Shown piece by piece: positions 1 through 64,000 of a stretch of DNA of 64,000 bases. The DNA is taken from the NCBI RefSeq assembly GCF_019933235.1, contig NZ_CP082945.1, positions 2,170,001 to 2,234,000 on the forward strand. The letters are read 5' to 3'. The position numbers and the translations under genes are program-made. Below the pieces are notes generated by a model. The model did not search any database. It had not been told where the DNA came from and saw only the letters and a program-made list of their open reading frames with translations. Positions within the stretch are counted from its first letter, which is position 1; each line of letters starts with the position of its first letter. The DNA is from Streptomyces angustmyceticus. Lineage in GTDB: Bacteria; Actinomycetota; Actinomycetes; Streptomycetales; Streptomycetaceae.

Positions 1-1
1 C

Positions 2-2740
2 GAGCTCGGCGACTGGCGGGTGGTCATCCACTCCCCCTTCGGCGCCCAGGTCCACGCCCCGTGGGCACTCGCCCTCGGCGCCCGCCTCACCGAGCGCTAC
101 GGCATGGACGCCCAGGTGATGCACGCCGACGACGGCATCGTGCTGCGGCTGCCGGACGCCGACCTGCTGGGCCTCGACCTCCTGGACGGCGACGGCGGCT
201 TCGATCCGGCCGCCGATCCGGGCCTGAGCGCCCGCGGCGCGGAGTACGACCCCGAGCAGTCCCCCGTGGGGGCGGCCGATGTCGCCTTCGAGCACGGCGA
301 GGTCGACCAGATCGTCACGGACCAGGTCGGCGGCTCCGCGCTGTTCGCCTCCCGGTTCCGGGAGTGCGCCGCCCGCGCCCTGCTGCTGCCGCGGCGCAGC
401 CCCGGCAAGCGCACCCCGCTGTGGCAGCAACGGCAGCGCGCCGCCCAGCTGCTGCAGGTGGCGAGCGAGTTCGGGTCCTTCCCGATCGTGCTGGAGGCCG
501 TCCGCGAGTGCCTCCAGGACGTCTTCGACGTACCGGGCCTGGCGGAGCTGATGGGGGACATCGAGGCCCGCCGGGTCCGGCTCGTGGAGGTCACCACCCC
601 CGAGCCGTCCCCGTTCGCCCGCTCGCTGCTGTTCGGGTACGTCGCCCAGTTCCTGTACGAGGGCGACTCCCCGCTCGCCGAGCGCCGCGCCGCCGCCCTC
701 TCCCTGGACTCCCGGCTGCTGGCCGAGCTGCTGGGCCAGGCCGAGCTGCGCGAGCTGCTGGACGCCGAGGTGCTGGCCGGGCTGGAGCGCGAGCTGCAGT
801 GGCGCACGGACGACCGGCGGGTCAAGGACGTCGAGGGCGTCGCCGACGTCCTGCGGCTGCTCGGGCCGCTGACCGACGCCGAACTCGCCGAGCGCGGCGC
901 GGATCCGGCCTGGACCCGGGAGCTGGCCGCCGCCCGCCGCGCGATCCCGGTGCGGATCGCCGGGCAGGACCACTGGGCCGCCGTCGAGGACGCCGGCCGG
1001 CTCCGCGACGCCCTGGGCACGGCCCTGCCGGTGGGTGTCCCCGAGTCGTTCACGGAGCCGGTCAAGGACCCGCTGGGCGACCTGCTGTCCCGTTACGCCC
1101 GCACCCACGGCCCGTTCACCTCCGAGCAGGCCGCCGCCCGCTTCGGCCTCGGCACGGCCGTCACCGACGGCGCGCTGCATCTGCTCGCCGCGGCCGGCCG
1201 GGTCGTCCAGGGGGAGTTCCACCCCGCGGGCATCGGCCAGGAGTGGTGCGACGCCCAGGTGCTGCGCAGGCTGCGCCGCCGCTCGCTGGCCGCGCTGCGC
1301 GAGGAGCTGGAGCCGGTGCCGCCCGCCGCGCTGGCCGCCTTCCTCCCGCAGTGGCAGCACCTCGGCGCTCCCCGCCCGGCCCCGGCGAGCGGGGTGCCCG
1401 CCCCGCTCGCGGGCTCGTCGCACAGCCTGCGCGGGATCGACGGTCTGGTGCGCGCCGTCGAACAGCTCCAGGGCGCCCCCGTGCCCGCCTCCGCCCTGGA
1501 GAAGCTGGTGCTGCCCTCCCGCGTCGGCGGCTACACCCCCGCCCTGCTGGACGAACTCACCGCCACCGGCGAGGTGGTGTGGGCCGGCGCCGGCGCGCTG
1601 CCCGGCAAGGACGGCTGGCTCTCCCTGTACCTCGCCGACACCGCCCCGCTCCTGCTGCCGCAACCCCTCCCGCTGGAACTCACCGCGCTGCACGAGTCGT
1701 TGCTGACCGCCCTCGGCCCCGGATACGGACTGTTCTTCCGCCAGCTCGCCGACCAGGTCCGCGCCACCACCCACCCCGAGGCCACCGACGCCCAGCTCGC
1801 CGACGCCCTGTGGGACCTCGCCTGGTCGGGCCTGCTCACCAACGACACCCTCGCGCCGCTGCGCGCCCTCCTGGGCTCGGGCCGTACCGCCGGCTCGACC
1901 GCCCACCGCGCCCGCCGGGCCGTCCCCCGCGGCAGATACGGCTCGCTGACCGCGGCGGCGGGCCGCGCCGGCCGCCCCACCGCCTCCCGCTCGGGTCCGC
2001 CGACCGTGGGCGGCCGCTGGTCGCTGCTGCCCGCCGCCGAACCGGAACCCACCCACCGGGCGCACGCCCTGGCCCGCACCCTCCTGGACCGGCACGGCAT
2101 CGTCACCCGCGGCGCGGTCGCCGCCGAGGGCGTCGAGGGTGGCTTCTCCGCCGCGTACCGCGTGCTGGCCGCCTTCGAGGAGTCCGGCCAGGCCCGCCGC
2201 GGCTATGTGGTCGAGGGGCTGGGCGCCGCCCAGTTCGCGATGGACGGCGCGGTGGACCGGCTGCGCGCGGTCAGCACCCGGCGCGAGCGCGCCACCGAGG
2301 ACGCCTTGCCGGACGGCGGCCCGCCGCAGTCCCGGGGCGGCGGCCCGCAGCGCGCGCTCGTGCTGGCCGCCGCCGACCCGGCGAACGCCTACGGCGCCGC
2401 CCTGTCCTGGCCCGAACCGCCCGAGGGCTCGACCCACAAGCCCGGCCGCAAGGCGGGCTCCCTGGTCGTCCTCGTCGACGGCGAGCTGACGCTCTACATG
2501 GAGCGCGGCGGCAAGACCCTGCTGATCTGGCCGCTCGGCGACGAACCGGCCCCGGCCGCCGCGGACCCCCGCCTCCGCCTCGCCGTCGAGGCGCTCACGG
2601 ATGCCGCCCGCGCCGGCGCCCTGGGCACCGTCACCACCGAACGCATCAACGGCACCTCCGCGCTCACCTCGCCCTACGCCACCACCCTGGAATCCGCCGG
2701 CTTCCACCCGACCCCGAGGGGGCTGCGGCTGCGCGGGTGA
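2..2740 (+). CDS. lhr: Lhr-type ATP-dependent helicase, C-terminal part (5' end outside window)
   Basis: The reading frame is open from the first bases, so the start and the two RecA-like helicase domains lie upstream; the 912 codons seen are the C-terminal part of a protein usually about 1,500 residues long. The first residues carry the HSPFG..VHAPWA signature that follows the helicase core in Lhr (large helicase-related, superfamily 2, DEAD/DEAH class). Next comes a stretch rich in Arg/Leu (QRxxAxxLLQVAxEFGSFPI) typical of the Lhr core, then winged-helix-like and C-terminal Lhr domains. Actinobacterial Lhr is a 3'-5' DNA/RNA:DNA helicase linked to DNA repair and is induced by DNA damage in mycobacteria. 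The Nei-type glycosylase gene follows after 54 bases on the same strand, so a shared repair operon is plausible. Confident on family; nothing can be said about the ATPase motifs. Confidence 0.9.
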   Translation, partial: ELGDWRVVIHSPFGAQVHAPWALALGARLTERYGMDAQVMHADDGIVLRLPDADLLGLDLLDGDGGFDPAADPGLSARGAEYDPEQSPVGAADVAFEHGEVDQIVTDQVGGSALFASRFRECAARALLLPRRSPGKRTPLWQQRQRAAQLLQVASEFGSFPIVLEAVRECLQDVFDVPGLAELMGDIEARRVRLVEVTTPEPSPFARSLLFGYVAQFLYEGDSPLAERRAAALSLDSRLLAELLGQAELRELLDAEVLAGLERELQWRTDDRRVKDVEGVADVLRLLGPLTDAELAERGADPAWTRELAAARRAIPVRIAGQDHWAAVEDAGRLRDALGTALPVGVPESFTEPVKDPLGDLLSRYARTHGPFTSEQAAARFGLGTAVTDGALHLLAAAGRVVQGEFHPAGIGQEWCDAQVLRRLRRRSLAALREELEPVPPAALAAFLPQWQHLGAPRPAPASGVPAPLAGSSHSLRGIDGLVRAVEQLQGAPVPASALEKLVLPSRVGGYTPALLDELTATGEVVWAGAGALPGKDGWLSLYLADTAPLLLPQPLPLELTALHESLLTALGPGYGLFFRQLADQVRATTHPEATDAQLADALWDLAWSGLLTNDTLAPLRALLGSGRTAGSTAHRARRAVPRGRYGSLTAAAGRAGRPTASRSGPPTVGGRWSLLPAAEPEPTHRAHALARTLLDRHGIVTRGAVAAEGVEGGFSAAYRVLAAFEESGQARRGYVVEGLGAAQFAMDGAVDRLRAVSTRRERATEDALPDGGPPQSRGGGPQRALVLAAADPANAYGAALSWPEPPEGSTHKPGRKAGSLVVLVDGELTLYMERGGKTLLIWPLGDEPAPAAADPRLRLAVEALTDAARAGALGTVTTERINGTSALTSPYATTLESAGFHPTPRGLRLRG

Positions 2741-2794
2741 GGGCAGTCAGCGGAGGCACGCCCCCGGCACGGGCCCGCCGGGCATGATGGTGAC

Positions 2795-3646
2795 ATGCCC
2801 GAAGGCGACACCGTCTGGCGCGTGGCCCGGCGGCTCGGCGAGGCGCTGGCCGGGCGGCCGCTGACCCGCTGCGACCTGCGCGTCCCCCGGCTCGCGACGG
2901 TGGACCTGACCGGCCGCGAGGTGCTGGACGTGGTCCCCCGCGGCAAGCACCTCCTCACCCGCTTCGAGGGCGGCCTGACCCTGCACTCCCATCTGCGGAT
3001 GGACGGCGCCTGGCAGGTCTACGCCCCGGACGAGCGCTGGCGCGGTGGCCCCGCCCACCAGATCCGGGCCATCCTCGACACCGCGGAGCACACCGCCGTC
3101 GGCTACCGCCTCCCCGTTCTCGGCCTGCTGCGCACCACCGACGAGTCCCGGGTCGTCGGCCACCTGGGCCCCGACCTCCTCGGCCCCGACTGGGACCCGG
3201 CCGAGGCCCTCGCCCGGCTGCTCACCGCCCCGGAGCGGCCCCTCGGCGAGGCCCTGCTGGACCAGCGCAATCTGGCCGGCATCGGCAACGTCTACAAGGC
3301 GGAGCTGTGCTTCCTGCTGCGCGCCTCCCCCTGGCTCCCCGTGGGCCGGCTGCCCCGGCCCGAGCGCGTGCCCGCCCTCGCCAAGAAGCTCCTCGAAGCC
3401 AACAAGCTCCGCCCCGCCCGCACCACTACCCCCTGGGGACAGCGGTCCGGTCCCTTCGCGGGCGGCGGGAGAGGCCGCCCCGACCGCCGGCTGTGGGTCT
3501 ACGGCCGGGCCGGCCGCCCCTGTCTGCGCTGCGGCACGGCAGTCCGCTCCGCCGACCAGGATCCGGCCGCCCAGGACCGCGTCACCTACTGGTGCCCCGC
3601 CTGCCAGCCCGCCCCCGGCCCGCCGGACACCCCGCCCGCCCGCTGA
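2795..3646 (+). CDS. nei: Fpg/Nei family DNA glycosylase/AP lyase (endonuclease VIII type)
   Basis: 283 residues, the usual length. The protein starts MPEGDTV: after removal of Met, Pro2 is the Schiff-base nucleophile and Glu3 the catalytic acid, and the GDTV form is typical of Nei rather than Fpg (which has PELPEV). A Lys in RGKH near residue 50 is the conserved catalytic lysine. The helix-two-turn-helix segment (LLDQRNLAGIGNVYKAE, about residues 155-171) is clear, and the C-terminus holds a CxxC...CxxC zinc finger (CLRC...CPAC, about residues 245-272). It removes oxidised pyrimidines and cleaves the abasic strand. It lies 54 bases after the lhr helicase, consistent with a DNA-repair pair. 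Mycobacteria and streptomycetes have several Nei paralogues, so the exact paralogue is not assigned. Confidence 0.93.
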   Translation: MPEGDTVWRVARRLGEALAGRPLTRCDLRVPRLATVDLTGREVLDVVPRGKHLLTRFEGGLTLHSHLRMDGAWQVYAPDERWRGGPAHQIRAILDTAEHTAVGYRLPVLGLLRTTDESRVVGHLGPDLLGPDWDPAEALARLLTAPERPLGEALLDQRNLAGIGNVYKAELCFLLRASPWLPVGRLPRPERVPALAKKLLEANKLRPARTTTPWGQRSGPFAGGGRGRPDRRLWVYGRAGRPCLRCGTAVRSADQDPAAQDRVTYWCPACQPAPGPPDTPPAR

Positions 3647-3708
3647 GCGAGCGGCTCCCCCCGCCCCACCAATTGACGCCCCGTCAGATTCCTCCCTACC
3701 CTCGCCCC

Positions 3709-4485
3709 ATGCCCTTCACGGCGTACGACCTCACGGGCCGCATCGCGATCGTCACGGGCGCGGCCGGCGGCATCGGCCGCGCCACCGCCGTCCTCCTCGC
3801 CGAGGCCGGGGCCACCGTCCACTGCGCCGACCTCGACGGGCCCGGCGTCGAGGAGACCGCCGCGGAGATCACCGCCGCCGGGGGCTCGGCGCACGCCCAC
3901 CGCCTCGACGTGACCCGGCGCGACGAGATAGCCGCCGTCGTCGACGCCGCCCGCGATGCCACCGGCCGCCTCGACGTGATGGCGAACATCGCCGGAATCA
4001 TGCACTCCGCCCCCGTCCTGGAGACCGCGGACGCGGACCTGGACCGGGTCTGGACCACCAACTTCAAGGGCGTGCTGTACGGCTGCCAGGAGGCCGCCCG
4101 CGCGATGATCGCCACCGCCACCCCTGGTTCCGTGGTGAACATGGCGTCCGGCGCGATCGACACCGGCGCCCCCGGCCTGCTCTGCTACGGCGCGGCCAAG
4201 GCCGCCGTCATCCAGCTCACCAGGACCCTGGCCACGGAAGTGGGGCGGCACGGCATCCGCGTCAACGCCGTCGCCCCGGGCTGGGTCCGTACGCCGATGA
4301 CCGAGCGCCACACCGCGCAGGCGCAGCAGCAGGCGGAGGGGCCGATGATCCGGATGTCCCCGCTGGGCCGGGTCGGCGAACCGGAGGACATCGCGCACAC
4401 CGTGCTGCACCTGGCGTCGGACGCCTCGTCCTTCATGACCGGCCAGATCCTCCGCCCGAACGGCGGCGTCGCCATGCCCTGGTGA
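3709..4485 (+). CDS. Short-chain dehydrogenase/reductase (SDR), classical type
   Basis: 258 residues. The N-terminal Rossmann motif TGAAGGIG (about residues 16-23) binds NAD(P)(H); an Asp-Leu-Asp after beta-2 (CADLDG) suggests NAD(H) preference. The catalytic Ser is in NMASGAID and the Tyr/Lys in CYGAAKAA, with the expected YxxxK spacing; the usual NNAG is replaced by NIAG. The C-terminal PLGRVGEPEDIA and GQILRPNGG segments are standard for FabG-like SDRs. The open frame runs much further upstream, but similarity begins at the ATG at 3709 and the earlier part overlaps nei. The substrate cannot be told from sequence. The gene stands alone between nei and a convergent small membrane gene. Confidence 0.88.
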   Translation: MPFTAYDLTGRIAIVTGAAGGIGRATAVLLAEAGATVHCADLDGPGVEETAAEITAAGGSAHAHRLDVTRRDEIAAVVDAARDATGRLDVMANIAGIMHSAPVLETADADLDRVWTTNFKGVLYGCQEAARAMIATATPGSVVNMASGAIDTGAPGLLCYGAAKAAVIQLTRTLATEVGRHGIRVNAVAPGWVRTPMTERHTAQAQQQAEGPMIRMSPLGRVGEPEDIAHTVLHLASDASSFMTGQILRPNGGVAMPW

Positions 4486-4783
4486 GCACCGCCCCGCAGA
4501 GCCCCCGCGCCGCGCGCACCCCCCGGACCGTCCGGACGACGGCCCGGCGCCAGCCGCCGTCCCCGTCCGTCCGCGGCACACAGTGCACCGGCAGCAGGCT
4601 CAGCCCCCAGCCGCCGAGCGCCACCACTCCCTCGACCACCCCCGCCGACTGCGGCCAGAGCACCAGCCGCAGCGCGGCCCACCACCACAGCACCCCGACG
4701 ACGGCCCCGGATATCCAGCGGCCCGGCTGGGCCCGCGGACGCCTGCCGGACGCCCCGCCGGCCGCGACATCACGCCACCCCAT
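4433..4783 (-). CDS. Small two-helix membrane protein, function unknown
   Basis: 116 residues. Two hydrophobic stretches that could span the membrane: ISGAVVGVLWWWAALRLVLW (about residues 24-43) and VVEGVVALGGWGLSLLPVH (about 49-67), then a basic Arg-rich tail. The ATG at 4783 opens the frame. The 3' end overlaps the end of the convergent SDR gene by about 50 bases, so the C-terminal tail may be unreliable. Trp-rich first helix and helix spacing argue for a real gene, but I do not recognise a family. Confidence 0.4.
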   Translation of the reverse strand: MGWRDVAAGGASGRRPRAQPGRWISGAVVGVLWWWAALRLVLWPQSAGVVEGVVALGGWGLSLLPVHCVPRTDGDGGWRRAVVRTVRGVRAARGLCGAVLTRAWRRRRSGGGSGRS

Positions 4784-4970
4784 GGCTGCCTCCTCCGGCC
4801 GACGCTAGACGGGCCCCGCCACCCGGCGGGAGGGCGCACCGGGGCGTTCGCGGCGCGCGGCCGGCCCCGCGAGCCCCGGGACGGACCGCGCCGCCACGAG
4901 CCTCCGCACCGGCCGCCGCCGGCCGGCAGGGCATGCCGCGGCCCCGGGCCCCAGCGGGCGCCGCGGCCCG

Positions 4971-5441
4971 TCAGTGGGACTCGGCCTGGAACATCCAGTG
5001 GTGCTTCTCCAGGTCGGCGGTCAGCCCGATGAAGATGTCCTGGCTGACCGGGTCCGGGTCCGCGGTGGCGGTGATCCGCTCGCGCATCCGGCCGATGACC
5101 GCGCTCAGCGCCGCCACCATCGCCCGTACCACGTCGCCGTCCTTGATCCAGCCGTCCGTGATCTCGCTGATGCCGCTGGTCTTGGCGACGGTGCCGGCCC
5201 GCCCGTCGGGCGACACCCCGATCGCCGACGCCCGCTCGGCCACCGTGTCGGCATGCTGCCGCGCGCTGGCGACCACCTCGTCGAGCTGGAGGTGGACGGA
5301 GCGGAAGCGGGGCCCGACGACGTTCCAGTGCACCTGCTTCGCGACGAGGGAGAGGTCCACCAGATCGACGAGCGCTCCCTGCAGGGCGGCCCCGACGATG
5401 CCGCGGTCCTCGTCGGACAGTGTGCTCTTGACGACAGACAT
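4971..5441 (-). CDS. dps: Dps-family miniferritin (DNA-binding protein from starved cells)
   Basis: 156 residues, normal for Dps. The ferroxidase ligands can be placed: His38 in KQVHWNV, His50 and Asp54 in VHLQLDE, and Asp65/Glu69 in HADTVAE, matching the H-x11-H-x3-D ... D-x3-E spacing of the intersubunit iron site. Dps dodecamers oxidise Fe(II) with peroxide, store the iron and compact DNA in stress. There is no Lys-rich N-terminal tail and only a short C-terminus, so DNA binding, if any, must be by another surface. It is a single-gene unit: ATG at 5441, preceded by GGAG and by an AT-rich region with an inverted repeat (5468-5487). Streptomycetes have several Dps paralogues; which one this is was not resolved. 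Confidence 0.93.
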   Translation of the reverse strand: MSVVKSTLSDEDRGIVGAALQGALVDLVDLSLVAKQVHWNVVGPRFRSVHLQLDEVVASARQHADTVAERASAIGVSPDGRAGTVAKTSGISEITDGWIKDGDVVRAMVAALSAVIGRMRERITATADPDPVSQDIFIGLTADLEKHHWMFQAESH

Positions 5442-5467
5442 GCAGATACTCCTGATTTAGGCGATAT

Positions 5468-5487
5468 ATCCGATTTGACCATCGTAT
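5468..5487 (-). promoter_or_regulatory. Inverted repeat in the dps promoter region (candidate operator)
   Basis: On the coding strand of dps the sequence reads ATACGAT-N6-ATCGGAT, two 7-base arms that are inverted with a single mismatch, ending 26 bases before the dps start. It sits in an AT-rich island (about 5455-5500) that is exceptional in this high-GC DNA and contains TATA-like hexamers suitable for a -10 element. The position fits a repressor or activator site. No known regulator consensus was matched with confidence. Confidence 0.4.
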
Positions 5488-5622
5488 AAATGAATCGCCC
5501 GTCCCAGCCGCCCGGGCGGTCCGGCCGGGCACCGCCCCAGGCCCACGGCCCGCCGCACCCGCGCAGCGCAGAGCCCCGGCGGGCTGCTTCCCACCGGGGC
5601 TCTGCTGCGTGCGAAAGGGGTG

Positions 5623-6006
5623 TCAGGCCGCGACGACATCCACGACGTCGGCCGGGGACTTGATGGTCACGCGCTCCTCCGGCACACCGGCCAGGGACGT
5701 GACGGACACCGAATTGAGCTTCGGCCGCACCGGTGCGGGCACCGGGTCGCTCGCGGCCGCGGACGCTGCCAGCTCGGCGAGTGCCAGCTCGTCGCTGACC
5801 TCCCGCATGAGCTCGGACATGCGCACGTCCAGCGCGTCACAGATCGACGAGAGCAGTTCGGAGGACGCCTCCTTCTGCCCCCTCTCCACCTCGGACAAAT
5901 AGCCGAGCGATACCCGGGCGGAGGAAGAGACCTCGCGCAGGGTTCGGCCCTGGCGCTGACGCTGTCGGCGCAGCACGTCACCCAGCAGGCGACGAAGCAG
6001 AATCAT
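5623..6006 (-). CDS. clgR: ClgR-type XRE-family transcriptional regulator of clp and lon genes
   Basis: 127 residues. N-terminal Cro/C1-type helix-turn-helix (about residues 8-65) with [20 protein letters not shown], the conserved recognition segment of actinobacterial ClgR/PopR proteins. ClgR activates clpP1P2, clpC, lon and its own gene when protein damage rises. The C-terminus is hydrophobic and ends VVDVVAA; the terminal Ala-Ala is known in Streptomyces ClgR as a degron recognised by the ClpP protease, giving feedback control. The gene lies 94 bases after cinA on the same strand; the same cinA-clgR order occurs in many actinobacteria. No ClgR box was convincingly found upstream. Confidence 0.88.
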
Positions 6007-6100
6007 CGCTGGCTCCCTCCTCGGACCTCGGATCCGGATCCTTCTCGCCCCACCGTACCGCCTCGGGCTGTGGGCGTGCGGGGTGCAAGTACGTGTTCAC

Positions 6101-6637
6101 TCAGGGCTGCAAACATCCATTCCCCCCGTGTTGTTCCGTATCCTGTGCCCGCGTATTTTCTGTCAGTTCGCTCAACAGCATTGCGAGCACGGCGTCCATG
6201 GTGTCCAGCCTGATCCGGTCACGGTCGCCCTCCAGCGCCAGCCGCCGCACCCGCCCAGCACCGCCCGGCCCCTGGACCGCCACGAAAACCGTGCCCACCG
6301 GGTATCCGTCCTGCGGATCGGGGCCGGCCACCCCCGTGGTGGCGATGCCCCAGTCGGCACCCAGCACCCGCCGCACACCGCTCGCCATCTGCCGCGCGAC
6401 CTCCCCGTCCACGGCCCCGCGCGCGGCCAGCAGGGCGCCGTCCACGCCCAGTACCTCCCGCTTGAGGTCGGTGGCGTACGCCGTGACGGAGCCGCGCACG
6501 ACCCGTGAGGCCCCTGGGACGGCGGTCAGCGCGCCCGCCACCAGGCCGCCGGTCAGCGACTCGGCCACCGCCAGGCTCTGACCGCGCCCGGCGAGCAGCT
6601 CCAGCACCCCGGCCGCGGCAGAACCCGGCGTGTTCAC
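6101..6637 (-). CDS. cinA: CinA C-terminal domain protein (nicotinamide-nucleotide amidase, PncC type)
   Basis: 178 residues covering only the CinA C-terminal domain: AESLTGGLVAG near residue 20, the GSVTAYATDLKREVLGV segment, and TTGVAGPDPQDGYPVGTVFVA, which form the active-site region. The longer molybdopterin-binding-like N-terminal domain of full CinA/YgeQ proteins is absent, as in most actinobacterial homologues. PncC hydrolyses NMN to nicotinate mononucleotide, recycling the by-product of bacterial DNA ligase. The GTG start at 6637 overlaps the pgsA stop (GTGA), so it is translationally coupled as the last gene of rimO-pgsA-cinA. The 3' tail after residue 155 (ENTRAQDTEQ...) is variable. 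Confidence 0.88.
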   Translation of the reverse strand: MNTPGSAAAGVLELLAGRGQSLAVAESLTGGLVAGALTAVPGASRVVRGSVTAYATDLKREVLGVDGALLAARGAVDGEVARQMASGVRRVLGADWGIATTGVAGPDPQDGYPVGTVFVAVQGPGGAGRVRRLALEGDRDRIRLDTMDAVLAMLLSELTENTRAQDTEQHGGNGCLQP

Positions 6638-7293
6638 CGGGCCGTGTCCCGCTCGGTCCGCTCGGCCCGTTCGGCGCGTTCCCGGGCCAGCCCGGCCCGG
6701 CGCAGCACCACGGCCTGCCGGACGTAGTCGAGACCGGTGACCACGGTCAGCGCGACCGCCACCGCCATCACCCACCAGCGGAAGGTCGCCAGCGGGCCGG
6801 TCAGCACCAGGACGTACATGCCCACCGCGGTGCCCTGCGCCAATGTCTTGATTTTGCCGCCCCGACTGGCCGGAATGACCCCGTGCTTGATCACCCAGAA
6901 CCGCATCAGCGTGATGCCGAGCTCCCGGAAGAGGATCACGCCGGTCACCCACCAGGACAGGTCGCCGAGCACCGACAGACAGATCAGCGCCGCGCCCATG
7001 ATCGCCTTGTCCGCGATCGGGTCCGCGATCTTGCCGAAGTCGGTGACCAGGTTGTACGTGCGCGCCAGATGCCCGTCGAAGACATCGGTGATCATGGCGA
7101 CGGCGAAGGCGGCCCAGGCGAAGACCCGCCAGACGGGGTCCGTTCCGTTGTCGTGCATCAGCAGCAGCACGAAGGCCGGGACCAGCACCAGCCGCAGCAT
7201 CGTCAGGAGGTTGGCGATGTTCCACAGCCCGGCCTGCCGGACGGCCGGCGCCGTGCGCGGGCCACCAGCCGCGGAAGCCGGGACTCCGCTCAT
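6634..7293 (-). CDS. pgsA: CDP-alcohol phosphatidyltransferase (phosphatidylglycerophosphate synthase type)
   Basis: 219 residues with several membrane helices. The CDP-alcohol phosphotransferase motif D-x2-DG-x2-AR-x8-G-x3-D-x3-D is complete (DVFDGHLAR ... [11 protein letters not shown], about residues 70-95). It transfers a phosphatidyl group from CDP-diacylglycerol, most likely to glycerol-3-phosphate, the first step towards phosphatidylglycerol. The ATG at 7293 overlaps the rimO stop (ATGA); an in-frame start 21 bases earlier would lie deeper inside rimO and is less likely. The C-terminal 20 residues are a charged Arg/Glu repeat ([13 protein letters not shown]). rimO-pgsA-cinA(-clgR) is a conserved actinobacterial neighbourhood. 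Substrate choice (glycerol-P or inositol-P) is inferred from this context. Confidence 0.9.
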
Positions 7294-8786
7294 CTGGCCG
7301 CCTCCTCGGTACACCCTGTGCCCTCCACCGACAGCACCTCCGCGACGAGATCCACGCCTTCGCTCGCGACCACCTTTGCTTCGACCATACGACCGGGCGC
7401 CAGCTCCTGGTCGGTCGACAGCAGGGTGACGCCGTCGGTCTCCGGCGCCTGGTGCGCGGCCCGCCCGACGATGCCGTCCTCGTCGTCGGTCCGGTCGACC
7501 AGCACCCGCAGCGTCTCGCCGATCCGCTCCTCGGCGCGCTGCGCGGTCAGCTCCTCGGCCAGCCGGGAGACCCGCGCCAGCCGCTCGGCGACCACGTCCG
7601 GGTCGACCTTGCCCTCGTACGACGCGGCCTCGGTGCCGTCCTCGTCGGAGTAGCCGAAGACGCCGATGGCGTCCAGCCGGGCCTCGGTGAGGAAGCGCTC
7701 CAGCTCCGCGAGGTCGCTCTCGCTCTCGCCGGGGAAGCCGACGATGAAGTTGGAGCGGGCACCGGCCTGCGGCGCCTTGGTCCGGATCGTCTCCAGCAGC
7801 CCCAGGAAGCTGTCGGTGCCGCCGAAGCGCCGCATGGAGCGCAGCACACCGGGCGCCGAGTGCTGGAAGGACAGGTCGAAGTAGGGCGCGACCTTGTCGG
7901 TGCCGGTCAGGACGTCGATCAGACCGGGGCGCATCTCGGCGGGCTGCAGGTAGCTGACCCGGATCCGCTCGATGCCGTCGACGGCCGCCAGCTCCGGCAG
8001 CAGGGTCTCCAGCAGCCGGATGTCGCCGAGGTCCTTGCCGTAGGAGGTGTTGTTCTCGGAGACCAGCATGATCTCCTTGACGCCGTCTTCCGCCAGCCAG
8101 CGCGTCTCGCCGAGCACGTCGGAGGGCCGGCGCGAGATGAAGGAGCCGCGGAAGGACGGGATCGCGCAGAACGAGCAGCGCCGGTCGCAGCCGGAGGCCA
8201 GCTTCACCGAGGCCACGGGACTGCTGCCGAGCCGGCGGCGCAGCGGCGCACGCGGCCCGGAGGCGGGCGCGACGCCCTCCGGCAGGTCCTCCGGCGGGGC
8301 CGCCGGCGGCTCCTCCTGGGCGTGGCCGGGCAGCGCGACGCCGGCGGACGCCTGGCGCTCTGCCGGGCTGATCGGCAGCAGCTTGCGGCGGTCGCGGGGG
8401 GTGTGGGCGGCGTGGATGCCGCCGTTGAGGATGGTCTGCAGGCGGTCGGAGATGTTGCTGTAGTCGTCGAAGCCGAGCACGCCGTCGGCCTCGGGCAGCG
8501 CCTCGGCGAGCTCCTTGCCGTAGCGCTCGGCCATGCAGCCGACGGCCACCACGGCCTGGGTTCTGCCGTGATCCTTCAGATCGTTGGCTTCCAGCAGGGC
8601 ATCGACGGAGTCCTTCTTCGCGGCCTCGACGAACCCACAGGTGTTGACGACGGCGACATCGGCATCGGCGGCTTCCTCGACGAGGTCCCAGCCGTCCGCT
8701 GCCAGGCGGCCTGCGAGCTCCTCCGAGTCCACCTCGTTACGGGCGCAGCCAAGAGTGACGAGGGCGACGGTACGGCGTTCGGGCAT
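7290..8786 (-). CDS. rimO: Ribosomal protein S12 methylthiotransferase RimO
   Basis: 498 residues. Radical-SAM methylthiotransferase: N-terminal UPF0004 domain with cluster cysteines Cys14, Cys50 and Cys84, then the radical SAM motif CxxxCxxC at Cys200, Cys204 and Cys207 ([16 protein letters not shown]), and a C-terminal TRAM domain that binds S12. RimO adds a methylthio group to the conserved Asp of ribosomal protein S12 using two 4Fe-4S clusters. The stretch between the first two domains (about residues 125-185) is an Ala/Pro-rich insertion. First gene of the rimO-pgsA-cinA coupled set; ATG start at 8786. Confidence 0.95.
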
Positions 8787-8890
8787 GGGGCTCAGCCTAC
8801 TTTGTCCCCGGCACCCCCTTGGCGCGCAGGTCTGTACCGCCCGCCCCGGGGCCCCGGAACGAGCGGCACACGCCCCCGGCGAACCGCTTC

Positions 8891-9697
8891 TCAGCCCGCC
8901 TGGGGGTCACCCGGCGTATAGCTCAGGCGCTCCACCGTGCCCTTGTCGCCGACCTTCTTGACCTCCTTGCCGTTGACGTACAGCTGTACGGCTCCGGCGT
9001 TCCCGAGGACCAGGTCGATGCGTTCCTTGTCGGTGATGGTCTTGGACTCGCCCTTCTTGAGCAGCCCGTCCTCCAGGAGCTTGCCGTTGGCGTCCTTGGC
9101 GGAGATCCAGCTCTGGCCGTCACGCGCGGTCACCTTGATCGTGACCTTGTCCTTCGGCAGCCCGGCGACGGCGCTCTCGGAGGGATCGGGCTTGACGGGC
9201 GGCTTGATGGTGGAGGGGTGGCGGGTGGGCGCCGGCGCCGGCTTCGCGTTGGCGTCGCCGGCCGTGATCGGTCCGTCGTCGCTCTTGTCGCCGCCCGTGA
9301 AGAGCGTGAAGCCCACGAACCCGACCACCGCGACGATCGCCGCGACCATCGCCGCGGTCCAATTGGGGCGGCGCGGCTCGGAGCGGATCCGCTCGGCCTC
9401 GAAGAGCGGTGCGGCGGGGGTCGGCGCGGGCCGTCCGCCGTGCTCGGCGTCGAACTGGTCGATCAGCGGTCCGGGATCGAGCGAGACGGCGCGGGCGAGC
9501 GCCCGGATGTGCCCCCGGGCGTAGACGTCACCGCCGCAGCGGGAGAAGTCGTCCTGCTCGATCGCGTGCACCAGGGGGATGCGCACCCGTGTCGTCGTAC
9601 TGACCTCTTCGACGGTCAGTCCCGCTCCGATACGGGCCTTCTGGAGGGCAGCACCGACGGAAGGCCGGTCTGCTTCGGGGGAGTTGCCGATGGACAC
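8891..9697 (-). CDS. RodZ-like helix-turn-helix membrane protein
   Basis: 268 residues. Order: HTH_25 domain of the RodZ/CopB class ([20 protein letters not shown]...[15 protein letters not shown], about residues 12-75, with [11 protein letters not shown] after it), a single membrane helix ([17 protein letters not shown], near residue 125), a Pro-rich linker and a C-terminal beta domain of the DUF4115 type (residues 190-268). RodZ links MreB to the wall-building machinery in rods; in Streptomyces the role is uncertain. I chose the GTG at 9697 because GAAAGG lies at proper distance before it and similarity starts there; the frame is open to 9868 but that part looks non-coding. Located between rimO and ftsK on the same strand, with its own promoter-like sequence. 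Confidence 0.82.
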
Positions 9698-9737
9698 GGG
9701 GGCGCCTTTCGAGCGTGTAGCCACCTGCTGGAAGCTC

Positions 9738-9768
9738 AGTCTAGGGGTGGAGCGAAAGGGTCGGGCAA
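9738..9768 (-). promoter_or_regulatory. Possible housekeeping promoter of the RodZ-like gene
   Basis: On the minus strand TTGCCC is followed after 19 bases by TAGACT, about 40 bases upstream of the GTG at 9697. The -10 hexamer fits the Streptomyces HrdB consensus; the -35 is partial and the spacer one base long. Confidence 0.3.
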
Positions 9769-9932
9769 GCGGGGAAGCGGCGTTTGTACGCCATCGGAAC
9801 GCCGTCACGACGCCGTCGGCGGTGCCCTCGGGCTCGATGGTGGAGCATCGTTCCCTCATCTCCCTCAACTTGACGTCTCGGCAGGCGAAACGGTTGCCTT
9901 CTTCTCTCGTCCGTGCGACCCGGATGTCTGTG

Positions 9933-12722
9933 CTACTCGGTAGCCTCCCCCCGGATCACCGCCAGCACTCCATCCAGCTCATCAGGCTTCACAAGAACGT
10001 CACGAGCCTTGGATCCCTCGCTCGGCCCGACGATGTTGCGCGACTCCATCAGGTCCATCAGCCGGCCGGCCTTGGCGAAGCCCACCCGCAGCTTGCGCTG
10101 GAGCATCGACGTTGACCCGAACTGGGTGGAAACCACCAGCTCAGCGGCCTGGCACAGCAGGTCGAGGTCATCGCCGATGTCCTCGTCGATCTCCTTCTTC
10201 TTCGCCGTGCCGACGGTGACGTCGTCGCGGAAGACCGGCGCCATCTGGTCCTTGCAGTGCTGGACGACGGCCGCGACCTCCTCCTCGGTCACGAACGCGC
10301 CCTGCATACGGACCGGCTTGTTGGCCCCCATCGGCAGGAACAGCCCGTCGCCCTTGCCGATCAGCTTCTCGGCGCCCGGCTGGTCGAGGATGACCCGGCT
10401 GTCGGCGAGCGAGGAGGTGGCGAACGCGAGCCGGGAGGGCACATTGGCCTTGATCAGGCCGGTGACCACGTCGACGGACGGTCGCTGGGTGGCGAGCACC
10501 AGGTGGATGCCCGCCGCGCGGGCGAGCTGGGTGATGCGGACGATGGAGTCCTCCACGTCGCGCGGGGCGACCATCATCAGGTCCGCCAGCTCGTCGACGA
10601 TCACCAGCAGATACGGGTACGGCGCCAGCTCCCGTTCGCTGCCCTCGGGCGAGCTGACCTTGCCGCTGCGCACCGCCTCGTTGAAGTCGTCGATGTGCCG
10701 GAAGCCGTAGGCCGCGAGGTCGTCGTAGCGCAGGTCCATCTCGCGCACCACCCACTGCAGCGCCTCGGCGGCCCGCTTGGGGTTGGTGATGATCGGCGTG
10801 ATCAGGTGCGGGATGCCCTCGTACGCGGTCAGCTCGACGCGCTTGGGGTCGACCAGCACCATCCGGACGTCCTCGGGCGTGGCCCGCACCATGACCGACG
10901 TGATCAGACAGTTGATGCAGGAGGACTTGCCGGATCCGGTGGCGCCGGCCACCAGGACGTGCGGCATCTTGGTCATGTTGGCCATGACGTAGCCGCCCTC
11001 GACGTCCTTGCCGAGCGCCACCAGCATCGGGTGCTCGTCGCCCGCGGCGTCGGCCAGCCGCAGCACGTCGCCGAGGTTGACCATCTCCCGGTCGGTGTTG
11101 GGGATCTCGATGCCGACCGCGGACTTGCCGGGGATCGGGCTGATGATCCGGACGTCGGGGCTGGCCACGGCGTAGGCGATGTTCTTGGCCAGCGCGGTGA
11201 TCTTCTCGACCTTGACCGCCGGGCCGAGCTCGACCTCGTAGCGGGTGACCGTCGGCCCGCGGGTGAACCCGGTGACCGCGGCGTCGACCTTGAACTCCTG
11301 GAAGACCGTGGTCAGCGCGGTCACTATGGCGTCGTTGGCGGCGCTGCGGGTCTTGCCGGGACCGCCGCGCGAGAGCAGGTCCAGCGACGGCAGCGAGTAG
11401 GTGATGTCGCCGGCCAGCTGGAGCTGCTCGGCGCGGGCCGGCAGCGCGCCGGCCGGCTCCGGCGGCGCCTTGGTGAAGTCCGGTACGGACGGGGTGTCCT
11501 CGGCCGCGGACGGCCCGGGCTCCGCCCCGCGGGCCGGCGGGACCGTGCCGCTCTCCCCCGTGGTGTCCTCGCCGTCGTGCCCCCGGCGCTCCCCGGAGAT
11601 GCTGCTGCTGAGCCCGGCGACGAGCGGCGAGGGCTGCACGCCGTGCATCACCGCGCCGTCCAGCGCCGCGGCGGCCGCCGCGGCGACGTCCACCGCGTCC
11701 ATCGGCCGGTCGGCGGCGGGCTGTGCGGCGGCCCGGCGCGGGCGGCGCCGTTGGGCCAGGGCCGCCTCCTCTATCGCGTCGGGGTCGCTCGCGGCCGGCG
11801 CGGCGGCGGTGCGGCGGCGCGGTGTGCGGGCCGGCTGCTCGCGCCACTCGTCCGCGGCGTCCTCGAAGGCGTCGGCGTACTCCTCGGGCTCCGCGGGCGC
11901 CACCACGCCCAGCCGGATGCCGAGCGCCCGCAGCCGCTGCGGGATGGCGTTCACCGGCGTCGCGGTGACCACCAGCAGCCCGAAGAGGGTCACCAGCGCC
12001 AGCAGCGCCACGGCCAGGGTCTGCCCCACGGTGAAGATCAGCGGCTTGGACGCGACCCACCCGAGGTAGCCGCCCGCGTCCTGTATGGCGGCCAGGCCGT
12101 CGTCGCGGCCCGGCGAGCCGCACGCCATGGCGACCTGCCCCAGGACACCGACGACGAGCGCGGACAGCCCGATGACGATCCGGCCGTTGGCCTCCGGACG
12201 CTCGGGGTGCCGGATGAGGCGGATCGCGATGCCGCCCAGCAGTATCGGCACGACCAGGTCGAGCCGGCCGAACGCCCCGGTCACCAGCAGCTCGACGAGG
12301 TCGCCGACCGGGCCGCTGAGGTTGGACCAGGTACCGGCCGCGATGACCAGCGCCAGGCCGAGCAGCAGCAGCGCCAGCCCGTCCTTGCGGTGCGCCGGGT
12401 CGAGGTTCTTCGCGCCGCGGCCCATGCCGCGGAACACCGCCCCGATGGTGTGCGCGAGCCCCAGCCAGCAGGCACGGACGAGGCGGTAGACACCGCCGGT
12501 GGGCGACGGCGCCGGCCGGGGAGCGGGCTTCTTGGCCGCGGCCTTCTTGGCAGGGGCCCTCTTGGCCGGTGCCTTCTTCGCGGCCGCGGTCTTCTTGACC
12601 GGCGGCTTGGCGGGCGCCTTCTTCGCGGCGGTCTTCTTCGCGGCGCCCGCGGTCCGTCCGGCGCGCTGCTTCGAGGGGCCCGCCGTGCTCTGGGTTCCCT
12701 TGCCGGACGTACGTGAGGCCAT
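9933..12722 (-). CDS. ftsK: DNA translocase FtsK/SpoIIIE
   Basis: 929 residues. Order: basic Ala/Lys/Pro-rich N-terminus (about residues 15-75, repeats of KKAPAK type), four to five membrane helices (about 85-250), a long acidic/Ala-rich linker, the RecA-type motor with Walker A GATGSGKSS at 593-601 and Walker B LVIVDELADLMM, and the C-terminal winged-helix gamma domain (residues 855-929) that reads KOPS-like sequences. FtsK pumps chromosomal DNA out of closing septa; in Streptomyces it acts during sporulation septation. The ATG at 12722 is preferred over an ATG at 12755 because family similarity starts with MASRTSGKG. A separate monocistronic gene between the RodZ-like gene and osaB. Confidence 0.95.
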   Translation of the reverse strand: MASRTSGKGTQSTAGPSKQRAGRTAGAAKKTAAKKAPAKPPVKKTAAAKKAPAKRAPAKKAAAKKPAPRPAPSPTGGVYRLVRACWLGLAHTIGAVFRGMGRGAKNLDPAHRKDGLALLLLGLALVIAAGTWSNLSGPVGDLVELLVTGAFGRLDLVVPILLGGIAIRLIRHPERPEANGRIVIGLSALVVGVLGQVAMACGSPGRDDGLAAIQDAGGYLGWVASKPLIFTVGQTLAVALLALVTLFGLLVVTATPVNAIPQRLRALGIRLGVVAPAEPEEYADAFEDAADEWREQPARTPRRRTAAAPAASDPDAIEEAALAQRRRPRRAAAQPAADRPMDAVDVAAAAAAALDGAVMHGVQPSPLVAGLSSSISGERRGHDGEDTTGESGTVPPARGAEPGPSAAEDTPSVPDFTKAPPEPAGALPARAEQLQLAGDITYSLPSLDLLSRGGPGKTRSAANDAIVTALTTVFQEFKVDAAVTGFTRGPTVTRYEVELGPAVKVEKITALAKNIAYAVASPDVRIISPIPGKSAVGIEIPNTDREMVNLGDVLRLADAAGDEHPMLVALGKDVEGGYVMANMTKMPHVLVAGATGSGKSSCINCLITSVMVRATPEDVRMVLVDPKRVELTAYEGIPHLITPIITNPKRAAEALQWVVREMDLRYDDLAAYGFRHIDDFNEAVRSGKVSSPEGSERELAPYPYLLVIVDELADLMMVAPRDVEDSIVRITQLARAAGIHLVLATQRPSVDVVTGLIKANVPSRLAFATSSLADSRVILDQPGAEKLIGKGDGLFLPMGANKPVRMQGAFVTEEEVAAVVQHCKDQMAPVFRDDVTVGTAKKKEIDEDIGDDLDLLCQAAELVVSTQFGSTSMLQRKLRVGFAKAGRLMDLMESRNIVGPSEGSKARDVLVKPDELDGVLAVIRGEATE

Positions 12723-12814
12723 GGCGACGAGATTACAGGCGAACGCGGACATCACACGAGCGCACAGCGCTTCACCCGAACGTGTCGCGCGGCAGCCTCA
12801 TGAAAGGGCGTCAG

Positions 12815-13474
12815 TCATCCCGCGGCGCTGCCCGACCCGGGTTCCAGAGCGTCCAGCGCCCGGCGCAGACCGGTCAGTTTGCGTTCCAGGTGGGCCGCCG
12901 TGGCGACCGCCGCCGCGTCCGCCGTCTCGTCCAGCTGTTTGGAGAGCGCCTCGGCCTGTTCCTCGACCGCGGCCAGCCGCGCGGAGAGCTCGGCGAGCAG
13001 CCCCGCGGACTCCCGCGCCTCGTCGGCGCTCGGCCGCCCGCCCTCCAGCTGCAGCCTCAGCAGGGATGCCTGCTCCCGCAGTTGGCAGTTCTTCATGTAC
13101 AGCTCGACGAACACCGAGACCTTGGCGCGCAGCACCCAGGGGTCGAACGGCTTGGAGATGTAGTCCACCGCTCCGGCCGCGTACCCGCGGAACGTGTGGT
13201 GCGGGCCGTGGTTGATGGCCGTGAGGAAGATGATCGGGATGTCGCGGGTGCGCTCCCGCCGCTTGATGTGCGCGGCGGTCTCGAAACCGTCCATGCCCGG
13301 CATCTGCACATCGAGCAGAATCACCGCGAAATCGTCCGTGAGCAGTGCTTTGAGCGCTTCCTCCCCGGACGATGCCCGCACCAGTGTCTGATCGAGCGCA
13401 GAGAGGATCGCCTCCAGCGCCAGCAGATTCTCCGGCCGGTCATCGACCAGGAGGATCTTGGCCTTCTGCACCAT
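12815..13474 (-). CDS. osaB: Response regulator OsaB-like (receiver plus coiled coil)
   Basis: 219 residues. Receiver domain at 5-125 with acidic pocket Asp11/Asp12, phosphoacceptor Asp55 (VILLDVQMPGMDG), Thr83 region (IFLTAI) and Lys in YISKPFDP. The rest (135-215) is a long Ala/Glu/Leu coiled coil and not a DNA-binding domain, so output is probably by protein contact. Position directly downstream of the hybrid kinase OsaA and upstream of ftsK matches S. coelicolor osaB, whose loss blocks aerial growth under osmotic stress (known for the homologue). Start: ATG at 13474 begins the domain; an in-frame ATG at 13498 is possible. Confidence 0.87.
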   Translation of the reverse strand: MVQKAKILLVDDRPENLLALEAILSALDQTLVRASSGEEALKALLTDDFAVILLDVQMPGMDGFETAAHIKRRERTRDIPIIFLTAINHGPHHTFRGYAAGAVDYISKPFDPWVLRAKVSVFVELYMKNCQLREQASLLRLQLEGGRPSADEARESAGLLAELSARLAAVEEQAEALSKQLDETADAAAVATAAHLERKLTGLRRALDALEPGSGSAAG

Positions 13475-13729
13475 GGCCCGTCCTCCTCGCCCCGGCATGG
13501 AACCGGACGCCGCCCCAGGGGACGACTCCGTCACGCCGCCCGTCCTTGTGCCGGTCATGGTAGCTGCACCCCGCCTGTCGCCACACCCTGTCACCGCGAT
13601 GTCACTGTGCACGTAGCAGAAACGCAGACAGGGACCAGAAGGTTCCCCGAATCCTGCGCTTCCACACGTCCACGGCGACACTGAGTCAGCACGCGATGAT
13701 CCTCTTACGCCTCCATACTGGACGCTCCC

Positions 13730-16700
13730 TCACTCCGCGCGCATCCATTGCTCCATGACCGACAACAGATGATCGGTATCCACCGGCTTGGTCACGTAGT
13801 CGGAGGCGCCGGAGTCGATGCTCTTCTCCCGGTCGCCCTTCATCGCCTTCGCGGTCAGCGCGATGATGGGCAGTCCGGCGAACTGCGGCATCCGGCGGAT
13901 CGCCGCCGTGGTCGCGTAGCCGTCCATCTCCGGCATCATGATGTCCATCAGGACCAGCACGATGTCGTCGTGCTGCTCCAGCACCTCGATGCCCTCGCGC
14001 CCGTTCTCCGCGTACAGCACCGACAGACCGTGCTGTTCCAGGACGCTGGTGAGGGCGAAGACGTTGCGGATGTCGTCGTCGACGATCAGCACCTTCTCGC
14101 CGTGGAAACCGCCCTCGAAGGCGGGATCCACCAGATCCTGGCCGTTGCCGATCCAGGGCTCCTCGGCGGGCTGCTGCGGGGCCGGCTGCGGCGGCGCCTG
14201 TGCGGGCGCCTGAGGCGTCTGGGGCGGTGCCGCGGCCGGCGGGCGCCCCGGCAGCTCGAAGCGGCGTCCAGGGCCCGAAACCGCCCGGCGGCGGCGCCGG
14301 TTGAGGCTGGAGCCCTGCTCGTGCTCCGGCTGCTCCTCGGCCTCCTGGCGCCCGACCTCCGTCTCGCGCGCCTCCGCGTCCATCGCGATCCCGCCGGCCA
14401 CCAGCTGCGGGTAGCCCTGCGGCGGCAGCCCGCCCGGGTTGTGCGGGAGGTAGAGCGTGAACGTCGAGCCGCGGTTGGGCTCGCTCGCGGCGTGGATCTC
14501 GCCGCCCAGCAGCCGGGCGATCTCCCGGCTGATGGACAGGCCCAGGCCCGTACCGCCGTATTTGCGGCTGGTCGTGCCGTCCGCCTGCTTGAACGCCTCG
14601 AAGATGACCCGCATCTTGCTCGACGCGATGCCGATGCCGGTGTCGGTCACCGAGAAGGCGATCATGTCCGCGTCCGGGTCGCGCAGCGAACCGTGCTCCA
14701 GCAGCTGTTCCCTGATGGCCACCGGGACGTCCGCGCCGGCCGGCCGGATCACCAGCTCGACGGCGCCGCTGTCGGTGAACTTCACCGCGTTGGACAGCAG
14801 GTTGCGCAGCACCTGCAGCAGCCGCTGCTCGTCGGTGTGCAGCGTGGCCGGCAGCTCCGGGGAGACCCGTACGGAGAAGTCGAGTCCCTTCTCCGCGGTC
14901 AGCGGCCGGAACGTCGCCTCCACATAGTCGACGAGCTGGACCAGCGCGATCCGCGTCGGGCTGACGTCCATCTTCCCGGCCTCGACCTTGGACAGGTCCA
15001 GGATGTCGTTGATCAGCTGGAGCAGGTCGCTGCCGGCGCCGTGGATGGTCTCGGCGAACTCGACCTGCTTCGGGGAGAGGTTCCCCTCGGCGTTGTCGGC
15101 CAGCAACTTGGCCAGAATCAGCAGGGAGTTCAGCGGCGTGCGCAGCTCGTGCGACATGTTCGCCAGGAACTCCGACTTGTAGCGCATGGAGACCGCGAGC
15201 TGTTCGGCGCGCTCCTCCAGGACCTGCCGCGCCTCTTCGATCTCGGTGTTCTTCACCTCGATGTCGCGGTTCTGCGCCCGCAGCTGCTCGGCCTTCTCCT
15301 CCAGCTCCGTGTTGGACAGCTCCAGCGCCTTCTGCCGGCTCTCCAGCTCGGCCGAGCGCTCCTTGAGCTGCTCGGTCAGCTCCTGCGACTGCTTGAGCAG
15401 CACCTCGGTCTTGGTGTTCACCGAGATGGTGTTGACGCTGGTCGCGATCATCTCGGCGATCTGGCTGAGGAAGTCCTTCTGGATCTGGGTGAACGGCTGG
15501 AAGGACGCCAGCTCGATCACGCCGAGCACCTTGTCCTCGAACAGCACCGGCAGCACGATCACGTTCGCCGGCGGCGCCTCGCCCAGCCCGGAGGCGATCT
15601 TGAGGTAACCGGACGGGACGTTCTCCACCAGGATGGTGCGCCCCTCCTCGGCGGCCGTGCCGATCAGCGTCTCGCCGGGCTTGAAGGTCGTCGGCATCCC
15701 GCCCATGGCGTAGCCGTACGAGCCCATCAGCCGCAGCTCGTACGCGCCGGCCTCGCCGCCGTCCGCGCCGATCTCCTGGCTGTCGGGCTGCGCCGCCAGG
15801 AAGAAGGCGCCGTGCTGGGCGGAGACCGCGGGCGACAGCTCGCTCATGATGAGCGTGGCGACGTCCTTGAGGTCGCGCCGGCCCTGCATCAGACCGGAGA
15901 TCCGGGCGAGGTTGCCCTTGAGCCAGTCCTGTTCCTCGTTGGCGAGGGTGGTCTCGCGGAGCGTGGAGATCATGGTGTTGACGTTGTCCTGGAGCTCCAG
16001 GATCTCGCCGGCCGCGTCCACGTCGATCCGGACATTGTGGTCGCCGAGGGTGACCGCCGCGGCGACGGCGGCGATGGCACGCACCTGACGGGTCAGGTTG
16101 CCGGCCATCTCGTTCACCGACTCGGTCAGGTCCCGCCAGGTGCCGGCCACGCCGCGCACCTGCGCCTGACCGCCCAGCTGGCCTTCCGTGCCCACCTCGC
16201 GGGCGACCCGGGTGACCTGCTCCGCGAAGGACGACAGCTGGTCGACCATGGTGTTGATGGTGGTCTTCAGCGCGAGGATCTCGCCGCGCGCGTCGATGTC
16301 GATCTTCTTGGTCAGATCGCCCTTGGCGATGGCGGTGGTGACCATCGCGATGTTGCGGACCTGGCCGGTCAGGTTGTTGGCCATCGAGTTCACGGACTCG
16401 GTGAGGTCCTTCCACGTACCGGCGACGCCGGGGACGCGGGCCTGACCGCCCAGGATGCCGTCGGTGCCCACCTCACGGGCCACCCTGGTGACCTCGTCGG
16501 CGAACGACGACAGCGTGGTGACCATCGTGTTGACCGTGTCGGCGAGCTGCGCGACCTCGCCGCGCGCCTCGACCGTGACCTTCTTGGTCAGGTCTCCGTT
16601 GGCGACCGCCGCCGAGACCTGGGAGATGTTGCGCACCTGGATGGTCAGGTTGTTGGCCATCAGGTTGACGTTGTCGCTGAGATCCAGCCAGATGCCGGTC

Positions 16701-19246
16701 GCGCCCGGCACCCGCGCCTGGCCGCCCAACTGCCCCTCGGTGCCCACCTCGCGGGCCACCCGGGTCACCTGCTCGGCGAACGACGACAGCTGGTCGACCA
16801 TCGTGTTGACGGTCGTGACCAGTTCGAGGATCTCGCCCTTGGCGTCGACGGTGATCTTCTTGGACAGGTCGCCGCGGGCCACCGCGGTCGTCACCTCGGC
16901 GATGTTGCGCACCTGCGAGGTGAGGTTGTTCGCCATGAAGTTGACGGACTGGGTGAGGTCCTTCCAGGTCCCGCTGACGCCCTGCACCTCGGCCTGGCCG
17001 CCCAGGATGCCCTCGGTGCCCACCTCGCGGGCGACCCGGGTGACCTGCTCCGCGAACGAGGAGAGCTGGTCGACCATGGTGTTCAGGGTGTTCTTCAGCT
17101 CCAGGATCTCGCCCCGGGCGTCCACGTCGATCTTCTGCGACAGGTCACCGCGCGCGACCGCCGTGGCGACCTGTGCGATGTTGCGGACCTGGGCCGTGAG
17201 GTTGCCGGCCATGCCGTTCACGGAGTCGGTCAGATCGCGCCAGACGCCCGCGACGCCCGGCACCTGCGCCTGGCCGCCCAGCCTGCCGTCCGTGCCGACC
17301 TCCCGGGCGACCCGGGTGACCTGCTCGGCGAAGGCGGAGAGCTGGTCGACCATCGTGTTGATGGTGTTCTTCAGCTCCAGGATCTCGCCGCGCGCGTCCA
17401 CGTCGATCTTCTGGGACAGGTCGCCCCGGGCGACCGCCGTCGTCACCTGCGCGATCTGCCGCACCTGCGACGTCAGGTTCCCCGCCATGAAGTTGACGGA
17501 GTCGGTCAGTTCCTTCCAGGTGCCGCTGACGCCGTCCACCCGGGCCTGGCCGCCCAGCCGGCCCTCGGTGCCCACGTCCCTGGCCATCCGGGTGACCTGG
17601 TCGGCGAACGAGGACAGCTGGTCCACCATGGTGTTCACGGTGTTCTTCAGCTGGAGCATCTCGCCGGAGACGTCGACGGTGACCTTCTGCGACAGGTCGC
17701 CGTTGGCCACAGCCGTCGTCACCTGCGCGATGTTGCGCACCTGCCCGGTGAGGTTGCGGAAGGCGGTGTTCACGGAGTCCGTGAGGTCCTTCCACGTCCC
17801 CGCCGCACCGGGCACCGCGGCCTGGCCGCCCAGCTCGCCCTCGACCCCGATCTCCCGCGCGACGCGCGTCACTTCGGCGCCGAACGACGACAGCTGGCCC
17901 ACCATCGTGTTGACGGTGTTCTTCAACTCCAGCATTTCACCGGCGACATCGACGGTGACCGTCTGCGAGAGGTCACCGTTGGCGACCGCCGTCGTCACCT
18001 GCGCGATGTCCCGCACCTGCGCGGTCAGGTTGCGGAAGGCGGTGTTCACCGAGTCGGTGAGGTCCTTCCACGTGCCGGCCGCGCCCGGCACCTGCGCCTG
18101 CCCGCCGAGCTGGCCCTCGGCGCCGACCTCGTTCGCCACCCGCGTCACTTCGTCCGCGAAGGTGCGCAGCGTCTCGGTCATGGTGTTGATCGTGTCGGCC
18201 AGCTGCGCGACCTCGCCACGTGCGCTGACGGTCACCTTCTGCGACAGATCGCCGTTCGCGACGGCCGTGGTGACCTGCGCGATCCCGCGCACCTGCGCGG
18301 TGAGGTTGCCGGCCATGAGGTTGACGGAGTCCGTCAGGTCCTTCCACACGCCGGCGACGCCGGGGACCTGCGCCTGGCCGCCGAGCTCGCCCTCCGTGCC
18401 GACCTCGCGGGCGACCCGCGTCACCTCGGAGGCGAAGGAGGAGAGCTGGTCGACCATCGTGTTGACGGTGTTCTTCAGCTCCAGCATCTCGCCGGAGACA
18501 TGGACGGTCACCTTGCGCGACAGATCACCCTTGGCCACCGCCGTGGTGACGAGAGCAATGTCACGGACCTGCGCCGTCAGCCGGGACGCCATGGTGTTGA
18601 CGGATTCCGTCAGGTCCTTCCACGAACCCGACATTCCGCGTACCCGGGCCTGGCCGCCGAGCTTGCCCTCCGTACCGACCTCACTGGCCACTCTGGTGAC
18701 CTCGTCGGTGAACGCGGAGAGCTGGTCCACCAGCCCGTTGACCGTCCGGCCGACCTTCAGGAATTCACCCCGCAGAGGGTGCTCCGAAGAGCTGTCCGAA
18801 CTGCGCGACCGCAGATCCATCCGCTGCTCGAGGTCGCCCTCGGACACCGCCGACAGCACCCGTCCCACTTCCGAGACGGGCCGTACGAGGTCGTCGACCA
18901 GCGCGTTCGACGCGTCGATGGCCGCGGCCCAGGAGCCCTCGGCGGCGCCGACCTCCAGCCGCTCCGTGAGTTTTCCCTCACGCCCGACGACCCGGCGCAC
19001 CCGCGTCAGCTCGCCCGTGAGATGCAGATTGCGGTCCGCGACCTCGTTGAAGACCGCCGCGATCTCCGACATGACGCCGTCGCCGGAAACCGTGAGCCGC
19101 TTGCGGAAGTTCCCGTCCCGCATGGCAACCAGAGCGACCAGCAGCCGATTCAGCGCAGCCGTATCCACCTCGGTCGTCCCGTTGTTCCGGGATCGTCCGC
19201 CTTTCGCGCGCGTGCTTGCGCCCCGCGCCGCTGCGCCAGACTCCAC
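13730..19246 (-). CDS. osaA: Giant hybrid histidine kinase with tandem HAMP array (OsaA-like)
   Basis: 1838 residues, no membrane helix. Order: about 12 HAMP-type units from residue 30 to 1147, of which ten (from residue 228) repeat with an exact 92-residue period; a GAF domain (about 1150-1290); a coiled coil with Glu/Leu heptads; HisKA with phosphoacceptor His1366 ([10 protein letters not shown]); HATPase with N, G1 and G2 boxes ([23 protein letters not shown]); a Pro/Gln linker; and a receiver with Asp1768 ([11 protein letters not shown]). The architecture resembles the soluble osmosensing Nik1/Os-1 kinases of fungi. The S. coelicolor homologue OsaA works with OsaB in osmoadaptation. GTG at 19246 follows GGGAGGG at good distance. 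The next gene, osaC, is divergent from a 263-base promoter region. Confidence 0.92.
15806..18565 (-). repeat. Ten tandem 276-bp HAMP-type repeat units inside osaA
   Basis: Starting at the codon for Arg228 (18565), the motif R-x-I-A-x-V-T-T-A-V-A-x-G-D-L recurs exactly every 276 bases (92 codons): 18565 and 16081, the first and tenth starts, are exactly nine periods apart, with no insertion or deletion between. Each unit holds a HAMP domain followed by a linker with LGGQAxVxGxxGxWKDLTxSVN. The tenth unit is the most diverged and lacks the WKDL linker because it leads into the GAF domain. Confidence 0.92.
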
Positions 19247-19509
19247 CGTGTCCCTCCCGCAGGGTCGACCGTTCTACCCGGGCTTTCTCTTGATACTTGC
19301 CCAGTGTTTCACCATGGCTCAACCAGGCCATAACAGTTCGGCAGCATCGCACACCGTCCCGGTGCACGATTGGGGCGGAAACACACGTGACCGGCATCCT
19401 CGGGTGCGGCGAAGGTAAGTAACCTGGCATACGGCTGTCCACCCGCCCCGGCCATGGAGCACGGGCGGGGGTCACGCACAACAGGTTTATTCGGAGGGGC
19501 GCCGCGACC

Positions 19510-22182
19510 ATGGGGGAGCAGATCACCGACACACGCATGAGGAGACCAGTGATCACCGCGCGGGCCGCCGCAACATTCGAGCCGGTCGGGCGCTCGGTCG
19601 CCACTGCCCGTGCATTCGTCCGCGACACCCTCCAGGGTTGGGGCTGCGCCGACATCGTCGACGACGCCGTCGTGCTGACCAGCGAGCTGGTCACCAACGC
19701 CGTGGTGCACGCCGGCACCGCCGCCGACGTGCTGTGCCTGCGCAACGACGGCGGCGTACGCATCTCCGTCGCCGACCGCTACCCCGAACGGGAGATCCCG
19801 CTCCAGAACGCCGGCCAGGTCGTCGTGCACCCGGACCGCGAGGGCGGCCGCGGCCTGCTGCTGTGCGGCGCGCTCGCCACCCGCTGGGGCGTCGAGTACA
19901 CCGCCGCGCAAAAGCACGTGTGGTTCCAGCTCGACCTCCCCGAGCGCCCGGCCGGCACCCGCTCCGCGGGCCCCGCCCTGCCGGTGGCCGCCCTCCCGGT
20001 CGCCGAGACCCGCGTCCGCGTCGCCGTGATCCAGATCGACCGCGGCGGCTGCATCAGCTTCTGGAACGAGGACGCCCAGGACCTCTTCGCCTACGACCCC
20101 GAACAGGTCATCGGCAAGCCGCTCACCGACTTCGCCGCCTGGCCGCACACCCCGGGGACCGGCACCGGCATCGTCGAGGCACTCCAGCTCTCCCGCTGGG
20201 AGGGCTCCTACGGCATCCGCGGCTCCGACGGCCGGGTCGTCCCCGTCTACGCCTCCCACCTGCGCGTCCGCGACGCCGACGGCGAGGCGTCCACGGTCTG
20301 CCTGCTGGTGCGCGACCACGAACGCGCGATCCTGCAGAGCCCCCAGCGCACCCCGGCGCCGGACTCCGCCACCCAGGCCGCCCAGTCGGAGGGCCGTTCC
20401 TCCGACCCGTTCGAGGTCTTCATCGGCTCACCGGCCCCCGACGACCTCGACGGCCTGCTCCAGCGCACCGTCGAGCGCGCCCGGGACATGCTCGACGGCG
20501 ACGCCGCCTACCTCCTCCTGGCCACCGACGACGAGACCGAGCTGGAGGTCCGCGCCTCCACGGGCCTGCCCTCGGCCCGCCAGCGGTTCGCCCGCGTCCC
20601 CGTCGAGGCCGGTTCCGGACGCTACGGCTCCGCCCGGATGCCCGCGGTCCACGAAGATCTCACCGCCGTCCCCGGCGCCGTCCCCCTCCTCAGCGGCACG
20701 GGCATGCGCTCGGTCGTCACCGTCCCCCTCAAGGTCGAGGGCCGGCTGACCGGCTCGCTCGGCGTCGCCGCGGAGGGCGCGGGACGCTATACGAACGAAG
20801 AGGCGCTGCGCCTCCAGTTCGCCGCCGACCGCATCGCCCTCGCCGTCGAGCGGGCCCGCCTCACCGAGCTGGAGAAGCTGCGCCGCGGCTCCCTCTCCTT
20901 CCTCGTCGAGGCCTCCGACCTGCTGGCCGGCACCCTCGACCGCGACCAGACCCTGGCCCTGATGGCCCAGATGACGGTCCCCACCCTCGCCACCTGGTGC
21001 GCCGTCTACACCGTCGCCGACCAGACCTCCGAGCCCGAGCTCTCCTACGTCCTGCACGAGGACGAGGACCGGATCGACGGCCTCAAGACGCTGCTGATGA
21101 AGGTCGACCCGCCCGAGCCGGTCCCCACCCCGGGTGCCCGCATCTGGACGGCCCCCAGCGACGCCGCACACGACGCCGCCCTGCGCACCTCCATGCGCAG
21201 CCTGGGCCTGGGCAACGCCGCCCGGCCCTCCACCGGCCCCGGCGCCACCCTCGCCACCGCCTCCGCGGTCGGCGGCGAGACCGTCGTCCTGCCGCTGGTC
21301 GCCCGCAACCGCGTCATCGGCATGCTGACCCTCGGCAAGCCCACCGAGGAGCACTTCCGCCAGGAGATCCTCGAACTCGCCGAAGACCTCTCCCGCCGGG
21401 CCGCCCTCGCCCTGGACAACGCCCGCCTCTACTCCGAGCGCACGGCCATCAGCCAGTCGCTCCAGCGCAGCCTGCTCCCCCCGGAGCCGCTGCCCGACAT
21501 CCCCGGCGTCGAGGTCGAGGTCATCTACCGCGCGGCCGGCGAGGGCAACGAGGTCGGCGGCGACTTCTACGACCTCTTCCCGATCCGCGACGGCGCCTAC
21601 GGCTTCGCCATCGGCGACGTCTGCGGCACCGGCCCGGAGGCCGCCGCCGTCACCGGCCTGGCCCGGCACGCGCTGCGGCTGCTGGCCCGTGAGGGCTTCG
21701 GCGGCCCGGCCGTCCTGGAGCGGCTCAACGCCGCCATCCTCGACGAGGGCTCCCGCAGCCGCTTCCTGACGCTCCTTTACGGCGAGCTCTGGCCGCAGGA
21801 GGACGGCAGCGCCCTCCTCAAGGTGGTCTGCGCCGGTCACCCCCTGCCGCTCCGGCTCCGCCAGGACGGCAGCGTCGAGCCGGCCGCCGAACCCCAGCCG
21901 CTCCTGGGCGTGATGGACGATCTGGAGCTCTACGAACAGAACGTCACCCTCGACCCCGGCGATGTCCTGCTGTGCGTCACCGACGGCGTCACCGAACGCC
22001 GCGAGGGCACCCGCATGCTCGGCGACGACGGCCTCACCGACGTCCTGACCACCTGTACGGGACTGACGGCCGGCGCCGTCGCGGCCCGCGTGCTGCGCGC
22101 CGTGGAACGCTTCGCCGCCGAACCGGCCTCCGACGACATGGCCATCCTCGCCATGCGCGTCCCCGAAGCGCCCGCGAGCTGA
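19510..22182 (+). CDS. osaC: RsbW-PAS-GAF-GAF-PP2C multidomain anti-sigma/phosphatase regulator (OsaC-like)
   Basis: 890 residues. Order: RsbW-like GHKL kinase (residues 18-145, N-box LTSELVTNAVVHAG, G-box GGRGLLL); PAS (165-270); GAF (about 315-455); second GAF (about 460-655); SpoIIE-type PP2C phosphatase (660-887) with metal-binding aspartates in GGDFYD, GDVCGTG, CVTDGVTE and SDDMAIL. The S. coelicolor homologue OsaC binds SigB and returns it to basal activity after osmotic stress. Divergent from osaA and so probably co-controlled with it. ATG at 19510 is preceded by GGAGGG. No clear SigB-type promoter (GTTT...GGGTAT) was seen in the 19247-19509 region. Confidence 0.9.
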   Translation: MGEQITDTRMRRPVITARAAATFEPVGRSVATARAFVRDTLQGWGCADIVDDAVVLTSELVTNAVVHAGTAADVLCLRNDGGVRISVADRYPEREIPLQNAGQVVVHPDREGGRGLLLCGALATRWGVEYTAAQKHVWFQLDLPERPAGTRSAGPALPVAALPVAETRVRVAVIQIDRGGCISFWNEDAQDLFAYDPEQVIGKPLTDFAAWPHTPGTGTGIVEALQLSRWEGSYGIRGSDGRVVPVYASHLRVRDADGEASTVCLLVRDHERAILQSPQRTPAPDSATQAAQSEGRSSDPFEVFIGSPAPDDLDGLLQRTVERARDMLDGDAAYLLLATDDETELEVRASTGLPSARQRFARVPVEAGSGRYGSARMPAVHEDLTAVPGAVPLLSGTGMRSVVTVPLKVEGRLTGSLGVAAEGAGRYTNEEALRLQFAADRIALAVERARLTELEKLRRGSLSFLVEASDLLAGTLDRDQTLALMAQMTVPTLATWCAVYTVADQTSEPELSYVLHEDEDRIDGLKTLLMKVDPPEPVPTPGARIWTAPSDAAHDAALRTSMRSLGLGNAARPSTGPGATLATASAVGGETVVLPLVARNRVIGMLTLGKPTEEHFRQEILELAEDLSRRAALALDNARLYSERTAISQSLQRSLLPPEPLPDIPGVEVEVIYRAAGEGNEVGGDFYDLFPIRDGAYGFAIGDVCGTGPEAAAVTGLARHALRLLAREGFGGPAVLERLNAAILDEGSRSRFLTLLYGELWPQEDGSALLKVVCAGHPLPLRLRQDGSVEPAAEPQPLLGVMDDLELYEQNVTLDPGDVLLCVTDGVTERREGTRMLGDDGLTDVLTTCTGLTAGAVAARVLRAVERFAAEPASDDMAILAMRVPEAPAS

Positions 22183-22365
22183 CGCCCCGAGGCGGCCGAC
22201 GTGACCCTCACGTCCGTCGGCCGCTCCCCCGGCACCTCACCGTCCCGGCATGCGCCACACGGGCCCCCTGGCGCCCGTCCCGGCCTCCTCCCCAACAGCC
22301 GCCCGCGGCACGGACGCTGACTCTCCCGACTGTCCCCCGCCCACACCAATGCATCCGCATACGAC

Positions 22366-22395
22366 AAAGGCCCCCGCCATAAGGCGGGGGCCTTT
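22366..22395. terminator. Strong hairpin between osaC and tRNA-Thr
   Basis: Perfect 13-bp stem (AAAGGCCCCCGCC / GGCGGGGGCCTTT) with a 4-base loop. It lies 10 bases past the 3' end of the tRNA on the minus strand and 183 bases past osaC on the plus strand; T-tracts of three on both sides make a two-way terminator plausible. Confidence 0.8.
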
Positions 22396-22404
22396 CTCCT
22401 CTGG

Positions 22405-22477
22405 AGCCCCAATACGGAATCGAACCGTAGACCTTCTCCTTACCATGGAGACGCTCTGCCGACTGAGCTATTGGGGC
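22405..22477 (-). tRNA. tRNA-Thr (anticodon GGT)
   Basis: 73 nucleotides with all arms: acceptor GCCCCAA/TTGGGGC, D arm GCTC...GAGC, anticodon stem TCTCC/GGAGA with seven-base loop ATGGTAA (anticodon GGT, reading ACC/ACT), variable AGGTC, T arm TACGG-TTCGATT-CCGTA, discriminator T. CCA is not encoded. Base 32 is A, an uncommon choice. A strong terminator hairpin follows. Confidence 0.95.
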
Positions 22478-22540
22478 GCGGCAACGGGATAGATATTACC
22501 CCAACTCCGCGGCAGTTTCGAACCGTCCACCTCTGCTCGC

Positions 22541-23218
22541 TCAAAAGGCCGGTTGCAGCAATCCCCCGAGCGCATTGCACGCACCGACCATCTTGTGGAG
22601 TTCCCGCCGCGACATCCCCGCGTGCACGGGCAGCGCCAGCGTCTCGTCCACCGCCCGCTCGGTCTGCGGCAGAAAGACATCCCGCCGCAGCCCCGGCATC
22701 CGGTACACCGGAGCCAGGACGGGCACCTTGCACGCCACGCCCTTGGCCCGCAGCGCCCGCGCGAACGCGTCCCGGTCCGGCCGCCCGTTGCCCGGCACCC
22801 GCACCACATACTGCTCATAGGTGTGCCCCACGGCCGCCGTCGGCGTCCAGACGCCGCTGAGCCGGTCGTCCAGGTACGAGGCATGCGCGCGCCGCAGCTC
22901 GGCGCCCTCGGGGTCCGCCCCGGGCTCGTCCTCGACCAGCACCAACAGCCCGTGCCGCTGGCCCACTTCACGGATCCAGCCGGCATCCGCCCGCCGGCCG
23001 AACCGGTTGACGGCCACGACCGCGGCCGTCTGACTGGTCACCACGTCGGAGACCGCGGCGGGGTCCAGGCAGTAACTGTCGATGTCCAGATCGGCGAACA
23101 CCGGCACCGCGCCCAACTCCAGCACGGCCCGGGCCACCTCGGCGTTGCCGTACGCCGGCACGACGACCTCATCACCGGCACTGACACCGGCCGACTTGAG
23201 TGCTCCCACTGTCCGCAT
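22541..23218 (-). CDS. Shortened DegT/DnrJ/EryC1-family protein lacking the PLP lysine region
   Basis: 225 residues against about 370-400 for true family members. The N-terminal part matches the large domain (GDEVVVPAYGN, AVPVFADLDIDSYCLDPAAV, a VNRFGRRAD-x-x-HGLLVL strand-helix block) and the C-terminal part matches the small domain (HTYEQYVVRVPG, RALRAKGVACKVPVLAPVYRMPG, ETLALPVHAGMSRREL). The middle block with the PLP-binding lysine (usually FSFYPTKNLG) is missing: ASYLDDRLSGVW follows almost directly on VEDEPGADPEG. It is therefore unlikely to be an aminotransferase. It lies downstream of the rRNA operon terminator in the same direction. ATG at 23218 with GAGGA before it; an earlier in-frame start at 23305 would overlap the terminator. 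Confidence 0.75.
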   Translation of the reverse strand: MRTVGALKSAGVSAGDEVVVPAYGNAEVARAVLELGAVPVFADLDIDSYCLDPAAVSDVVTSQTAAVVAVNRFGRRADAGWIREVGQRHGLLVLVEDEPGADPEGAELRRAHASYLDDRLSGVWTPTAAVGHTYEQYVVRVPGNGRPDRDAFARALRAKGVACKVPVLAPVYRMPGLRRDVFLPQTERAVDETLALPVHAGMSRRELHKMVGACNALGGLLQPAF

Positions 23219-23285
23219 GCCACGGATCCTCGTCAGGTGAGATGAACGTCGAGTTACGCTCACCACCCGAAAATCAGAACAAAAA

Positions 23286-23326
23286 AGCTCCGGTCCCTGA
23301 ACCACAAGGGTTCAGGGACCGGAGCT
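23286..23326 (-). terminator. rRNA operon terminator
   Basis: Perfect 18-bp stem (AGCTCCGGTCCCTGAACC and its complement) with five-base loop; on the minus strand it is followed by six T residues. It lies 10 bases beyond the end of 5S rRNA. Confidence 0.95.
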
Positions 23327-23335
23327 GAATGATTG

Positions 23336-23452
23336 TTCGGCGGCGTCCTACTCTCCCACAGGGTCCCCCCTGCAGTACCATCGGCGCTGAAAGGCTTAGC
23401 TTCCGGGTTCGGAATGTAACCGGGCGTTTCCCTAACGCAATGACCACCGAAA
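23336..23452 (-). rRNA. rrf: 5S ribosomal RNA
   Basis: About 117 nucleotides. The core reads (minus strand) ...CCCGGTTACATTCCGAACCCGGAAGC... and ends ...GTAGGACGCCGCCGAA; the 5' TTCGGTGG pairs with 3' CCGCCGAA to close helix I. Ends are set by that helix and may be off by one or two bases. Confidence 0.95.
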
Positions 23453-23504
23453 CACTATGAAGATATCAACCCGGACATGACACAGGTCGTTACTTCAGAA
23501 CCTA

Positions 23505-23521
23505 CACAGTGGACGCGAGCA
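23505..23521 (-). repeat. 3' arm of the pre-23S processing stem
   Basis: 17 bases exactly complementary to 26650-26666 on the other side of the 23S gene. In the transcript the two arms can pair to loop out 23S rRNA, the usual RNase III substrate. Confidence 0.75.
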
Positions 23522-23524
23522 ACT

Positions 23525-26643
<3,119 letters not shown>

Positions 26644-26649
26644 CACAGA

Positions 26650-26666
26650 TGCTCGCGTCCACTGTG
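26650..26666 (-). repeat. 5' arm of the pre-23S processing stem
   Basis: Complementary over 17 bases without mismatch to 23505-23521, immediately before the 23S 5' end. Confidence 0.75.
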
Positions 26667-26667
26667 C

Positions 26668-26682
26668 AGTTCTCAAGCAACG
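26668..26682 (-). promoter_or_regulatory. boxA-like antitermination element in the spacer
   Basis: Minus strand CGTTGCTTGAGAACT; differs in one of 15 bases from the copy in the 16S leader at 28678-28692. Duplication in leader and spacer is what is known for rRNA antitermination (Nus) sites. Confidence 0.5.
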
Positions 26683-26943
26683 ACCAGCCACCCACCACCC
26701 CAACCCGAAGGCTGAGTTCACTGGGGCCGGCATCGCGAAGGTCCAGACTCAACAGTCCGTACCCTCAGATACCCAACAACGTGCCCGGCCCACTCGACCT
26801 CCCGGATGCGTTCCACGCCGAAGCAGTACTAACTTCCAGAGAATCAAGTGTGCCGAATAGTCAACGTTCCACCCATGAGCTATCCACCGTCGGACGTTTG
26901 CCGACGTAGTGGCTCTGGACAACCTTGCGGCCGTCTAGATGCT

Positions 26944-28478
<1,535 letters not shown>

Positions 28479-28677
28479 TGTTTACCCGTAATCGGGTCAA
28501 CACACACGAGAGCGGAACAACCAGACGGAATAGGTCCGGTCGTTCACAGCGTCCTCGCTGTGTGTGCCACCCCGACCCATGGGGCCGTGGTGGGCTTTTC
28601 AAAGGAACCTCATCCACCGGAATGTTCCGGCGGACGGGGTATCAACATATCTGGCGTTGACTTTTGGCACGCTGTTG

Positions 28678-28692
28678 AGTTCTCAAGGAACG
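28678..28692 (-). promoter_or_regulatory. boxA-like antitermination element in the 16S leader
   Basis: Minus strand CGTTCCTTGAGAACT, about 200 bases before the mature 16S 5' end. The same element recurs in the 16S-23S spacer. Confidence 0.5.
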
Positions 28693-28750
28693 GACGCTTC
28701 CTTTGTGCCTGTTTCACCAGGCTCTCCGGGCGCTTCCCTTCGGTCTTGCG

Positions 28751-28770
28751 TTTCCGACTCTATCAGATCC
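28751..28770 (-). promoter_or_regulatory. rRNA operon promoter-like repeat, copy 1 (proximal)
   Basis: Minus strand GGATCTGATAGAGTCGGAAA. TGATAGAGT fits an extended -10 (TGN-TAGAGT). It is followed, as in other Streptomyces rRNA leaders, by a GAAGGGAAGCGCCCGGAGAG-type leader sequence. No good -35 hexamer is seen. Confidence 0.6.
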
Positions 28771-28820
28771 TCGCGGTCCTGATTTTCGCCGGTGCGTTTC
28801 CGCCTTTCGGCTTCTTCGCG

Positions 28821-28840
28821 TTTCCAACCTTACCAGATCC
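28821..28840 (-). promoter_or_regulatory. rRNA operon promoter-like repeat, copy 2
   Basis: Minus strand GGATCTGGTAAGGTTGGAAA; the -10 would be TAAGGT. 70 bases upstream of copy 1. Most diverged of the four copies. Confidence 0.5.
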
Positions 28841-28899
28841 GTTTCCGTCTCCGCGCCCTGTTGGAGTGGGCCAGGCCGTCCGGCTTTCGCTTTCCGGCC

Positions 28900-28919
28900 T
28901 TTCCGACTCTATCAGGTCG
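28900..28919 (-). promoter_or_regulatory. rRNA operon promoter-like repeat, copy 3
   Basis: Minus strand CGACCTGATAGAGTCGGAAA, with the same extended -10 TGATAGAGT as copy 1, and 79 bases upstream of copy 2. Confidence 0.6.
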
Positions 28920-28986
28920 AATTTCGATCCGTATTCCGGTTCGCATTCGATCCGATTTTCCGTCGGAGGGGGTTTGCCTTTCGGCT

Positions 28987-29007
28987 GGTCCGACGCTATC
29001 AGATTGC
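28987..29007 (-). promoter_or_regulatory. rRNA operon promoter-like repeat, copy 4 (distal)
   Basis: Minus strand GCAATCTGATAGCGTCGGACC, -10 TAGCGT after TGA. Most upstream copy. The region 28479-29090 holds only this promoter array and the 16S leader; no protein gene is credible in it. Confidence 0.55.
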
Positions 29008-29093
29008 TCTGGGCCGGATTTCCACCTGGCTTCGCGGGGGGCCGTACGCAAGGCGCGCGGTGCTTCCCGTTCAGGAGGAGACGTAAACGTACT

Positions 29094-29133
29094 GGAGCGG
29101 GGCGCCCGGATGCAAATCCGCGCGCCCCGCTCC
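29094..29133 (-). terminator. Hairpin downstream of RNase J gene
   Basis: 12-bp stem GGAGCGGGGCGC/GCGCCCCGCTCC with an inner GGAT/ATCC pairing, 30 bases past the rnj stop and upstream of the rRNA promoters. It would insulate the rRNA operon from read-through. No long T-tract. Confidence 0.7.
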
Positions 29134-29163
29134 TACTTGAGTCCGTCCGTACGGGCCGGGTCG

Positions 29164-30849
29164 TCAGACCTCGACGACCACGGGGAGGATCATCGGGCGC
29201 CGGCGGTAGTTGTCCGACACCCACTTGCCGACCGAGCGGCGGATCAGCTGCTGGAGCTGGTGCGCTTCGGAGACGCCGTCCTGGGCCGCCTTGGTCAGGG
29301 CCTCATCGATCTTGGGGACCACGCCCGCGAGGGCGGCGTCCTCGATGCCGGAGCCTCGCGCATGCAGGTCCGGGCCTCCGACGATCTTGCCGGTGCTGCT
29401 GTCCACGACCACGAAGACCGAGATGATGCCCTCGTCGCCCAGGATGCGGCGGTCCTTGAGGTGGGCCTCCGTGACATCACCGACCGAGAGGCCGTCGACG
29501 TAGACGTAGCCCGCCTGGACCTTGCCGACGATCTTGGCGACGCCGTCGACCAGGTCGACCGCGACCCCGTCCTCGGCGATGACGATCCGGTCCTTCGGCA
29601 CCCCGGTCAGGGCGCCCAGCTCGGCGTTGGCGCGCAGGTGGCGCCATTCGCCGTGCACCGGCATCAGGTTCTTCGGCTTGCAGATGTTGTAGAAGTACAG
29701 CAGCTCGCCGGCCGAGGCGTGGCCCGAGACGTGGACCTTGGCGTTGCCCTTGTGGACGACGTCCGCGCCCCATCGGGTGAGGCCGTTGATCACGCGGTAG
29801 ACCGCGTTCTCGTTGCCCGGGATGAGGGAGGACGCCAGGATCACCGTGTCGCCCTGGACGATCCGGATCTGGTGGTCGCGGTTGGCCATCCGGGAGAGGG
29901 CGGCCATCGGCTCGCCCTGGGAACCCGTGCAGACCAGCACGACCTCGTCGTCGGGGAGGTCGTCGAGCGTCTTGACGTCCACGACCAGGCCGGCGGGGAC
30001 CTGCAGGTAGCCCAGCTCGCGGGCGATGCCCATGTTGCGGACCATCGAACGGCCCACGAAGGCGACCCGGCGGCCGTACTCGTGCGCCGCGTCGAGGATC
30101 TGCTGGATGCGGTGCACATGGCTGGCGAAGCTCGCGACGATGATGCGCTTCTGGGCGTTCGCGAAGACCGTGCGCAGGACGTTGGAGATGTCCCGCTCGG
30201 GCGGGACGAAGCCCGGGACCTCGGCGTTCGTGGAGTCGGAGAGGAGGAGGTCGATGCCCTCCTCGCCGAGCCGCGCGAAGGCGGGCAGGTCGGTGAGCCG
30301 GCGGTCCAGCGGGAGCTGGTCCATCTTGAAGTCGCCGGTGTGGACGACCATGCCCGCGGGGGTGCGGATGGCGACGGCCAGGGCGTCCGGGATGGAGTGG
30401 TTGACGGCGACGAACTCGCAGTCGAAGGAGCCGATCCGCTCCCTCTGCCCCTCCTGCACCTCGAGGGTGTAGGGGCGGATGCGGTGCTCCTGGAGCTTGG
30501 CCTCGATGAGCGCGAGGGTCAGCTTCGAACCGATCAGGGGGATGTCCGGCTTCTCCCGCAGGAGGTAGGGGACACCACCGATGTGGTCCTCGTGGCCGTG
30601 CGTCAGCACGATGCCGTCGATGTCGTCGAGGCGATCCCGGATGGACGTGAAGTCCGGCAGGATCAGGTCGATTCCGGGCTGCTCCTCCTCCGGGAAGAGC
30701 ACTCCGCAGTCGACGATCAGCAGCCGGCCGCCGTACTCGAAGACCGTCATGTTGCGGCCGATCTCACCCAGGCCGCCGAGGGGGGTGACGCGCAGGCCGC
30801 CCTTGGGGAGCTTCGGCGGGGCGCCGAGCTCAGGATGCGGATGACTCAA
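29164..30849 (-). CDS. rnj: Ribonuclease J (metallo-beta-lactamase/beta-CASP)
   Basis: 561 residues, the size known for Streptomyces RNase J. Metallo-beta-lactamase motif HxHxDH at His84-Gly-His86-Glu-Asp88-His89 (LTHGHEDHIGG), later metal ligands in HTGDFKMDQ and the beta-CASP motifs (LLSDSTNAE, SFASHVHRI, VSGHASAGEL), then the C-terminal domain. It is an endo- and 5'-3' exoribonuclease in mRNA decay and rRNA maturation. The start is unusual: TTG at 30849, supported by GAGGAGAG six bases before and by the N-terminus SHPHPELG known in relatives; the frame is open further but that is likely leader. Same strand as dapA 114 bases upstream; likely co-transcribed with dapA and perhaps thyX. Confidence 0.94.
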   Translation of the reverse strand: MSHPHPELGAPPKLPKGGLRVTPLGGLGEIGRNMTVFEYGGRLLIVDCGVLFPEEEQPGIDLILPDFTSIRDRLDDIDGIVLTHGHEDHIGGVPYLLREKPDIPLIGSKLTLALIEAKLQEHRIRPYTLEVQEGQRERIGSFDCEFVAVNHSIPDALAVAIRTPAGMVVHTGDFKMDQLPLDRRLTDLPAFARLGEEGIDLLLSDSTNAEVPGFVPPERDISNVLRTVFANAQKRIIVASFASHVHRIQQILDAAHEYGRRVAFVGRSMVRNMGIARELGYLQVPAGLVVDVKTLDDLPDDEVVLVCTGSQGEPMAALSRMANRDHQIRIVQGDTVILASSLIPGNENAVYRVINGLTRWGADVVHKGNAKVHVSGHASAGELLYFYNICKPKNLMPVHGEWRHLRANAELGALTGVPKDRIVIAEDGVAVDLVDGVAKIVGKVQAGYVYVDGLSVGDVTEAHLKDRRILGDEGIISVFVVVDSSTGKIVGGPDLHARGSGIEDAALAGVVPKIDEALTKAAQDGVSEAHQLQQLIRRSVGKWVSDNYRRRPMILPVVVEV

Positions 30850-30963
30850 AAGACTCTCCTCACCACACACGCCACGCTGCCGTCGAGGGCACGTGGCGCG
30901 CATGACATTCGTGCACTTGCTATGAGGCGGTTGTTGGTCCGTATTCAGTTGTGAAGTCTGTGA

Positions 30964-31863
30964 TCAGAGGTGTACCCCGCCGGCGGCGAGGTCGCGCGTG
31001 AGCTGTTCGGTCTCCTCGGGGGAGAGCTCCACCAGCGGCAGCCGCAGCGGACCGGCGGGCAGGCCGGAGAGGCCGAGGGCGGCCTTGGTCGTGATGACGC
31101 CCTGGGTGCGGAACATGCCGGTGAAGACGGGCAGCAGCTTCTGGTGGATCTCGGTGGCCTTGGTGACGTCGCCGTTGAGGTGGGCGTCCAGGAGGGCGCG
31201 CAGCTCGGGGGTGACGATGTGGCCGACCACGGAGACGAAGCCGACGGCGCCGACCGACAGCAGCGGGAGGTTGAGCATGTCGTCACCGCTGTACCAGGCG
31301 AGGCTGGAGCGGGCGATGGCCCAGCTGGCGCGGCCGAGGTCGCCCTTGGCGTCCTTGTTGGCGACGATCCGGGGGTGCTCGGCGAGCCGGACGATGGTCT
31401 CGGTGTTGATCGGGACACCACTGCGGCCGGGGATGTCGTAGAGCATCACCGGCAGGTCGGTGGCGTCCGCGATGGCCGTGAAGTGGCGCAGCAGGCCCTC
31501 CTGCGGGGGCTTGCTGTAGTACGGCGTCACCGCGAGCAGGCCGTGCGCGCCGGCGTCCTGGGCGGCGCGGGCCAGCTCCAGGCTGTGACGGGTGTCGTTG
31601 GTACCGGCTCCGGCGACGACGAACGCGCGGTCGCCGACCGCATCGACCACCGCGCGCACCAGCTGGGCTTTCTCCGCATCGCTGGTGGTCGGGGACTCTC
31701 CGGTGGTGCCGTTGACGACGAGGCCGTCGTTGCCGGCGTCCACCAGGTGGGCAGCCAGCCGCTGTGCGCCGTCGAGATCGAGGGCGCCATCCGGCGTGAA
31801 CGGCGTGACCATGGCGGTCAGCACCCGCCCGAAGGGGGTCTGCGGTGTGGAAGTCGGAGCCAT
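30964..31863 (-). CDS. dapA: 4-hydroxy-tetrahydrodipicolinate synthase
   Basis: 299 residues. TIM-barrel class I aldolase: GTTGE motif (Thr53/Thr54), Tyr142 in LYDIPGRSG and Schiff-base Lys170 in VANKDAKGDL. It condenses pyruvate and aspartate semialdehyde, first step of the lysine/diaminopimelate branch. ATG at 31863 is used; a GTG at 31872 is in frame and gives three more residues. dapB lies nearby at 34.5 kb on the same strand but is separated by thyX and two plus-strand genes. Confidence 0.95.
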   Translation of the reverse strand: MAPTSTPQTPFGRVLTAMVTPFTPDGALDLDGAQRLAAHLVDAGNDGLVVNGTTGESPTTSDAEKAQLVRAVVDAVGDRAFVVAGAGTNDTRHSLELARAAQDAGAHGLLAVTPYYSKPPQEGLLRHFTAIADATDLPVMLYDIPGRSGVPINTETIVRLAEHPRIVANKDAKGDLGRASWAIARSSLAWYSGDDMLNLPLLSVGAVGFVSVVGHIVTPELRALLDAHLNGDVTKATEIHQKLLPVFTGMFRTQGVITTKAALGLSGLPAGPLRLPLVELSPEETEQLTRDLAAGGVHL

Positions 31864-32059
31864 GGGTCCCACGCTACTCGTAGCTCACCGCGGGATGCGC
31901 CTCTGGGGAGCAGGGATGTGGACTCCGGCACTGCCTGCTCGGGGGTTCAAGCAGTGCCGGGTCCGTCTGTTCAGCGTAGATGAACTTCTCAAAATGCCGC
32001 AATCCGGACACTTCGCACGTCTGTCCTGCGGGCCCCGCGTCAGGCCCGCAACCTGCGCC

Positions 32060-32818
32060 TTACGGAGCGATCCGGCCGTTGGCGTTGAATGCGCCGTACG
32101 TGAGCGGCATGAGCTTCGCCCAGTGGGCCTCCATCTGCTCGCCGACCATCTCGATCTCCCGCTGCGGGAAGGACGGCACCTTCGCCTGCTCGTGCTGGGT
32201 GCGCAGACCGAGGAAGTGCATCAGCGAGCGGGCGTTGCAGGTCGCGTACATCGACGAGAACAGGCCGACGGGGAGCACGGCACGGGCGACCTCGCGGGCG
32301 ACGCCGGCGGCGAGCATCTCCTGGTACGCCTCGTAGGACCGGCGGTAGGAGTCCTCCATGGCACGGCTGGTGAGCTCGTGCTGCTCGGGGGTGCCCGCGA
32401 CGAATTCGTACTTCCCGGGGCGGCCCTGCTGGACGAGCTTGCGGGACTCACCGGGGACGTAGAAGACCGGCTCCAGCTGACGGTAGCGGCCCGACTCCTC
32501 GTTGTAGGACCAGCCGACGCGGTGCCGCATGAACTCGCGGAAGACGAAGATCGGGGCGCTGATGAAGAACGTCATGGAGTTGTGCTCGAAGGGGCTGCCG
32601 TGGCGGTCCCGCATCAGGTAGTTGATCAGGCCCTTGGAGCGCTCGGGGTCCTTCTGCAGCTCCTCCAGGGACTGCTCGCCGGCCGTGGAGACCCGGGCCG
32701 CCCACAGCACGTCGCTGTCCGCGGCACTGTGCTTGACCAGCTCGACCGTCACCTCGTTCCGGAAGCTGACGGCTGTGCTGTCGGGGCTCTCAGTGCTCTC
32801 GGCGGGGGTGTGGGACAC
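32060..32818 (-). CDS. thyX: Flavin-dependent thymidylate synthase ThyX
   Basis: 252 residues. Carries the ThyX signature in the form RHRVGWSYNEESGRY (about residues 92-106), which has one residue more before the Ser than the common RHRx7S pattern, and the active-site segment NARSLMHFLGLRTQHE. ThyX makes dTMP from dUMP using methylenetetrahydrofolate, NADPH and FAD, replacing or supplementing ThyA. GTG start at 32818 with AAGGA upstream. It precedes dapA on the same strand by about 196 bases. Confidence 0.93.
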   Translation of the reverse strand: MSHTPAESTESPDSTAVSFRNEVTVELVKHSAADSDVLWAARVSTAGEQSLEELQKDPERSKGLINYLMRDRHGSPFEHNSMTFFISAPIFVFREFMRHRVGWSYNEESGRYRQLEPVFYVPGESRKLVQQGRPGKYEFVAGTPEQHELTSRAMEDSYRRSYEAYQEMLAAGVAREVARAVLPVGLFSSMYATCNARSLMHFLGLRTQHEQAKVPSFPQREIEMVGEQMEAHWAKLMPLTYGAFNANGRIAP

Positions 32819-33051
32819 CGGCGGTTCCTTCCGTTCGTTCCTCGTGCGCGACCACCCTACGGGCCGCCGCCGACAGTCCGGGAAACAGCGCGTGATGCCG
32901 CGTCGGCCCGCAAAACGGGCGCGTCATCGCAGCGCACGGAGCGGCCGTTGATATTTTTCACAGAAGTCCCTGAAAACGGGCACCAACCGGACGCCACAGA
33001 CGTCTAACCCTGTGACAGTGCCCACTTCGAGGTTCCTAGGAGAGCCCGCTC

Positions 33052-33291
33052 ATGTTCCGCCGGCGAGAGCCCGTCCCGTTCGCCTTCGTTGCCGAGGCAG
33101 ACCGGTTCCGCAGCAATGTCACTCCCCCGCCGCGGCAGCGCGCCTCGCGCACGCAGCTTCTCGGCCAGTCTCTGATCACGCTGACAGTCGTGGGCGGCCT
33201 GGCCGGGGCCCTGCTGTTCGGCGTGCCCGCACTGCAGCAGGACAGCTCCGGCTCCAGCCGGGTGCATCAGTCCGAGGCCGCGCACCGCTGA
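33052..33291 (+). CDS. Small single-pass membrane protein, function unknown
   Basis: 79 residues: basic N-terminus, one membrane helix (SLITLTVVGGLAGALLFGV, about residues 40-58) and a short Ser-rich outside tail. ATG at 33052 follows AGGAG at good distance. A small gene between thyX and a PH-domain membrane protein; no family recognised beyond being a typical actinobacterial short membrane protein. Confidence 0.6.
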   Translation: MFRRREPVPFAFVAEADRFRSNVTPPPRQRASRTQLLGQSLITLTVVGGLAGALLFGVPALQQDSSGSSRVHQSEAAHR

Positions 33292-33392
33292 TCGGGCGGG
33301 CGGGGCGTGCCGCGAAGTGGTTCCGCCCCGCCGCTCCCGATAACCTCACCGGTCACAGCTTTCGTCAGCGTGCCCATGAGTGAGGACCAGCC

Positions 33393-33950
33393 GTGCCCCT
33401 GCCCTTCCTGACGGCCGACCGCGACCTCGATCTCGACACCCGTGCCGCGGATTCGGTCGCGCTTCCGCATGACGAGCCCGACCACTGGCGCCGTCCCTAC
33501 CGCCCCGGACCGTGGCGTGTGGGGGCGGCGGCGGTGTTTTTGCTGCTCGCCTCGTTCGTGCTGATCTCGGCAATGATCATCGCGATGGCCGGCTCGCTGC
33601 CCGGCGCCGCGGCCTGTGCCCTGCTGGGAGCGGTGATGATCGCCGGGGCCCTGCGGCTGCTGCGGGTCGGGGTGTGGGTGAGCGCGCGCGGTCTGCGGCA
33701 GGTGAACCTGCTGCGTACGACGACCGAGCCGTGGAGCGCCCTCGCCTCCGTGCGCACGCGTCAGCAGCCGGTGCGCTGGCTGGGCCTGCCTCGGACGGTG
33801 CAGGGACAGGCGCTGATCATCGAGCGGACGCAGGGCGAGCCGCTGCGGACCCTGCTCACGGACCACAACGGCGACTTCCTGTCCCGCCCGGAGGCGTTCG
33901 AGCGGGCCGCGGACGTCCTGGAGGCCTGGGCGGCGGAGTACCGCGCCTGA
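33393..33950 (+). CDS. Two-helix membrane protein with PH-like domain
   Basis: 185 residues. Hydrophilic N-terminus, two adjacent membrane helices (about residues 43-65 and 68-88), then a beta-rich region (VWVSARGLRQVNLLRTTTEPWSAL..VR, about 92-150) that resembles the bacterial PH domain (bPH_6) of small actinobacterial membrane proteins, and a C-terminal helix. GTG start at 33393. Function unknown; the preceding small membrane gene is 101 bases upstream. Confidence 0.7.
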   Translation: MPLPFLTADRDLDLDTRAADSVALPHDEPDHWRRPYRPGPWRVGAAAVFLLLASFVLISAMIIAMAGSLPGAAACALLGAVMIAGALRLLRVGVWVSARGLRQVNLLRTTTEPWSALASVRTRQQPVRWLGLPRTVQGQALIIERTQGEPLRTLLTDHNGDFLSRPEAFERAADVLEAWAAEYRA

Positions 33951-34034
33951 GGCCCGCCCCGGCGGACTCGCCGAAAGGCACCAGGGCCGTACGGACCCGG
34001 GCCCGCCCCGGCAGGAGCGGCCGGGCCGACGGCG

Positions 34035-34490
34035 CTACGCGGCCGGTACGGGCTTGCCGTCGTGCAGGGCGATGGCGCGCTGCATCGCCTTGCGGGCGCG
34101 CGGGGTGTCCCGGGCGTCGTGGTAGGCGACCGCGAGCCGGAACCAGGTGCGCCAGTCGCCGGGCGCCTCCTCCGTCTCGGCCTGCCGCCGGGCGAAGACC
34201 GCGTCGGCGGCGTCCCGGTCGATCCGGCCGCCGGGGGTCCGCGCCGGCTCGTCGGAGGGCAGGCCGCCCTCGGACTCCAGGACGTGCGCCAGCCGGTGGG
34301 CGTCCCGCGCGAAGCGGGTGTTGTGCCACAGGAACCAGGCACCGATGCCCGGCAGCAGGAAGGCCACCGCGCCCATGCCCATGGCCGCCGGCTCACCGGT
34401 CAGCAGGAGGAGTACGCCCTCCAGCGCCACCACGCCGAAGACCAGCACCAGCACGGTGGCGAGGAAGAAGTACGTGAACTTTCCGCCCAT
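34035..34490 (-). CDS. Membrane protein with TPR-like C-terminal helix pair
   Basis: 151 residues: two membrane helices (FFLATVLVLVFGVVALEGVL, about 8-27, and VAFLLPGIGAWFLW, about 42-55), then a soluble part ending in a helical pair with tetratricopeptide flavour (WRTWFRLAVAYHDARDTPRARKAMQRAIALH, about 113-143, in pieces). The open frame runs upstream through dapB and the M16 gene, but the start is the ATG at 34490, 12 bases after the dapB stop, so it is the last gene of the pnp-M16-dapB operon. Function unknown. Confidence 0.75.
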   Translation of the reverse strand: MGGKFTYFFLATVLVLVFGVVALEGVLLLLTGEPAAMGMGAVAFLLPGIGAWFLWHNTRFARDAHRLAHVLESEGGLPSDEPARTPGGRIDRDAADAVFARRQAETEEAPGDWRTWFRLAVAYHDARDTPRARKAMQRAIALHDGKPVPAA

Positions 34491-34501
34491 GACGTCCGGC
34501 C

Positions 34502-35290
<789 letters not shown>

Positions 35291-36670
35291 CTAGGCGACG
35301 ATGTCGTCCAGCCGGGCCGCCTGCCGGTCCTTCAGCGGGCCGATGACGGACAGCGAGGGGCGGGTGCCCAGTACGTCGCGGGCCACCTCGCGCACCTCGT
35401 CCGGGGTGACGGCCGCGATCCGCGCGAGCATCTCGTCGACCGACATCTGCTCGCCCCAGCACAGCTCGCTCTTGCCGAGGCGGTGCATCAGCGCGCCGGT
35501 GTCCTCCAGGCCGAGGACGGTGGATCCGCGCAGCTGTCCGATCGCGCGGCGGATCTCGTCGTCGGTGAGGCCGTGGGACGCCACCTGGTCGAGTTCGTCG
35601 CGGCAGATCTTGAGGACGTCCTGCACCTGGCTCGGGCGGCAGCCGGCGTAGACACCGAACAGCCCGCAGTCGGCGAAGCCGGAGGTGTAGGAGTACACGC
35701 TGTAGGCCAGCCCGCGCTTCTCGCGGACCTCCTGGAAGAGGCGCGAGCTCATGCCGCCGCCCAGGGCGGTGTTCAGTACGCCCATGGCCCAGCGCCGGTC
35801 GTCGTTGCGCGCCATGCCCGGCACCCCGAGGATCACATGGGCCTGCTCGGTCTTGCGGTTGAGCAGTTCGACGCGTCCGGCGGTGCGGATGGCGCGAGCG
35901 CCGGAGCGCGGCGCGACCGGGGCGGCGTCGGTCCGCTCCAGGGCCCCGGCCTGCTCGAAGGCGCGGCGGACCAGGCGGACGACCTTGGCGTGGTCGATGT
36001 TGCCCGCGGCCGTGACGACGAGGTGGGTGGGGTCGTAGTGCTTCTTGTAGAAGCGGCGGATGCGCTCGGGGGTGAGGGCGTTGACGGTGTCGACGGTGCC
36101 CAGGACCGGGCGGCCCAGCGGGGTGTCGCCCAGCATGGTGTGCGCGAACAGGTCGTGCACGCAGTCGCCCGGGTCGTCCTCGGTCATCGCGATCTCTTCG
36201 AGGATGACGCCGCGCTCGGCGTCCACGTCCTCGGCCTCGACCAGCGAGCCGGTCAGCATGTCGCACACCACGTCGATGGCGAGCGGCAGGTCGGTGTCCA
36301 GGACCCGCGCGTAGTAGCAGGTGTACTCCTTCGCGGTGAAGGCGTTCATCTCGCCGCCGACCTCGTCGACGGCCGCGGAGATGTCCAGCGCGCTGCGCCG
36401 CTCGGTGCCCTTGAAGAGCAGGTGCTCCAGGTAGTGGGTGGCGCCGTTGAGCGACGGGGTCTCGTCGCGGGAGCCGACGTGCGCCCAGATGCCGAAGGTG
36501 ACGGAGCGGACCGCCGGCAGCGTCTCGGTGACGACGCGCAGCCCCCCGGGCAGGGTGGTCCGGCGGACCGTGCCGGCGCCCGCGGTGCCCTTGAGAAGCG
36601 TTTGGGTACGGGCGACGGCCCGCCCCTCCGAAGAGGTGCGGGCCGTCGTCGTGTGCGTACGGGACGTCAC
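35291..36670 (-). CDS. M16-family zinc metallopeptidase
   Basis: 459 residues. Inverted zinc motif HxxEH at His79-Tyr-Leu-Glu82-His83 ([15 protein letters not shown]) with the distal Glu ligand in the EIAMTEDDP segment. N- and C-terminal M16 domains are both present, as in single-chain insulinase-like peptidases of about 420-460 residues. Substrate unknown; homologues next to pnp are often labelled processing-protease-like. GTG start at 36670 overlaps the pnp stop (GTGA), so translation is coupled to PNPase. Confidence 0.92.
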
Positions 36671-38886
36671 TTGGCGGCGTCGTCCTTCTCGTCCGCGGCC
36701 TTGTCCTCGTCCTCGATCACGGGGATGAGGGAGAGCTTGCCGCGCTGGTCGATCTCGGCGATCTCGACCTGGACCTTGGCGCCCACCGCGAGCACGTCCT
36801 CGACGTTCTCCACGCGCTTGCCGCCGGCGAGCTTGCGGATCTGCGAGATGTGCAGCAGGCCGTCCTTGCCCGGGAGCAGGGAGACGAACGCACCGAAGGT
36901 GGTGGTCTTGACGACCGTGCCCAGGTAGCGCTCGCCGACCTCCGGCATGGTCGGGTTGGCGATGCCGTTGATCGTGGCGCGGGCGGCCTCGGCGGCCGGG
37001 CCGTCGGCGGCACCGATGTAGATGGTGCCGTCGTCCTCGATCGTGATGTCGGCGCCGGTGTCCTCCTGGATCTGGTTGATCATCTTGCCCTTGGGGCCGA
37101 TGACCTCGCCGATCTTGTCCACGGGGATCTTGACGGTGATGATCCGCGGGGCGTTCGGGGACATCTCGTCCGGGACGTCGATGGCCTCGTTCATGACGTC
37201 CAGGATGTGCAGACGCGCGTCACGGGCCTGCTTCAGCGCGGCGGCCAGGACCGAGGCGGGGATGCCGTCGAGCTTGGTGTCGAGCTGGAGCGCGGTCACG
37301 AACTGCTTGGTGCCGGCGACCTTGAAGTCCATGTCGCCGAAGGCGTCCTCCGCACCGAGGATGTCGGTGAGGGCGACGTAGTGGGTCTGACCGTCGATCT
37401 CCTGGGAGATCAGGCCCATGGCGATACCGGCGACCGGGGCCTTGAGGGGCACACCGGCGTTCAGCAGCGACATGGTCGAGGCACAGACCGAGCCCATGGA
37501 CGTCGAGCCGTTGGAGCCCAGCGCCTCGGAGACCTGGCGGATCGCGTAGGGGAACTCCTCGCGGGTCGGCAGCACCGGCACGATGGCGCGCTCGGCGAGC
37601 GCGCCGTGGCCGATCTCGCGGCGCTTGGGGGCGCCCACGCGGCCGGTCTCACCGACGGAGTACGGCGGGAAGTTGTAGTTGTGCATGTAGCGCTTGCGGG
37701 TCACCGGGGAGAGGGTGTCCAGCTGCTGCTCCATGCGGAGCATGTTGAGGGTGGTGACGCCCAGGATCTGGGTCTCGCCGCGCTCGAACAGGGCGGAGCC
37801 GTGCACCCGCGGGATGGCCTCGACCTCAGCGGCGAGCGTACGGATGTCCGTGACGCCGCGGCCGTCGATGCGCTTCTTCTCCTTGATGACGCGCTCGCGG
37901 ACCAGGGTCTTGGTCAGCGAACGGTACGCGGCGGAGATCTCCTTCTCGCGGCCCTCGAACTGCGGGAGCAGCTTCTCGGCGGCGACGGCCTTGACGCGGT
38001 CCAGCTCGGCCTCGCGCTCCTGCTTGCCGGCGATGGTCAGCGCCTGGGAGAGCTCGTCCTTGACCGCGGCGGTGAGCGCCTCCAGGACGTCGTCCTGGTA
38101 GTCGAGGAAGATCGGGAACTCGCCGACGGGCTTGGCGGCCTTGGCGGCGAGGTCCGACTGGGCCTTGCACAGGACCTTGATGAAGGGCTTGGCGGCTTCC
38201 AGACCGGCGGCGACGACCTCTTCGGTCGGGGCCTCGGCGCCGTCCTTGACCAGCTGGATGGTCTTCTCGGTGGCCTCGGCCTCGACCATCATGATCGCGA
38301 CGTCGCCGTCCGGGAGGACGCGGCCGGCCACGACCATGTCGAAGACGGCGTCCTCGAGCTCGGTGTGGGTCGGGAACGCCACCCACTGGCCGTTGATCAG
38401 GGCGACACGGGTGCCGCCGACCGGGCCGGAGAAGGGCAGGCCGGCGAGCTGCGTGGAGCAGGAGGCGGCGTTGATGGCGACCACGTCGTAGAGGTGGTCG
38501 GGGTTGAGCGCCATGACCGTCTCGACGATCTGGATCTCGTTGCGCAGGCCCTTCTTGAAGGAGGGGCGCAGCGGCCGGTCGATCAGCCGGCAGGTGAGGA
38601 TCGCGTCCTCGGAGGGACGGCCCTCACGACGGAAGAAGGAGCCGGGGATCTTCCCGGCCGCGTACATCCGCTCCTCGACGTCGACGGTCAGCGGGAAGAA
38701 GTCCAGCTGGTCCTTCGGCGTCTTGGAAGCGGAGGTGGCCGACAGCACCATGGTGTCGTCGTCCAGGTACGCCACGGCGGAGCCGGCGGCCTGCTTGGCC
38801 AGGCGGCCCGTCTCGAAGCGGATGGTGCGGGTGCCGAAGGAACCGTTGTCGATCACGGCCTCGGCGTAGTGGGTCTCGTTCTCCAC
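36667..38886 (-). CDS. pnp: Polynucleotide phosphorylase (also makes ppGpp-linked RNA 3' tails in Streptomyces)
   Basis: 739 residues. Two RNase PH cores (about 10-240 and 330-570) joined by a helical domain, a KH domain ([20 protein letters not shown]), and an S1 domain ([24 protein letters not shown]) with a Lys/Asp-rich tail. The second core carries the phosphate/metal site ([17 protein letters not shown]). Phosphorolytic 3'-5' exonuclease and, in Streptomyces, the main 3' polymerase. ATG at 38886. rpsO lies upstream across a hairpin at 39137-39171; in S. coelicolor this rpsO-pnp intergenic hairpin is an RNase III site and pnp has its own promoter too (known for the homologue). Confidence 0.96.
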
Positions 38887-39136
38887 CAGGAATATCTCCT
38901 CGTCTGCGTCCGCTGCCCGTGTGGCGGCGGACCGTCTTCGGTGGAGCGCCGGTGCGGGCCGGTCTTCGATCGAAGCACCCGGAGTGATGACACGTGGTGT
39001 GCACGGATCGTCCGGGGGCCACTACCGAGGACCGGCGGCCAGGAGGCGCTCCTACCGCGTTCACTTTTGCGATATGGCACCAGACTACAAAGCTTCCGTC
39101 CACCATGAGACGGCACGAGTGTCCGGTGCGTATGGC

Positions 39137-39171
39137 AAAGGGAGCGGCTCCCGGTGGGAACCGCTCCCTTT
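39137..39171 (-). terminator. rpsO-pnp intergenic hairpin
   Basis: 11-bp stem AAAGGGAGCGG/CCGCTCCCTTT plus an inner TCCC/GGGA pairing, nine bases after the rpsO stop. It can act as attenuator of read-through from rpsO into pnp and as double-stranded RNase III substrate. Confidence 0.75.
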
Positions 39172-39179
39172 ACGGCGTC

Positions 39180-39467
39180 TTACTTGGCGCCCGCCGCGCC
39201 GCGGCGGATGCCCAGGCGCTCGACCAGCGCACGGAAGCGCGTGATGTCCTTCTTCGCCAGGTACTGCAGCAGGCGGCGGCGCTGGCCGACGAGCAGCAGC
39301 AGACCACGGCGGGAGTGGTGGTCGTGCTTGTGGGTCTTGAGGTGCTCGGTCAGGTCCGAGATGCGGCGGGAGAGCATCGCGACCTGGACCTCGGGGGAGC
39401 CGGTGTCACCCTCCTTGGTGGCGAACTCGGCCATGATCTGCTTCTTCGTAGCGGCGTCGAGCGACAC
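39180..39467 (-). CDS. rpsO: Ribosomal protein S15
   Basis: 95 residues (S15 is usually 88-95). Contains the S15 signature [29 protein letters not shown] (about residues 39-67, in pieces). It binds 16S rRNA at an early step of small-subunit assembly. Upstream of pnp with a hairpin between; the spacer to eccD holds the eccD terminator. Confidence 0.97.
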
Positions 39468-39568
39468 GCGGTACTCCTCTGGGTTCCGGCCGGTGAGCGT
39501 CCCTGGTTGACATCACAGGGAATCTTGGATGACTCGTCCGGGCCGTCACACAGCGTACCAGTTGAAAA

Positions 39569-39598
39569 CGGCCCCCCGACCGGGTGGTCGGGGGGCCG
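39569..39598 (-). terminator. Terminator of eccD
   Basis: Perfect 13-bp stem CGGCCCCCCGACC/GGTCGGGGGGCCG with a four-base loop, followed on the minus strand by TTTT, 26 bases past the eccD stop. Confidence 0.88.
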
Positions 39599-39623
39599 CG
39601 GAACAGGCGGGCGGGCGGGTTCC

Positions 39624-41087
39624 TCAGTTGCCGGTGAGGCCGCGCACCTTGCCGTAGACCTCCAGGACCGCCAGGCACAGCGGCACCAGGGACAGCAGGA
39701 TCAGTCCGTCGAAGATGTCGAAGATCCGGCCCCAGAAGGGGGTGACACCCTTCTGCGGGACGACCAGGCCGACGCCCACCAGGAGGGCGGCGCCCGCGGC
39801 GATGCTGCCGGAGAACCAGACGGTGCGGATGTTCAGCGGGCCGGAGTCCTGGAACTTGGCCAGCTCGACGAAGATCTCCGTCGGCGGGTTCAGCGCGATG
39901 CCCAGGATGAGCAGGACGATCGTGAGGATGCCGGCGATGGTCAGGCAGGCGACCTGCGCGGTGTAGTCGAACAGCCGGGCACGGAGCATGATCGTGATGC
40001 CGGCGGCCAGCGCCAGCAGCTGGGCCCACATGTTGTCCGAGAAGCCCAGGACCACACCGGCCGAGCCGACGGTCAGGGCGGCGCAGCCGGCGACGAGACC
40101 GAGCAGCAGCTCGTGACCGCGCTTGGCCTGGTTGCCGATCTTGACGAAGTCGACGGACTCGGTCTCGCTGCCGCTGTCGTAGGAGCCCTTGGCGATCTGG
40201 TCGGGCGACTTGTAGCCGATGGGCAGCCGGGCGAAGCGGGCGGAGAGGCCGGGCAGCCAGGCGACCAGGGCGATGGAGACGACGGCGGTGACGGCGGCGA
40301 CCTCGCGGGGCGCGGCGTCGGTGAGGATCGCGGCGAAGACCGCGAGGGTCCCCATGGCGGCCAGGAAGGCGGCGGCGACGAAGGGGGCGTCACCCTGCGG
40401 CAGCAGGACCACCAGCAGGACGGCGGCGATCAGTACGGTCACACAGCCGACGAGGAGGTGCAGCCGGCCGGGTCCCGAGCCCTCCTCGACGGGGAAGATG
40501 CCGGAGCCGGCGATCAGCAGGTGCGGGAGCGAGGCCAGGCCCAGCGCGATGGACGAGCCGTGGTCGTCGTAGACACGGGCGCGGACGCCGGCCAGCGCGA
40601 CCAGCACGATGCCGACGACACCGGCGATGATGCCGGGCAGGCGGTGCATGTCGCGGTCGACGGGGTTCGAGAACCACAGGGCGAACGCCATCATCACGAG
40701 CAGCAGCACACCCGCGCTGAGGCCGACGACCCGCATCAGGTCGTCGCTCCAGCGGCTGCGGTTGCGCTTGACGGCGGAGGCGACGGCGTCGGAGACGTCG
40801 TCGAAGACCGGGAGCGGCAGCGATTCGGCGAACGGCTTCAGGAGAAGGAGGTCGCCGTCGAGGATCTGCTGCTGGGCGAGCGACTGTCCGGCGTCGAGAA
40901 CCGTGCCGTCGCGGCGTACGAGGTGATAGCCGGTCGGTGCGCCCTCCGCCTGCGACTGACCGGAGAGCCGAAGGATCTCCGGGTAAATGTCGACGAGTGC
41001 GACGTCCTCCGGCAGAGCCACATCAATCCGTGCATCCGGCGCGGCGACTGTGACTCGGCAAAAGCCGGTGCCAGTACTCGTGCTCAC
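39624..41087 (-). CDS. eccD: Type VII secretion integral membrane protein EccD
   Basis: 487 residues. N-terminal ubiquitin-like (YukD-type) domain (about residues 8-90, FCRVTVAAPDARIDVALPED in part), then a linker and about 11 membrane helices from residue 110 on, the EccD layout. In ESX systems EccD forms the large transmembrane vestibule around EccC. GTG at 41087 chosen since GGGGGA lies at proper distance and the ubiquitin fold starts right after; the frame is open to 41168. Divergent from eccC over a 254-base promoter region. EccA is not seen in this locus. Confidence 0.92.
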   Translation of the reverse strand: MSTSTGTGFCRVTVAAPDARIDVALPEDVALVDIYPEILRLSGQSQAEGAPTGYHLVRRDGTVLDAGQSLAQQQILDGDLLLLKPFAESLPLPVFDDVSDAVASAVKRNRSRWSDDLMRVVGLSAGVLLLVMMAFALWFSNPVDRDMHRLPGIIAGVVGIVLVALAGVRARVYDDHGSSIALGLASLPHLLIAGSGIFPVEEGSGPGRLHLLVGCVTVLIAAVLLVVLLPQGDAPFVAAAFLAAMGTLAVFAAILTDAAPREVAAVTAVVSIALVAWLPGLSARFARLPIGYKSPDQIAKGSYDSGSETESVDFVKIGNQAKRGHELLLGLVAGCAALTVGSAGVVLGFSDNMWAQLLALAAGITIMLRARLFDYTAQVACLTIAGILTIVLLILGIALNPPTEIFVELAKFQDSGPLNIRTVWFSGSIAAGAALLVGVGLVVPQKGVTPFWGRIFDIFDGLILLSLVPLCLAVLEVYGKVRGLTGN

Positions 41088-41341
41088 CTGGCGGTTCCCC
41101 CTATCCGTTGGGCGTTTTGTCGCTTCGCGCGCCGTATATATAGAGCCGTCACTACGAGGCCGGGGCACGCTCGCGAGGCGTCAGCGTACCGTCCAATTCG
41201 GCGGCCGCCCCACCCACCCCGAGTCCCGGCGGTTGACAGTAGGATCAACGCCTGCGTCGGGCCACGTACTTGGCTCGGGGGACCGTCGAATCCAACGGGG
41301 GCGGTCCGAGACTGCGAGATGCATGAAGGACTGATGCCTCG

Positions 41342-44300
41342 GTGAGCGTTGTCATTGTCAAGCGCCCGCCCCGCGCGCTGCCACCTGAAGTCCCCTCGGA
41401 GGAGGTGACACTCGAGGCGCCTCCGGAGCTTCCGCGTGAGGGCGAATCAGAGAACATGCTGATGACCCTTATGCCCATGATGGGTATGGCGTCTTCGGCG
41501 GGATTCTTGTTCATGGGCAACCAGCCGTTCATGAAAATCATGGGCGGCTTTATGGTGGCGTCCACCCTGGCAATGGCGATCGTGCAGATCGTCAAAGCCC
41601 GGCAAGGGCCTTCCGGGCAAATGCTCCAAGAGCGCCAGGATTACCTCAAGTACCTGACGCAGAAGCGGAAAGAAGTACGGCGTACCGCGCGCAAGCAGCG
41701 CGACGCGCAGTTGTTCACCCACCCCGATCCGAGCCAGTTGTGGTCGGTCGTGGCCGAGGGCAAACGCGTGTGGGAGCGCCGGGCGACCGATCCGGACTTC
41801 GGGCAGGTACGACTGGGGCTGGGGCCGCAGCAGTTGGCCACTCCCCTGCGGGCCCCGGAGACCGCGCCGGTCGACGAGCTGGAGCCGCTGACCGCGCATG
41901 CGATGAAGGAATTCCTCGACAAGCACGGCCAATTGGACAACCTGCCGCTGGCCGTCTCGCTGCGGGCCTTCTACCACCTGACGGTCTCCGGTGACCCGGA
42001 CACCGTCTACGGCGCCTCGCGCGCCATCGTCGCCCAGCTGTGCACCCTGCACTCGCCCGAGGACCTGGTGGTGGCCGTCGTCGCCGCGCCCGGTGCGCAG
42101 GCCGAGTGGGAGTGGACCAAGTGGCTGCCGCAGGTGCAGGACAAGTCCACGGACGGCGCCGGGTCGCGCCGGCTGGTGGTCGGCGACCTCGGTGAGATCG
42201 AGGAGCTGCTGGCGGACGAGCTGGAGGGCCGCGGACGGTTCAACCCGCAGGGCACCCCGGTGACCGACACCCCGCACGTGCTGGTCGTGCTGGACGGCGG
42301 CGAGGTGCCGATGGACTCGGTGATCGCCGGGGCCGAGGGCCTGCAGGGCGTCACCATCCTGGAGGTCGTCCCGGGCGACCTGGACGAGATCCGCGGCGGT
42401 CTGGCCGTGCAGGTGTGGCCGGGCAAGCTGGTGCTGGAGTCGGCCAGCGGCGCGGTCTACCACGGTGTCTGCGACACCCTGTCGATCCCCGAGGCGGAGG
42501 CGCTGGCGCGTCAGCTGGCCCCGCTGCGGGCGGGCTCCGGCGCGGACGGCGAGGAGCCGCTGCTGTCGAACCTGGACTTCACCGACCTGATGAACATCGG
42601 TGACGCCGGTTCCGTCGACGTCTCGCGCACCTGGCGGCCACGTACGCTCCACGAGCGGCTGCGGGTGCCGATCGGTGTCGACAAGGACGGCCAGCCCGTC
42701 ATGCTCGACATCAAGGAGGCCTCGCAGGAGGGCATGGGCCCGCACGGCCTGTGTGTCGGTGCGACCGGTTCCGGCAAGTCCGAGGTGCTGCGCACCCTGG
42801 TGCTCGCGCTCGCGGTCACCCACTCCTCGGAGACCCTGAACTTCATCCTCGCGGACTTCAAGGGCGGCGCCACCTTCACCGGTATGTCGGAGATGCCGCA
42901 CGTCGCGGCCGTCATCACCAACCTCGGTGAGGACGTCACCCTGATCGACCGCATGCGCGACTCGATCACCGGTGAACTCCAGCGCCGTCAGGAGCTGCTG
43001 CGCTCCGCGGGCAACTACGCCAACATCACCGACTACGAGAAGGCGCGTGCGGCGGGTGCCCCGCTGGACCCGCTGCCCTCGCTGGTGATGGTGCTCGACG
43101 AGTTCTCCGAGCTGCTGACCGCCAAGCCCGACTTCATCGACATGTTCATCCAGATCGGCCGTATCGGCCGGTCGATGGGTGTGCACATGCTGCTCGCCTC
43201 GCAGCGCCTGGAGGAGGGCAAGCTGCGCGGTCTGGACACCTTCCTCTCCTACCGGCTGGGCCTGCGGACCTTCTCCGCGGCCGAGTCGCGGACCGCGATC
43301 GGTGTGCCGGACGCCTACCACCTGCCGAACGTCCCCGGTTCCGGCATCCTCAAGTACGACACCGAGACGATGGTCCAGTTCAAAGCCGCGTACGTCTCGG
43401 GCCCGTACCGCGGCCCCGGTGCGGGCGGCGGTCCCGGTGGCAGCCGCACGAACCGGCTGCCGGTGCCGTTCACCGCGGCCCCGGTCGTCGAGCAGATCAT
43501 CGAGGACCCCACGCCGGTCGAGCCGGTCGAGCCGGAGCAGGACGACGCGCTCGCCGACACCGTGCTCGATGTCATCGTCCAGCGCATGCAGGGCCAGGGC
43601 CCGCCGGCGCACCAGGTGTGGCTGCCGCCGCTGGACGAGCCGCCCACGGTCAACCAGCTGCTGCCGGCCCTCGCGGTCACACCCGAACGGGGTGTGCACG
43701 CACCGGAGTACACCGCGCTCGGCAAGCTCGTGGTGCCGGTCGCGCTGGTGGACAAGCCGTTCGAGCAGCGGCGTGACGTGATGTACCTGGACTTCTCCGC
43801 CGGCGCCGGTCACGGCCTGGTCGTGGGTGGTCCGCAGTCCGGCAAGTCCACGCTGATCCGGGCCGCGATCGCCTCGTTCGCGCTCACCCACACCCCGGCC
43901 GAGGTGCAGTTCTACTGCCTCGACTTCGGTGGCGGCGGCATGCTGACCATGGAGGGCCTGCCGCACGTCGGCGGCGTCGCCTCGCGTCTGGACGCGGAGA
44001 AGGTGCGCCGTACGGTCTCCGAGGTCGTCGGCATCCTCAACGAGCGCGAGGAGTTCTTCCGGGCGAACAACATCGACTCGATCGGCACCTATCGCCAGCG
44101 CCGGGCCTCGGGCGCCTACCCCGACCAGAAGTGGGGCGACGTCTTCCTGGTCATCGACGGCTGGGCGACGTTCAAGACCGACTACGAGCAGATGGACCCG
44201 GTGATCCTGGACATCGCCGCCCGTGGTCTCGGTTTCGGTGTCCACCTGATCATCGCCGGTGCCCGTTACACCGAGGTGCGGCCCGCGCTGCGCGACCAGC

Positions 44301-45298
44301 TCCTCAACCGCGTCGAGCTGCGCCTGGGCGACCCGATGGAATCGGAGTTCGACCGCAAGCGCGCGGAGAACGTGCCGATGGGCAAGCCCGGCCGCGGTAT
44401 GTCCCCCGAGAAGCTCGACTTCCTGGCGGCGCTGCCGCGGCTGGACGGGATGAGCGACCCGGAGACGCTCAGCGACGGCATCGCGAACCTGGTGTCGACG
44501 GTCAGCGAGCACTGGCAGGGCGAACCCGCCCCCGCGGTGCGGATGCTGCCGACGATGCTGCACGTCAACGAGCTGCCCAAGGGCAACGACTACCCCGAGC
44601 ACGGCATCGCGATCGGCGTCGACGAGACCACGCTGTCCCCGGCGTTCATCGACTTCGAGACCGACCCGCTGCTGGTCATCTACGGCGAGAGCGAGTCGGG
44701 CAAGTCGTCGCTGCTGCGTCTGCTGGCCAAGCAGATCGCCGAGCGGTACCCGTCGGAGAAGGCGCTCATGGTGGTCTCCGACTACCGTCGCGCCCTGCTC
44801 GGCGAGATCCCCGAGAGCCACATGTACAAGTACTGTGCGGCGGGGCCGCAGTTGCAGGAGGTCATCACGGGTCTGGCCGGTTCGCTGGGCCGCCGGATGC
44901 CGGGCCCGGACGTCACGCCGGAGCAGCTGCGCAACCGCAGCTGGTACGACCTGCCGGACGCGTTCGTGATCGTGGACGACTACGACCTGGTGGCGACCAG
45001 CAGCGGCAACCCGCTGCAGCCGCTGCTGGAGTACCTGCCGTTCGCCCGTGACCTGGGTCTGCGCCTGATCATCGCGCGCAGCTCCTCGGGCGCCGGACGT
45101 TCCTCGTTCGAGCCGGTGATGCAGCGGACCAAGGAGCTCGGCGCGCAGGGTCTGATCCTGTCCGCCGACCCGGCCGAGGGCCCGCTGATGGGCAACATCA
45201 AGGGCCAGAACCTGACGCCGGGACGGGCCACGTTCATCACGCGCAAGCGCGGTGCGCAGCTGGTCCAGACGGGCTGGCTGCCGGCGAACAGCGGCTGA
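41342..45298 (+). CDS. eccC: Type VII secretion ATPase EccC (EccCa-EccCb in one chain)
   Basis: 1318 residues, GTG start. Two membrane helices near the N-terminus (about residues 38-85), a DUF domain, then three FtsK/SpoIIIE-type ATPase domains with Walker A motifs GATGSGKSE (473), GGPQSGKST (829) and GESESGKSS (1115). Only the first domain keeps the full set (Walker B LVMVLDEFSELL), as known for EccC, where ATPase 3 binds the C-terminal signal of WXG100 substrates. It is the motor that drives secretion of EsxB/EsxA-type substrates. It is one chain, not the split EccCa/EccCb of ESX-1. Strong terminator after the stop. Confidence 0.96.
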   Translation: MSVVIVKRPPRALPPEVPSEEVTLEAPPELPREGESENMLMTLMPMMGMASSAGFLFMGNQPFMKIMGGFMVASTLAMAIVQIVKARQGPSGQMLQERQDYLKYLTQKRKEVRRTARKQRDAQLFTHPDPSQLWSVVAEGKRVWERRATDPDFGQVRLGLGPQQLATPLRAPETAPVDELEPLTAHAMKEFLDKHGQLDNLPLAVSLRAFYHLTVSGDPDTVYGASRAIVAQLCTLHSPEDLVVAVVAAPGAQAEWEWTKWLPQVQDKSTDGAGSRRLVVGDLGEIEELLADELEGRGRFNPQGTPVTDTPHVLVVLDGGEVPMDSVIAGAEGLQGVTILEVVPGDLDEIRGGLAVQVWPGKLVLESASGAVYHGVCDTLSIPEAEALARQLAPLRAGSGADGEEPLLSNLDFTDLMNIGDAGSVDVSRTWRPRTLHERLRVPIGVDKDGQPVMLDIKEASQEGMGPHGLCVGATGSGKSEVLRTLVLALAVTHSSETLNFILADFKGGATFTGMSEMPHVAAVITNLGEDVTLIDRMRDSITGELQRRQELLRSAGNYANITDYEKARAAGAPLDPLPSLVMVLDEFSELLTAKPDFIDMFIQIGRIGRSMGVHMLLASQRLEEGKLRGLDTFLSYRLGLRTFSAAESRTAIGVPDAYHLPNVPGSGILKYDTETMVQFKAAYVSGPYRGPGAGGGPGGSRTNRLPVPFTAAPVVEQIIEDPTPVEPVEPEQDDALADTVLDVIVQRMQGQGPPAHQVWLPPLDEPPTVNQLLPALAVTPERGVHAPEYTALGKLVVPVALVDKPFEQRRDVMYLDFSAGAGHGLVVGGPQSGKSTLIRAAIASFALTHTPAEVQFYCLDFGGGGMLTMEGLPHVGGVASRLDAEKVRRTVSEVVGILNEREEFFRANNIDSIGTYRQRRASGAYPDQKWGDVFLVIDGWATFKTDYEQMDPVILDIAARGLGFGVHLIIAGARYTEVRPALRDQLLNRVELRLGDPMESEFDRKRAENVPMGKPGRGMSPEKLDFLAALPRLDGMSDPETLSDGIANLVSTVSEHWQGEPAPAVRMLPTMLHVNELPKGNDYPEHGIAIGVDETTLSPAFIDFETDPLLVIYGESESGKSSLLRLLAKQIAERYPSEKALMVVSDYRRALLGEIPESHMYKYCAAGPQLQEVITGLAGSLGRRMPGPDVTPEQLRNRSWYDLPDAFVIVDDYDLVATSSGNPLQPLLEYLPFARDLGLRLIIARSSSGAGRSSFEPVMQRTKELGAQGLILSADPAEGPLMGNIKGQNLTPGRATFITRKRGAQLVQTGWLPANSG

Positions 45299-45314
45299 CC
45301 GGACCGCACACGGC

Positions 45315-45360
45315 AACGGCGGTGGGGCGTCCCTCCTGGGAGGGGCGCCCCACCGCCGTT
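45315..45360 (+). terminator. Terminator of eccC
   Basis: 15-bp stem AACGGCGGTGGGGCG/CGCCCCACCGCCGTT with an inner CCCTCC/GGGAGG stem, followed by T, 16 bases past the eccC stop. Confidence 0.85.
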
Positions 45361-45448
45361 TCGTGCGGGTGGGGCCGGGGTGGCCTTGCGCGGTGCCGGT
45401 CCGGGTGTGGGGCCGACGCTTGCGTGCGCGGCCCGGCCCGGGGGTGCG

Positions 45449-46225
45449 TCAGCCGAAGGCCCCGTGCTGGGTGACGTCGGGGCCGGAGCGGTCGGGGGCC
45501 TCGCCGCCGGAGGGCACGGTGTCCTTGCCCCCGGGGGCGTCGGCCGCGCGGGCCGGGGCGGCGGGCGCCTGGGACGGGGCGGCGGACCCGTTGGGCGGGG
45601 CGGTCGCTGTTTTCTTCCGCGGCCCGGCCTGCGGGTCGCGCTCGGCGCCCGGGTCCGGCTCCGTGCCGGGCGGCCGGCTCCGTACGCCCTTGGCGATGCC
45701 CTCGCCGCCCCGGGTGGCGGCCGCACCGTCCTGTGCCGGGCCGAACGGGTCGGGCCCCTGCGCCGCCGTGGCGGTGTCCCACTCGTGCCGTACGGACGGC
45801 CGCCCGCCCTGGCCGCCCCCGCCGCCGCGCTTGCCGAAGGCGCCGCCGAGGCCGCCCGCGAGCTGGCCGAGCGCCATGAAGCCGTAGGCGATCCCGGGGC
45901 CGGACGACGACTGCGCGCCGTCGCCGGAGCGGTCCGCCGGCGGGGTGTCGTGGTCCTTGTCGTCCGGGTCGTCGGCGGGCCGCGCGGCGGCGTTCTCCAG
46001 GTCGGCGGCGGCGAGTTCGAAGACCGGCAGCGAGTCGTCGACGGACCGCTTGAGGCGGTGCCACTCCCCCGCGAACGCCTCACCAGCCGGGCCGTGCCAG
46101 TTGGCCGCGGCGGCGGTGCCGACGTGCCGGTCCAGCTCGCGGACGAGCCCGTCGAGGTGCTTGCCCATCTCCCGCCAGCCGGCCGCCGCCTCGTGCAGGG
46201 CCTGCGGGTTGCCTCGCTCGCTCAC
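45449..46225 (-). CDS. WXG100-type protein with long Pro/Ala/Gly-rich tail
   Basis: 258 residues. The first 90 residues form a WXG100 helical hairpin with Trp43-His-Gly45 (NWHGPAGEAF) in the turn. The rest is low-complexity Gly/Ala/Pro with charged patches, without membrane helix. Such WXG100-plus-tail proteins are ESX-linked substrates or partners. GTG at 46225 overlaps the stop of the upstream gene (GTGA), so the two are translated together and may pair. No YxxxD/E signal found at the helix end. Function not known. Confidence 0.78.
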   Translation of the reverse strand: MSERGNPQALHEAAAGWREMGKHLDGLVRELDRHVGTAAAANWHGPAGEAFAGEWHRLKRSVDDSLPVFELAAADLENAAARPADDPDDKDHDTPPADRSGDGAQSSSGPGIAYGFMALGQLAGGLGGAFGKRGGGGGQGGRPSVRHEWDTATAAQGPDPFGPAQDGAAATRGGEGIAKGVRSRPPGTEPDPGAERDPQAGPRKKTATAPPNGSAAPSQAPAAPARAADAPGGKDTVPSGGEAPDRSGPDVTQHGAFG

Positions 46226-46530
46226 CGGACGCTCCGCATCATCTCGGACAGCTCCTCCTCGGCCGCCTCCGCACGGGCGACGGTCTCCTTGATCCCCCCG
46301 CCGACCTCGGCGAGCCGCTGCTGCAGCTGGACGAGGGCCTGCTCGGCCTGCTCGTACAGCTCGCGGTAGGGCCGGGCCGCCTCGTCGCTGCCGAATCCGT
46401 CCCGCAGCGCCTCGGCGTCCGCCCGCCGCCGGAATGCCGCGAGCTGCCGGCTCAGTTCTTCCGCACGTATCTCGAAGGTCGCACCGAGCTTGTGCAACTC
46501 CTCGGTACTGAGCCGGACTTCATCGGACAT
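46222..46530 (-). CDS. Small helical-hairpin protein (WXG100-like without Trp)
   Basis: 102 residues, almost wholly helical, with a break at about residues 45-50 (DGFGSDEAARPY) in the place where WXG100 proteins have WxG. Length and shape fit the ESAT-6-like superfamily; the Trp is replaced by Phe. Of two adjacent ATGs (46533 and 46530) the second has better spacing to GGGGAG. Operon with the WXG100-tail gene; such pairs usually form heterodimers. Confidence 0.72.
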   Translation of the reverse strand: MSDEVRLSTEELHKLGATFEIRAEELSRQLAAFRRRADAEALRDGFGSDEAARPYRELYEQAEQALVQLQQRLAEVGGGIKETVARAEAAEEELSEMMRSVR

Positions 46531-46768
46531 CATTTCTCCCCGAATTGCATGACGGCCACCTGCCGACATCGCTTCAGGTCTAGCACACCCGCAATAGGCC
46601 CGAAGCCCTCTCAGGAGCGGGCGCGGGGCGGACCGCGGAATTCGCCGTGGAGCAATATCCGGCAATACCGACAACCCCCGCCTTGACGCCCCGTTCACAC
46701 CCGTCATTAGACTCATGCCGCCGGTGCCGCACAAGCGGCCCTGTGCCATCACGTTCCAGGGGGCAGAC

Positions 46769-47176
46769 ATGAACAATGAGCGGCAGATCCAGGACGAGGA
46801 CCTGATGGACGTCGCCCAGGATCCCGAGCAGGCGCACCGGCTGCGCAAGGCGCTGAAGGTCCTGGCGGACAACCCCAACGTCGGCGGCAAACTGCAGGAG
46901 ATGGCCCAGGAGGTGCTCTCCGGGCGGATCGGCATGAAGGACGCGATCGAGACGCCGCGGTACATGGACGCGCTGGGCGACCGGATGAACGAGATCCGGC
47001 GGGCCGCGGAGAACCAGACGATGGCCGAGCGCGAGGAGTCCCGCGAGAAGTTCGCCGCCTGGCAGAAGGAGCAGGAGGCCAAGGAGGACGAGGAGCGCGC
47101 CGAGCGCGACGGCCCCTCCGGCAGCATCGTGACCGGCCCGCGGCGCGGCGGCCGGGGCGGCGGCCACCGGGGCTGA
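46769..47176 (+). CDS. Small charged helical protein next to ESX genes, function unknown
   Basis: 135 residues. Helical, charged; the segment LADNPNVGGKLQEMAQEVLSG (about residues 33-53, in pieces) resembles the STI1/DP-repeat fold of co-chaperones (Pro-Asn-Val with flanking amphipathic helices). The tail is Glu/Lys then Gly/Arg-rich. ATG at 46769 with CCAGGGGG upstream; an earlier in-frame ATG at 46715 is less likely. Divergent from the WXG100-like gene at 46530. No signal peptide or membrane helix, so likely cytosolic; a chaperone-like role for substrates is only a guess. Confidence 0.7.
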   Translation: MNNERQIQDEDLMDVAQDPEQAHRLRKALKVLADNPNVGGKLQEMAQEVLSGRIGMKDAIETPRYMDALGDRMNEIRRAAENQTMAEREESREKFAAWQKEQEAKEDEERAERDGPSGSIVTGPRRGGRGGGHRG

Positions 47177-47186
47177 CCGGAGGCCG

Positions 47187-47211
47187 CGGGGGGCGAGGAC
47201 TTCGCCCCCCG
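47187..47211 (+). terminator. Hairpin after the small charged gene
   Basis: 10-bp stem CGGGGGGCGA/TCGCCCCCCG, four-base loop, 10 bases after the stop. No T-tract. The remainder of the 47177-47541 gap holds a weaker inverted repeat (CGGAGAGA/TCTCTCCG near 47216-47246) and presumably the promoter of the next operon; no gene seen. Confidence 0.55.
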
Positions 47212-47541
47212 GTTCGGAGAGACGCCCGCCTTTCCCTCTCTCCGAAATCCGTTCAAACACTGCGGAAAGCCGATACGGAAGAAAGCGGATCGACCGCCGG
47301 ATCATGCGGACGGACCTGCTTTCTTTCCGCACACGGCGATCTCCTTTTCTCCACATCGGGCCCGGGGGCAACGGCGTTCACACCCGCCCCCGCCCGCCTT
47401 CCGCCACGCCCCCCCGCACACCGGCCCCGGCCTGCGTGTTCCAGTTCCGGCACAGCCCACCCCGCGCAGCGCTGCGCACGCGGCACGGATCATAGGATCG
47501 AGCCGGACACGCAGGAATCCACAAAGGTGGAGGCGGGATTG

Positions 47542-49932
47542 ATGGGGGACGAGGAAGTCATGAGCGCCTCAGGCGAAGGAAATGCCGTGGCAGCCGGATA
47601 CGCACCACATCCGTACATCGGCGGCCGCACCGCCGTGCTCCGCGCACTCGCGGCCTGGCGCATGCGCTGGCCCGGCGCACCGCGCGTCATCGTGCTCACC
47701 GGCAACCCGGGCAGCGGGCGATCGCGCCTGGTCACAGGCTTCTTGATGATGTGCGACCCCGGCTACCGCAAGCAGTTGCCGCTGGACGACCTGGACCCGG
47801 CGACGGTGCCCCCGGACCTCCCCGCACCCGCCGTACCGAGCCCCGCGGGGCGCACCGCCGCACAGCTGTTGTGGATGATCTCCGATCATTTCGGACTGGA
47901 CGCCGGGCGCGGCGATGACATCTTCACCGAACTCGCCGCTCGTGAAGAGCCGGTGACTCTGGTGGTGCCGGATGTGGACCGGGCCGGTCCGGTGCGCGCC
48001 GCGGACGAGCCGGCCCGTGTCGTCCGGGACGTGCTCAAGCCGCTCGCCGCCACCGAAACGGTTCAGCTGCTCGCCGAGGTACCGCGCGAACTGGCCGCGG
48101 AGCTGGCCGGGGCACTGCCGTCGGGCCAGGCGCAGATCATCGACCTCGACGCGGCCGAGTGGGCCGACCCCAAGGGCCTGGTGCTGCACGCCGAGACCGC
48201 GCTCACCCCCGAGGCGGGGGCGCCGGACCTCCCGTTCACCACCGACCCGTCGGCGCGCCGGGCGCTCGCCGAGGCCCTCGCGGCCCGCGCGGACGGCAAC
48301 CGGCTCACCGTCCAGCTCGCCGTGCAGTCGCTGCTCCTGCAGCCCGAGGGCTTCGACCCGGCGGACGCGTCGCTGCTGCCCGGCACCGTCGGCGAGGCGC
48401 TCGACCTGCACGCCCGCCGGCTGGGCGCCGATCCGCAGACCCTGCGGCTGATGCTGGCGCCGCTCGCGCTGGCGGAGGGCGAGGGGCTGCCCGTCCAGCT
48501 GTGGGGCACGCTGGCGAGCGCGGTCGCCGGCCGGGACATGAGCCAGGACCTCACCGACGGCATGCTGCTGGCCGCGCCGTTCGTCCAGCCGGTCGAGCCG
48601 TCGCGGGACGGGGACGGGAACGGCGACGGGGGCGAGGACGGGAACCGGGGCGGTGTCCCGAGTAGCGCCGCGGACGGCGGCGGGGCCGGTGCCGGGGCCG
48701 GTGCCGCTTCCGGTGCCGGCAGCGACCGTACGCTGCTGCGCCTGACGCACCCCGGGGTCGCCGAGGAGATCCGCTCCGGCCTGCCGGACGTCCGCGACGC
48801 CCAGACCCGGATCGCCATGGCGCTGCTGGAGGCGGTGCCCCAGCAGGACTGGTCCCGGGCCGATCCGTACGTCCGCGACCATCTGGCGGCGCACACCCTG
48901 GACGCCGGCCTGCTCCCCCAACTCCTCACCGACCCGGGCCTGTTCGCGCACGCGGACCCGGTGACGATGCGGACCGCCATCGAGGCCGTACCGCCGGAGC
49001 AACTGGGCGCACCGGCGCGTACGTACCTGCGCACCGCCCCGCTGCTCACCCGCTCCGCGGCCCCCGCCGAACTGCGGGCGGCGTTCCTGGAGTCCGCGTT
49101 CGTCGAGGACGGGCTGGTGGCCTACGCGGAGGCCCTGCACACGCTCGGCTTCCGCCTGCCGTGGCGGACACTGTGGAGCGTGCCGCTGGTCGGCGTCCGC
49201 GCGGTGACGACGGGGACGCTGCCGCCGGCGAACGAGAGCGCCGGCTCCGCGGTGGACGCGGGCGGGAACCCGGACGGGACGTCGGCGGAAGCGGGCGGGA
49301 ACCCGGGCGGCACGGCGGCGGAAGCGGGCGGGAACCCGGATGGCACGTCGGCGGAGGCAGCCGGGGGCCCGGGTGCGACACCGACCACCCCCTCCACCTC
49401 CTCCGGCCCGTCCGGCTCCTCCGGCCCGTCCGGCTCCTCCGGCTCCGGCGCCCCGGCGCCGGTTTCCGGTACCGCCGCGCCCCGTCCCGTGGCCGCCTTC
49501 CTCGTCCCCGAGGGAACCCCGGGCTCCCGTACGCTGCCCGGCCAGGACGGCGACGCCCCCGGGGCGGGCGGCCGGGCCCTGCTCGTCCACGATCTGCTGC
49601 GCCCCGGGTACCTCGACGCCGATCCGGCACAGGTGCAACTGACCTCCGCGCAGGCCCAGGAGGCCGCGCCGTTCGGGCTCAGCCGCGGCGCCGACTACCT
49701 GCGGGTCTGGGCCCGGGCGAGCGAGGAAGTGGTGGCCGCGCTGGTCTCCGACACCCCGTTCACCGGCGCCGACCTCTCCCCGGACGGCGTGCTGGTCGTG
49801 GCCACCGCGCGCGGTGTGACCGCCCGGCAGATCCTCGCCGCGGCTCCCGCGCCCGCCCCCACCGTGCCGGCCCAGCGCACCGGCACCGCCGACTCCGCTC
49901 CGTCCGACGGCCTCGAAGGAGACCACTCGTGA
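47542..49932 (+). CDS. Large P-loop protein of the ESX locus with Arg in the Walker A motif
   Basis: 796 residues. N-terminal P-loop of AAA/STAND style: VIVLTGNPGSGRS (about residues 53-65), in which the usual GxxxxGK[ST] Lys is Arg. A Walker B-like VTLVVPDVDRAG follows (about 140). A helical region follows with repeated Leu/Ala helices (as in STAND sensor parts), then a low-complexity linker with 33-bp repeats and Ser/Gly/Pro runs (about 570-640) and a last globular region (650-780) with LSPDGVLVVATARG. The ATG at 47542 is chosen as GGAGG lies eight bases before it; a GTG at 47527 would place this inside the gene. Stop overlaps the start of the immunity-type gene (GTGA). Exact family not recognised; nucleotide binding unproven. 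Confidence 0.7.
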   Translation: MGDEEVMSASGEGNAVAAGYAPHPYIGGRTAVLRALAAWRMRWPGAPRVIVLTGNPGSGRSRLVTGFLMMCDPGYRKQLPLDDLDPATVPPDLPAPAVPSPAGRTAAQLLWMISDHFGLDAGRGDDIFTELAAREEPVTLVVPDVDRAGPVRAADEPARVVRDVLKPLAATETVQLLAEVPRELAAELAGALPSGQAQIIDLDAAEWADPKGLVLHAETALTPEAGAPDLPFTTDPSARRALAEALAARADGNRLTVQLAVQSLLLQPEGFDPADASLLPGTVGEALDLHARRLGADPQTLRLMLAPLALAEGEGLPVQLWGTLASAVAGRDMSQDLTDGMLLAAPFVQPVEPSRDGDGNGDGGEDGNRGGVPSSAADGGGAGAGAGAASGAGSDRTLLRLTHPGVAEEIRSGLPDVRDAQTRIAMALLEAVPQQDWSRADPYVRDHLAAHTLDAGLLPQLLTDPGLFAHADPVTMRTAIEAVPPEQLGAPARTYLRTAPLLTRSAAPAELRAAFLESAFVEDGLVAYAEALHTLGFRLPWRTLWSVPLVGVRAVTTGTLPPANESAGSAVDAGGNPDGTSAEAGGNPGGTAAEAGGNPDGTSAEAAGGPGATPTTPSTSSGPSGSSGPSGSSGSGAPAPVSGTAAPRPVAAFLVPEGTPGSRTLPGQDGDAPGAGGRALLVHDLLRPGYLDADPAQVQLTSAQAQEAAPFGLSRGADYLRVWARASEEVVAALVSDTPFTGADLSPDGVLVVATARGVTARQILAAAPAPAPTVPAQRTGTADSAPSDGLEGDHS
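49261..49370 (+). repeat. 33-bp in-frame tandem repeat
   Basis: Three full units starting at 49261, 49294 and 49327 (each begins GGCGGGAACC) and a decayed fourth near 49360. They encode GGNPDGTSAEA-type 11-residue repeats in the linker of the P-loop protein. Confidence 0.9.
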
Positions 49933-51254
49933 TCACCCAGGCGCAGGCCCAGGCCACCGCCGCCCGCTGGCTCAGCCCCGAGGGGCACCAGGGTCCGCCG
50001 CGGGACGTGGCCATGCAGGAGTTCGACCTCGGCTGGGTGGTGTGGGCCGTACCGCCGCCCCCGGAGACCGACCCGCGGACCGGGCAGCGGCGCCCGCCCG
50101 CCGAGGTCGGGGCCGCCTGCGGAGTCGTCGACCGGGCGTCCGGCGAGCTGACGGTGTGGCCGTCGGTACCGGTCGACGAGGTCATCGGGATGTACCGGCA
50201 GAAGCACGGCGCCGGAGCGGCTCCCTCGGCACCCGAGGAGCGCCCGGTCACCGGCCCCGGCAACACGGCCGTCGCGACCTACAACGACCCGTCGACCGGC
50301 GAGGAGACCAGCCTCGCCCGGGTCTCGGCGCCCGGAGCCCCGCCCGCCGAGTACCAGCTCCTCGACGAGCTGCGGCGGCTGGGCGCGGACCCCGCGGACG
50401 TCCGCGCCGTCCACACCGATCTGCGCTCCGCCCTCCTGCCCGGCGGCTACCCCGGCGACCTCCTCCTCCGCACGTTCACCAACGCCACGTTCTCCTGCAC
50501 CGAGGGCTACGGCATGCGCCCCGAGGAGCGCGCCGAGGGCGTCGCCGGGCTGGTGCGGCACGTCGAGATGATGCACCGGATGGCGGGCCGGGAGGCGCCG
50601 CCGCGGCCGCACCGGCTGCCGGTGCCGCAGCACGTCGAGGCCGCGCCGCAGATGCGTGACGTGGCCCTCGGCAGGCACCTCGTGGAGGTCTTCGGCCCCC
50701 AGGGCGTATGCCGTCCGGACGCCGACGACCTCGCCGCGACGCGGCTCCCCGGGGCCACGAGGAACACCCTGGTCTGGGCCGGACTGCCCGCCCAGGTCCC
50801 GTACTTCTTCACCGCCGACCGCCCCGACGCCCCGCCGGCCGGCGGCCTGTTCACGGACGTGGCGACGCACCTGCGGGAAACCGGCACCCAGGCCGGCGAA
50901 GAGACCCTGACGACCCTCGCCGGCTACGTCCGGCTCGGCACCGACGGTCTCTACCCCCTCGCCGTCCAGTGCACCGCGACGGAACAGAACCAGAACCTCA
51001 TCGGCACCGTCTGGGCCGTCCAGCCCTCCTCGGGCGGCGGCCGCTTCGTCAACCGCTCCGTCGCCACCTACCTGCGCTCCCTCGCCCTGCTGACCACCAC
51101 CCGCACCCACATGCAGGGCATGGACCCCTACGCGGCCGGCACAGCGGTCGCCACCTTCCAGCAACAACTCGCGGCCATCGACCCCTGGTCACTCGACGAC
51201 AACAGCAACTGGTGGTCCCTGATCATCGAGCAGATGTGGCATGGGTTGTTCTGA
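49929..51254 (+). CDS. Three-domain immunity-type protein: Imm35/YrhB-like, inactive deaminase-like, SUKH-4-like
   Basis: 441 residues, GTG start overlapping the previous stop. Residues 1-95 resemble the Imm35/YrhB fold (EFDLGWVVWAV ... GVVDRASGELTVWPSVPVDEVI..Y). Residues about 115-215 resemble the nucleic-acid deaminase domain of polymorphic toxins, which in active relatives has HTELRSCELPGGYC; here it reads HTDLRSALLPGGYP, so Glu is Asp and both zinc-binding Cys are gone. Residues about 240-441 resemble SUKH-4 immunity proteins (VCRPDADDLAATRLPG, TLAGYVRLGTDGLYPLAVQC, GRFVNRSVATYLRSL, WSLIIEQMWHGLF). Likely a cytosolic binding protein, not an enzyme. Operon with the atypical P-loop protein, in the middle of the ESX locus. 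Domain calls come from remembered motif patterns. Confidence 0.72.
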   Translation: MITQAQAQATAARWLSPEGHQGPPRDVAMQEFDLGWVVWAVPPPPETDPRTGQRRPPAEVGAACGVVDRASGELTVWPSVPVDEVIGMYRQKHGAGAAPSAPEERPVTGPGNTAVATYNDPSTGEETSLARVSAPGAPPAEYQLLDELRRLGADPADVRAVHTDLRSALLPGGYPGDLLLRTFTNATFSCTEGYGMRPEERAEGVAGLVRHVEMMHRMAGREAPPRPHRLPVPQHVEAAPQMRDVALGRHLVEVFGPQGVCRPDADDLAATRLPGATRNTLVWAGLPAQVPYFFTADRPDAPPAGGLFTDVATHLRETGTQAGEETLTTLAGYVRLGTDGLYPLAVQCTATEQNQNLIGTVWAVQPSSGGGRFVNRSVATYLRSLALLTTTRTHMQGMDPYAAGTAVATFQQQLAAIDPWSLDDNSNWWSLIIEQMWHGLF

Positions 51255-51309
51255 GGGACGGGGAGGGCTTCGGGGGCTTTATTAGGGGTCTTAAGGGGCT
51301 TGGATGCCT

Positions 51310-51352
51310 GGGGGCTTGGGGCTTGGGGCTTGGGGCCTGGGGCCTGGGGGCT
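51310..51352 (+). repeat. G-rich heptamer repeat with G-quadruplex pattern
   Basis: Six successive runs of four or more G, each separated by CTT or CCT: three GGGGCTT units, two GGGGCCT units and a final GGGGGCTT. The pattern G4-N3 repeated six times on the plus strand suits a stable G-quadruplex. It lies 55 bases past the end of the immunity-type gene, between two convergent genes. Confidence 0.85.
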
Positions 51353-51473
51353 TCCGCGCCTTCAGGGCTCAGGAGAGCGTGTTCCACACTGGGGAACGGG
51401 GGAACCGAGGAAGGGGAGAACTCGGGAGCCAGGGGCTGGCGGCTTCGAGGGGGCAGTGCCCTCCCCCTACCCA

Positions 51474-51773
51474 TCAGGGCAACAACAACCAGTCCGCGGC
51501 CAGTGCGGCCGCCAGGCCAATAGCCAACAACCAGGTACCGAGCCGGGTACGCCCGTGCCGACTGAGTTCGATCACCACACCACAGAGCACCAGCGCGGCC
51601 CCGTACACCCCGACCACCAGCACCGACGTACGCGACGCCAGGCGCACCACGAGCACCACCGCCATCGCGGCCATCAACACCGAGGCCAGGACAATGCGTA
51701 TTCGCCTGGCCTGACGAGGCGTCAGCCCCACTCGACTCTCAGCAAGGGGCTCTTCATCGCCGACTACGTCCAT
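51474..51773 (-). CDS. Small three-helix membrane protein, function unknown
   Basis: 99 residues. Short acidic N-terminus, then three hydrophobic helices (about 28-45, 51-69 and 80-98) with basic loops. The ATG at 51773 is preferred; the frame is open to a TTG at 51875 but the extra part overlaps the relic end. Last gene of the minus-strand ESX run; no family recognised. Confidence 0.55.
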   Translation of the reverse strand: MDVVGDEEPLAESRVGLTPRQARRIRIVLASVLMAAMAVVLVVRLASRTSVLVVGVYGAALVLCGVVIELSRHGRTRLGTWLLAIGLAAALAADWLLLP

Positions 51774-51947
51774 GAGCGGGAATGCTACGGGACGAGTGAT
51801 CACCAAGGCCCCCCACTCCCCCGAACAACGCCAACTACACGGAACCCGGAGCCGATTCACCTCACCCTTCGGCAAAACTCCGAACCCCCGGGGCCAGGAG
51901 CACGCACACCCTGGCCCCCGAGCCGCCCACCCGTACCCTGTACTCGC

Positions 51948-52212
51948 TACGGCCGCCCCGGCGGCTGCACAGGCGGCACCGCCGGATACTCCCCAGGGGC
52001 CCCGTACCGCTGATACGCCCCTTGCTATCGATCACTGCGACCGTGACGCCTCTGCCTGTTGATACCTTCCACACGCTCTCGGCATCAAATGCCTTCAACG
52101 GCCACTGATCATTTCTGATCTGGTCCGCAAAGGCAGCTGGAGCGGAGCCGAAGAGCAGCGCTCCCGCCACCACCGCACCACCCACCGCACGCAGCGTCCG
52201 CGTGAAGCTCAC
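51948..52212 (-). pseudogene. Internally deleted mycosin gene (S8 protease relic)
   Basis: The first 62 codons (signal peptide MSFTRTLRAVGGAVVAGA..., mature start ADQ, and strand VTVAVID ending at the catalytic Asp) are closely similar to the intact mycosin at 52408-53763. Directly after the Asp codon the sequence jumps to the Pro-rich C-terminal tail (AYQRYGAPGEYP...VQPPGRP, stop at 51948-51950), which lies in another frame. So the His and Ser parts and the membrane helix are gone by one internal deletion. Read through in the first frame the ORF gives nonsense up to 51862. A signal peptide could still send a short peptide out. Confidence 0.85.
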
Positions 52213-52236
52213 TCCGTAATTCCCCTCCCTGACGTG

Positions 52237-52272
52237 CTTGGGGCCCGCAACCGTCAGGCTGCGGGCCCCAAG
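52237..52272 (-). terminator. Hairpin between intact mycosin and mycosin relic
   Basis: Perfect 13-bp stem CTTGGGGCCCGCA/TGCGGGCCCCAAG with ten-base loop. It lies 24 bases upstream of the relic, in the same relation as the hairpin at 53783-53824 has to the intact mycosin, so hairpin plus gene seem to have been duplicated as a unit. Confidence 0.75.
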
Positions 52273-52407
52273 TCACTTCTTCGCATGGCTTGCTGCGCCC
52301 TGCACGTCGTTCTCATTTCGCCGAGAGGGATGCCGACACGCACTCCCAAGGGAGACCTGCCGCCTCACAACCTCCACGCGACGTCAGGCGCGGTGCTTGC
52401 GGAGACC

Positions 52408-53763
52408 TCAACGCCCCGGCGGCTGAGTGGGCGGCGCCGGCGGGTAAGCCCCAGGGCCGCCAGGCTGCTGCTGATACGGCCCGGGCTGCTGGTACGGCCC
52501 CGGCTGCTGCTGATAGGGACCCGGCTGCTGCGGCGCGAACCCGGGACCACCGGGCCCGCCGAAGCCTCCAGGGCCGCCGGGGGGCGGGCCGTTGCGACCG
52601 TTCTTCTTCTGCCGGACGACAACAACAACGACGATGACCGCCACCACAACGAGAACGCCAACCGCGATACCCACGATGGCACCCACGCCAAGGCCGTCTT
52701 CCTTCTGACCACTCGCCTGCTGGTCACCACTGCCGGCCGTCGTAACTCCGGTGCCCGCGGACGGATCCGCCTTCGGCGCCTTCAGCGGACCGTTCTTGGA
52801 GCCATCCGGGATATCGGCGGTCAGAGCCTTCAGCGGCTGGATGAAGCCGTATCCGTAATGCGAGTCAGGAAGCGAAAGCCCCTTCTGCCCCGGCGGCAGG
52901 CCAGCCGACTTCACAAGCCGGTTGGCGATCTGGCCTGCGGAGAGGTCGGGGTACTTCGAGCGCAGGAGAGCAGCTGCGGCCGAGACGTACGCGGTGGCGT
53001 CGGACGTGCCATCGGCCAGCCGGTACTGCCCAGCGGTAGCAGATGCGGACGTGATCTCTACGCCGGGAGCCGTAAGCATGAGCTGGCTGCCTGAATTCGA
53101 CTTTGACCAGACCTGGCCGGTCTTGTCTACTGCGCCTACGGACAGAACCCCCGGAACAGAGGAAAGATCACTGATCTTGCTCGCACCGTCGTTTCCTGCT
53201 CCAGCGACGACCAGGACGTCCTTCTTCATGGCATAAGAAACTGCGAGTTCATCGGAATCGGTGATGCCGGCAGGGTCAATCGACAGGTTGATGACAGAAG
53301 CCCCGTGATCGACTGCGTACTTGATCCAGTCGCTGAGCCCTGCATCGTCTACGCCCGTTCCGACTTCGGGAGAGGCAACGGGAAGAATCTTGGCATCCGG
53401 GGCAAGACCCATAATGCCATCGGCGTTTCCGGCACCATGCCCGTGGCCAGCGATGAGTGACGCCATGCCGGTGCCGTGGTCACCTGTTCCCTTGCGGTCA
53501 CCGCGTCCACCATCGATAAAACTCTTCCCTGGCAGCACATTACCCTTCAGGTCAGGGTGACTGCCGTTCACGGGATCATCGATTACGGCGACCGTGACGC
53601 CCTTGCCCGTCGATTCCTTCCAGATGCTCGCGGCATCAAACGCTTTGAGTGGCCATTGATCCTTACGGTTCTGATCAGCCAAAGCAGTCGGAGCGGTGCC
53701 GAAGAGCAGTGCTCCCGCCACCACCGCGCCGCCCACCGCACGCAGCGTCCGCGTGAAGCTCAT
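52408..53763 (-). CDS. Mycosin-type subtilisin (second MycP-like protease)
   Basis: 451 residues. Sec signal peptide ending ...TALADQ (about residues 1-30), peptidase S8 domain with Asp62 (VAVIDDPVNGSHPDL), His96 (GDHGTGMASLI), Asn191 (AGAGNDG) and Ser254 (DGTSDATAYVSAAAAL), C-terminal membrane helix (VGAIVGIAVGVLVVVAVIVV, about 365-385) and a cytosolic Gly/Pro/Gln-rich tail of PYQQQPG repeats. The catalytic Asp is followed by DP instead of the usual TG, so specificity may differ. Mycosins stabilise the ESX channel and cleave secreted factors. ATG at 53763 is used; a GTG nine bases upstream is possible. Lies after the PPE-like gene behind a hairpin. Confidence 0.9.
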   Translation of the reverse strand: MSFTRTLRAVGGAVVAGALLFGTAPTALADQNRKDQWPLKAFDAASIWKESTGKGVTVAVIDDPVNGSHPDLKGNVLPGKSFIDGGRGDRKGTGDHGTGMASLIAGHGHGAGNADGIMGLAPDAKILPVASPEVGTGVDDAGLSDWIKYAVDHGASVINLSIDPAGITDSDELAVSYAMKKDVLVVAGAGNDGASKISDLSSVPGVLSVGAVDKTGQVWSKSNSGSQLMLTAPGVEITSASATAGQYRLADGTSDATAYVSAAAALLRSKYPDLSAGQIANRLVKSAGLPPGQKGLSLPDSHYGYGFIQPLKALTADIPDGSKNGPLKAPKADPSAGTGVTTAGSGDQQASGQKEDGLGVGAIVGIAVGVLVVVAVIVVVVVVRQKKNGRNGPPPGGPGGFGGPGGPGFAPQQPGPYQQQPGPYQQPGPYQQQPGGPGAYPPAPPTQPPGR

Positions 53764-53782
53764 GCCGTACACCTCTCCCTAG

Positions 53783-53824
53783 CGAGGTGAGGCCCGCAGC
53801 CCAAGGACTGCGGGCCTCACCTCG
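53783..53824 (-). terminator. Hairpin between PPE-like gene and second mycosin
   Basis: Perfect 17-bp stem CGAGGTGAGGCCCGCAG and its complement with an eight-base loop, 35 bases past the PPE-like stop. No T-tract. Confidence 0.8.
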
Positions 53825-53859
53825 ATTCCGCCGAGCACTTGATCTGGACCGAGCAGGTC

Positions 53860-55500
53860 CTACTCGATGACCTTGGGCGCCACATTACGCTCCGGCGTCC
53901 AGGTCTCCTCATCCTCTACCAGGTAGTCCGGACGCTGTCCGTTCTCCCCGTTCTTGTCCTTACCCTTCGCCCCATGGGCACCGTGCGCACCGGCCATGCC
54001 GGCTGGACGGCGACCGCCTGCGGCACCGCCCGATTGTGTGCCACCACGGCTGCGGTGCAGGCCCGATCCCCCCTGGGATCCGGCGCCGAGCTTGCCACCC
54101 TTACCTCCGGCAAGACCGCCCTTTTGGCGTGCCATAGCACCGCCCTTGGCACCAGCGCCCTTGGCGCCGCCTGCACCCTTGCCAGCACCGGCGGCGCCAC
54201 CCATGCCCGGCATACCGGCACGACCTGCACCGCGAGCGCCTGCTCCGGCCCCGGTGCCGCCGGCACGAGCACCACCGGTACCACCCATGCCGCCGACCAT
54301 GCCCGGCGCGCCAGCACCTCCGATGCCAGGTCCGGAGCCTCCGCCGACACTGCCGGAGCCGGTGCCCAATCCACCGGTGCCCACGCCTCCGCCGACACCG
54401 CCGGCGCCGCCACCGCCGAGTCCGCCGCCGCCCGCCCCGACACCGCCGCCGGAAAGGCCGTCAAGTCCGGTCCCGACGTGGGGCGCAGGTGCCGGCTTCG
54501 GCACGCTGCCGACTCCACCGTCAATGCCATGCGGCCGCGGCGGTTCCATGGGCGTCGGGGTTGTGTAACCGCCGCCCTTCATCCCCGGCATCTTGGGCGC
54601 TGGTGCGCCTGTTTTCGGAGTGGATGGCATAGGACCAAATGCCCCGATACCCGGGATAGCACCCCCGCCACCGTCGCCATCATGAGCTGGCGGCTGGATG
54701 CGATCGTCATCAATGCGGCTGGAGCCCAGGGCCTTCACGCCGCTCCGGTACGTCGTCCCCAACTGCTCCATGTAGTGAGCAGCCTGGAGCTGGCGCTCCT
54801 TCCCCAGCGAGAGCTGGGTGCGGTTCTTGCTCATGGCATCCCAGATGCTCATCTTCGGGTTCTGCAGGTCGGCCTTCAGCTGCGAGTCATCGCGCCCGTC
54901 ACCGCCGACCATGCCACCCACCAGGCCGCCGACCAGGGCGCCCGCTCCCGGGGCGAGAGCGTTGCCGATCGCTGCGCCCTTGCCGATACCGGAACTCGAC
55001 TTGTCGGCGAGCCAGTCCGCCTTGCTCTCCCAGCTACTCGGTTCCTGGACGTCGTCGACGAACTTCTGGACGGCCTTCAGGTTCTCGCTGATCTGCTGGA
55101 GAACCTCGCCCGTGTTGTGCGGGTACAGCGCGAGGTTGGCGAAGTTGTCGCTGATCTTTTGTGCCGACGCCGCGAACTGGTCGGCAGAGGAACCGTGCCA
55201 GGTCTGCAGAACCTTGGTCACCGCATCATCGAAGTGCTTCTTGATTCCTTCGTGCCAGCCCTCACCGACGAGGGCGACTCGCACATCCCGCCAGCCCTTG
55301 GCGACGTTGGCGACCTCTCCAGGGTTGGCTCCCGCCACCATCTGCTTGAGGTCGTTCAGTCCCTTCTCCGTGAACTGAGGACGGCTCGCGATGACGTCGT
55401 GGCCCACCTCTTGGGCATCACCCGACCCCTTCGCAGGCTTCTTGCGCGGTTCCGGCACCTGGACCTTCGCCGGCTTGAAATCACTGTCCTTCGATGCCAT
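53860..55500 (-). CDS. PPE/WXG100-like protein with Gly-rich region
   Basis: 546 residues. Residues 40-180 form a helical domain with TWHGSSADQF (WxG near residue 105), like the WXG100/PPE fold. A glycine-zipper-like hydrophobic stretch (about 190-215, ALVGGLVGGMVGG) could insert into a membrane. Residues about 280-500 are nearly pure Gly/Ala/Pro with GGxG runs. The C-terminus is conserved and acidic (YLVEDEETWTPERNVAPKVIE, last 21 residues in pieces), a tail I recall from Streptomyces ESX-linked proteins. Likely an ESX substrate or surface component. It follows the EspC-like gene by 62 bases in the esxBA direction. Confidence 0.8.
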   Translation of the reverse strand: MASKDSDFKPAKVQVPEPRKKPAKGSGDAQEVGHDVIASRPQFTEKGLNDLKQMVAGANPGEVANVAKGWRDVRVALVGEGWHEGIKKHFDDAVTKVLQTWHGSSADQFAASAQKISDNFANLALYPHNTGEVLQQISENLKAVQKFVDDVQEPSSWESKADWLADKSSSGIGKGAAIGNALAPGAGALVGGLVGGMVGGDGRDDSQLKADLQNPKMSIWDAMSKNRTQLSLGKERQLQAAHYMEQLGTTYRSGVKALGSSRIDDDRIQPPAHDGDGGGGAIPGIGAFGPMPSTPKTGAPAPKMPGMKGGGYTTPTPMEPPRPHGIDGGVGSVPKPAPAPHVGTGLDGLSGGGVGAGGGGLGGGGAGGVGGGVGTGGLGTGSGSVGGGSGPGIGGAGAPGMVGGMGGTGGARAGGTGAGAGARGAGRAGMPGMGGAAGAGKGAGGAKGAGAKGGAMARQKGGLAGGKGGKLGAGSQGGSGLHRSRGGTQSGGAAGGRRPAGMAGAHGAHGAKGKDKNGENGQRPDYLVEDEETWTPERNVAPKVIE

Positions 55501-55562
55501 CTGCTGTCCCCCACTCCGTCATCGAATATCTCTTGCTTGTCACTGTGATCCGCCGACGGAGG

Positions 55563-55880
55563 TCACTGTCCGCTCATGCTGATTGAGTTGTCCGCCTCGG
55601 CGTCCTGGTAGGCGCCCCTGACCTTGTTCGACTTCTTGCCGAATGTGTCGACAAGGCCCTCAACCATGCGCATCATCTTGTGGATGTCGCCCTTCATCTT
55701 CTCGTGAGCCCCGTAGAGCTCCGTCTCCTCCTTGAATCCCTCGCCCAGGGATCCTTTCGGAAGATAGGTGCTGTTCTCGGCCGTGCTCGTCGAGTCGCCC
55801 ATCTCCTTGAGGACATGGTTGAGTTCCTTGATGACCTGATCCAACGCGTCGAGATCAACGCCGTACTGCCCGTGCGCCAT
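55563..55880 (-). CDS. EspC/WXG100-like small secreted protein
   Basis: 105 residues, two long helices around a turn PKGSLGEGF (about 41-49) in place of WxG. The second helix ends with Tyr91-Gln-Asp-Ala-Glu95, the YxxxD/E ESX export signal. Shape and signal suit an EspC-type (T7SS_ESX_EspC) substrate, likely partner of the PPE-like protein encoded next. Its ATG at 55880 comes two bases after the mycP stop, so the two are tightly coupled. Confidence 0.8.
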   Translation of the reverse strand: MAHGQYGVDLDALDQVIKELNHVLKEMGDSTSTAENSTYLPKGSLGEGFKEETELYGAHEKMKGDIHKMMRMVEGLVDTFGKKSNKVRGAYQDAEADNSISMSGQ

Positions 55881-55882
55881 GA

Positions 55883-57166
55883 TTAAGCCTCCCCGTGATT
55901 GTTCAAACCGGTCTTGCGGCGCCAGTCGCGGATGGCGATCGAGGAGCCGACGACCGCGGCGACGGCAAGAAGTCCGGCGCCGACGATGTAGATGGAAATG
56001 CGGGCGCGTCGTTCCTCGGGGGATTCACCGAAAGTCACGGCGGCCGGCTGGATGTTGGAGCCGGCAGCCGCGTTGGTGGGCTTGTCCGGCTTGGGTGAGG
56101 CGGTGGGCCTGGTGTCGTCGTTGAGGGCGGCCACCGGGTCGACGACGCCCCAGCCGATGTTGTGGTCCGCCTCCCTGCGCACGCGCTCCGCGGTCTGCTC
56201 CAGGTGCCAGATGACCTCGCGCGGGGTCCAGGGCTTGGGGTCGTGCAGGTGCTTCGCGATGAGGAGGGCCGCGGCTCCCGCGGCGTAGGGTGCGGCGAAG
56301 CTGGTGCCCTGGTCGACGCAGTTGCCGCCGTCGGGGACGGTGGAGACCATGTCGACGCCCGGTGCGGCGATGTCGACCCGCTCGCCCGGCTGGGAGAACG
56401 GGGCCCGCTCGTTGTTGCGGTCCGAGGCCGCGACGGACAGTACGTTGTCGTACTGCTGGAACGAGGCGGGGTACATGTTCTTCTCTTTGCCGCTCGCGCC
56501 GTCGTTGCCGGCGGAGGCGACGATGAGGATGTTCTGGGCGGCGGCGTTGCGGATCGCGGCCTGGAGGGGGCCCAGCTTGTCCGGGCTGGCGTCCGTGCCC
56601 TGGGAGATGTTGATGACGTTGACCTTGAGGCGGACCGCGTAGTTGATCGCGGCGGCCAGGCTGTCGGAGTTCCCGGCCTTCTCGTCGCTCGTCTGCTGCA
56701 GGGGGATGACGGTCGCGCCGGGCGCGATGCCGACGAATCCCGAGCCGGACTTGCTGTGGGCGGCGATGATGCCCGCGACCTTGGTGCCGTGCCCGACCCG
56801 GTCGTCGGTCGGCTTGCCCTTCACGAAGCTCTTCCCGCCGCTTCCGATGGCGGGTTTGATCTGCGGGTTGCCCGCGTCGATGCCGGTGTCGATGACGGCG
56901 ACCCGGACGCCCTTGCCCGTGGACTGGGCCCACATCTGCTTGGTCAGCAGCCGCTGGAGCGACCAGGGGGTCTCCGGGATGTCGTCGGCGCCGAACTTGC
57001 ACTCGCCGCTGTTGAGCGGCACGTTCGGGTCCGCGACGGCCGGTGCGGCCGTGCCGCACGTCAGGCCGGCGAGGCACGCCGCCGTGACCAGTGCACCTGC
57101 CGCTCGTCGGCGGTGCCCGGCTCGGTGACCAAGGGCGCGAGATCCCACGGGTTGTCTGCTCTCCAT
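55883..57166 (-). CDS. mycP: Type VII secretion mycosin MycP
   Basis: 427 residues. Signal peptide (about 1-46, cut after AVA-D), N-terminal extension with Cys56, S8 domain with Asp93 (AVIDTGID), His126 (GHGTKVAGII), Asn221 and Ser289 (GTSFAAPYAAG), and a C-terminal membrane helix (YIVGAGLLAVAAVVGSSIAI) with short basic tail. Cys56 and Cys283 could form the disulfide known in mycosins. The long Pro-rich tail of the second mycosin is missing. ATG at 57166 chosen; the upstream open frame has no coding character. Follows esxA behind a hairpin. Confidence 0.93.
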   Translation of the reverse strand: MESRQPVGSRALGHRAGHRRRAAGALVTAACLAGLTCGTAAPAVADPNVPLNSGECKFGADDIPETPWSLQRLLTKQMWAQSTGKGVRVAVIDTGIDAGNPQIKPAIGSGGKSFVKGKPTDDRVGHGTKVAGIIAAHSKSGSGFVGIAPGATVIPLQQTSDEKAGNSDSLAAAINYAVRLKVNVINISQGTDASPDKLGPLQAAIRNAAAQNILIVASAGNDGASGKEKNMYPASFQQYDNVLSVAASDRNNERAPFSQPGERVDIAAPGVDMVSTVPDGGNCVDQGTSFAAPYAAGAAALLIAKHLHDPKPWTPREVIWHLEQTAERVRREADHNIGWGVVDPVAALNDDTRPTASPKPDKPTNAAAGSNIQPAAVTFGESPEERRARISIYIVGAGLLAVAAVVGSSIAIRDWRRKTGLNNHGEA

Positions 57167-57224
57167 GTGTGGCGGAAGGGGCGGGGCGGGAGGGAGAAAA
57201 CGAAGGTGCGGGTGGACGGCAGAA

Positions 57225-57255
57225 GGGCGAGCGCACCGGTGCAGCGCGCTCGCCC
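57225..57255 (-). terminator. Hairpin between esxA and mycP
   Basis: 10-bp stem GGGCGAGCGC/GCGCTCGCCC with an 11-base loop, followed by TTCT on the minus strand. Probably partial, lowering expression of mycP relative to esxBA. Confidence 0.7.
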
Positions 57256-57323
57256 TCATTGACCACTGTGCGAGCCGTCGGGGCTGCTCAGCCGATCGCC
57301 ATCCGTGGTGTGCCGACCTTGGG

Positions 57324-57617
57324 TCAGCCCGCCCAGATGCCGGAGTTCTTGTGCTCGGTGGCCTGGTAGTTCTGGGCGGCCTGGTCCAGCGCCTTGGCGA
57401 TGGCCTCGAGCGTCGAGTGCAGGGAGGCGGCGCGCTGGTCCCACTCGCGCTGGCGGGCCTGGTAGCCCTCCTGCGCCGCACCTTCCCAGCTGGCGGCGAT
57501 CTTCTTGACGCCGGCCTCGAGGTCGTCCAGCTGCTGGCGGATGTTGTTGGCCGTACCGCGCACGTCGGAACTGGCCTGCGAGATCGTCGCGAAATTAACG
57601 AGGATCTGGCCTGACAT
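57324..57617 (-). CDS. esxA: WXG100 secreted protein EsxA
   Basis: 97 residues, helix-turn-helix hairpin with Trp44-Glu-Gly46 (SWEGAAQEGY) and C-terminal export signal Tyr84-x3-Glu88 (YQATE). Partner of EsxB in a heterodimer; in S. coelicolor the pair is needed for proper sporulation (known for homologues). Preceded by GGAG at good distance. Confidence 0.95.
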   Translation of the reverse strand: MSGQILVNFATISQASSDVRGTANNIRQQLDDLEAGVKKIAASWEGAAQEGYQARQREWDQRAASLHSTLEAIAKALDQAAQNYQATEHKNSGIWAG

Positions 57618-57739
57618 GGTGTCTCCTCAGGAGTAGATGATGCCTGGTCGATTCACATGCCGCAGCGGGCCGGCGGAGGAGTCCGACGGGCCCGGGCTGC
57701 GGCGGCTGGGCGTGCGCCGCGGTCAGCGGCGCGGCCCCA

Positions 57740-58063
57740 TCATCCGAACGGGGAAGCCGAGGCGGAGACGTGCGAGATCGACTGGGCCTGCTCCTCTTCG
57801 GAGGCGGAGTAGTTCTTCGTGGTCTCGTCGATCGCTTCCTTGATCTCAGCCAGCAGCTGGTTGAGACGGTTGGCGTCCTCGTTCACCTGGGACTGGAGCT
57901 GGTTGTACGAGGAGGCCGCAGCACCCTTCCAACCAGACGTGATGGTGTCGACGACCGTGTTCAGGCGCGAGATCTCGCCCTGGATCGACTGGTTGACCGA
58001 GGAGATCTTGCCGCTGAACGCGACCATCTCCTCCTCGGTGGTTGTGTACTGCTGACCAGCCAT
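57740..58063 (-). CDS. esxB: WXG100 secreted protein EsxB
   Basis: 107 residues with Trp45-Lys-Gly47 (GWKGAAASSY) and C-terminal export signal Tyr85-x3-Glu89 (YSASE). ATG at 58063 has GGGGGA upstream; an in-frame start at 58105 is less likely. First gene of the esxB-esxA-mycP-EspC-like-PPE-like run; a 17-bp palindrome lies about 137 bases upstream. Confidence 0.95.
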   Translation of the reverse strand: MAGQQYTTTEEEMVAFSGKISSVNQSIQGEISRLNTVVDTITSGWKGAAASSYNQLQSQVNEDANRLNQLLAEIKEAIDETTKNYSASEEEQAQSISHVSASASPFG

Positions 58064-58199
58064 AGTCAACGTCCCCCATGAGACTTGTACGTCGTACCGC
58101 GCCATGCCGCCACAGGCGCTCGCGCGGTAGGCATCTCCTGCTGACGCCTTTGGCTACTTTAACCACTCGATATGCCTCTCCCCAACAGGGGGAGCGTTC

Positions 58200-58216
58200 T
58201 TGTGACGCGATCACAA
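58200..58216. promoter_or_regulatory. 17-bp palindrome upstream of esxBA
   Basis: TTGTGACGCGATCACAA: two perfect six-base arms around CGCGA, about 137 bases before the esxB start. The arms look like CRP or GntR half sites but the spacer is five bases, not the six of CRP. The rest of the 58064-58458 gap holds the eccB terminator and no gene. Confidence 0.55.
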
Positions 58217-58371
58217 CATCACCAACTACCCGCCAGGGAAACGTCGTTCAAGGCAAACGGACAGAAGCGTTGCTATCGGTCACGAACGGGCACGCCGGAG
58301 TGCGACGAAGATCGCACGGAGAACAGGCGGGCCGGCTCAGGTGAATTTATGGTGCAGGAATCCGCGCGACG

Positions 58372-58419
58372 GCGAAGTCCGCGCCGATTGCCCCTCCCGG
58401 GCGCCGGCGCGGACTTCGC
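58372..58419 (-). terminator. Terminator of eccB
   Basis: Perfect 15-bp stem GCGAAGTCCGCGCCG and its complement, 40 bases past the eccB stop. It separates eccB from the esxBA promoter. Confidence 0.85.
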
Positions 58420-58458
58420 TCATATCAGGACGACCGCGGCTTCAGCACGGCCGTGCCT

Positions 58459-60096
58459 TCAGGACGACTGCGGCTTCATGGCGCTGTTGATGTCGAGCGA
58501 CGGGCCCTCGGAAAGCAGGCTCGACCATGCCTTCAGAATCAGCGGCGGATGCGTGCCCCCGTAGCCGAGGTGGAGCCTGGACTTGTCCAGTTCCTCCTTG
58601 TCGCTGCCGGCCTTGTTCGCGCTGTCGTTGTTCCGCGGAATGGAGTAGCGCAGGCCGGTGTCCGTTGCAAGGAAGAGGCTGCCGCTCTTCGCCTGCGGAG
58701 TGGGCACCTCCGTGTACAGCAGGCCGCTGCCGGGGGTGACGTACGAGCTGGATCCGCTGGCCATCTTGGCCGGGTAGTCCGTGCCGATCCAGGTCTGCAT
58801 GTCCGGCACGCCGTTCGGGTAGCCGAGCCGCTTCTCCTCACCGCCCGGGTACTTGTGGTTGGTGCCGTTGTAGACGCTGCAGGACACGCCGTGGTCCGTG
58901 GGCGAGGTCAGGCCGCCGGTCTGGGAACCGTGGGCGAAGTCGTTGGCCGCGGACTGGGTTTCGGTCGGCCACGGCGAGTCGATGTCGCCGAACACCTTGC
59001 CCAGGAAGGTCGTCGGGTTCCCCGCGTCGTCCGTCTTCGGGTCGATGCTTCCGGCCGCGATGGGCACCGGGGTGAGCCGGGAGCCGTCGGGGTGCAGCTT
59101 CTTCGCGTTCGCGCCCTCCTCCAGGAGGTTCGCGACGAACTTCGACACCTTCTCGACGCCGTCCCGCTCGACGACGTACTTGTCGCCGGAGCTGTCCTGG
59201 AGGATCGAGCCGACCCTCCGGGCCTTCTGCGGGACCTTCGGGTCGCTGGTCTCGGCGCCCGCGCCCTCGACCATCGGCATGCTGAGGGAGAGCTGCTCGG
59301 GGACGGGCAGCAGGGTCGCCATGAACTGCTTCGACACCTTCTGCGGAACGGCGTTGGAGCCGAAGATGATGCGGCGCAGCGCGGCGTCGCCCTCCTCCTT
59401 GCCCCCGGCGGGGCTCCACCCCATGCGGGTGGAGTCGAATCCGAAGGCCATGCCGTTGTGATCGACCAGCCACCTCTTGCCCTGCGGGTCCTCGACGTAC
59501 AGCGCCTGGTGGAGGTCGAGCTTGCCCTTGCCCTCGACGAGCTTCTTGTCCTTGCCGGCCAGGACGAAGACGGCCTGCTGGGGCTTGGCTCCGGCGCTCG
59601 CGCCGGGGCGGTCGCACACCGCCCAGGTCTTCGGCTTGTCGGCGTCCTCGGGGCTGGGCAGCCGGTCGGGGGCGTACGGAATGCCGAGCGCGGGGCCGTG
59701 CGGAATCTTTCCGTCCAGCTCGGATTCCTTGACCTTGACGACTTGGAACTTCGGGTCGATAAGAAGGCGGGCGGAGGCGAGGTTCAGGATGGGGTGCAGA
59801 AGTTTCTGGCCTTTGCCGCCCTTGCCTTTCAGAACGACATACCGCGTGGTGGATTCGTCCCCGACGATGACATTCTTGCCGACCTCGTCCCACCCCTGCG
59901 GCGCAACCGGCTTGAGAATGCCGCACGCGCCGAATCCGACGAGCATCAGGACACCCACGACGACACTCGGCACCACCGCCTTGAGCGGCTTGGGGGCGCT
60001 CTCGATCGAGCCGTTCGGCAGCGGCTTCAGAAATGCCGCATTCGTACGCTTTCGAGCGAACGAATACGCATTCAGCTCGTCCCGACGTGATGCCAT
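58459..60096 (-). CDS. eccB: Type VII secretion membrane protein EccB
   Basis: 545 residues. Starts MASRRDELNAYSFARKR, the EccB N-terminal basic stretch that contacts EccC, then a single membrane helix (VVPSVVVGVLMLVGFGACGIL, about residues 41-61) and a large extracytoplasmic domain with the R-repeat-like pattern and Cys residues. It forms the periplasmic/outer face of the channel with MycP. ATG at 60096. Divergent from eccE across a 186-base promoter region. Confidence 0.93.
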   Translation of the reverse strand: MASRRDELNAYSFARKRTNAAFLKPLPNGSIESAPKPLKAVVPSVVVGVLMLVGFGACGILKPVAPQGWDEVGKNVIVGDESTTRYVVLKGKGGKGQKLLHPILNLASARLLIDPKFQVVKVKESELDGKIPHGPALGIPYAPDRLPSPEDADKPKTWAVCDRPGASAGAKPQQAVFVLAGKDKKLVEGKGKLDLHQALYVEDPQGKRWLVDHNGMAFGFDSTRMGWSPAGGKEEGDAALRRIIFGSNAVPQKVSKQFMATLLPVPEQLSLSMPMVEGAGAETSDPKVPQKARRVGSILQDSSGDKYVVERDGVEKVSKFVANLLEEGANAKKLHPDGSRLTPVPIAAGSIDPKTDDAGNPTTFLGKVFGDIDSPWPTETQSAANDFAHGSQTGGLTSPTDHGVSCSVYNGTNHKYPGGEEKRLGYPNGVPDMQTWIGTDYPAKMASGSSSYVTPGSGLLYTEVPTPQAKSGSLFLATDTGLRYSIPRNNDSANKAGSDKEELDKSRLHLGYGGTHPPLILKAWSSLLSEGPSLDINSAMKPQSS

Positions 60097-60282
60097 TGTT
60101 GCTTTCTCTCCCCGCCTGTTGGATCCACATCGACCGCCCCCGGCACTCACGCCGTAGCGCCCTCTACTATGCCGTGTGTCGATCGACCCGTACGGTACGG
60201 GTGCCACCTTCCGGCGCACCAGTCTCAACGGGCGACCGATACGTCAGAGGGCCACACCACCAGTAGAGGAGCAGGCCGGGGG

Positions 60283-61668
60283 ATGTCCAGCGCCACCAGG
60301 GCTCGACGCCGCAATGGGCGGCAACAGCAGCAACAGCCTTCCGCTGCCCCGCAATACGCGGGAAATGCTGGCCAAAACGGTACAGCTTCGGGCAACAGAG
60401 GAAATGGCGACCGGGATTCCGCAGCCCGTCCGGTCGGCCCGGTGGCACCGCGGCTGCGCCAGCAGGCCGGAACCATCGGCGGGGTGCGCGTCCAGCAACT
60501 GGCCATCATCGAACTCGCCGCCGCGCTGGTGCTGGTGGGCTGGACGATCCACCCGGCCGCGCTGACCGCGGCCATCGTGATCGCGGCCCTGCTGGTCGTC
60601 TTCGCGCTCGGCCGGCGGCGGAGGATTCCGCTCCCGGAGTGGATCACGACCGTGCGCGCCATGAAGCGCCGCGGCAAGGAGAGCGCGGCCGCGCTGGCCG
60701 CCACGCAGGGCGTGGACCCCGCGTTCGCGCCGGTGGTGGAGTGTGAACCGGCGCTGCAGACCTACGAGTTCACCACCGAGGCGGACCAGCGCGCCATCGG
60801 CTTCGTCGGTGACGGGACGTTTCTGACGGCCCTCGTGCAGGTGGACGCCCGTGACGAGCCGCTGCGGCCGCAGCGCGGCAGCCACATGCTGCCGCTGGAG
60901 GTGCTGCACACCGCGCTCGACATCGAGGACATCCACCTCGAATCGGTGCAGTTCGTGCAGTACACCCAGCCCGCGCCGGCGCCGCACCTGCCCGAACAGG
61001 CCGTCGCGGCCCGCTCGTACGCCCCGCTGCAGGCCCAGTCCCAGACGCCGGCGCTGCAGCTGACCTGGATCGCCCTCAAGCTCGACCCCGAGCTGTGCGC
61101 GGAGGCGATCGAGGCCCGTGGCGGCGGGATGGAGGGCGCCAAGCGGTCGCTGCTGCGCGCCGCCGACCAGCTCGTCAGCCGGCTGACCGCACACGGCGTA
61201 CGCGCCAAGGTGCTCGCCGAGCGCGAGGTCGTGGCCGCCATCGGTACCGCGGTGTGCGTCAGCCCGCGGGCCGCCAACGGGGCGATGGGGCGCGACGGCC
61301 GGGCGGCCCGCCGCACCCAGGAGACGACCCGGGCCATGCGCTGCGACGACCGCTGGCACACCACCTACTGGATCGGCCGCTGGCCCCAACTCGGCGAGGG
61401 CGGTGCCCCGTTGGCGGCGGTCACCCAGCTGCTGACCAGCACCAGGGCGATGGCGAGCACCTTCACGCTGACCGCCACCCACGGCGGCGGCCGCGCCCCG
61501 GCCATCTCGGGATACGTCCGTCTTTCCACCCGCAGTGAGAACGAACTCTCCGCCGCCCAGAGCGAGTTGGAGCGCCGTTCCGGTTCCGTGAAGGTCGGGC
61601 TCGTACGGCTCGACCGGGAACAGCTGCCCGGCCTGCTGGCCACGCTCCCCCTCGGAGGTACCCGCTGA
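60283..61668 (+). CDS. eccE: Type VII secretion protein EccE
   Basis: 461 residues. Basic Gln-rich N-terminus (RRRNGRQQQQQ), two membrane helices (about residues 70-105, QLAIIELAAALVLVGWTIH and LTAAIVIAALLVVFAL), then a soluble mixed domain, the EccE shape. It stabilises the ESX membrane complex from its outer rim. ATG at 60283 with GAGGAG upstream. Stop and the next start share an A (TGATG). Confidence 0.88.
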   Translation: MSSATRARRRNGRQQQQQPSAAPQYAGNAGQNGTASGNRGNGDRDSAARPVGPVAPRLRQQAGTIGGVRVQQLAIIELAAALVLVGWTIHPAALTAAIVIAALLVVFALGRRRRIPLPEWITTVRAMKRRGKESAAALAATQGVDPAFAPVVECEPALQTYEFTTEADQRAIGFVGDGTFLTALVQVDARDEPLRPQRGSHMLPLEVLHTALDIEDIHLESVQFVQYTQPAPAPHLPEQAVAARSYAPLQAQSQTPALQLTWIALKLDPELCAEAIEARGGGMEGAKRSLLRAADQLVSRLTAHGVRAKVLAEREVVAAIGTAVCVSPRAANGAMGRDGRAARRTQETTRAMRCDDRWHTTYWIGRWPQLGEGGAPLAAVTQLLTSTRAMASTFTLTATHGGGRAPAISGYVRLSTRSENELSAAQSELERRSGSVKVGLVRLDREQLPGLLATLPLGGTR

Positions 61669-62510
61669 TGGCCTCTCCCACCTATCAGCCCCGCGTCAAC
61701 ACCAGCGGCAACGGCTGGCGCAATCCCCCCATCGGGGGCGGCGTCAGCGGCGGTCGGCTCTCGCACCAGCCGCGCCCCGACGAGGAGCAGTCGGGCCCGA
61801 CCGGCCCGAAGCCCCGGCCCGGTTTCGGCCTGCGCGGCCCGCGGCGCAGCCCGCACGTCCTGACCGCCGAGTCGCTCGCCTCGCTGACCCTGCCGGTCGG
61901 CGACGACGGCGTGATCATCGGCATCGACCCGCAGAACCAGCCCGCCGTGCTGAGCCTGCTGCGTCCGTCGCCGATGGAGATCGCGCTGGTCGGCAGCATG
62001 TGGATGGCACAGGTGCTGGCGCTGCGCACGGTCGCCACCGGCGCCCGGGTCGCCGTCGAGACGGCGCGGCCGCCGGCCTGGGCCCAGATGGCACAGGCCG
62101 CGGGCGGCGGCCAGCAGTGCGTCTCCGTCCACGACGTACGGCAGATCGCTCCCCAGGGACCGTCGGTTTCCAGCCCGGTGCTGGTCGTACGGGACATGGG
62201 CGCGCGCCCGCCGCGCAATCAGCTCGCCCCGAGCCCCTGGCAGTCGGTGCTGACCGTGCTGCCGTTCCTCGGGCCGCGGTCGCCGCAGATGCTCAGCCGC
62301 GCCGATCTGGTCGGTCTGCAGCGGCTTTCGCCCGAGGAGGCGGAGGTTGTGACGCGAATCATGCGGCTGCCGGAGCAGGTCGGCGCGGTGCTGCCGACGC
62401 TCAGCGACAACGCCATGCTGTGGTGCTCGCGCGACGGCCACCAGTTCGTGATGACCCAGCCCACGGAGGCGGAGACCAACCTGCTCGGCGGGCCGCGCCG
62501 AATGGACTGA
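61668..62510 (+). CDS. Conserved ESX-linked protein downstream of eccE, function unknown
   Basis: 280 residues. Gly/Pro/Arg-rich N-terminus (about 1-60), then a globular part with alternating beta strands and helices (LTLPVGDDGVIIGIDPQNQPAVLSLLRP..., about 73-270). No signal peptide or membrane helix. Translation coupled to eccE by TGATG, so it likely works with EccE at the cytosolic face. I do not recognise a fold. Confidence 0.82.
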   Translation: MASPTYQPRVNTSGNGWRNPPIGGGVSGGRLSHQPRPDEEQSGPTGPKPRPGFGLRGPRRSPHVLTAESLASLTLPVGDDGVIIGIDPQNQPAVLSLLRPSPMEIALVGSMWMAQVLALRTVATGARVAVETARPPAWAQMAQAAGGGQQCVSVHDVRQIAPQGPSVSSPVLVVRDMGARPPRNQLAPSPWQSVLTVLPFLGPRSPQMLSRADLVGLQRLSPEEAEVVTRIMRLPEQVGAVLPTLSDNAMLWCSRDGHQFVMTQPTEAETNLLGGPRRMD

Positions 62511-62582
62511 CCACCACCGCGGGCCGGTTGCCCCGCGGGCGCTTCGCGCACCGCGTACACAGCCGGCCGCAGGCACCGCTCC

Positions 62583-62608
62583 ACGGGCGCACCCACGGGT
62601 GCGCCCGT
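62583..62608 (+). terminator. Hairpin downstream of the eccE operon
   Basis: 11-bp stem ACGGGCGCACC/GGTGCGCCCGT with four-base loop, 72 bases past the stop. No T-tract. The remaining 62609-62842 holds no gene; the promoter of the next gene should lie there but I could not place it. Confidence 0.6.
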
Positions 62609-62842
62609 CAGCGTGCCGAGGGCCCGAAGACGACAGGGCACCGACTGCCGCTACCGGCCGACTCTTGATTAGGCTGTATGGGAGAGCCGCAGGAGCACAG
62701 CACGACGGCAGTCGAAACGGGGACGAAGGCAGCTAGTGTTGGCGCAACCCCGGGTGGTGTGTTCCGACTTCCGCTACATCCGATCGATCCGCCTGTATCC
62801 GGTCCTGCCGTTCAGGTGCGTTGCAGTACACCAGGAGGCACA

Positions 62843-64000
62843 GTGAACGAGCAGGAGGCTTTCCGTCCGGACGGAAACGATCCTGACGACGACCAGTCCG
62901 AGTTCGACCTGACCGGTGAGTTCAAGATCGATTTCGCCGCACCGGCCTGGTACGCGAGCAACGACACCAGCGGTGGGGGCACGAGTGCCGCCTCCCCCGC
63001 GACTCCTCCTGCGTCTTCGCCCACCCCTCCGCCCGCCGGGACCCCGTCGCCCCTCGGCCCGCCCACCGGTCAGCCGCTGTCCGGGCCCGCCCAGGGCACG
63101 CCCGGAATCCCGCAGCAGCAGGGCACACCCGGCATTCCGCAGCAGGGTGCGCCGACGGCTCCGCCGCCCGTGGACACCGCGCCCCCGGGCTTCCCGACGC
63201 TGCGCCCGCAGGACGCCGGCCAGGACACACCGGCCACCGCGGCTCCCGGGCCCGAGGCGTCCGTGGAGGCCGCGCCGGTCGCGAACGACGGCGCGGGCGC
63301 CGGTAATCGGCGCTCCGGCACGGACGACCCGTCGGCCTCCCTGTGGGACGACGACGAGGACACCGCACCGGAGACGGACAGCGCCGCCGAGGCCGGCGCC
63401 GCACCCGCCGTGACGGCGCAGCCGCAGACCGCGGAGGCGCCGCAGCCGGAAGCCCCCGTGGCGCCGCAGGCCGCCGAGGGCGCGGCTCCGGCCCCCGAGG
63501 CCACTGCCACCCCCGTCCAGCCGGCCCCCGAGGCCACGCCGCAGGGCGCACAGCCCGCCCCGGCCCAGCCGCAGCCGCAGCCGCAACAGGCCGCGCCCCA
63601 GCAAGGCATGCCGCAGCAAGGCGTACCGCAGCAGGGAGTGCCCCAGCAGACGGCTCCGCAGGGCGTTCCCCAACAGGGCATGCCCCAGCAGGGTGCTCCG
63701 TGGGGCGCCGCGGCCGAGGGCCAGCAGCAGGGTGTGCCGGGGCAGGGCGCCCTGCCGCCACTGCCGGCGGAGTTCCAGCCGGCGGACCCGCGGATGGCCC
63801 AGGCCCAGGCCCAGGCCGCCCAGCAGGGCCAGCAGGGCCAGCAGGGCCAGCAGCAGGCTCCGGCACAGCAGCACCAGCAGGCGCAGCAGCCGCAGGCCGG
63901 CTATCCGCAGGGACAGCCCGCCCAGCAGGGCGGCTACCCGCAGCAGCAGGGCGTCCCCGGCCAGCAGCAGTCCGGTTACGGCTATCCGCAGTCCGGCTAC
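62843..64000 (+). CDS. Pro/Gln/Ala-rich protein, N-terminal part (EspI-like candidate; 3' end outside window)
   Basis: 386 codons from GTG at 62843, open to the window end. A textbook AGGAGG lies five bases upstream. The first 35 residues are acidic with EFDLTGEFKIDFAAPAWY, a conserved-looking block; then come long Pro/Ala/Gln/Gly stretches with short repeats (PQQGxPQQG). No signal peptide. Proteins with such a disordered N-terminus and a C-terminal MinD/ParA-like ATPase (EspI in ESX-1) occur at this place in actinobacterial ESX loci; the ATPase would lie beyond the window, so this is an inference. Confidence 0.8.
   Translation, partial: MNEQEAFRPDGNDPDDDQSEFDLTGEFKIDFAAPAWYASNDTSGGGTSAASPATPPASSPTPPPAGTPSPLGPPTGQPLSGPAQGTPGIPQQQGTPGIPQQGAPTAPPPVDTAPPGFPTLRPQDAGQDTPATAAPGPEASVEAAPVANDGAGAGNRRSGTDDPSASLWDDDEDTAPETDSAAEAGAAPAVTAQPQTAEAPQPEAPVAPQAAEGAAPAPEATATPVQPAPEATPQGAQPAPAQPQPQPQQAAPQQGMPQQGVPQQGVPQQTAPQGVPQQGMPQQGAPWGAAAEGQQQGVPGQGALPPLPAEFQPADPRMAQAQAQAAQQGQQGQQGQQQAPAQQHQQAQQPQAGYPQGQPAQQGGYPQQQGVPGQQQSGYGYPQSGY
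63586..64000 (+). repeat. Pro-Gln-Gly coding repeats
   Basis: Short imperfect in-frame repeats: GCxCCGCAGCAGGG-type units encoding PQQG(M/V/A), then CAGCAGGGC units (QQG, 63811-63850) and GGCTAYCCGCAG units (GYPQ) up to the window end. Low complexity, likely unstable in length between strains. Confidence 0.85.

Follow-up and report, generated by a model that had tools for sequence, protein, structure and literature searches.

The 64,000-nucleotide stretch of Streptomyces angustmyceticus DNA analysed here (the window) contains an ESX (type VII secretion, T7SS) locus, in which one short reverse-strand segment is very probably a pseudogene. It would be what internal deletion has left of mycosin B, the second member of an old Streptomyces tandem pair. 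The analysis shows its two parts, the change of frame between them, the intact or damaged tandem copies of relatives and its closer kinship with B. The 5′ part (52027..52212, reverse strand), defined by repeat, translation and trees, opens with a GTG start and comprises 62 codons, which cover the signal peptide and the N-terminal extension and end with the catalytic Asp. The 3′ part (51947..52026, reverse strand), defined by tail alignment, is the Pro/Gln-rich C-terminal tail in another frame; its TAG stop lies at 51949-51947, one base beyond the end at 51948 given in the original prediction.

The 5′ part belongs to a 192-nt direct repeat with 83% identity (52027-52218 versus 53578-53769) between the relic and its intact neighbour, mycosin A, which lies upstream of it in the same orientation. 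Over the first 62 codons the two share 84% of amino acids and 83% of nucleotides, so that the proposed homology stands while the description 'nearly identical' does not. The repeat stops at 52027, where the codon for the catalytic Asp is complete. This Asp opens the subtilase triad (D62, H96 and S254 in A); the relic peptide ends with ...GRGVTVAVID (...VTVAVID) at this point, where the matching intact sequence is ...VTVAVIDDPVNG. From 52026 onwards, the sequence matches mycosin tails: the relic reads (x)QGAYQRYGAPGEYPAVPPVQPPGRP and neighbour A reads PYQQQPGGPGAYPPAPPTQPPGR, each followed by the stop. The bases after the join, AGCAAGGGGCGTATCAGC..., align from the very first position with A (AGCCCGGGCCGTATCAGC) and S. 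kronopolitis B (AGCAGGGGCCGTATCAGC). This alignment scored 34 with neighbour A and 36 with the best relative, and none of 2000 shuffles exceeded 20; the mycosin likeness of the tail is therefore not due to chance. A single internal deletion at the catalytic Asp, running into a Pro-rich tail in a different frame, was thus correctly predicted.

The join itself, GAT^AGC (52026..52027, reverse strand), marks the absence of about 1.1-1.2 kb, including His, Ser and the membrane anchor, as judged from the tail alignment and the lengths of intact copies such as S. kronopolitis B and neighbour A (451-488 codons). Both ends are collinear with an intact homologue, the middle is gone and the frame is broken, as in pseudogenes that arise by internal deletion. 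Such an event would have placed the last ∼25 codons, in a shifted frame, directly behind the catalytic Asp codon and removed the His, Ser, protease core and membrane anchor of mycosin B. Mycosins are described in two reports (PMC11217815, PMC5156307) in terms of a trimeric periplasmic cap and of protease processing. Compared with a T7SS mycosin (MycP; TIGR03921/Peptidase_S8 PF00082), the relic keeps the signal peptide, N-terminal extension, catalytic-Asp strand and C-terminal Pro/Gln tail, but has lost His and Ser along with the protease core and the anchor, and its two parts lie in different frames. Only the Asp strand is left of the Asp-His-Ser triad and S8 domain, and the tail begins downstream of the position of the deleted anchor. 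Consistently, a profile search returned no Pfam match for the relic, and TIGR03921 scored 20.8 bits over 21 residues.

When neighbour A and S. kronopolitis B stand in for the lost parent, no sequence is common to the two breakpoints, and a non-homologous join is therefore most likely; as far as relatives allow judgement, the short direct repeats that the original prediction proposed to look for are not visible. We infer that the middle of the relic was lost in a single blunt event. Tandem homologous genes are a known hazard for assembly, since their copies can be collapsed or mis-joined. However, the 8.1-Mb chromosome was assembled as one contig, the copies are just ∼80% identical, the join lies outside any sequence shared by both parents and the relic has a private ATG-to-GTG change of its start codon. 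An assembly artefact, which the original prediction had raised against itself, is accordingly very unlikely.

All 62 surviving codons are open, and they carry only three synonymous and two non-synonymous private changes, one of the latter being the start codon change. The dN/dS ratio between the relic and the nearest B copy, that of genome G307, is about 0.11 (0.059/0.544); A and S. kronopolitis A, a functional pair, give about 0.05 (0.035/0.642). The open codons, the few private changes and these ratios fit a recent loss, and the decay of the relic was probably fairly recent. The same open codons, together with a ribosome-binding-like GGGAGGGG and the low dN/dS inherited from the gene, could be taken to mean that a product has been retained for function, as a secreted peptide or as a decoy or regulatory leader. 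The N-terminal frame continues beyond the tail stop to 51862, giving a 116-aa ORF, and translation from the GTG would yield a secreted peptide of at most 116 aa without a protease. Yet the join is followed by 54 codons in the wrong frame, no similar truncated form occurs among the ∼25 mycosin copies examined, and the open frame is just as readily explained if the deletion is recent, which makes retained function highly improbable. One match in another genome (G325) that ended at the same Asp codon was considered as a similar truncated copy and rejected, because it belongs to a full-length 455-codon ORF; the match ends there owing to divergence after the Asp. The relic is an ordinary pseudogene, the dead member of a tandem pair that is unstable, and 51862-52212 should not be annotated as a gene.

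Which mycosin the relic derives from was addressed by comparing it with A- and B-type copies, its N-terminal part being the one usable for trees. Over the 38 codons of the mature N-terminal part, the relic is 87% identical to G307, 82% to S. piniterrae B and 79% to S. kronopolitis B, as opposed to 77% to neighbour A. In a tree of codons 19-62 it joins the B mycosins of these three genomes with support of 90/89, a grouping that rests on 132 nt. Forcing the relic to pair with neighbour A cost 26 log units and was rejected (AU p=0.001); forcing it together with A and S. kronopolitis A cost 16 log units (p 0.014). These tests were picked after the trees had been seen and concern a short stretch. 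At sites diagnostic for B, the relic is B-like at six of eight, whereas any A copy treated alike reached 0-2. The tail on its own fits A-type and B-type tails equally well.

The original prediction had the relic copied from the gene next door. If this strain had recently duplicated the hairpin-mycosin unit of the neighbour and the new copy had then suffered the deletion, the 93% identity of the two signal-peptide regions and the hairpins ahead of both genes would be in agreement. However, the first 24 codons are similar across most mycosin copies, possibly through gene conversion, and therefore carry no grouping signal. The lower identity to neighbour A than to the B-clade copies in the mature part, the AU rejection, the B-type leader and the presence of the tandem pair in other species all argue against a recent copy, which is very improbable; what remains of the proposal is a hairpin-mycosin tandem unit that suffered a deletion. 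By these comparisons the relic is closer to the B mycosins than to its neighbour, and the B grouping, the AU rejection and the B-type leader point to a decayed B of an old pair rather than a fresh duplicate of A. Since both the grouping and the leader are of B type, the A-B duplication very probably predates these species, with B deleted on the present lineage.

An intact counterpart occupies the same slot in a related species. S. kronopolitis (L018) has A plus an intact 488-aa B, starting at 9573, in the position of the relic, and its tandem (L018:8010 and L018:9573) matches the window in slot, order and hairpin leaders; unlike the relic, its second copy is intact, and after this copy comes a WXG100 + WXG100_2 pair of which the window has no equivalent at this place. 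Two mycosins are also found at this slot in S. piniterrae (L020, the same as L082), G102 (L081) and G076 (L084), three in S. monomycini (L023), and one in S. sioyaensis (L021), NBRC 110611 (L019), G307 (L083) and others. In a tree of the protease bodies, the B copies of S. kronopolitis and S. piniterrae form one clade with the single G307 gene (100/99), separate from a group that contains the A of the window, the A copies of S. kronopolitis and S. piniterrae, the NBRC 110611 gene and both copies of G102. As in the window, the second copy is damaged in S. piniterrae and G102, albeit by other routes. In S. piniterrae, B has a frameshift near codon 82 (L020:9528-9806), where a draft-assembly error is possible; the second G102 copy (L081:8343-8543) combines a B-type leader with an A-type body and has lost the signal-peptide core. 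G307, the genome nearest to the relic in the N-terminal part, has one hybrid gene (L083:7660-7913) with an A-type hairpin and upstream flank joined to a B-type body, as expected of a deletion that fuses a pair; it thus looks like an A/B pair that has become a hybrid of A leader and B body. These cases document that in Streptomyces ESX loci the mycosins form unstable tandem pairs, whose recombination and decay differ by species.

Most relatives carry a WXG100 + WXG100_2 (PF25547) pair on the opposite strand, between the last mycosin and a conserved small gene of 133 aa, e.g. at L018:11198-12669, L020:11048-12544 and L083:9480-11034. Comparison with these relatives identified the 133-aa gene at 51474..51875 (reverse strand) in the window, where it serves as the far-side marker. 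The distance from the last mycosin to this gene is 1.9-4.2 kb in most relatives. No WXG100 + WXG100_2 pair is present in the window at 51876-51946 (∼73 bp separate the relic tail from the 133-aa gene) or in S. sioyaensis (366 bp), and G102 retains just a fragment that matches the pair (L081:5109-5213). The pair is thus missing beside the relic and fragmentary beside the damaged second copy of G102. B might have been a specialized protease for the adjacent WXG100 substrates that was lost together with them, but we consider this unlikely. A strict tie between the two losses was not adopted, because S. piniterrae has the pair next to a frameshifted B and many single-mycosin species keep it.

As predicted, hairpins precede both the relic and the intact gene. 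The one ahead of the relic (inverted repeat I5, 52237..52272, reverse strand) has 16-nt arms with 94% complementarity and is of B type (GACTTGGGGCCCGCAGCC...GGTTGCGGGCCCCAAGC); that ahead of mycosin A (inverted repeat I3, 53783..53824, reverse strand) has 20-nt arms with 95% complementarity and is kept in relatives. The flanks of the relic's hairpin match those of the hairpins ahead of B in S. kronopolitis and S. piniterrae, and its leader is of the GACTTGGGG type, which it shares with S. kronopolitis B and, in altered form, with S. piniterrae B. The A copies mostly have another hairpin flank, then GGAGAGGTGTA. Altogether, a 13-bp stem stands directly before the start codon of the 23 compared mycosin copies from about 19 Streptomyces-type genomes. 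In their alignment 95.7% of cells pair, and seven of the 13 pairs show changes on both sides, a number above every one of 500 shuffles; since the aligned rows are related, this result is not to be read as a probability. The mycosin-leader hairpin had no match in Rfam, and a search for T-run terminators at this position found none. A few similar GC hairpins occur elsewhere in this genome. Our guess is that the hairpin acts as an intercistronic stabilizer or partial terminator ahead of each mycosin. Backed by compensatory changes, it may serve the ESX locus as a generally useful regulatory element, and this conserved leader is a more interesting by-product than the pseudogene itself.

Two intact mycosins accompany the relic in the locus, as had been foreseen. 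Mycosin A (52408..53763, or 52408-53772; reverse strand; 451 aa from the conserved ATG) matches PF00082 at 9e-43 and TIGR03921 at 2.3e-73 with 247 bits, below the curated cut-off of 278.75. It has an S8 domain with D62, H96 and S254, a Pro/Gln tail, and a signal peptide and transmembrane anchor that were both read from the sequence. The second, larger mycosin (532 aa; 55883..57481, reverse strand) matches PF00082 and exceeds the TIGR03921 cut-off of 278.75 with 294.8 bits. The loss of B would have been tolerated if these two suffice. The instability of the tandem pairs helps to pick A and the larger one as the likely essential mycosins. The literature searched, which covered few subscription journals, held no account of tandem mycosin decay in Streptomyces, which is not proof of absence. 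Further components of the locus are EccC (41342-45298), EccB (58459-60228, reverse strand), EccE (60169-61668) and a WXG100 pair (57740-58105 and 57324-57617, reverse strand). Adjoining the locus, a forward-strand gene (49161-51254) encodes a 697-aa protein with XOO_2897-like deaminase and SUKH-4 domains in one chain. The genome also encodes mycosin-like subtilases away from its ESX locus (G000:C1:3151737-3152906, 6546662-6547720 and 1579647-1580480), the first of which has likely counterparts in several Streptomyces (L029-L041).

Follow-up and report, generated by a model that had tools for sequence, protein, structure and literature searches.

The esxB and esxA genes of Streptomyces angustmyceticus are preceded by a perfect inverted repeat, which raises the question of whether this repeat regulates the esxBA promoter and what kind of protein might read it. 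A sequence-only reading of the window (the whole stretch of 64,000 nucleotides analysed, contig NZ_CP082945.1) had pointed to a TTGTGA-N5-TCACAA palindrome upstream of esxBA, had called it rare by chance and had proposed that it resembles CRP-like half sites with a shorter spacer. When the sequence was re-read, the letters and coordinates of the palindrome (58200-58216) proved right, as did its intergenic location between eccB and esxB/esxA, the last two of which encode WXG100 proteins.

57324-57617, minus strand: esxA (WXG100, family match)
57740-58063, minus strand: esxB (WXG100, family match)
58200-58216, minus strand: palindrome TTGTGACGCGATCACAA (TTGTGA-CGCGA-TCACAA), reading TTGTGATCGCGTCACAA on the esxB-sense strand, at predicted positions -67 to -51
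58372-58419, no strand assigned: GC-rich inverted repeat GCGAAGTCCGCGCCG/CGGCGCGGACTTCGC
58459-60099, minus strand: eccB, the gene upstream of esxB on the same strand (start codon uncertain)

The esxB ATG (A at 58063, minus strand) and the nearest base of the palindrome are 137 bases apart. The strong GC-rich inverted repeat at 58372-58419, after eccB, is the probable end of the eccB transcript. The cluster, which adjoins the genes for ribosomal protein S15 and PNPase, also contains genes for EccD, an FtsK/SpoIIIE ATPase (EccC), EccE, two subtilases and an ATPase with an SCO5717-type N-terminus. No DNA-binding family was found among the ESX cluster proteins scanned; five ORFs (46715-47176, 47527-49932, 51474-51875, 55563-55880 and 61668-62510) matched no family in the libraries used.

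The claim that such a palindrome is rare by chance was overstated. The window has 50 perfect 6-N5-6 inverted repeats, compared to about 37 expected from base composition; symmetry by itself is therefore no proof, because exact repeats of this kind are not rare in this GC-rich DNA. The claim does hold for the A/T-rich arms (at least four A/T bases in 2 of the 50 repeats) and for the exact motif, which is expected 0.03 times per 8.1-Mb genome (calculated from the base composition of the window). Indeed, a search of the own genome (8.1 Mb) for the same 17-mer, which the sequence-only reading had proposed, found the exact pattern at one place; there were no places with one mismatch and 22 with two, vs. 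33 for the reversed control. Two of these two-mismatch matches (25284-25300 and 28703-28719) recur as a pair, separated by ~3.4 kb, at three other genomic places, probably rRNA operons. In the genus, TTGTGATCNCGTCACAA is present in 16 of 392 genomes (reversed control, 0), at a single place in each, and all 16 places (own genome and 15 others) adjoin esxB. One-mismatch places across 16 genomes are few and scattered. A search of the open-licence literature in PubMed Central found neither the palindrome nor its core in print.

The sequence-only reading had staked its case on the motif being kept in closely related esxB upstream regions. EsxB homologues were sought in 151 genus genomes (own genome included), 122 of which gave EsxB-like matches. 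Loci were built for the best 30 matches of these 122 genomes; 13 of them (L002-L014, identity of about 70% or more) were used for the palindrome and L015-L028 for a second motif (see below), while L029-L031 were inspected and not used further. A further 25 esxB loci were taken from GTDB contigs of named species. The resulting conservation set comprises 37 distinct regions of 38 loci (L040 is identical to L007), 27 with an EsxB identity of at least 76% and 10 with 69-76%; the figures for these 27 + 10 regions are unbiased, as the loci were found by protein search only.

The motif is kept: the exact palindrome is present in 22 of the 27 distinct upstream regions with at least 76% EsxB identity, and the other five (L039, L047, L048, L054 and L056) possess near forms with 1-3 arm changes. 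Sorted by EsxB identity, exact copies were found in 9 of 11 regions (95% or more), 6 of 7 (85-95%) and 7 of 9 (76-85%), and in none of the 10 regions at 69-76%, one of which (L013) has a near form. The mean identity of the 17 palindrome bases is 97%, compared to 69% for the upstream flank (-200 to -165), 74% for the stretch between the palindrome and the -35 region and 68% for hairpin 2 of the leader (see below). When 84 17-base windows upstream of -100 were ranked, the top three included that of the palindrome, and the other two are the same window shifted by one or two bases. In an esxBA tree of 37 rows with midpoint root, a single branch (93/87) divides the 28 rows that carry the site or a near form from the nine that lack it. 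Within this clade of 28, the near forms from Actinacidiphila soli (L047) and from G084 (L013) branch as sister to the remaining 26 rows, and near forms arose again later inside it. The site is restricted to one clade, which includes Streptomyces lydicus, S. noursei and S. rimosus. Neither this restriction, nor the uniqueness of the site in each genome, nor the structured leader RNA predicted downstream (see below) had been anticipated by the sequence-only reading.

The stretch between the palindrome and esxB contains candidate promoter elements.

58149, minus strand: predicted transcription start, placed from the -10 position alone
58156-58161, minus strand: TAAAGT, candidate -10 element of the form TA(A/G)(A/T)GT
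58180-58185, minus strand: TTGGGG, candidate weak -35 element, 18 nt before the -10 candidate

A TA(A/G)(A/T)GT box is found in all 41 distinct regions within the range of 70-140 nt ahead of the esxB start codon, its actual distances being 74-108 bases. Among the 32 rows that carry the palindrome, exact or near, the box is 47 nt from the palindrome centre in 28, 48 nt in three and 46 nt in one (L047); note that these rows include some loci picked by the exact pattern, so that conservation in the rows used for geometry and leader is biased toward the site. With the box taken as -12 to -7, the palindrome would lie at -67 to -51, its centre being near -59 of the predicted start. TTGGG(A/G), 18 bases ahead of the -10 box, was the sole -35 candidate seen, and a consensus scan of 57950-58600 revealed no sigma-70-type promoter with a good -35 element. 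The predicted promoter would accordingly combine a good -10 with a poor -35 element. In HrdB promoters, the -10 element is highly conserved (taken as TANNNT) and the -35 element is weak or absent, as described in PMC6344877.

The palindrome is embedded in a longer conserved block, on which a sequence model (R1) was based.

58198-58228, minus strand: conserved 31-nt block TAGTTGGTGATGTTGTGATCGCGTCACAAGA, consisting of the palindrome and its flank
58223-58227, minus strand: AGTTG, six bases upstream of the palindrome

R1 has 31 positions and was built from 24 rows; L047 and L013, whose flanks diverge, were left out of the 26 distinct blocks. In each of 16 genomes it gave a single strong match (32.4-41.7 bits), the next best match anywhere having 15.1 bits. 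No regulon of similar sites was visible at the sensitivity used, i.e., with 150 of about 2,700-4,100 first-look candidates scored per genome, and degenerate or weak sites might be overlooked because of this number. Several sites of similar quality per genome, as the motif of a global regulator should have, were likewise found in none of the 16 genomes. The palindrome is conserved nearly letter for letter, and no second copy of comparable quality turned up in these genomes; it is probably a docking site of a regulatory protein. Conservation and fixed promoter geometry lend good support to its regulatory role at the esxBA promoter.

We regard it as fairly probable that the palindrome is the core of an operator of the esxBA promoter and that a dimeric regulator most likely binds to it to turn on esxBA. 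At about -67 to -51, the site would directly precede a promoter whose -10 element is good and whose -35 element is poor, and this is the usual place for activators that touch RNA polymerase from upstream. The regulator, having no recognisable gene in the ESX cluster, would be encoded elsewhere (unlinked), and once bound it would probably activate esxBA. The prototype for such class I activator sites is the Crp site at -61.5. Common to both is a palindrome that is centred at about -60 and precedes a promoter whose -35 element is poor; the esxBA site differs in its N5 spacer and in being without a visible regulon of similar sites.

How firmly can the block be read as symmetric? The arms are conserved to 98% and the five core bases to 96%, an unusual feature in a simple dimer site, where the spacer is free, and changes in the arms (L013, L039, L047, L048, L054 and L056) are never mirrored; L054 and L056, with EsxB 98-99% identical to the own protein, deviate in the right arm. 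Given the equal conservation of core and arms and the lack of mirrored changes, part of the symmetry may be accidental, and the chance of an accidental 6-base inverted repeat in a 28-nt conserved block is roughly 0.05 (from 5.8e-4 for each position and spacer and about 90 combinations). Taken together, these data make the symmetric reading likely and fall short of proving it. As an alternative, the block could be a protein site or promoter element that is conserved without being read symmetrically, its palindrome being partly accidental; we think this rather unlikely. Besides the conserved core and the unmirrored changes, it would explain why AGTTG, which is not part of the palindrome, is just as invariant, keeping its register in 24 of the 26 distinct blocks (the exceptions being L013 and L047). 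Furthermore, a conserved, non-palindromic motif, TGTGTGA-N4-TGTAAC, is present at the same distance in a more distant esxB group, starting 55 nt before TAGAGT in 13 of the 14 loci L015-L028 (L016-L028). Against it stand the exact arms in 22 of 27 regions and the extension of the symmetry to 7-base arms, GTTGTGA-N5-TCACAAC, in 12 of the 26 distinct blocks (own genome not among them). Two-mismatch relatives of TGTGTGA-N4-TGTAAC occur at L084 969-986, L089 998-1015 and L087 996-1013, upstream of a gene that is presumably rbpA and between genes that are presumably dnaN and dnaA; they are possibly due to chance, because the reversed control gives similar numbers of matches.

Other explanations abandon the dimeric operator in different ways. 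The sense strand can also be written GTTGTG-N5-GTCACA, which might be a direct repeat bound by an OmpR-type response regulator, MtrA in the first place or GlnR; we consider this unlikely. The site form of GlnR is GTNAC-N6-GAAAC, which at the palindrome mismatches at 2 of its 9 specified bases in eight of the nine palindrome regions compared (3 of 9 in L013), but 14.5% of shuffles are as good in the own region and 14.5-83% over the nine rows. TCACAA would begin at about -56, and this half-site is similar to the MtrA half-sites TCACAAA (ssgB) and TCACCAA (whiI) at -55 in S. venezuelae (PMC13189361); whiI-a of S. coelicolor lies at about -69 to -53 (PMC5650626). MtrA activates whiI from the same position as that predicted for the palindrome. 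The MtrA site, however, is a direct repeat, KTRACC-N5-GTKACN (PMC5650626), and the esxBA site matches the full repeat no better than shuffles do: the own region has 3 of 11 mismatches (45% of shuffles equal or better), and the nine palindrome rows have 2-3 (10-66% of shuffles as good, 10% being the best of the nine). The same source describes hundreds of candidate MtrA sites in S. coelicolor, whereas the esxBA block is unique. MtrA as the regulator of esxBA may nevertheless serve as a lead. Besides the nine palindrome rows, to which the GlnR and lac O1 comparisons were confined, the MtrA scan included seven further rows and 13 rows from the more distant group.

The half-sites suggest a Crp or Rex site with unusual spacing, which we judge very improbable. 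In Streptomyces, the Crp site has the form GTGNCNNNNGNCAC, and the half-sites TGTGA/TCACA of Crp and Rex are six bases apart. The resemblance to CRP-like half sites with a shorter spacer was correctly seen by the sequence-only reading, the spacing between TGTGA and TCACA being five bases and not six; TTGTGA resembles the half-sites of both proteins. Nevertheless, in the five regions scanned (L002, L003, L006, L013 and L043; also used for Rex, BldD and BldM), the best Crp matches had 3 of 8 (GTGNCNNNNGNCAC) and 4 of 10 (TGTGA-N6-TCACA) positions wrong in L002, L003, L006 and L043; those in L013 (2 of 8 and 3 of 10) were located away from the palindrome. The Rex operator consensus, TTGTGAANNNNTTCACAA (PMC5355995), had at best 6 of 14 mismatches in all five regions. 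It shares the outer TTGTGA/TCACAA arms with the esxBA site, which is one base shorter, has other inner bases and occurs once per genome. Moreover, the Rex sites described in the passages of PMC5355995 considered here overlap the promoter boxes, separate them or follow the start, and the esxBA site lies upstream of the candidate -35 element. As inverted repeats can fold in RNA and eccB lies upstream on the same strand, the palindrome might instead form a hairpin in a transcript (an attenuator or part of a terminator), but its location upstream of conserved promoter-like boxes speaks against this, as does the fact that sequence rather than pairing is kept, without a compensated change, unlike in the leader hairpins downstream; this, too, is highly unlikely. 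A functionless chance repeat is scarcely credible in view of the conservation and the fixed promoter geometry, common as such repeats are in the window.

A development regulator, also suggested by the sequence-only reading, found no backing in the BldD and BldM comparisons. The BldD consensus is TNACNCWGNGTNA, and the best matches to it had 4 of 9 mismatches in all five regions. BldM was compared as well, using the group I (TCACCCGNNCGGGTGA) and BldM-WhiI group II (TGNNCCGNNCGGGTGA) consensus sequences given in PMC4125116; the best matches in the five regions had 4-6 of 14 and 3-4 of 12 mismatches, respectively. The GntR family, which had also been suggested, has varied operators; no regulator gene linked to the site was recognised among the ESX cluster proteins scanned. 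The lac operator O1, TTGTGAGCGGATAACAA, has the same odd 17-base spacing as the palindrome and differs at 1 of 12 specified bases in seven of the nine regions and at 2 in the other two; the shuffle control is no fair test here, because the pattern was picked after the palindrome had been seen. The LacI site overlaps the transcription start, and there was no sign of a LacI-type protein here.

Downstream of the predicted start, the leader of esxBA (58065-58148, minus strand) would fold into three hairpins, the ribosome-binding site being inside the third.

58130-58148, minus strand: leader hairpin 1, GGCGTC-N7-GATGCC, at the predicted 5' end
58097-58127, minus strand: leader hairpin 2, with compensatory changes in the stem
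58065-58090, minus strand: leader hairpin 3, around the Shine-Dalgarno-like GGGGGA (58072-58077)

The helices were counted in 32 of the 41 distinct regions, which include loci picked by the exact palindrome pattern, and 96.5% of the cells were paired. Two-sided changes affect five pairs (shuffles, 1.7) and 14 cells (shuffles, 2.3), compared to at most two pairs and five cells in slid controls; three of the six pairs of hairpin 2 and one pair each of hairpins 1 and 3 are involved. The leader thus shows the compensatory helix changes of a cis-acting leader RNA. Note that the own leader, folded as a single sequence, does not stand out (z -1.41). With strict filters and a cut-off of E 0.01, a leader model (R2) matched 7 of 151 genomes, each hit being beside esxB. 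An Rfam search of 57500-58600 gave five matches up to E 5, all to microRNA families and far below gathering scores. We suggest a role of the leader in mRNA stability or translational control.

To return to the dimeric operator, a tentative and not very probable extension of it would be that a dedicated unlinked regulator, with a single strong site per 8-10 Mb genome, controls the entry of EsxB and EsxA into the ESX system, leader hairpin 3 adding translational control. If true, the dedicated regulator and the leader would represent a clade-specific rewiring of type VII secretion. In a search of the open-licence literature in PubMed Central, no report of a regulator that binds to the Streptomyces esxBA promoter was found. 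The genome-unique 31-nt block is a convenient bait, and a pull-down with it could identify the regulator and reveal when type VII secretion is in use in Streptomyces. Finally, an ORF beside the ESX cluster (49161-51254) encodes an XOO_2897-like deaminase domain together with a SUKH-4 immunity domain.
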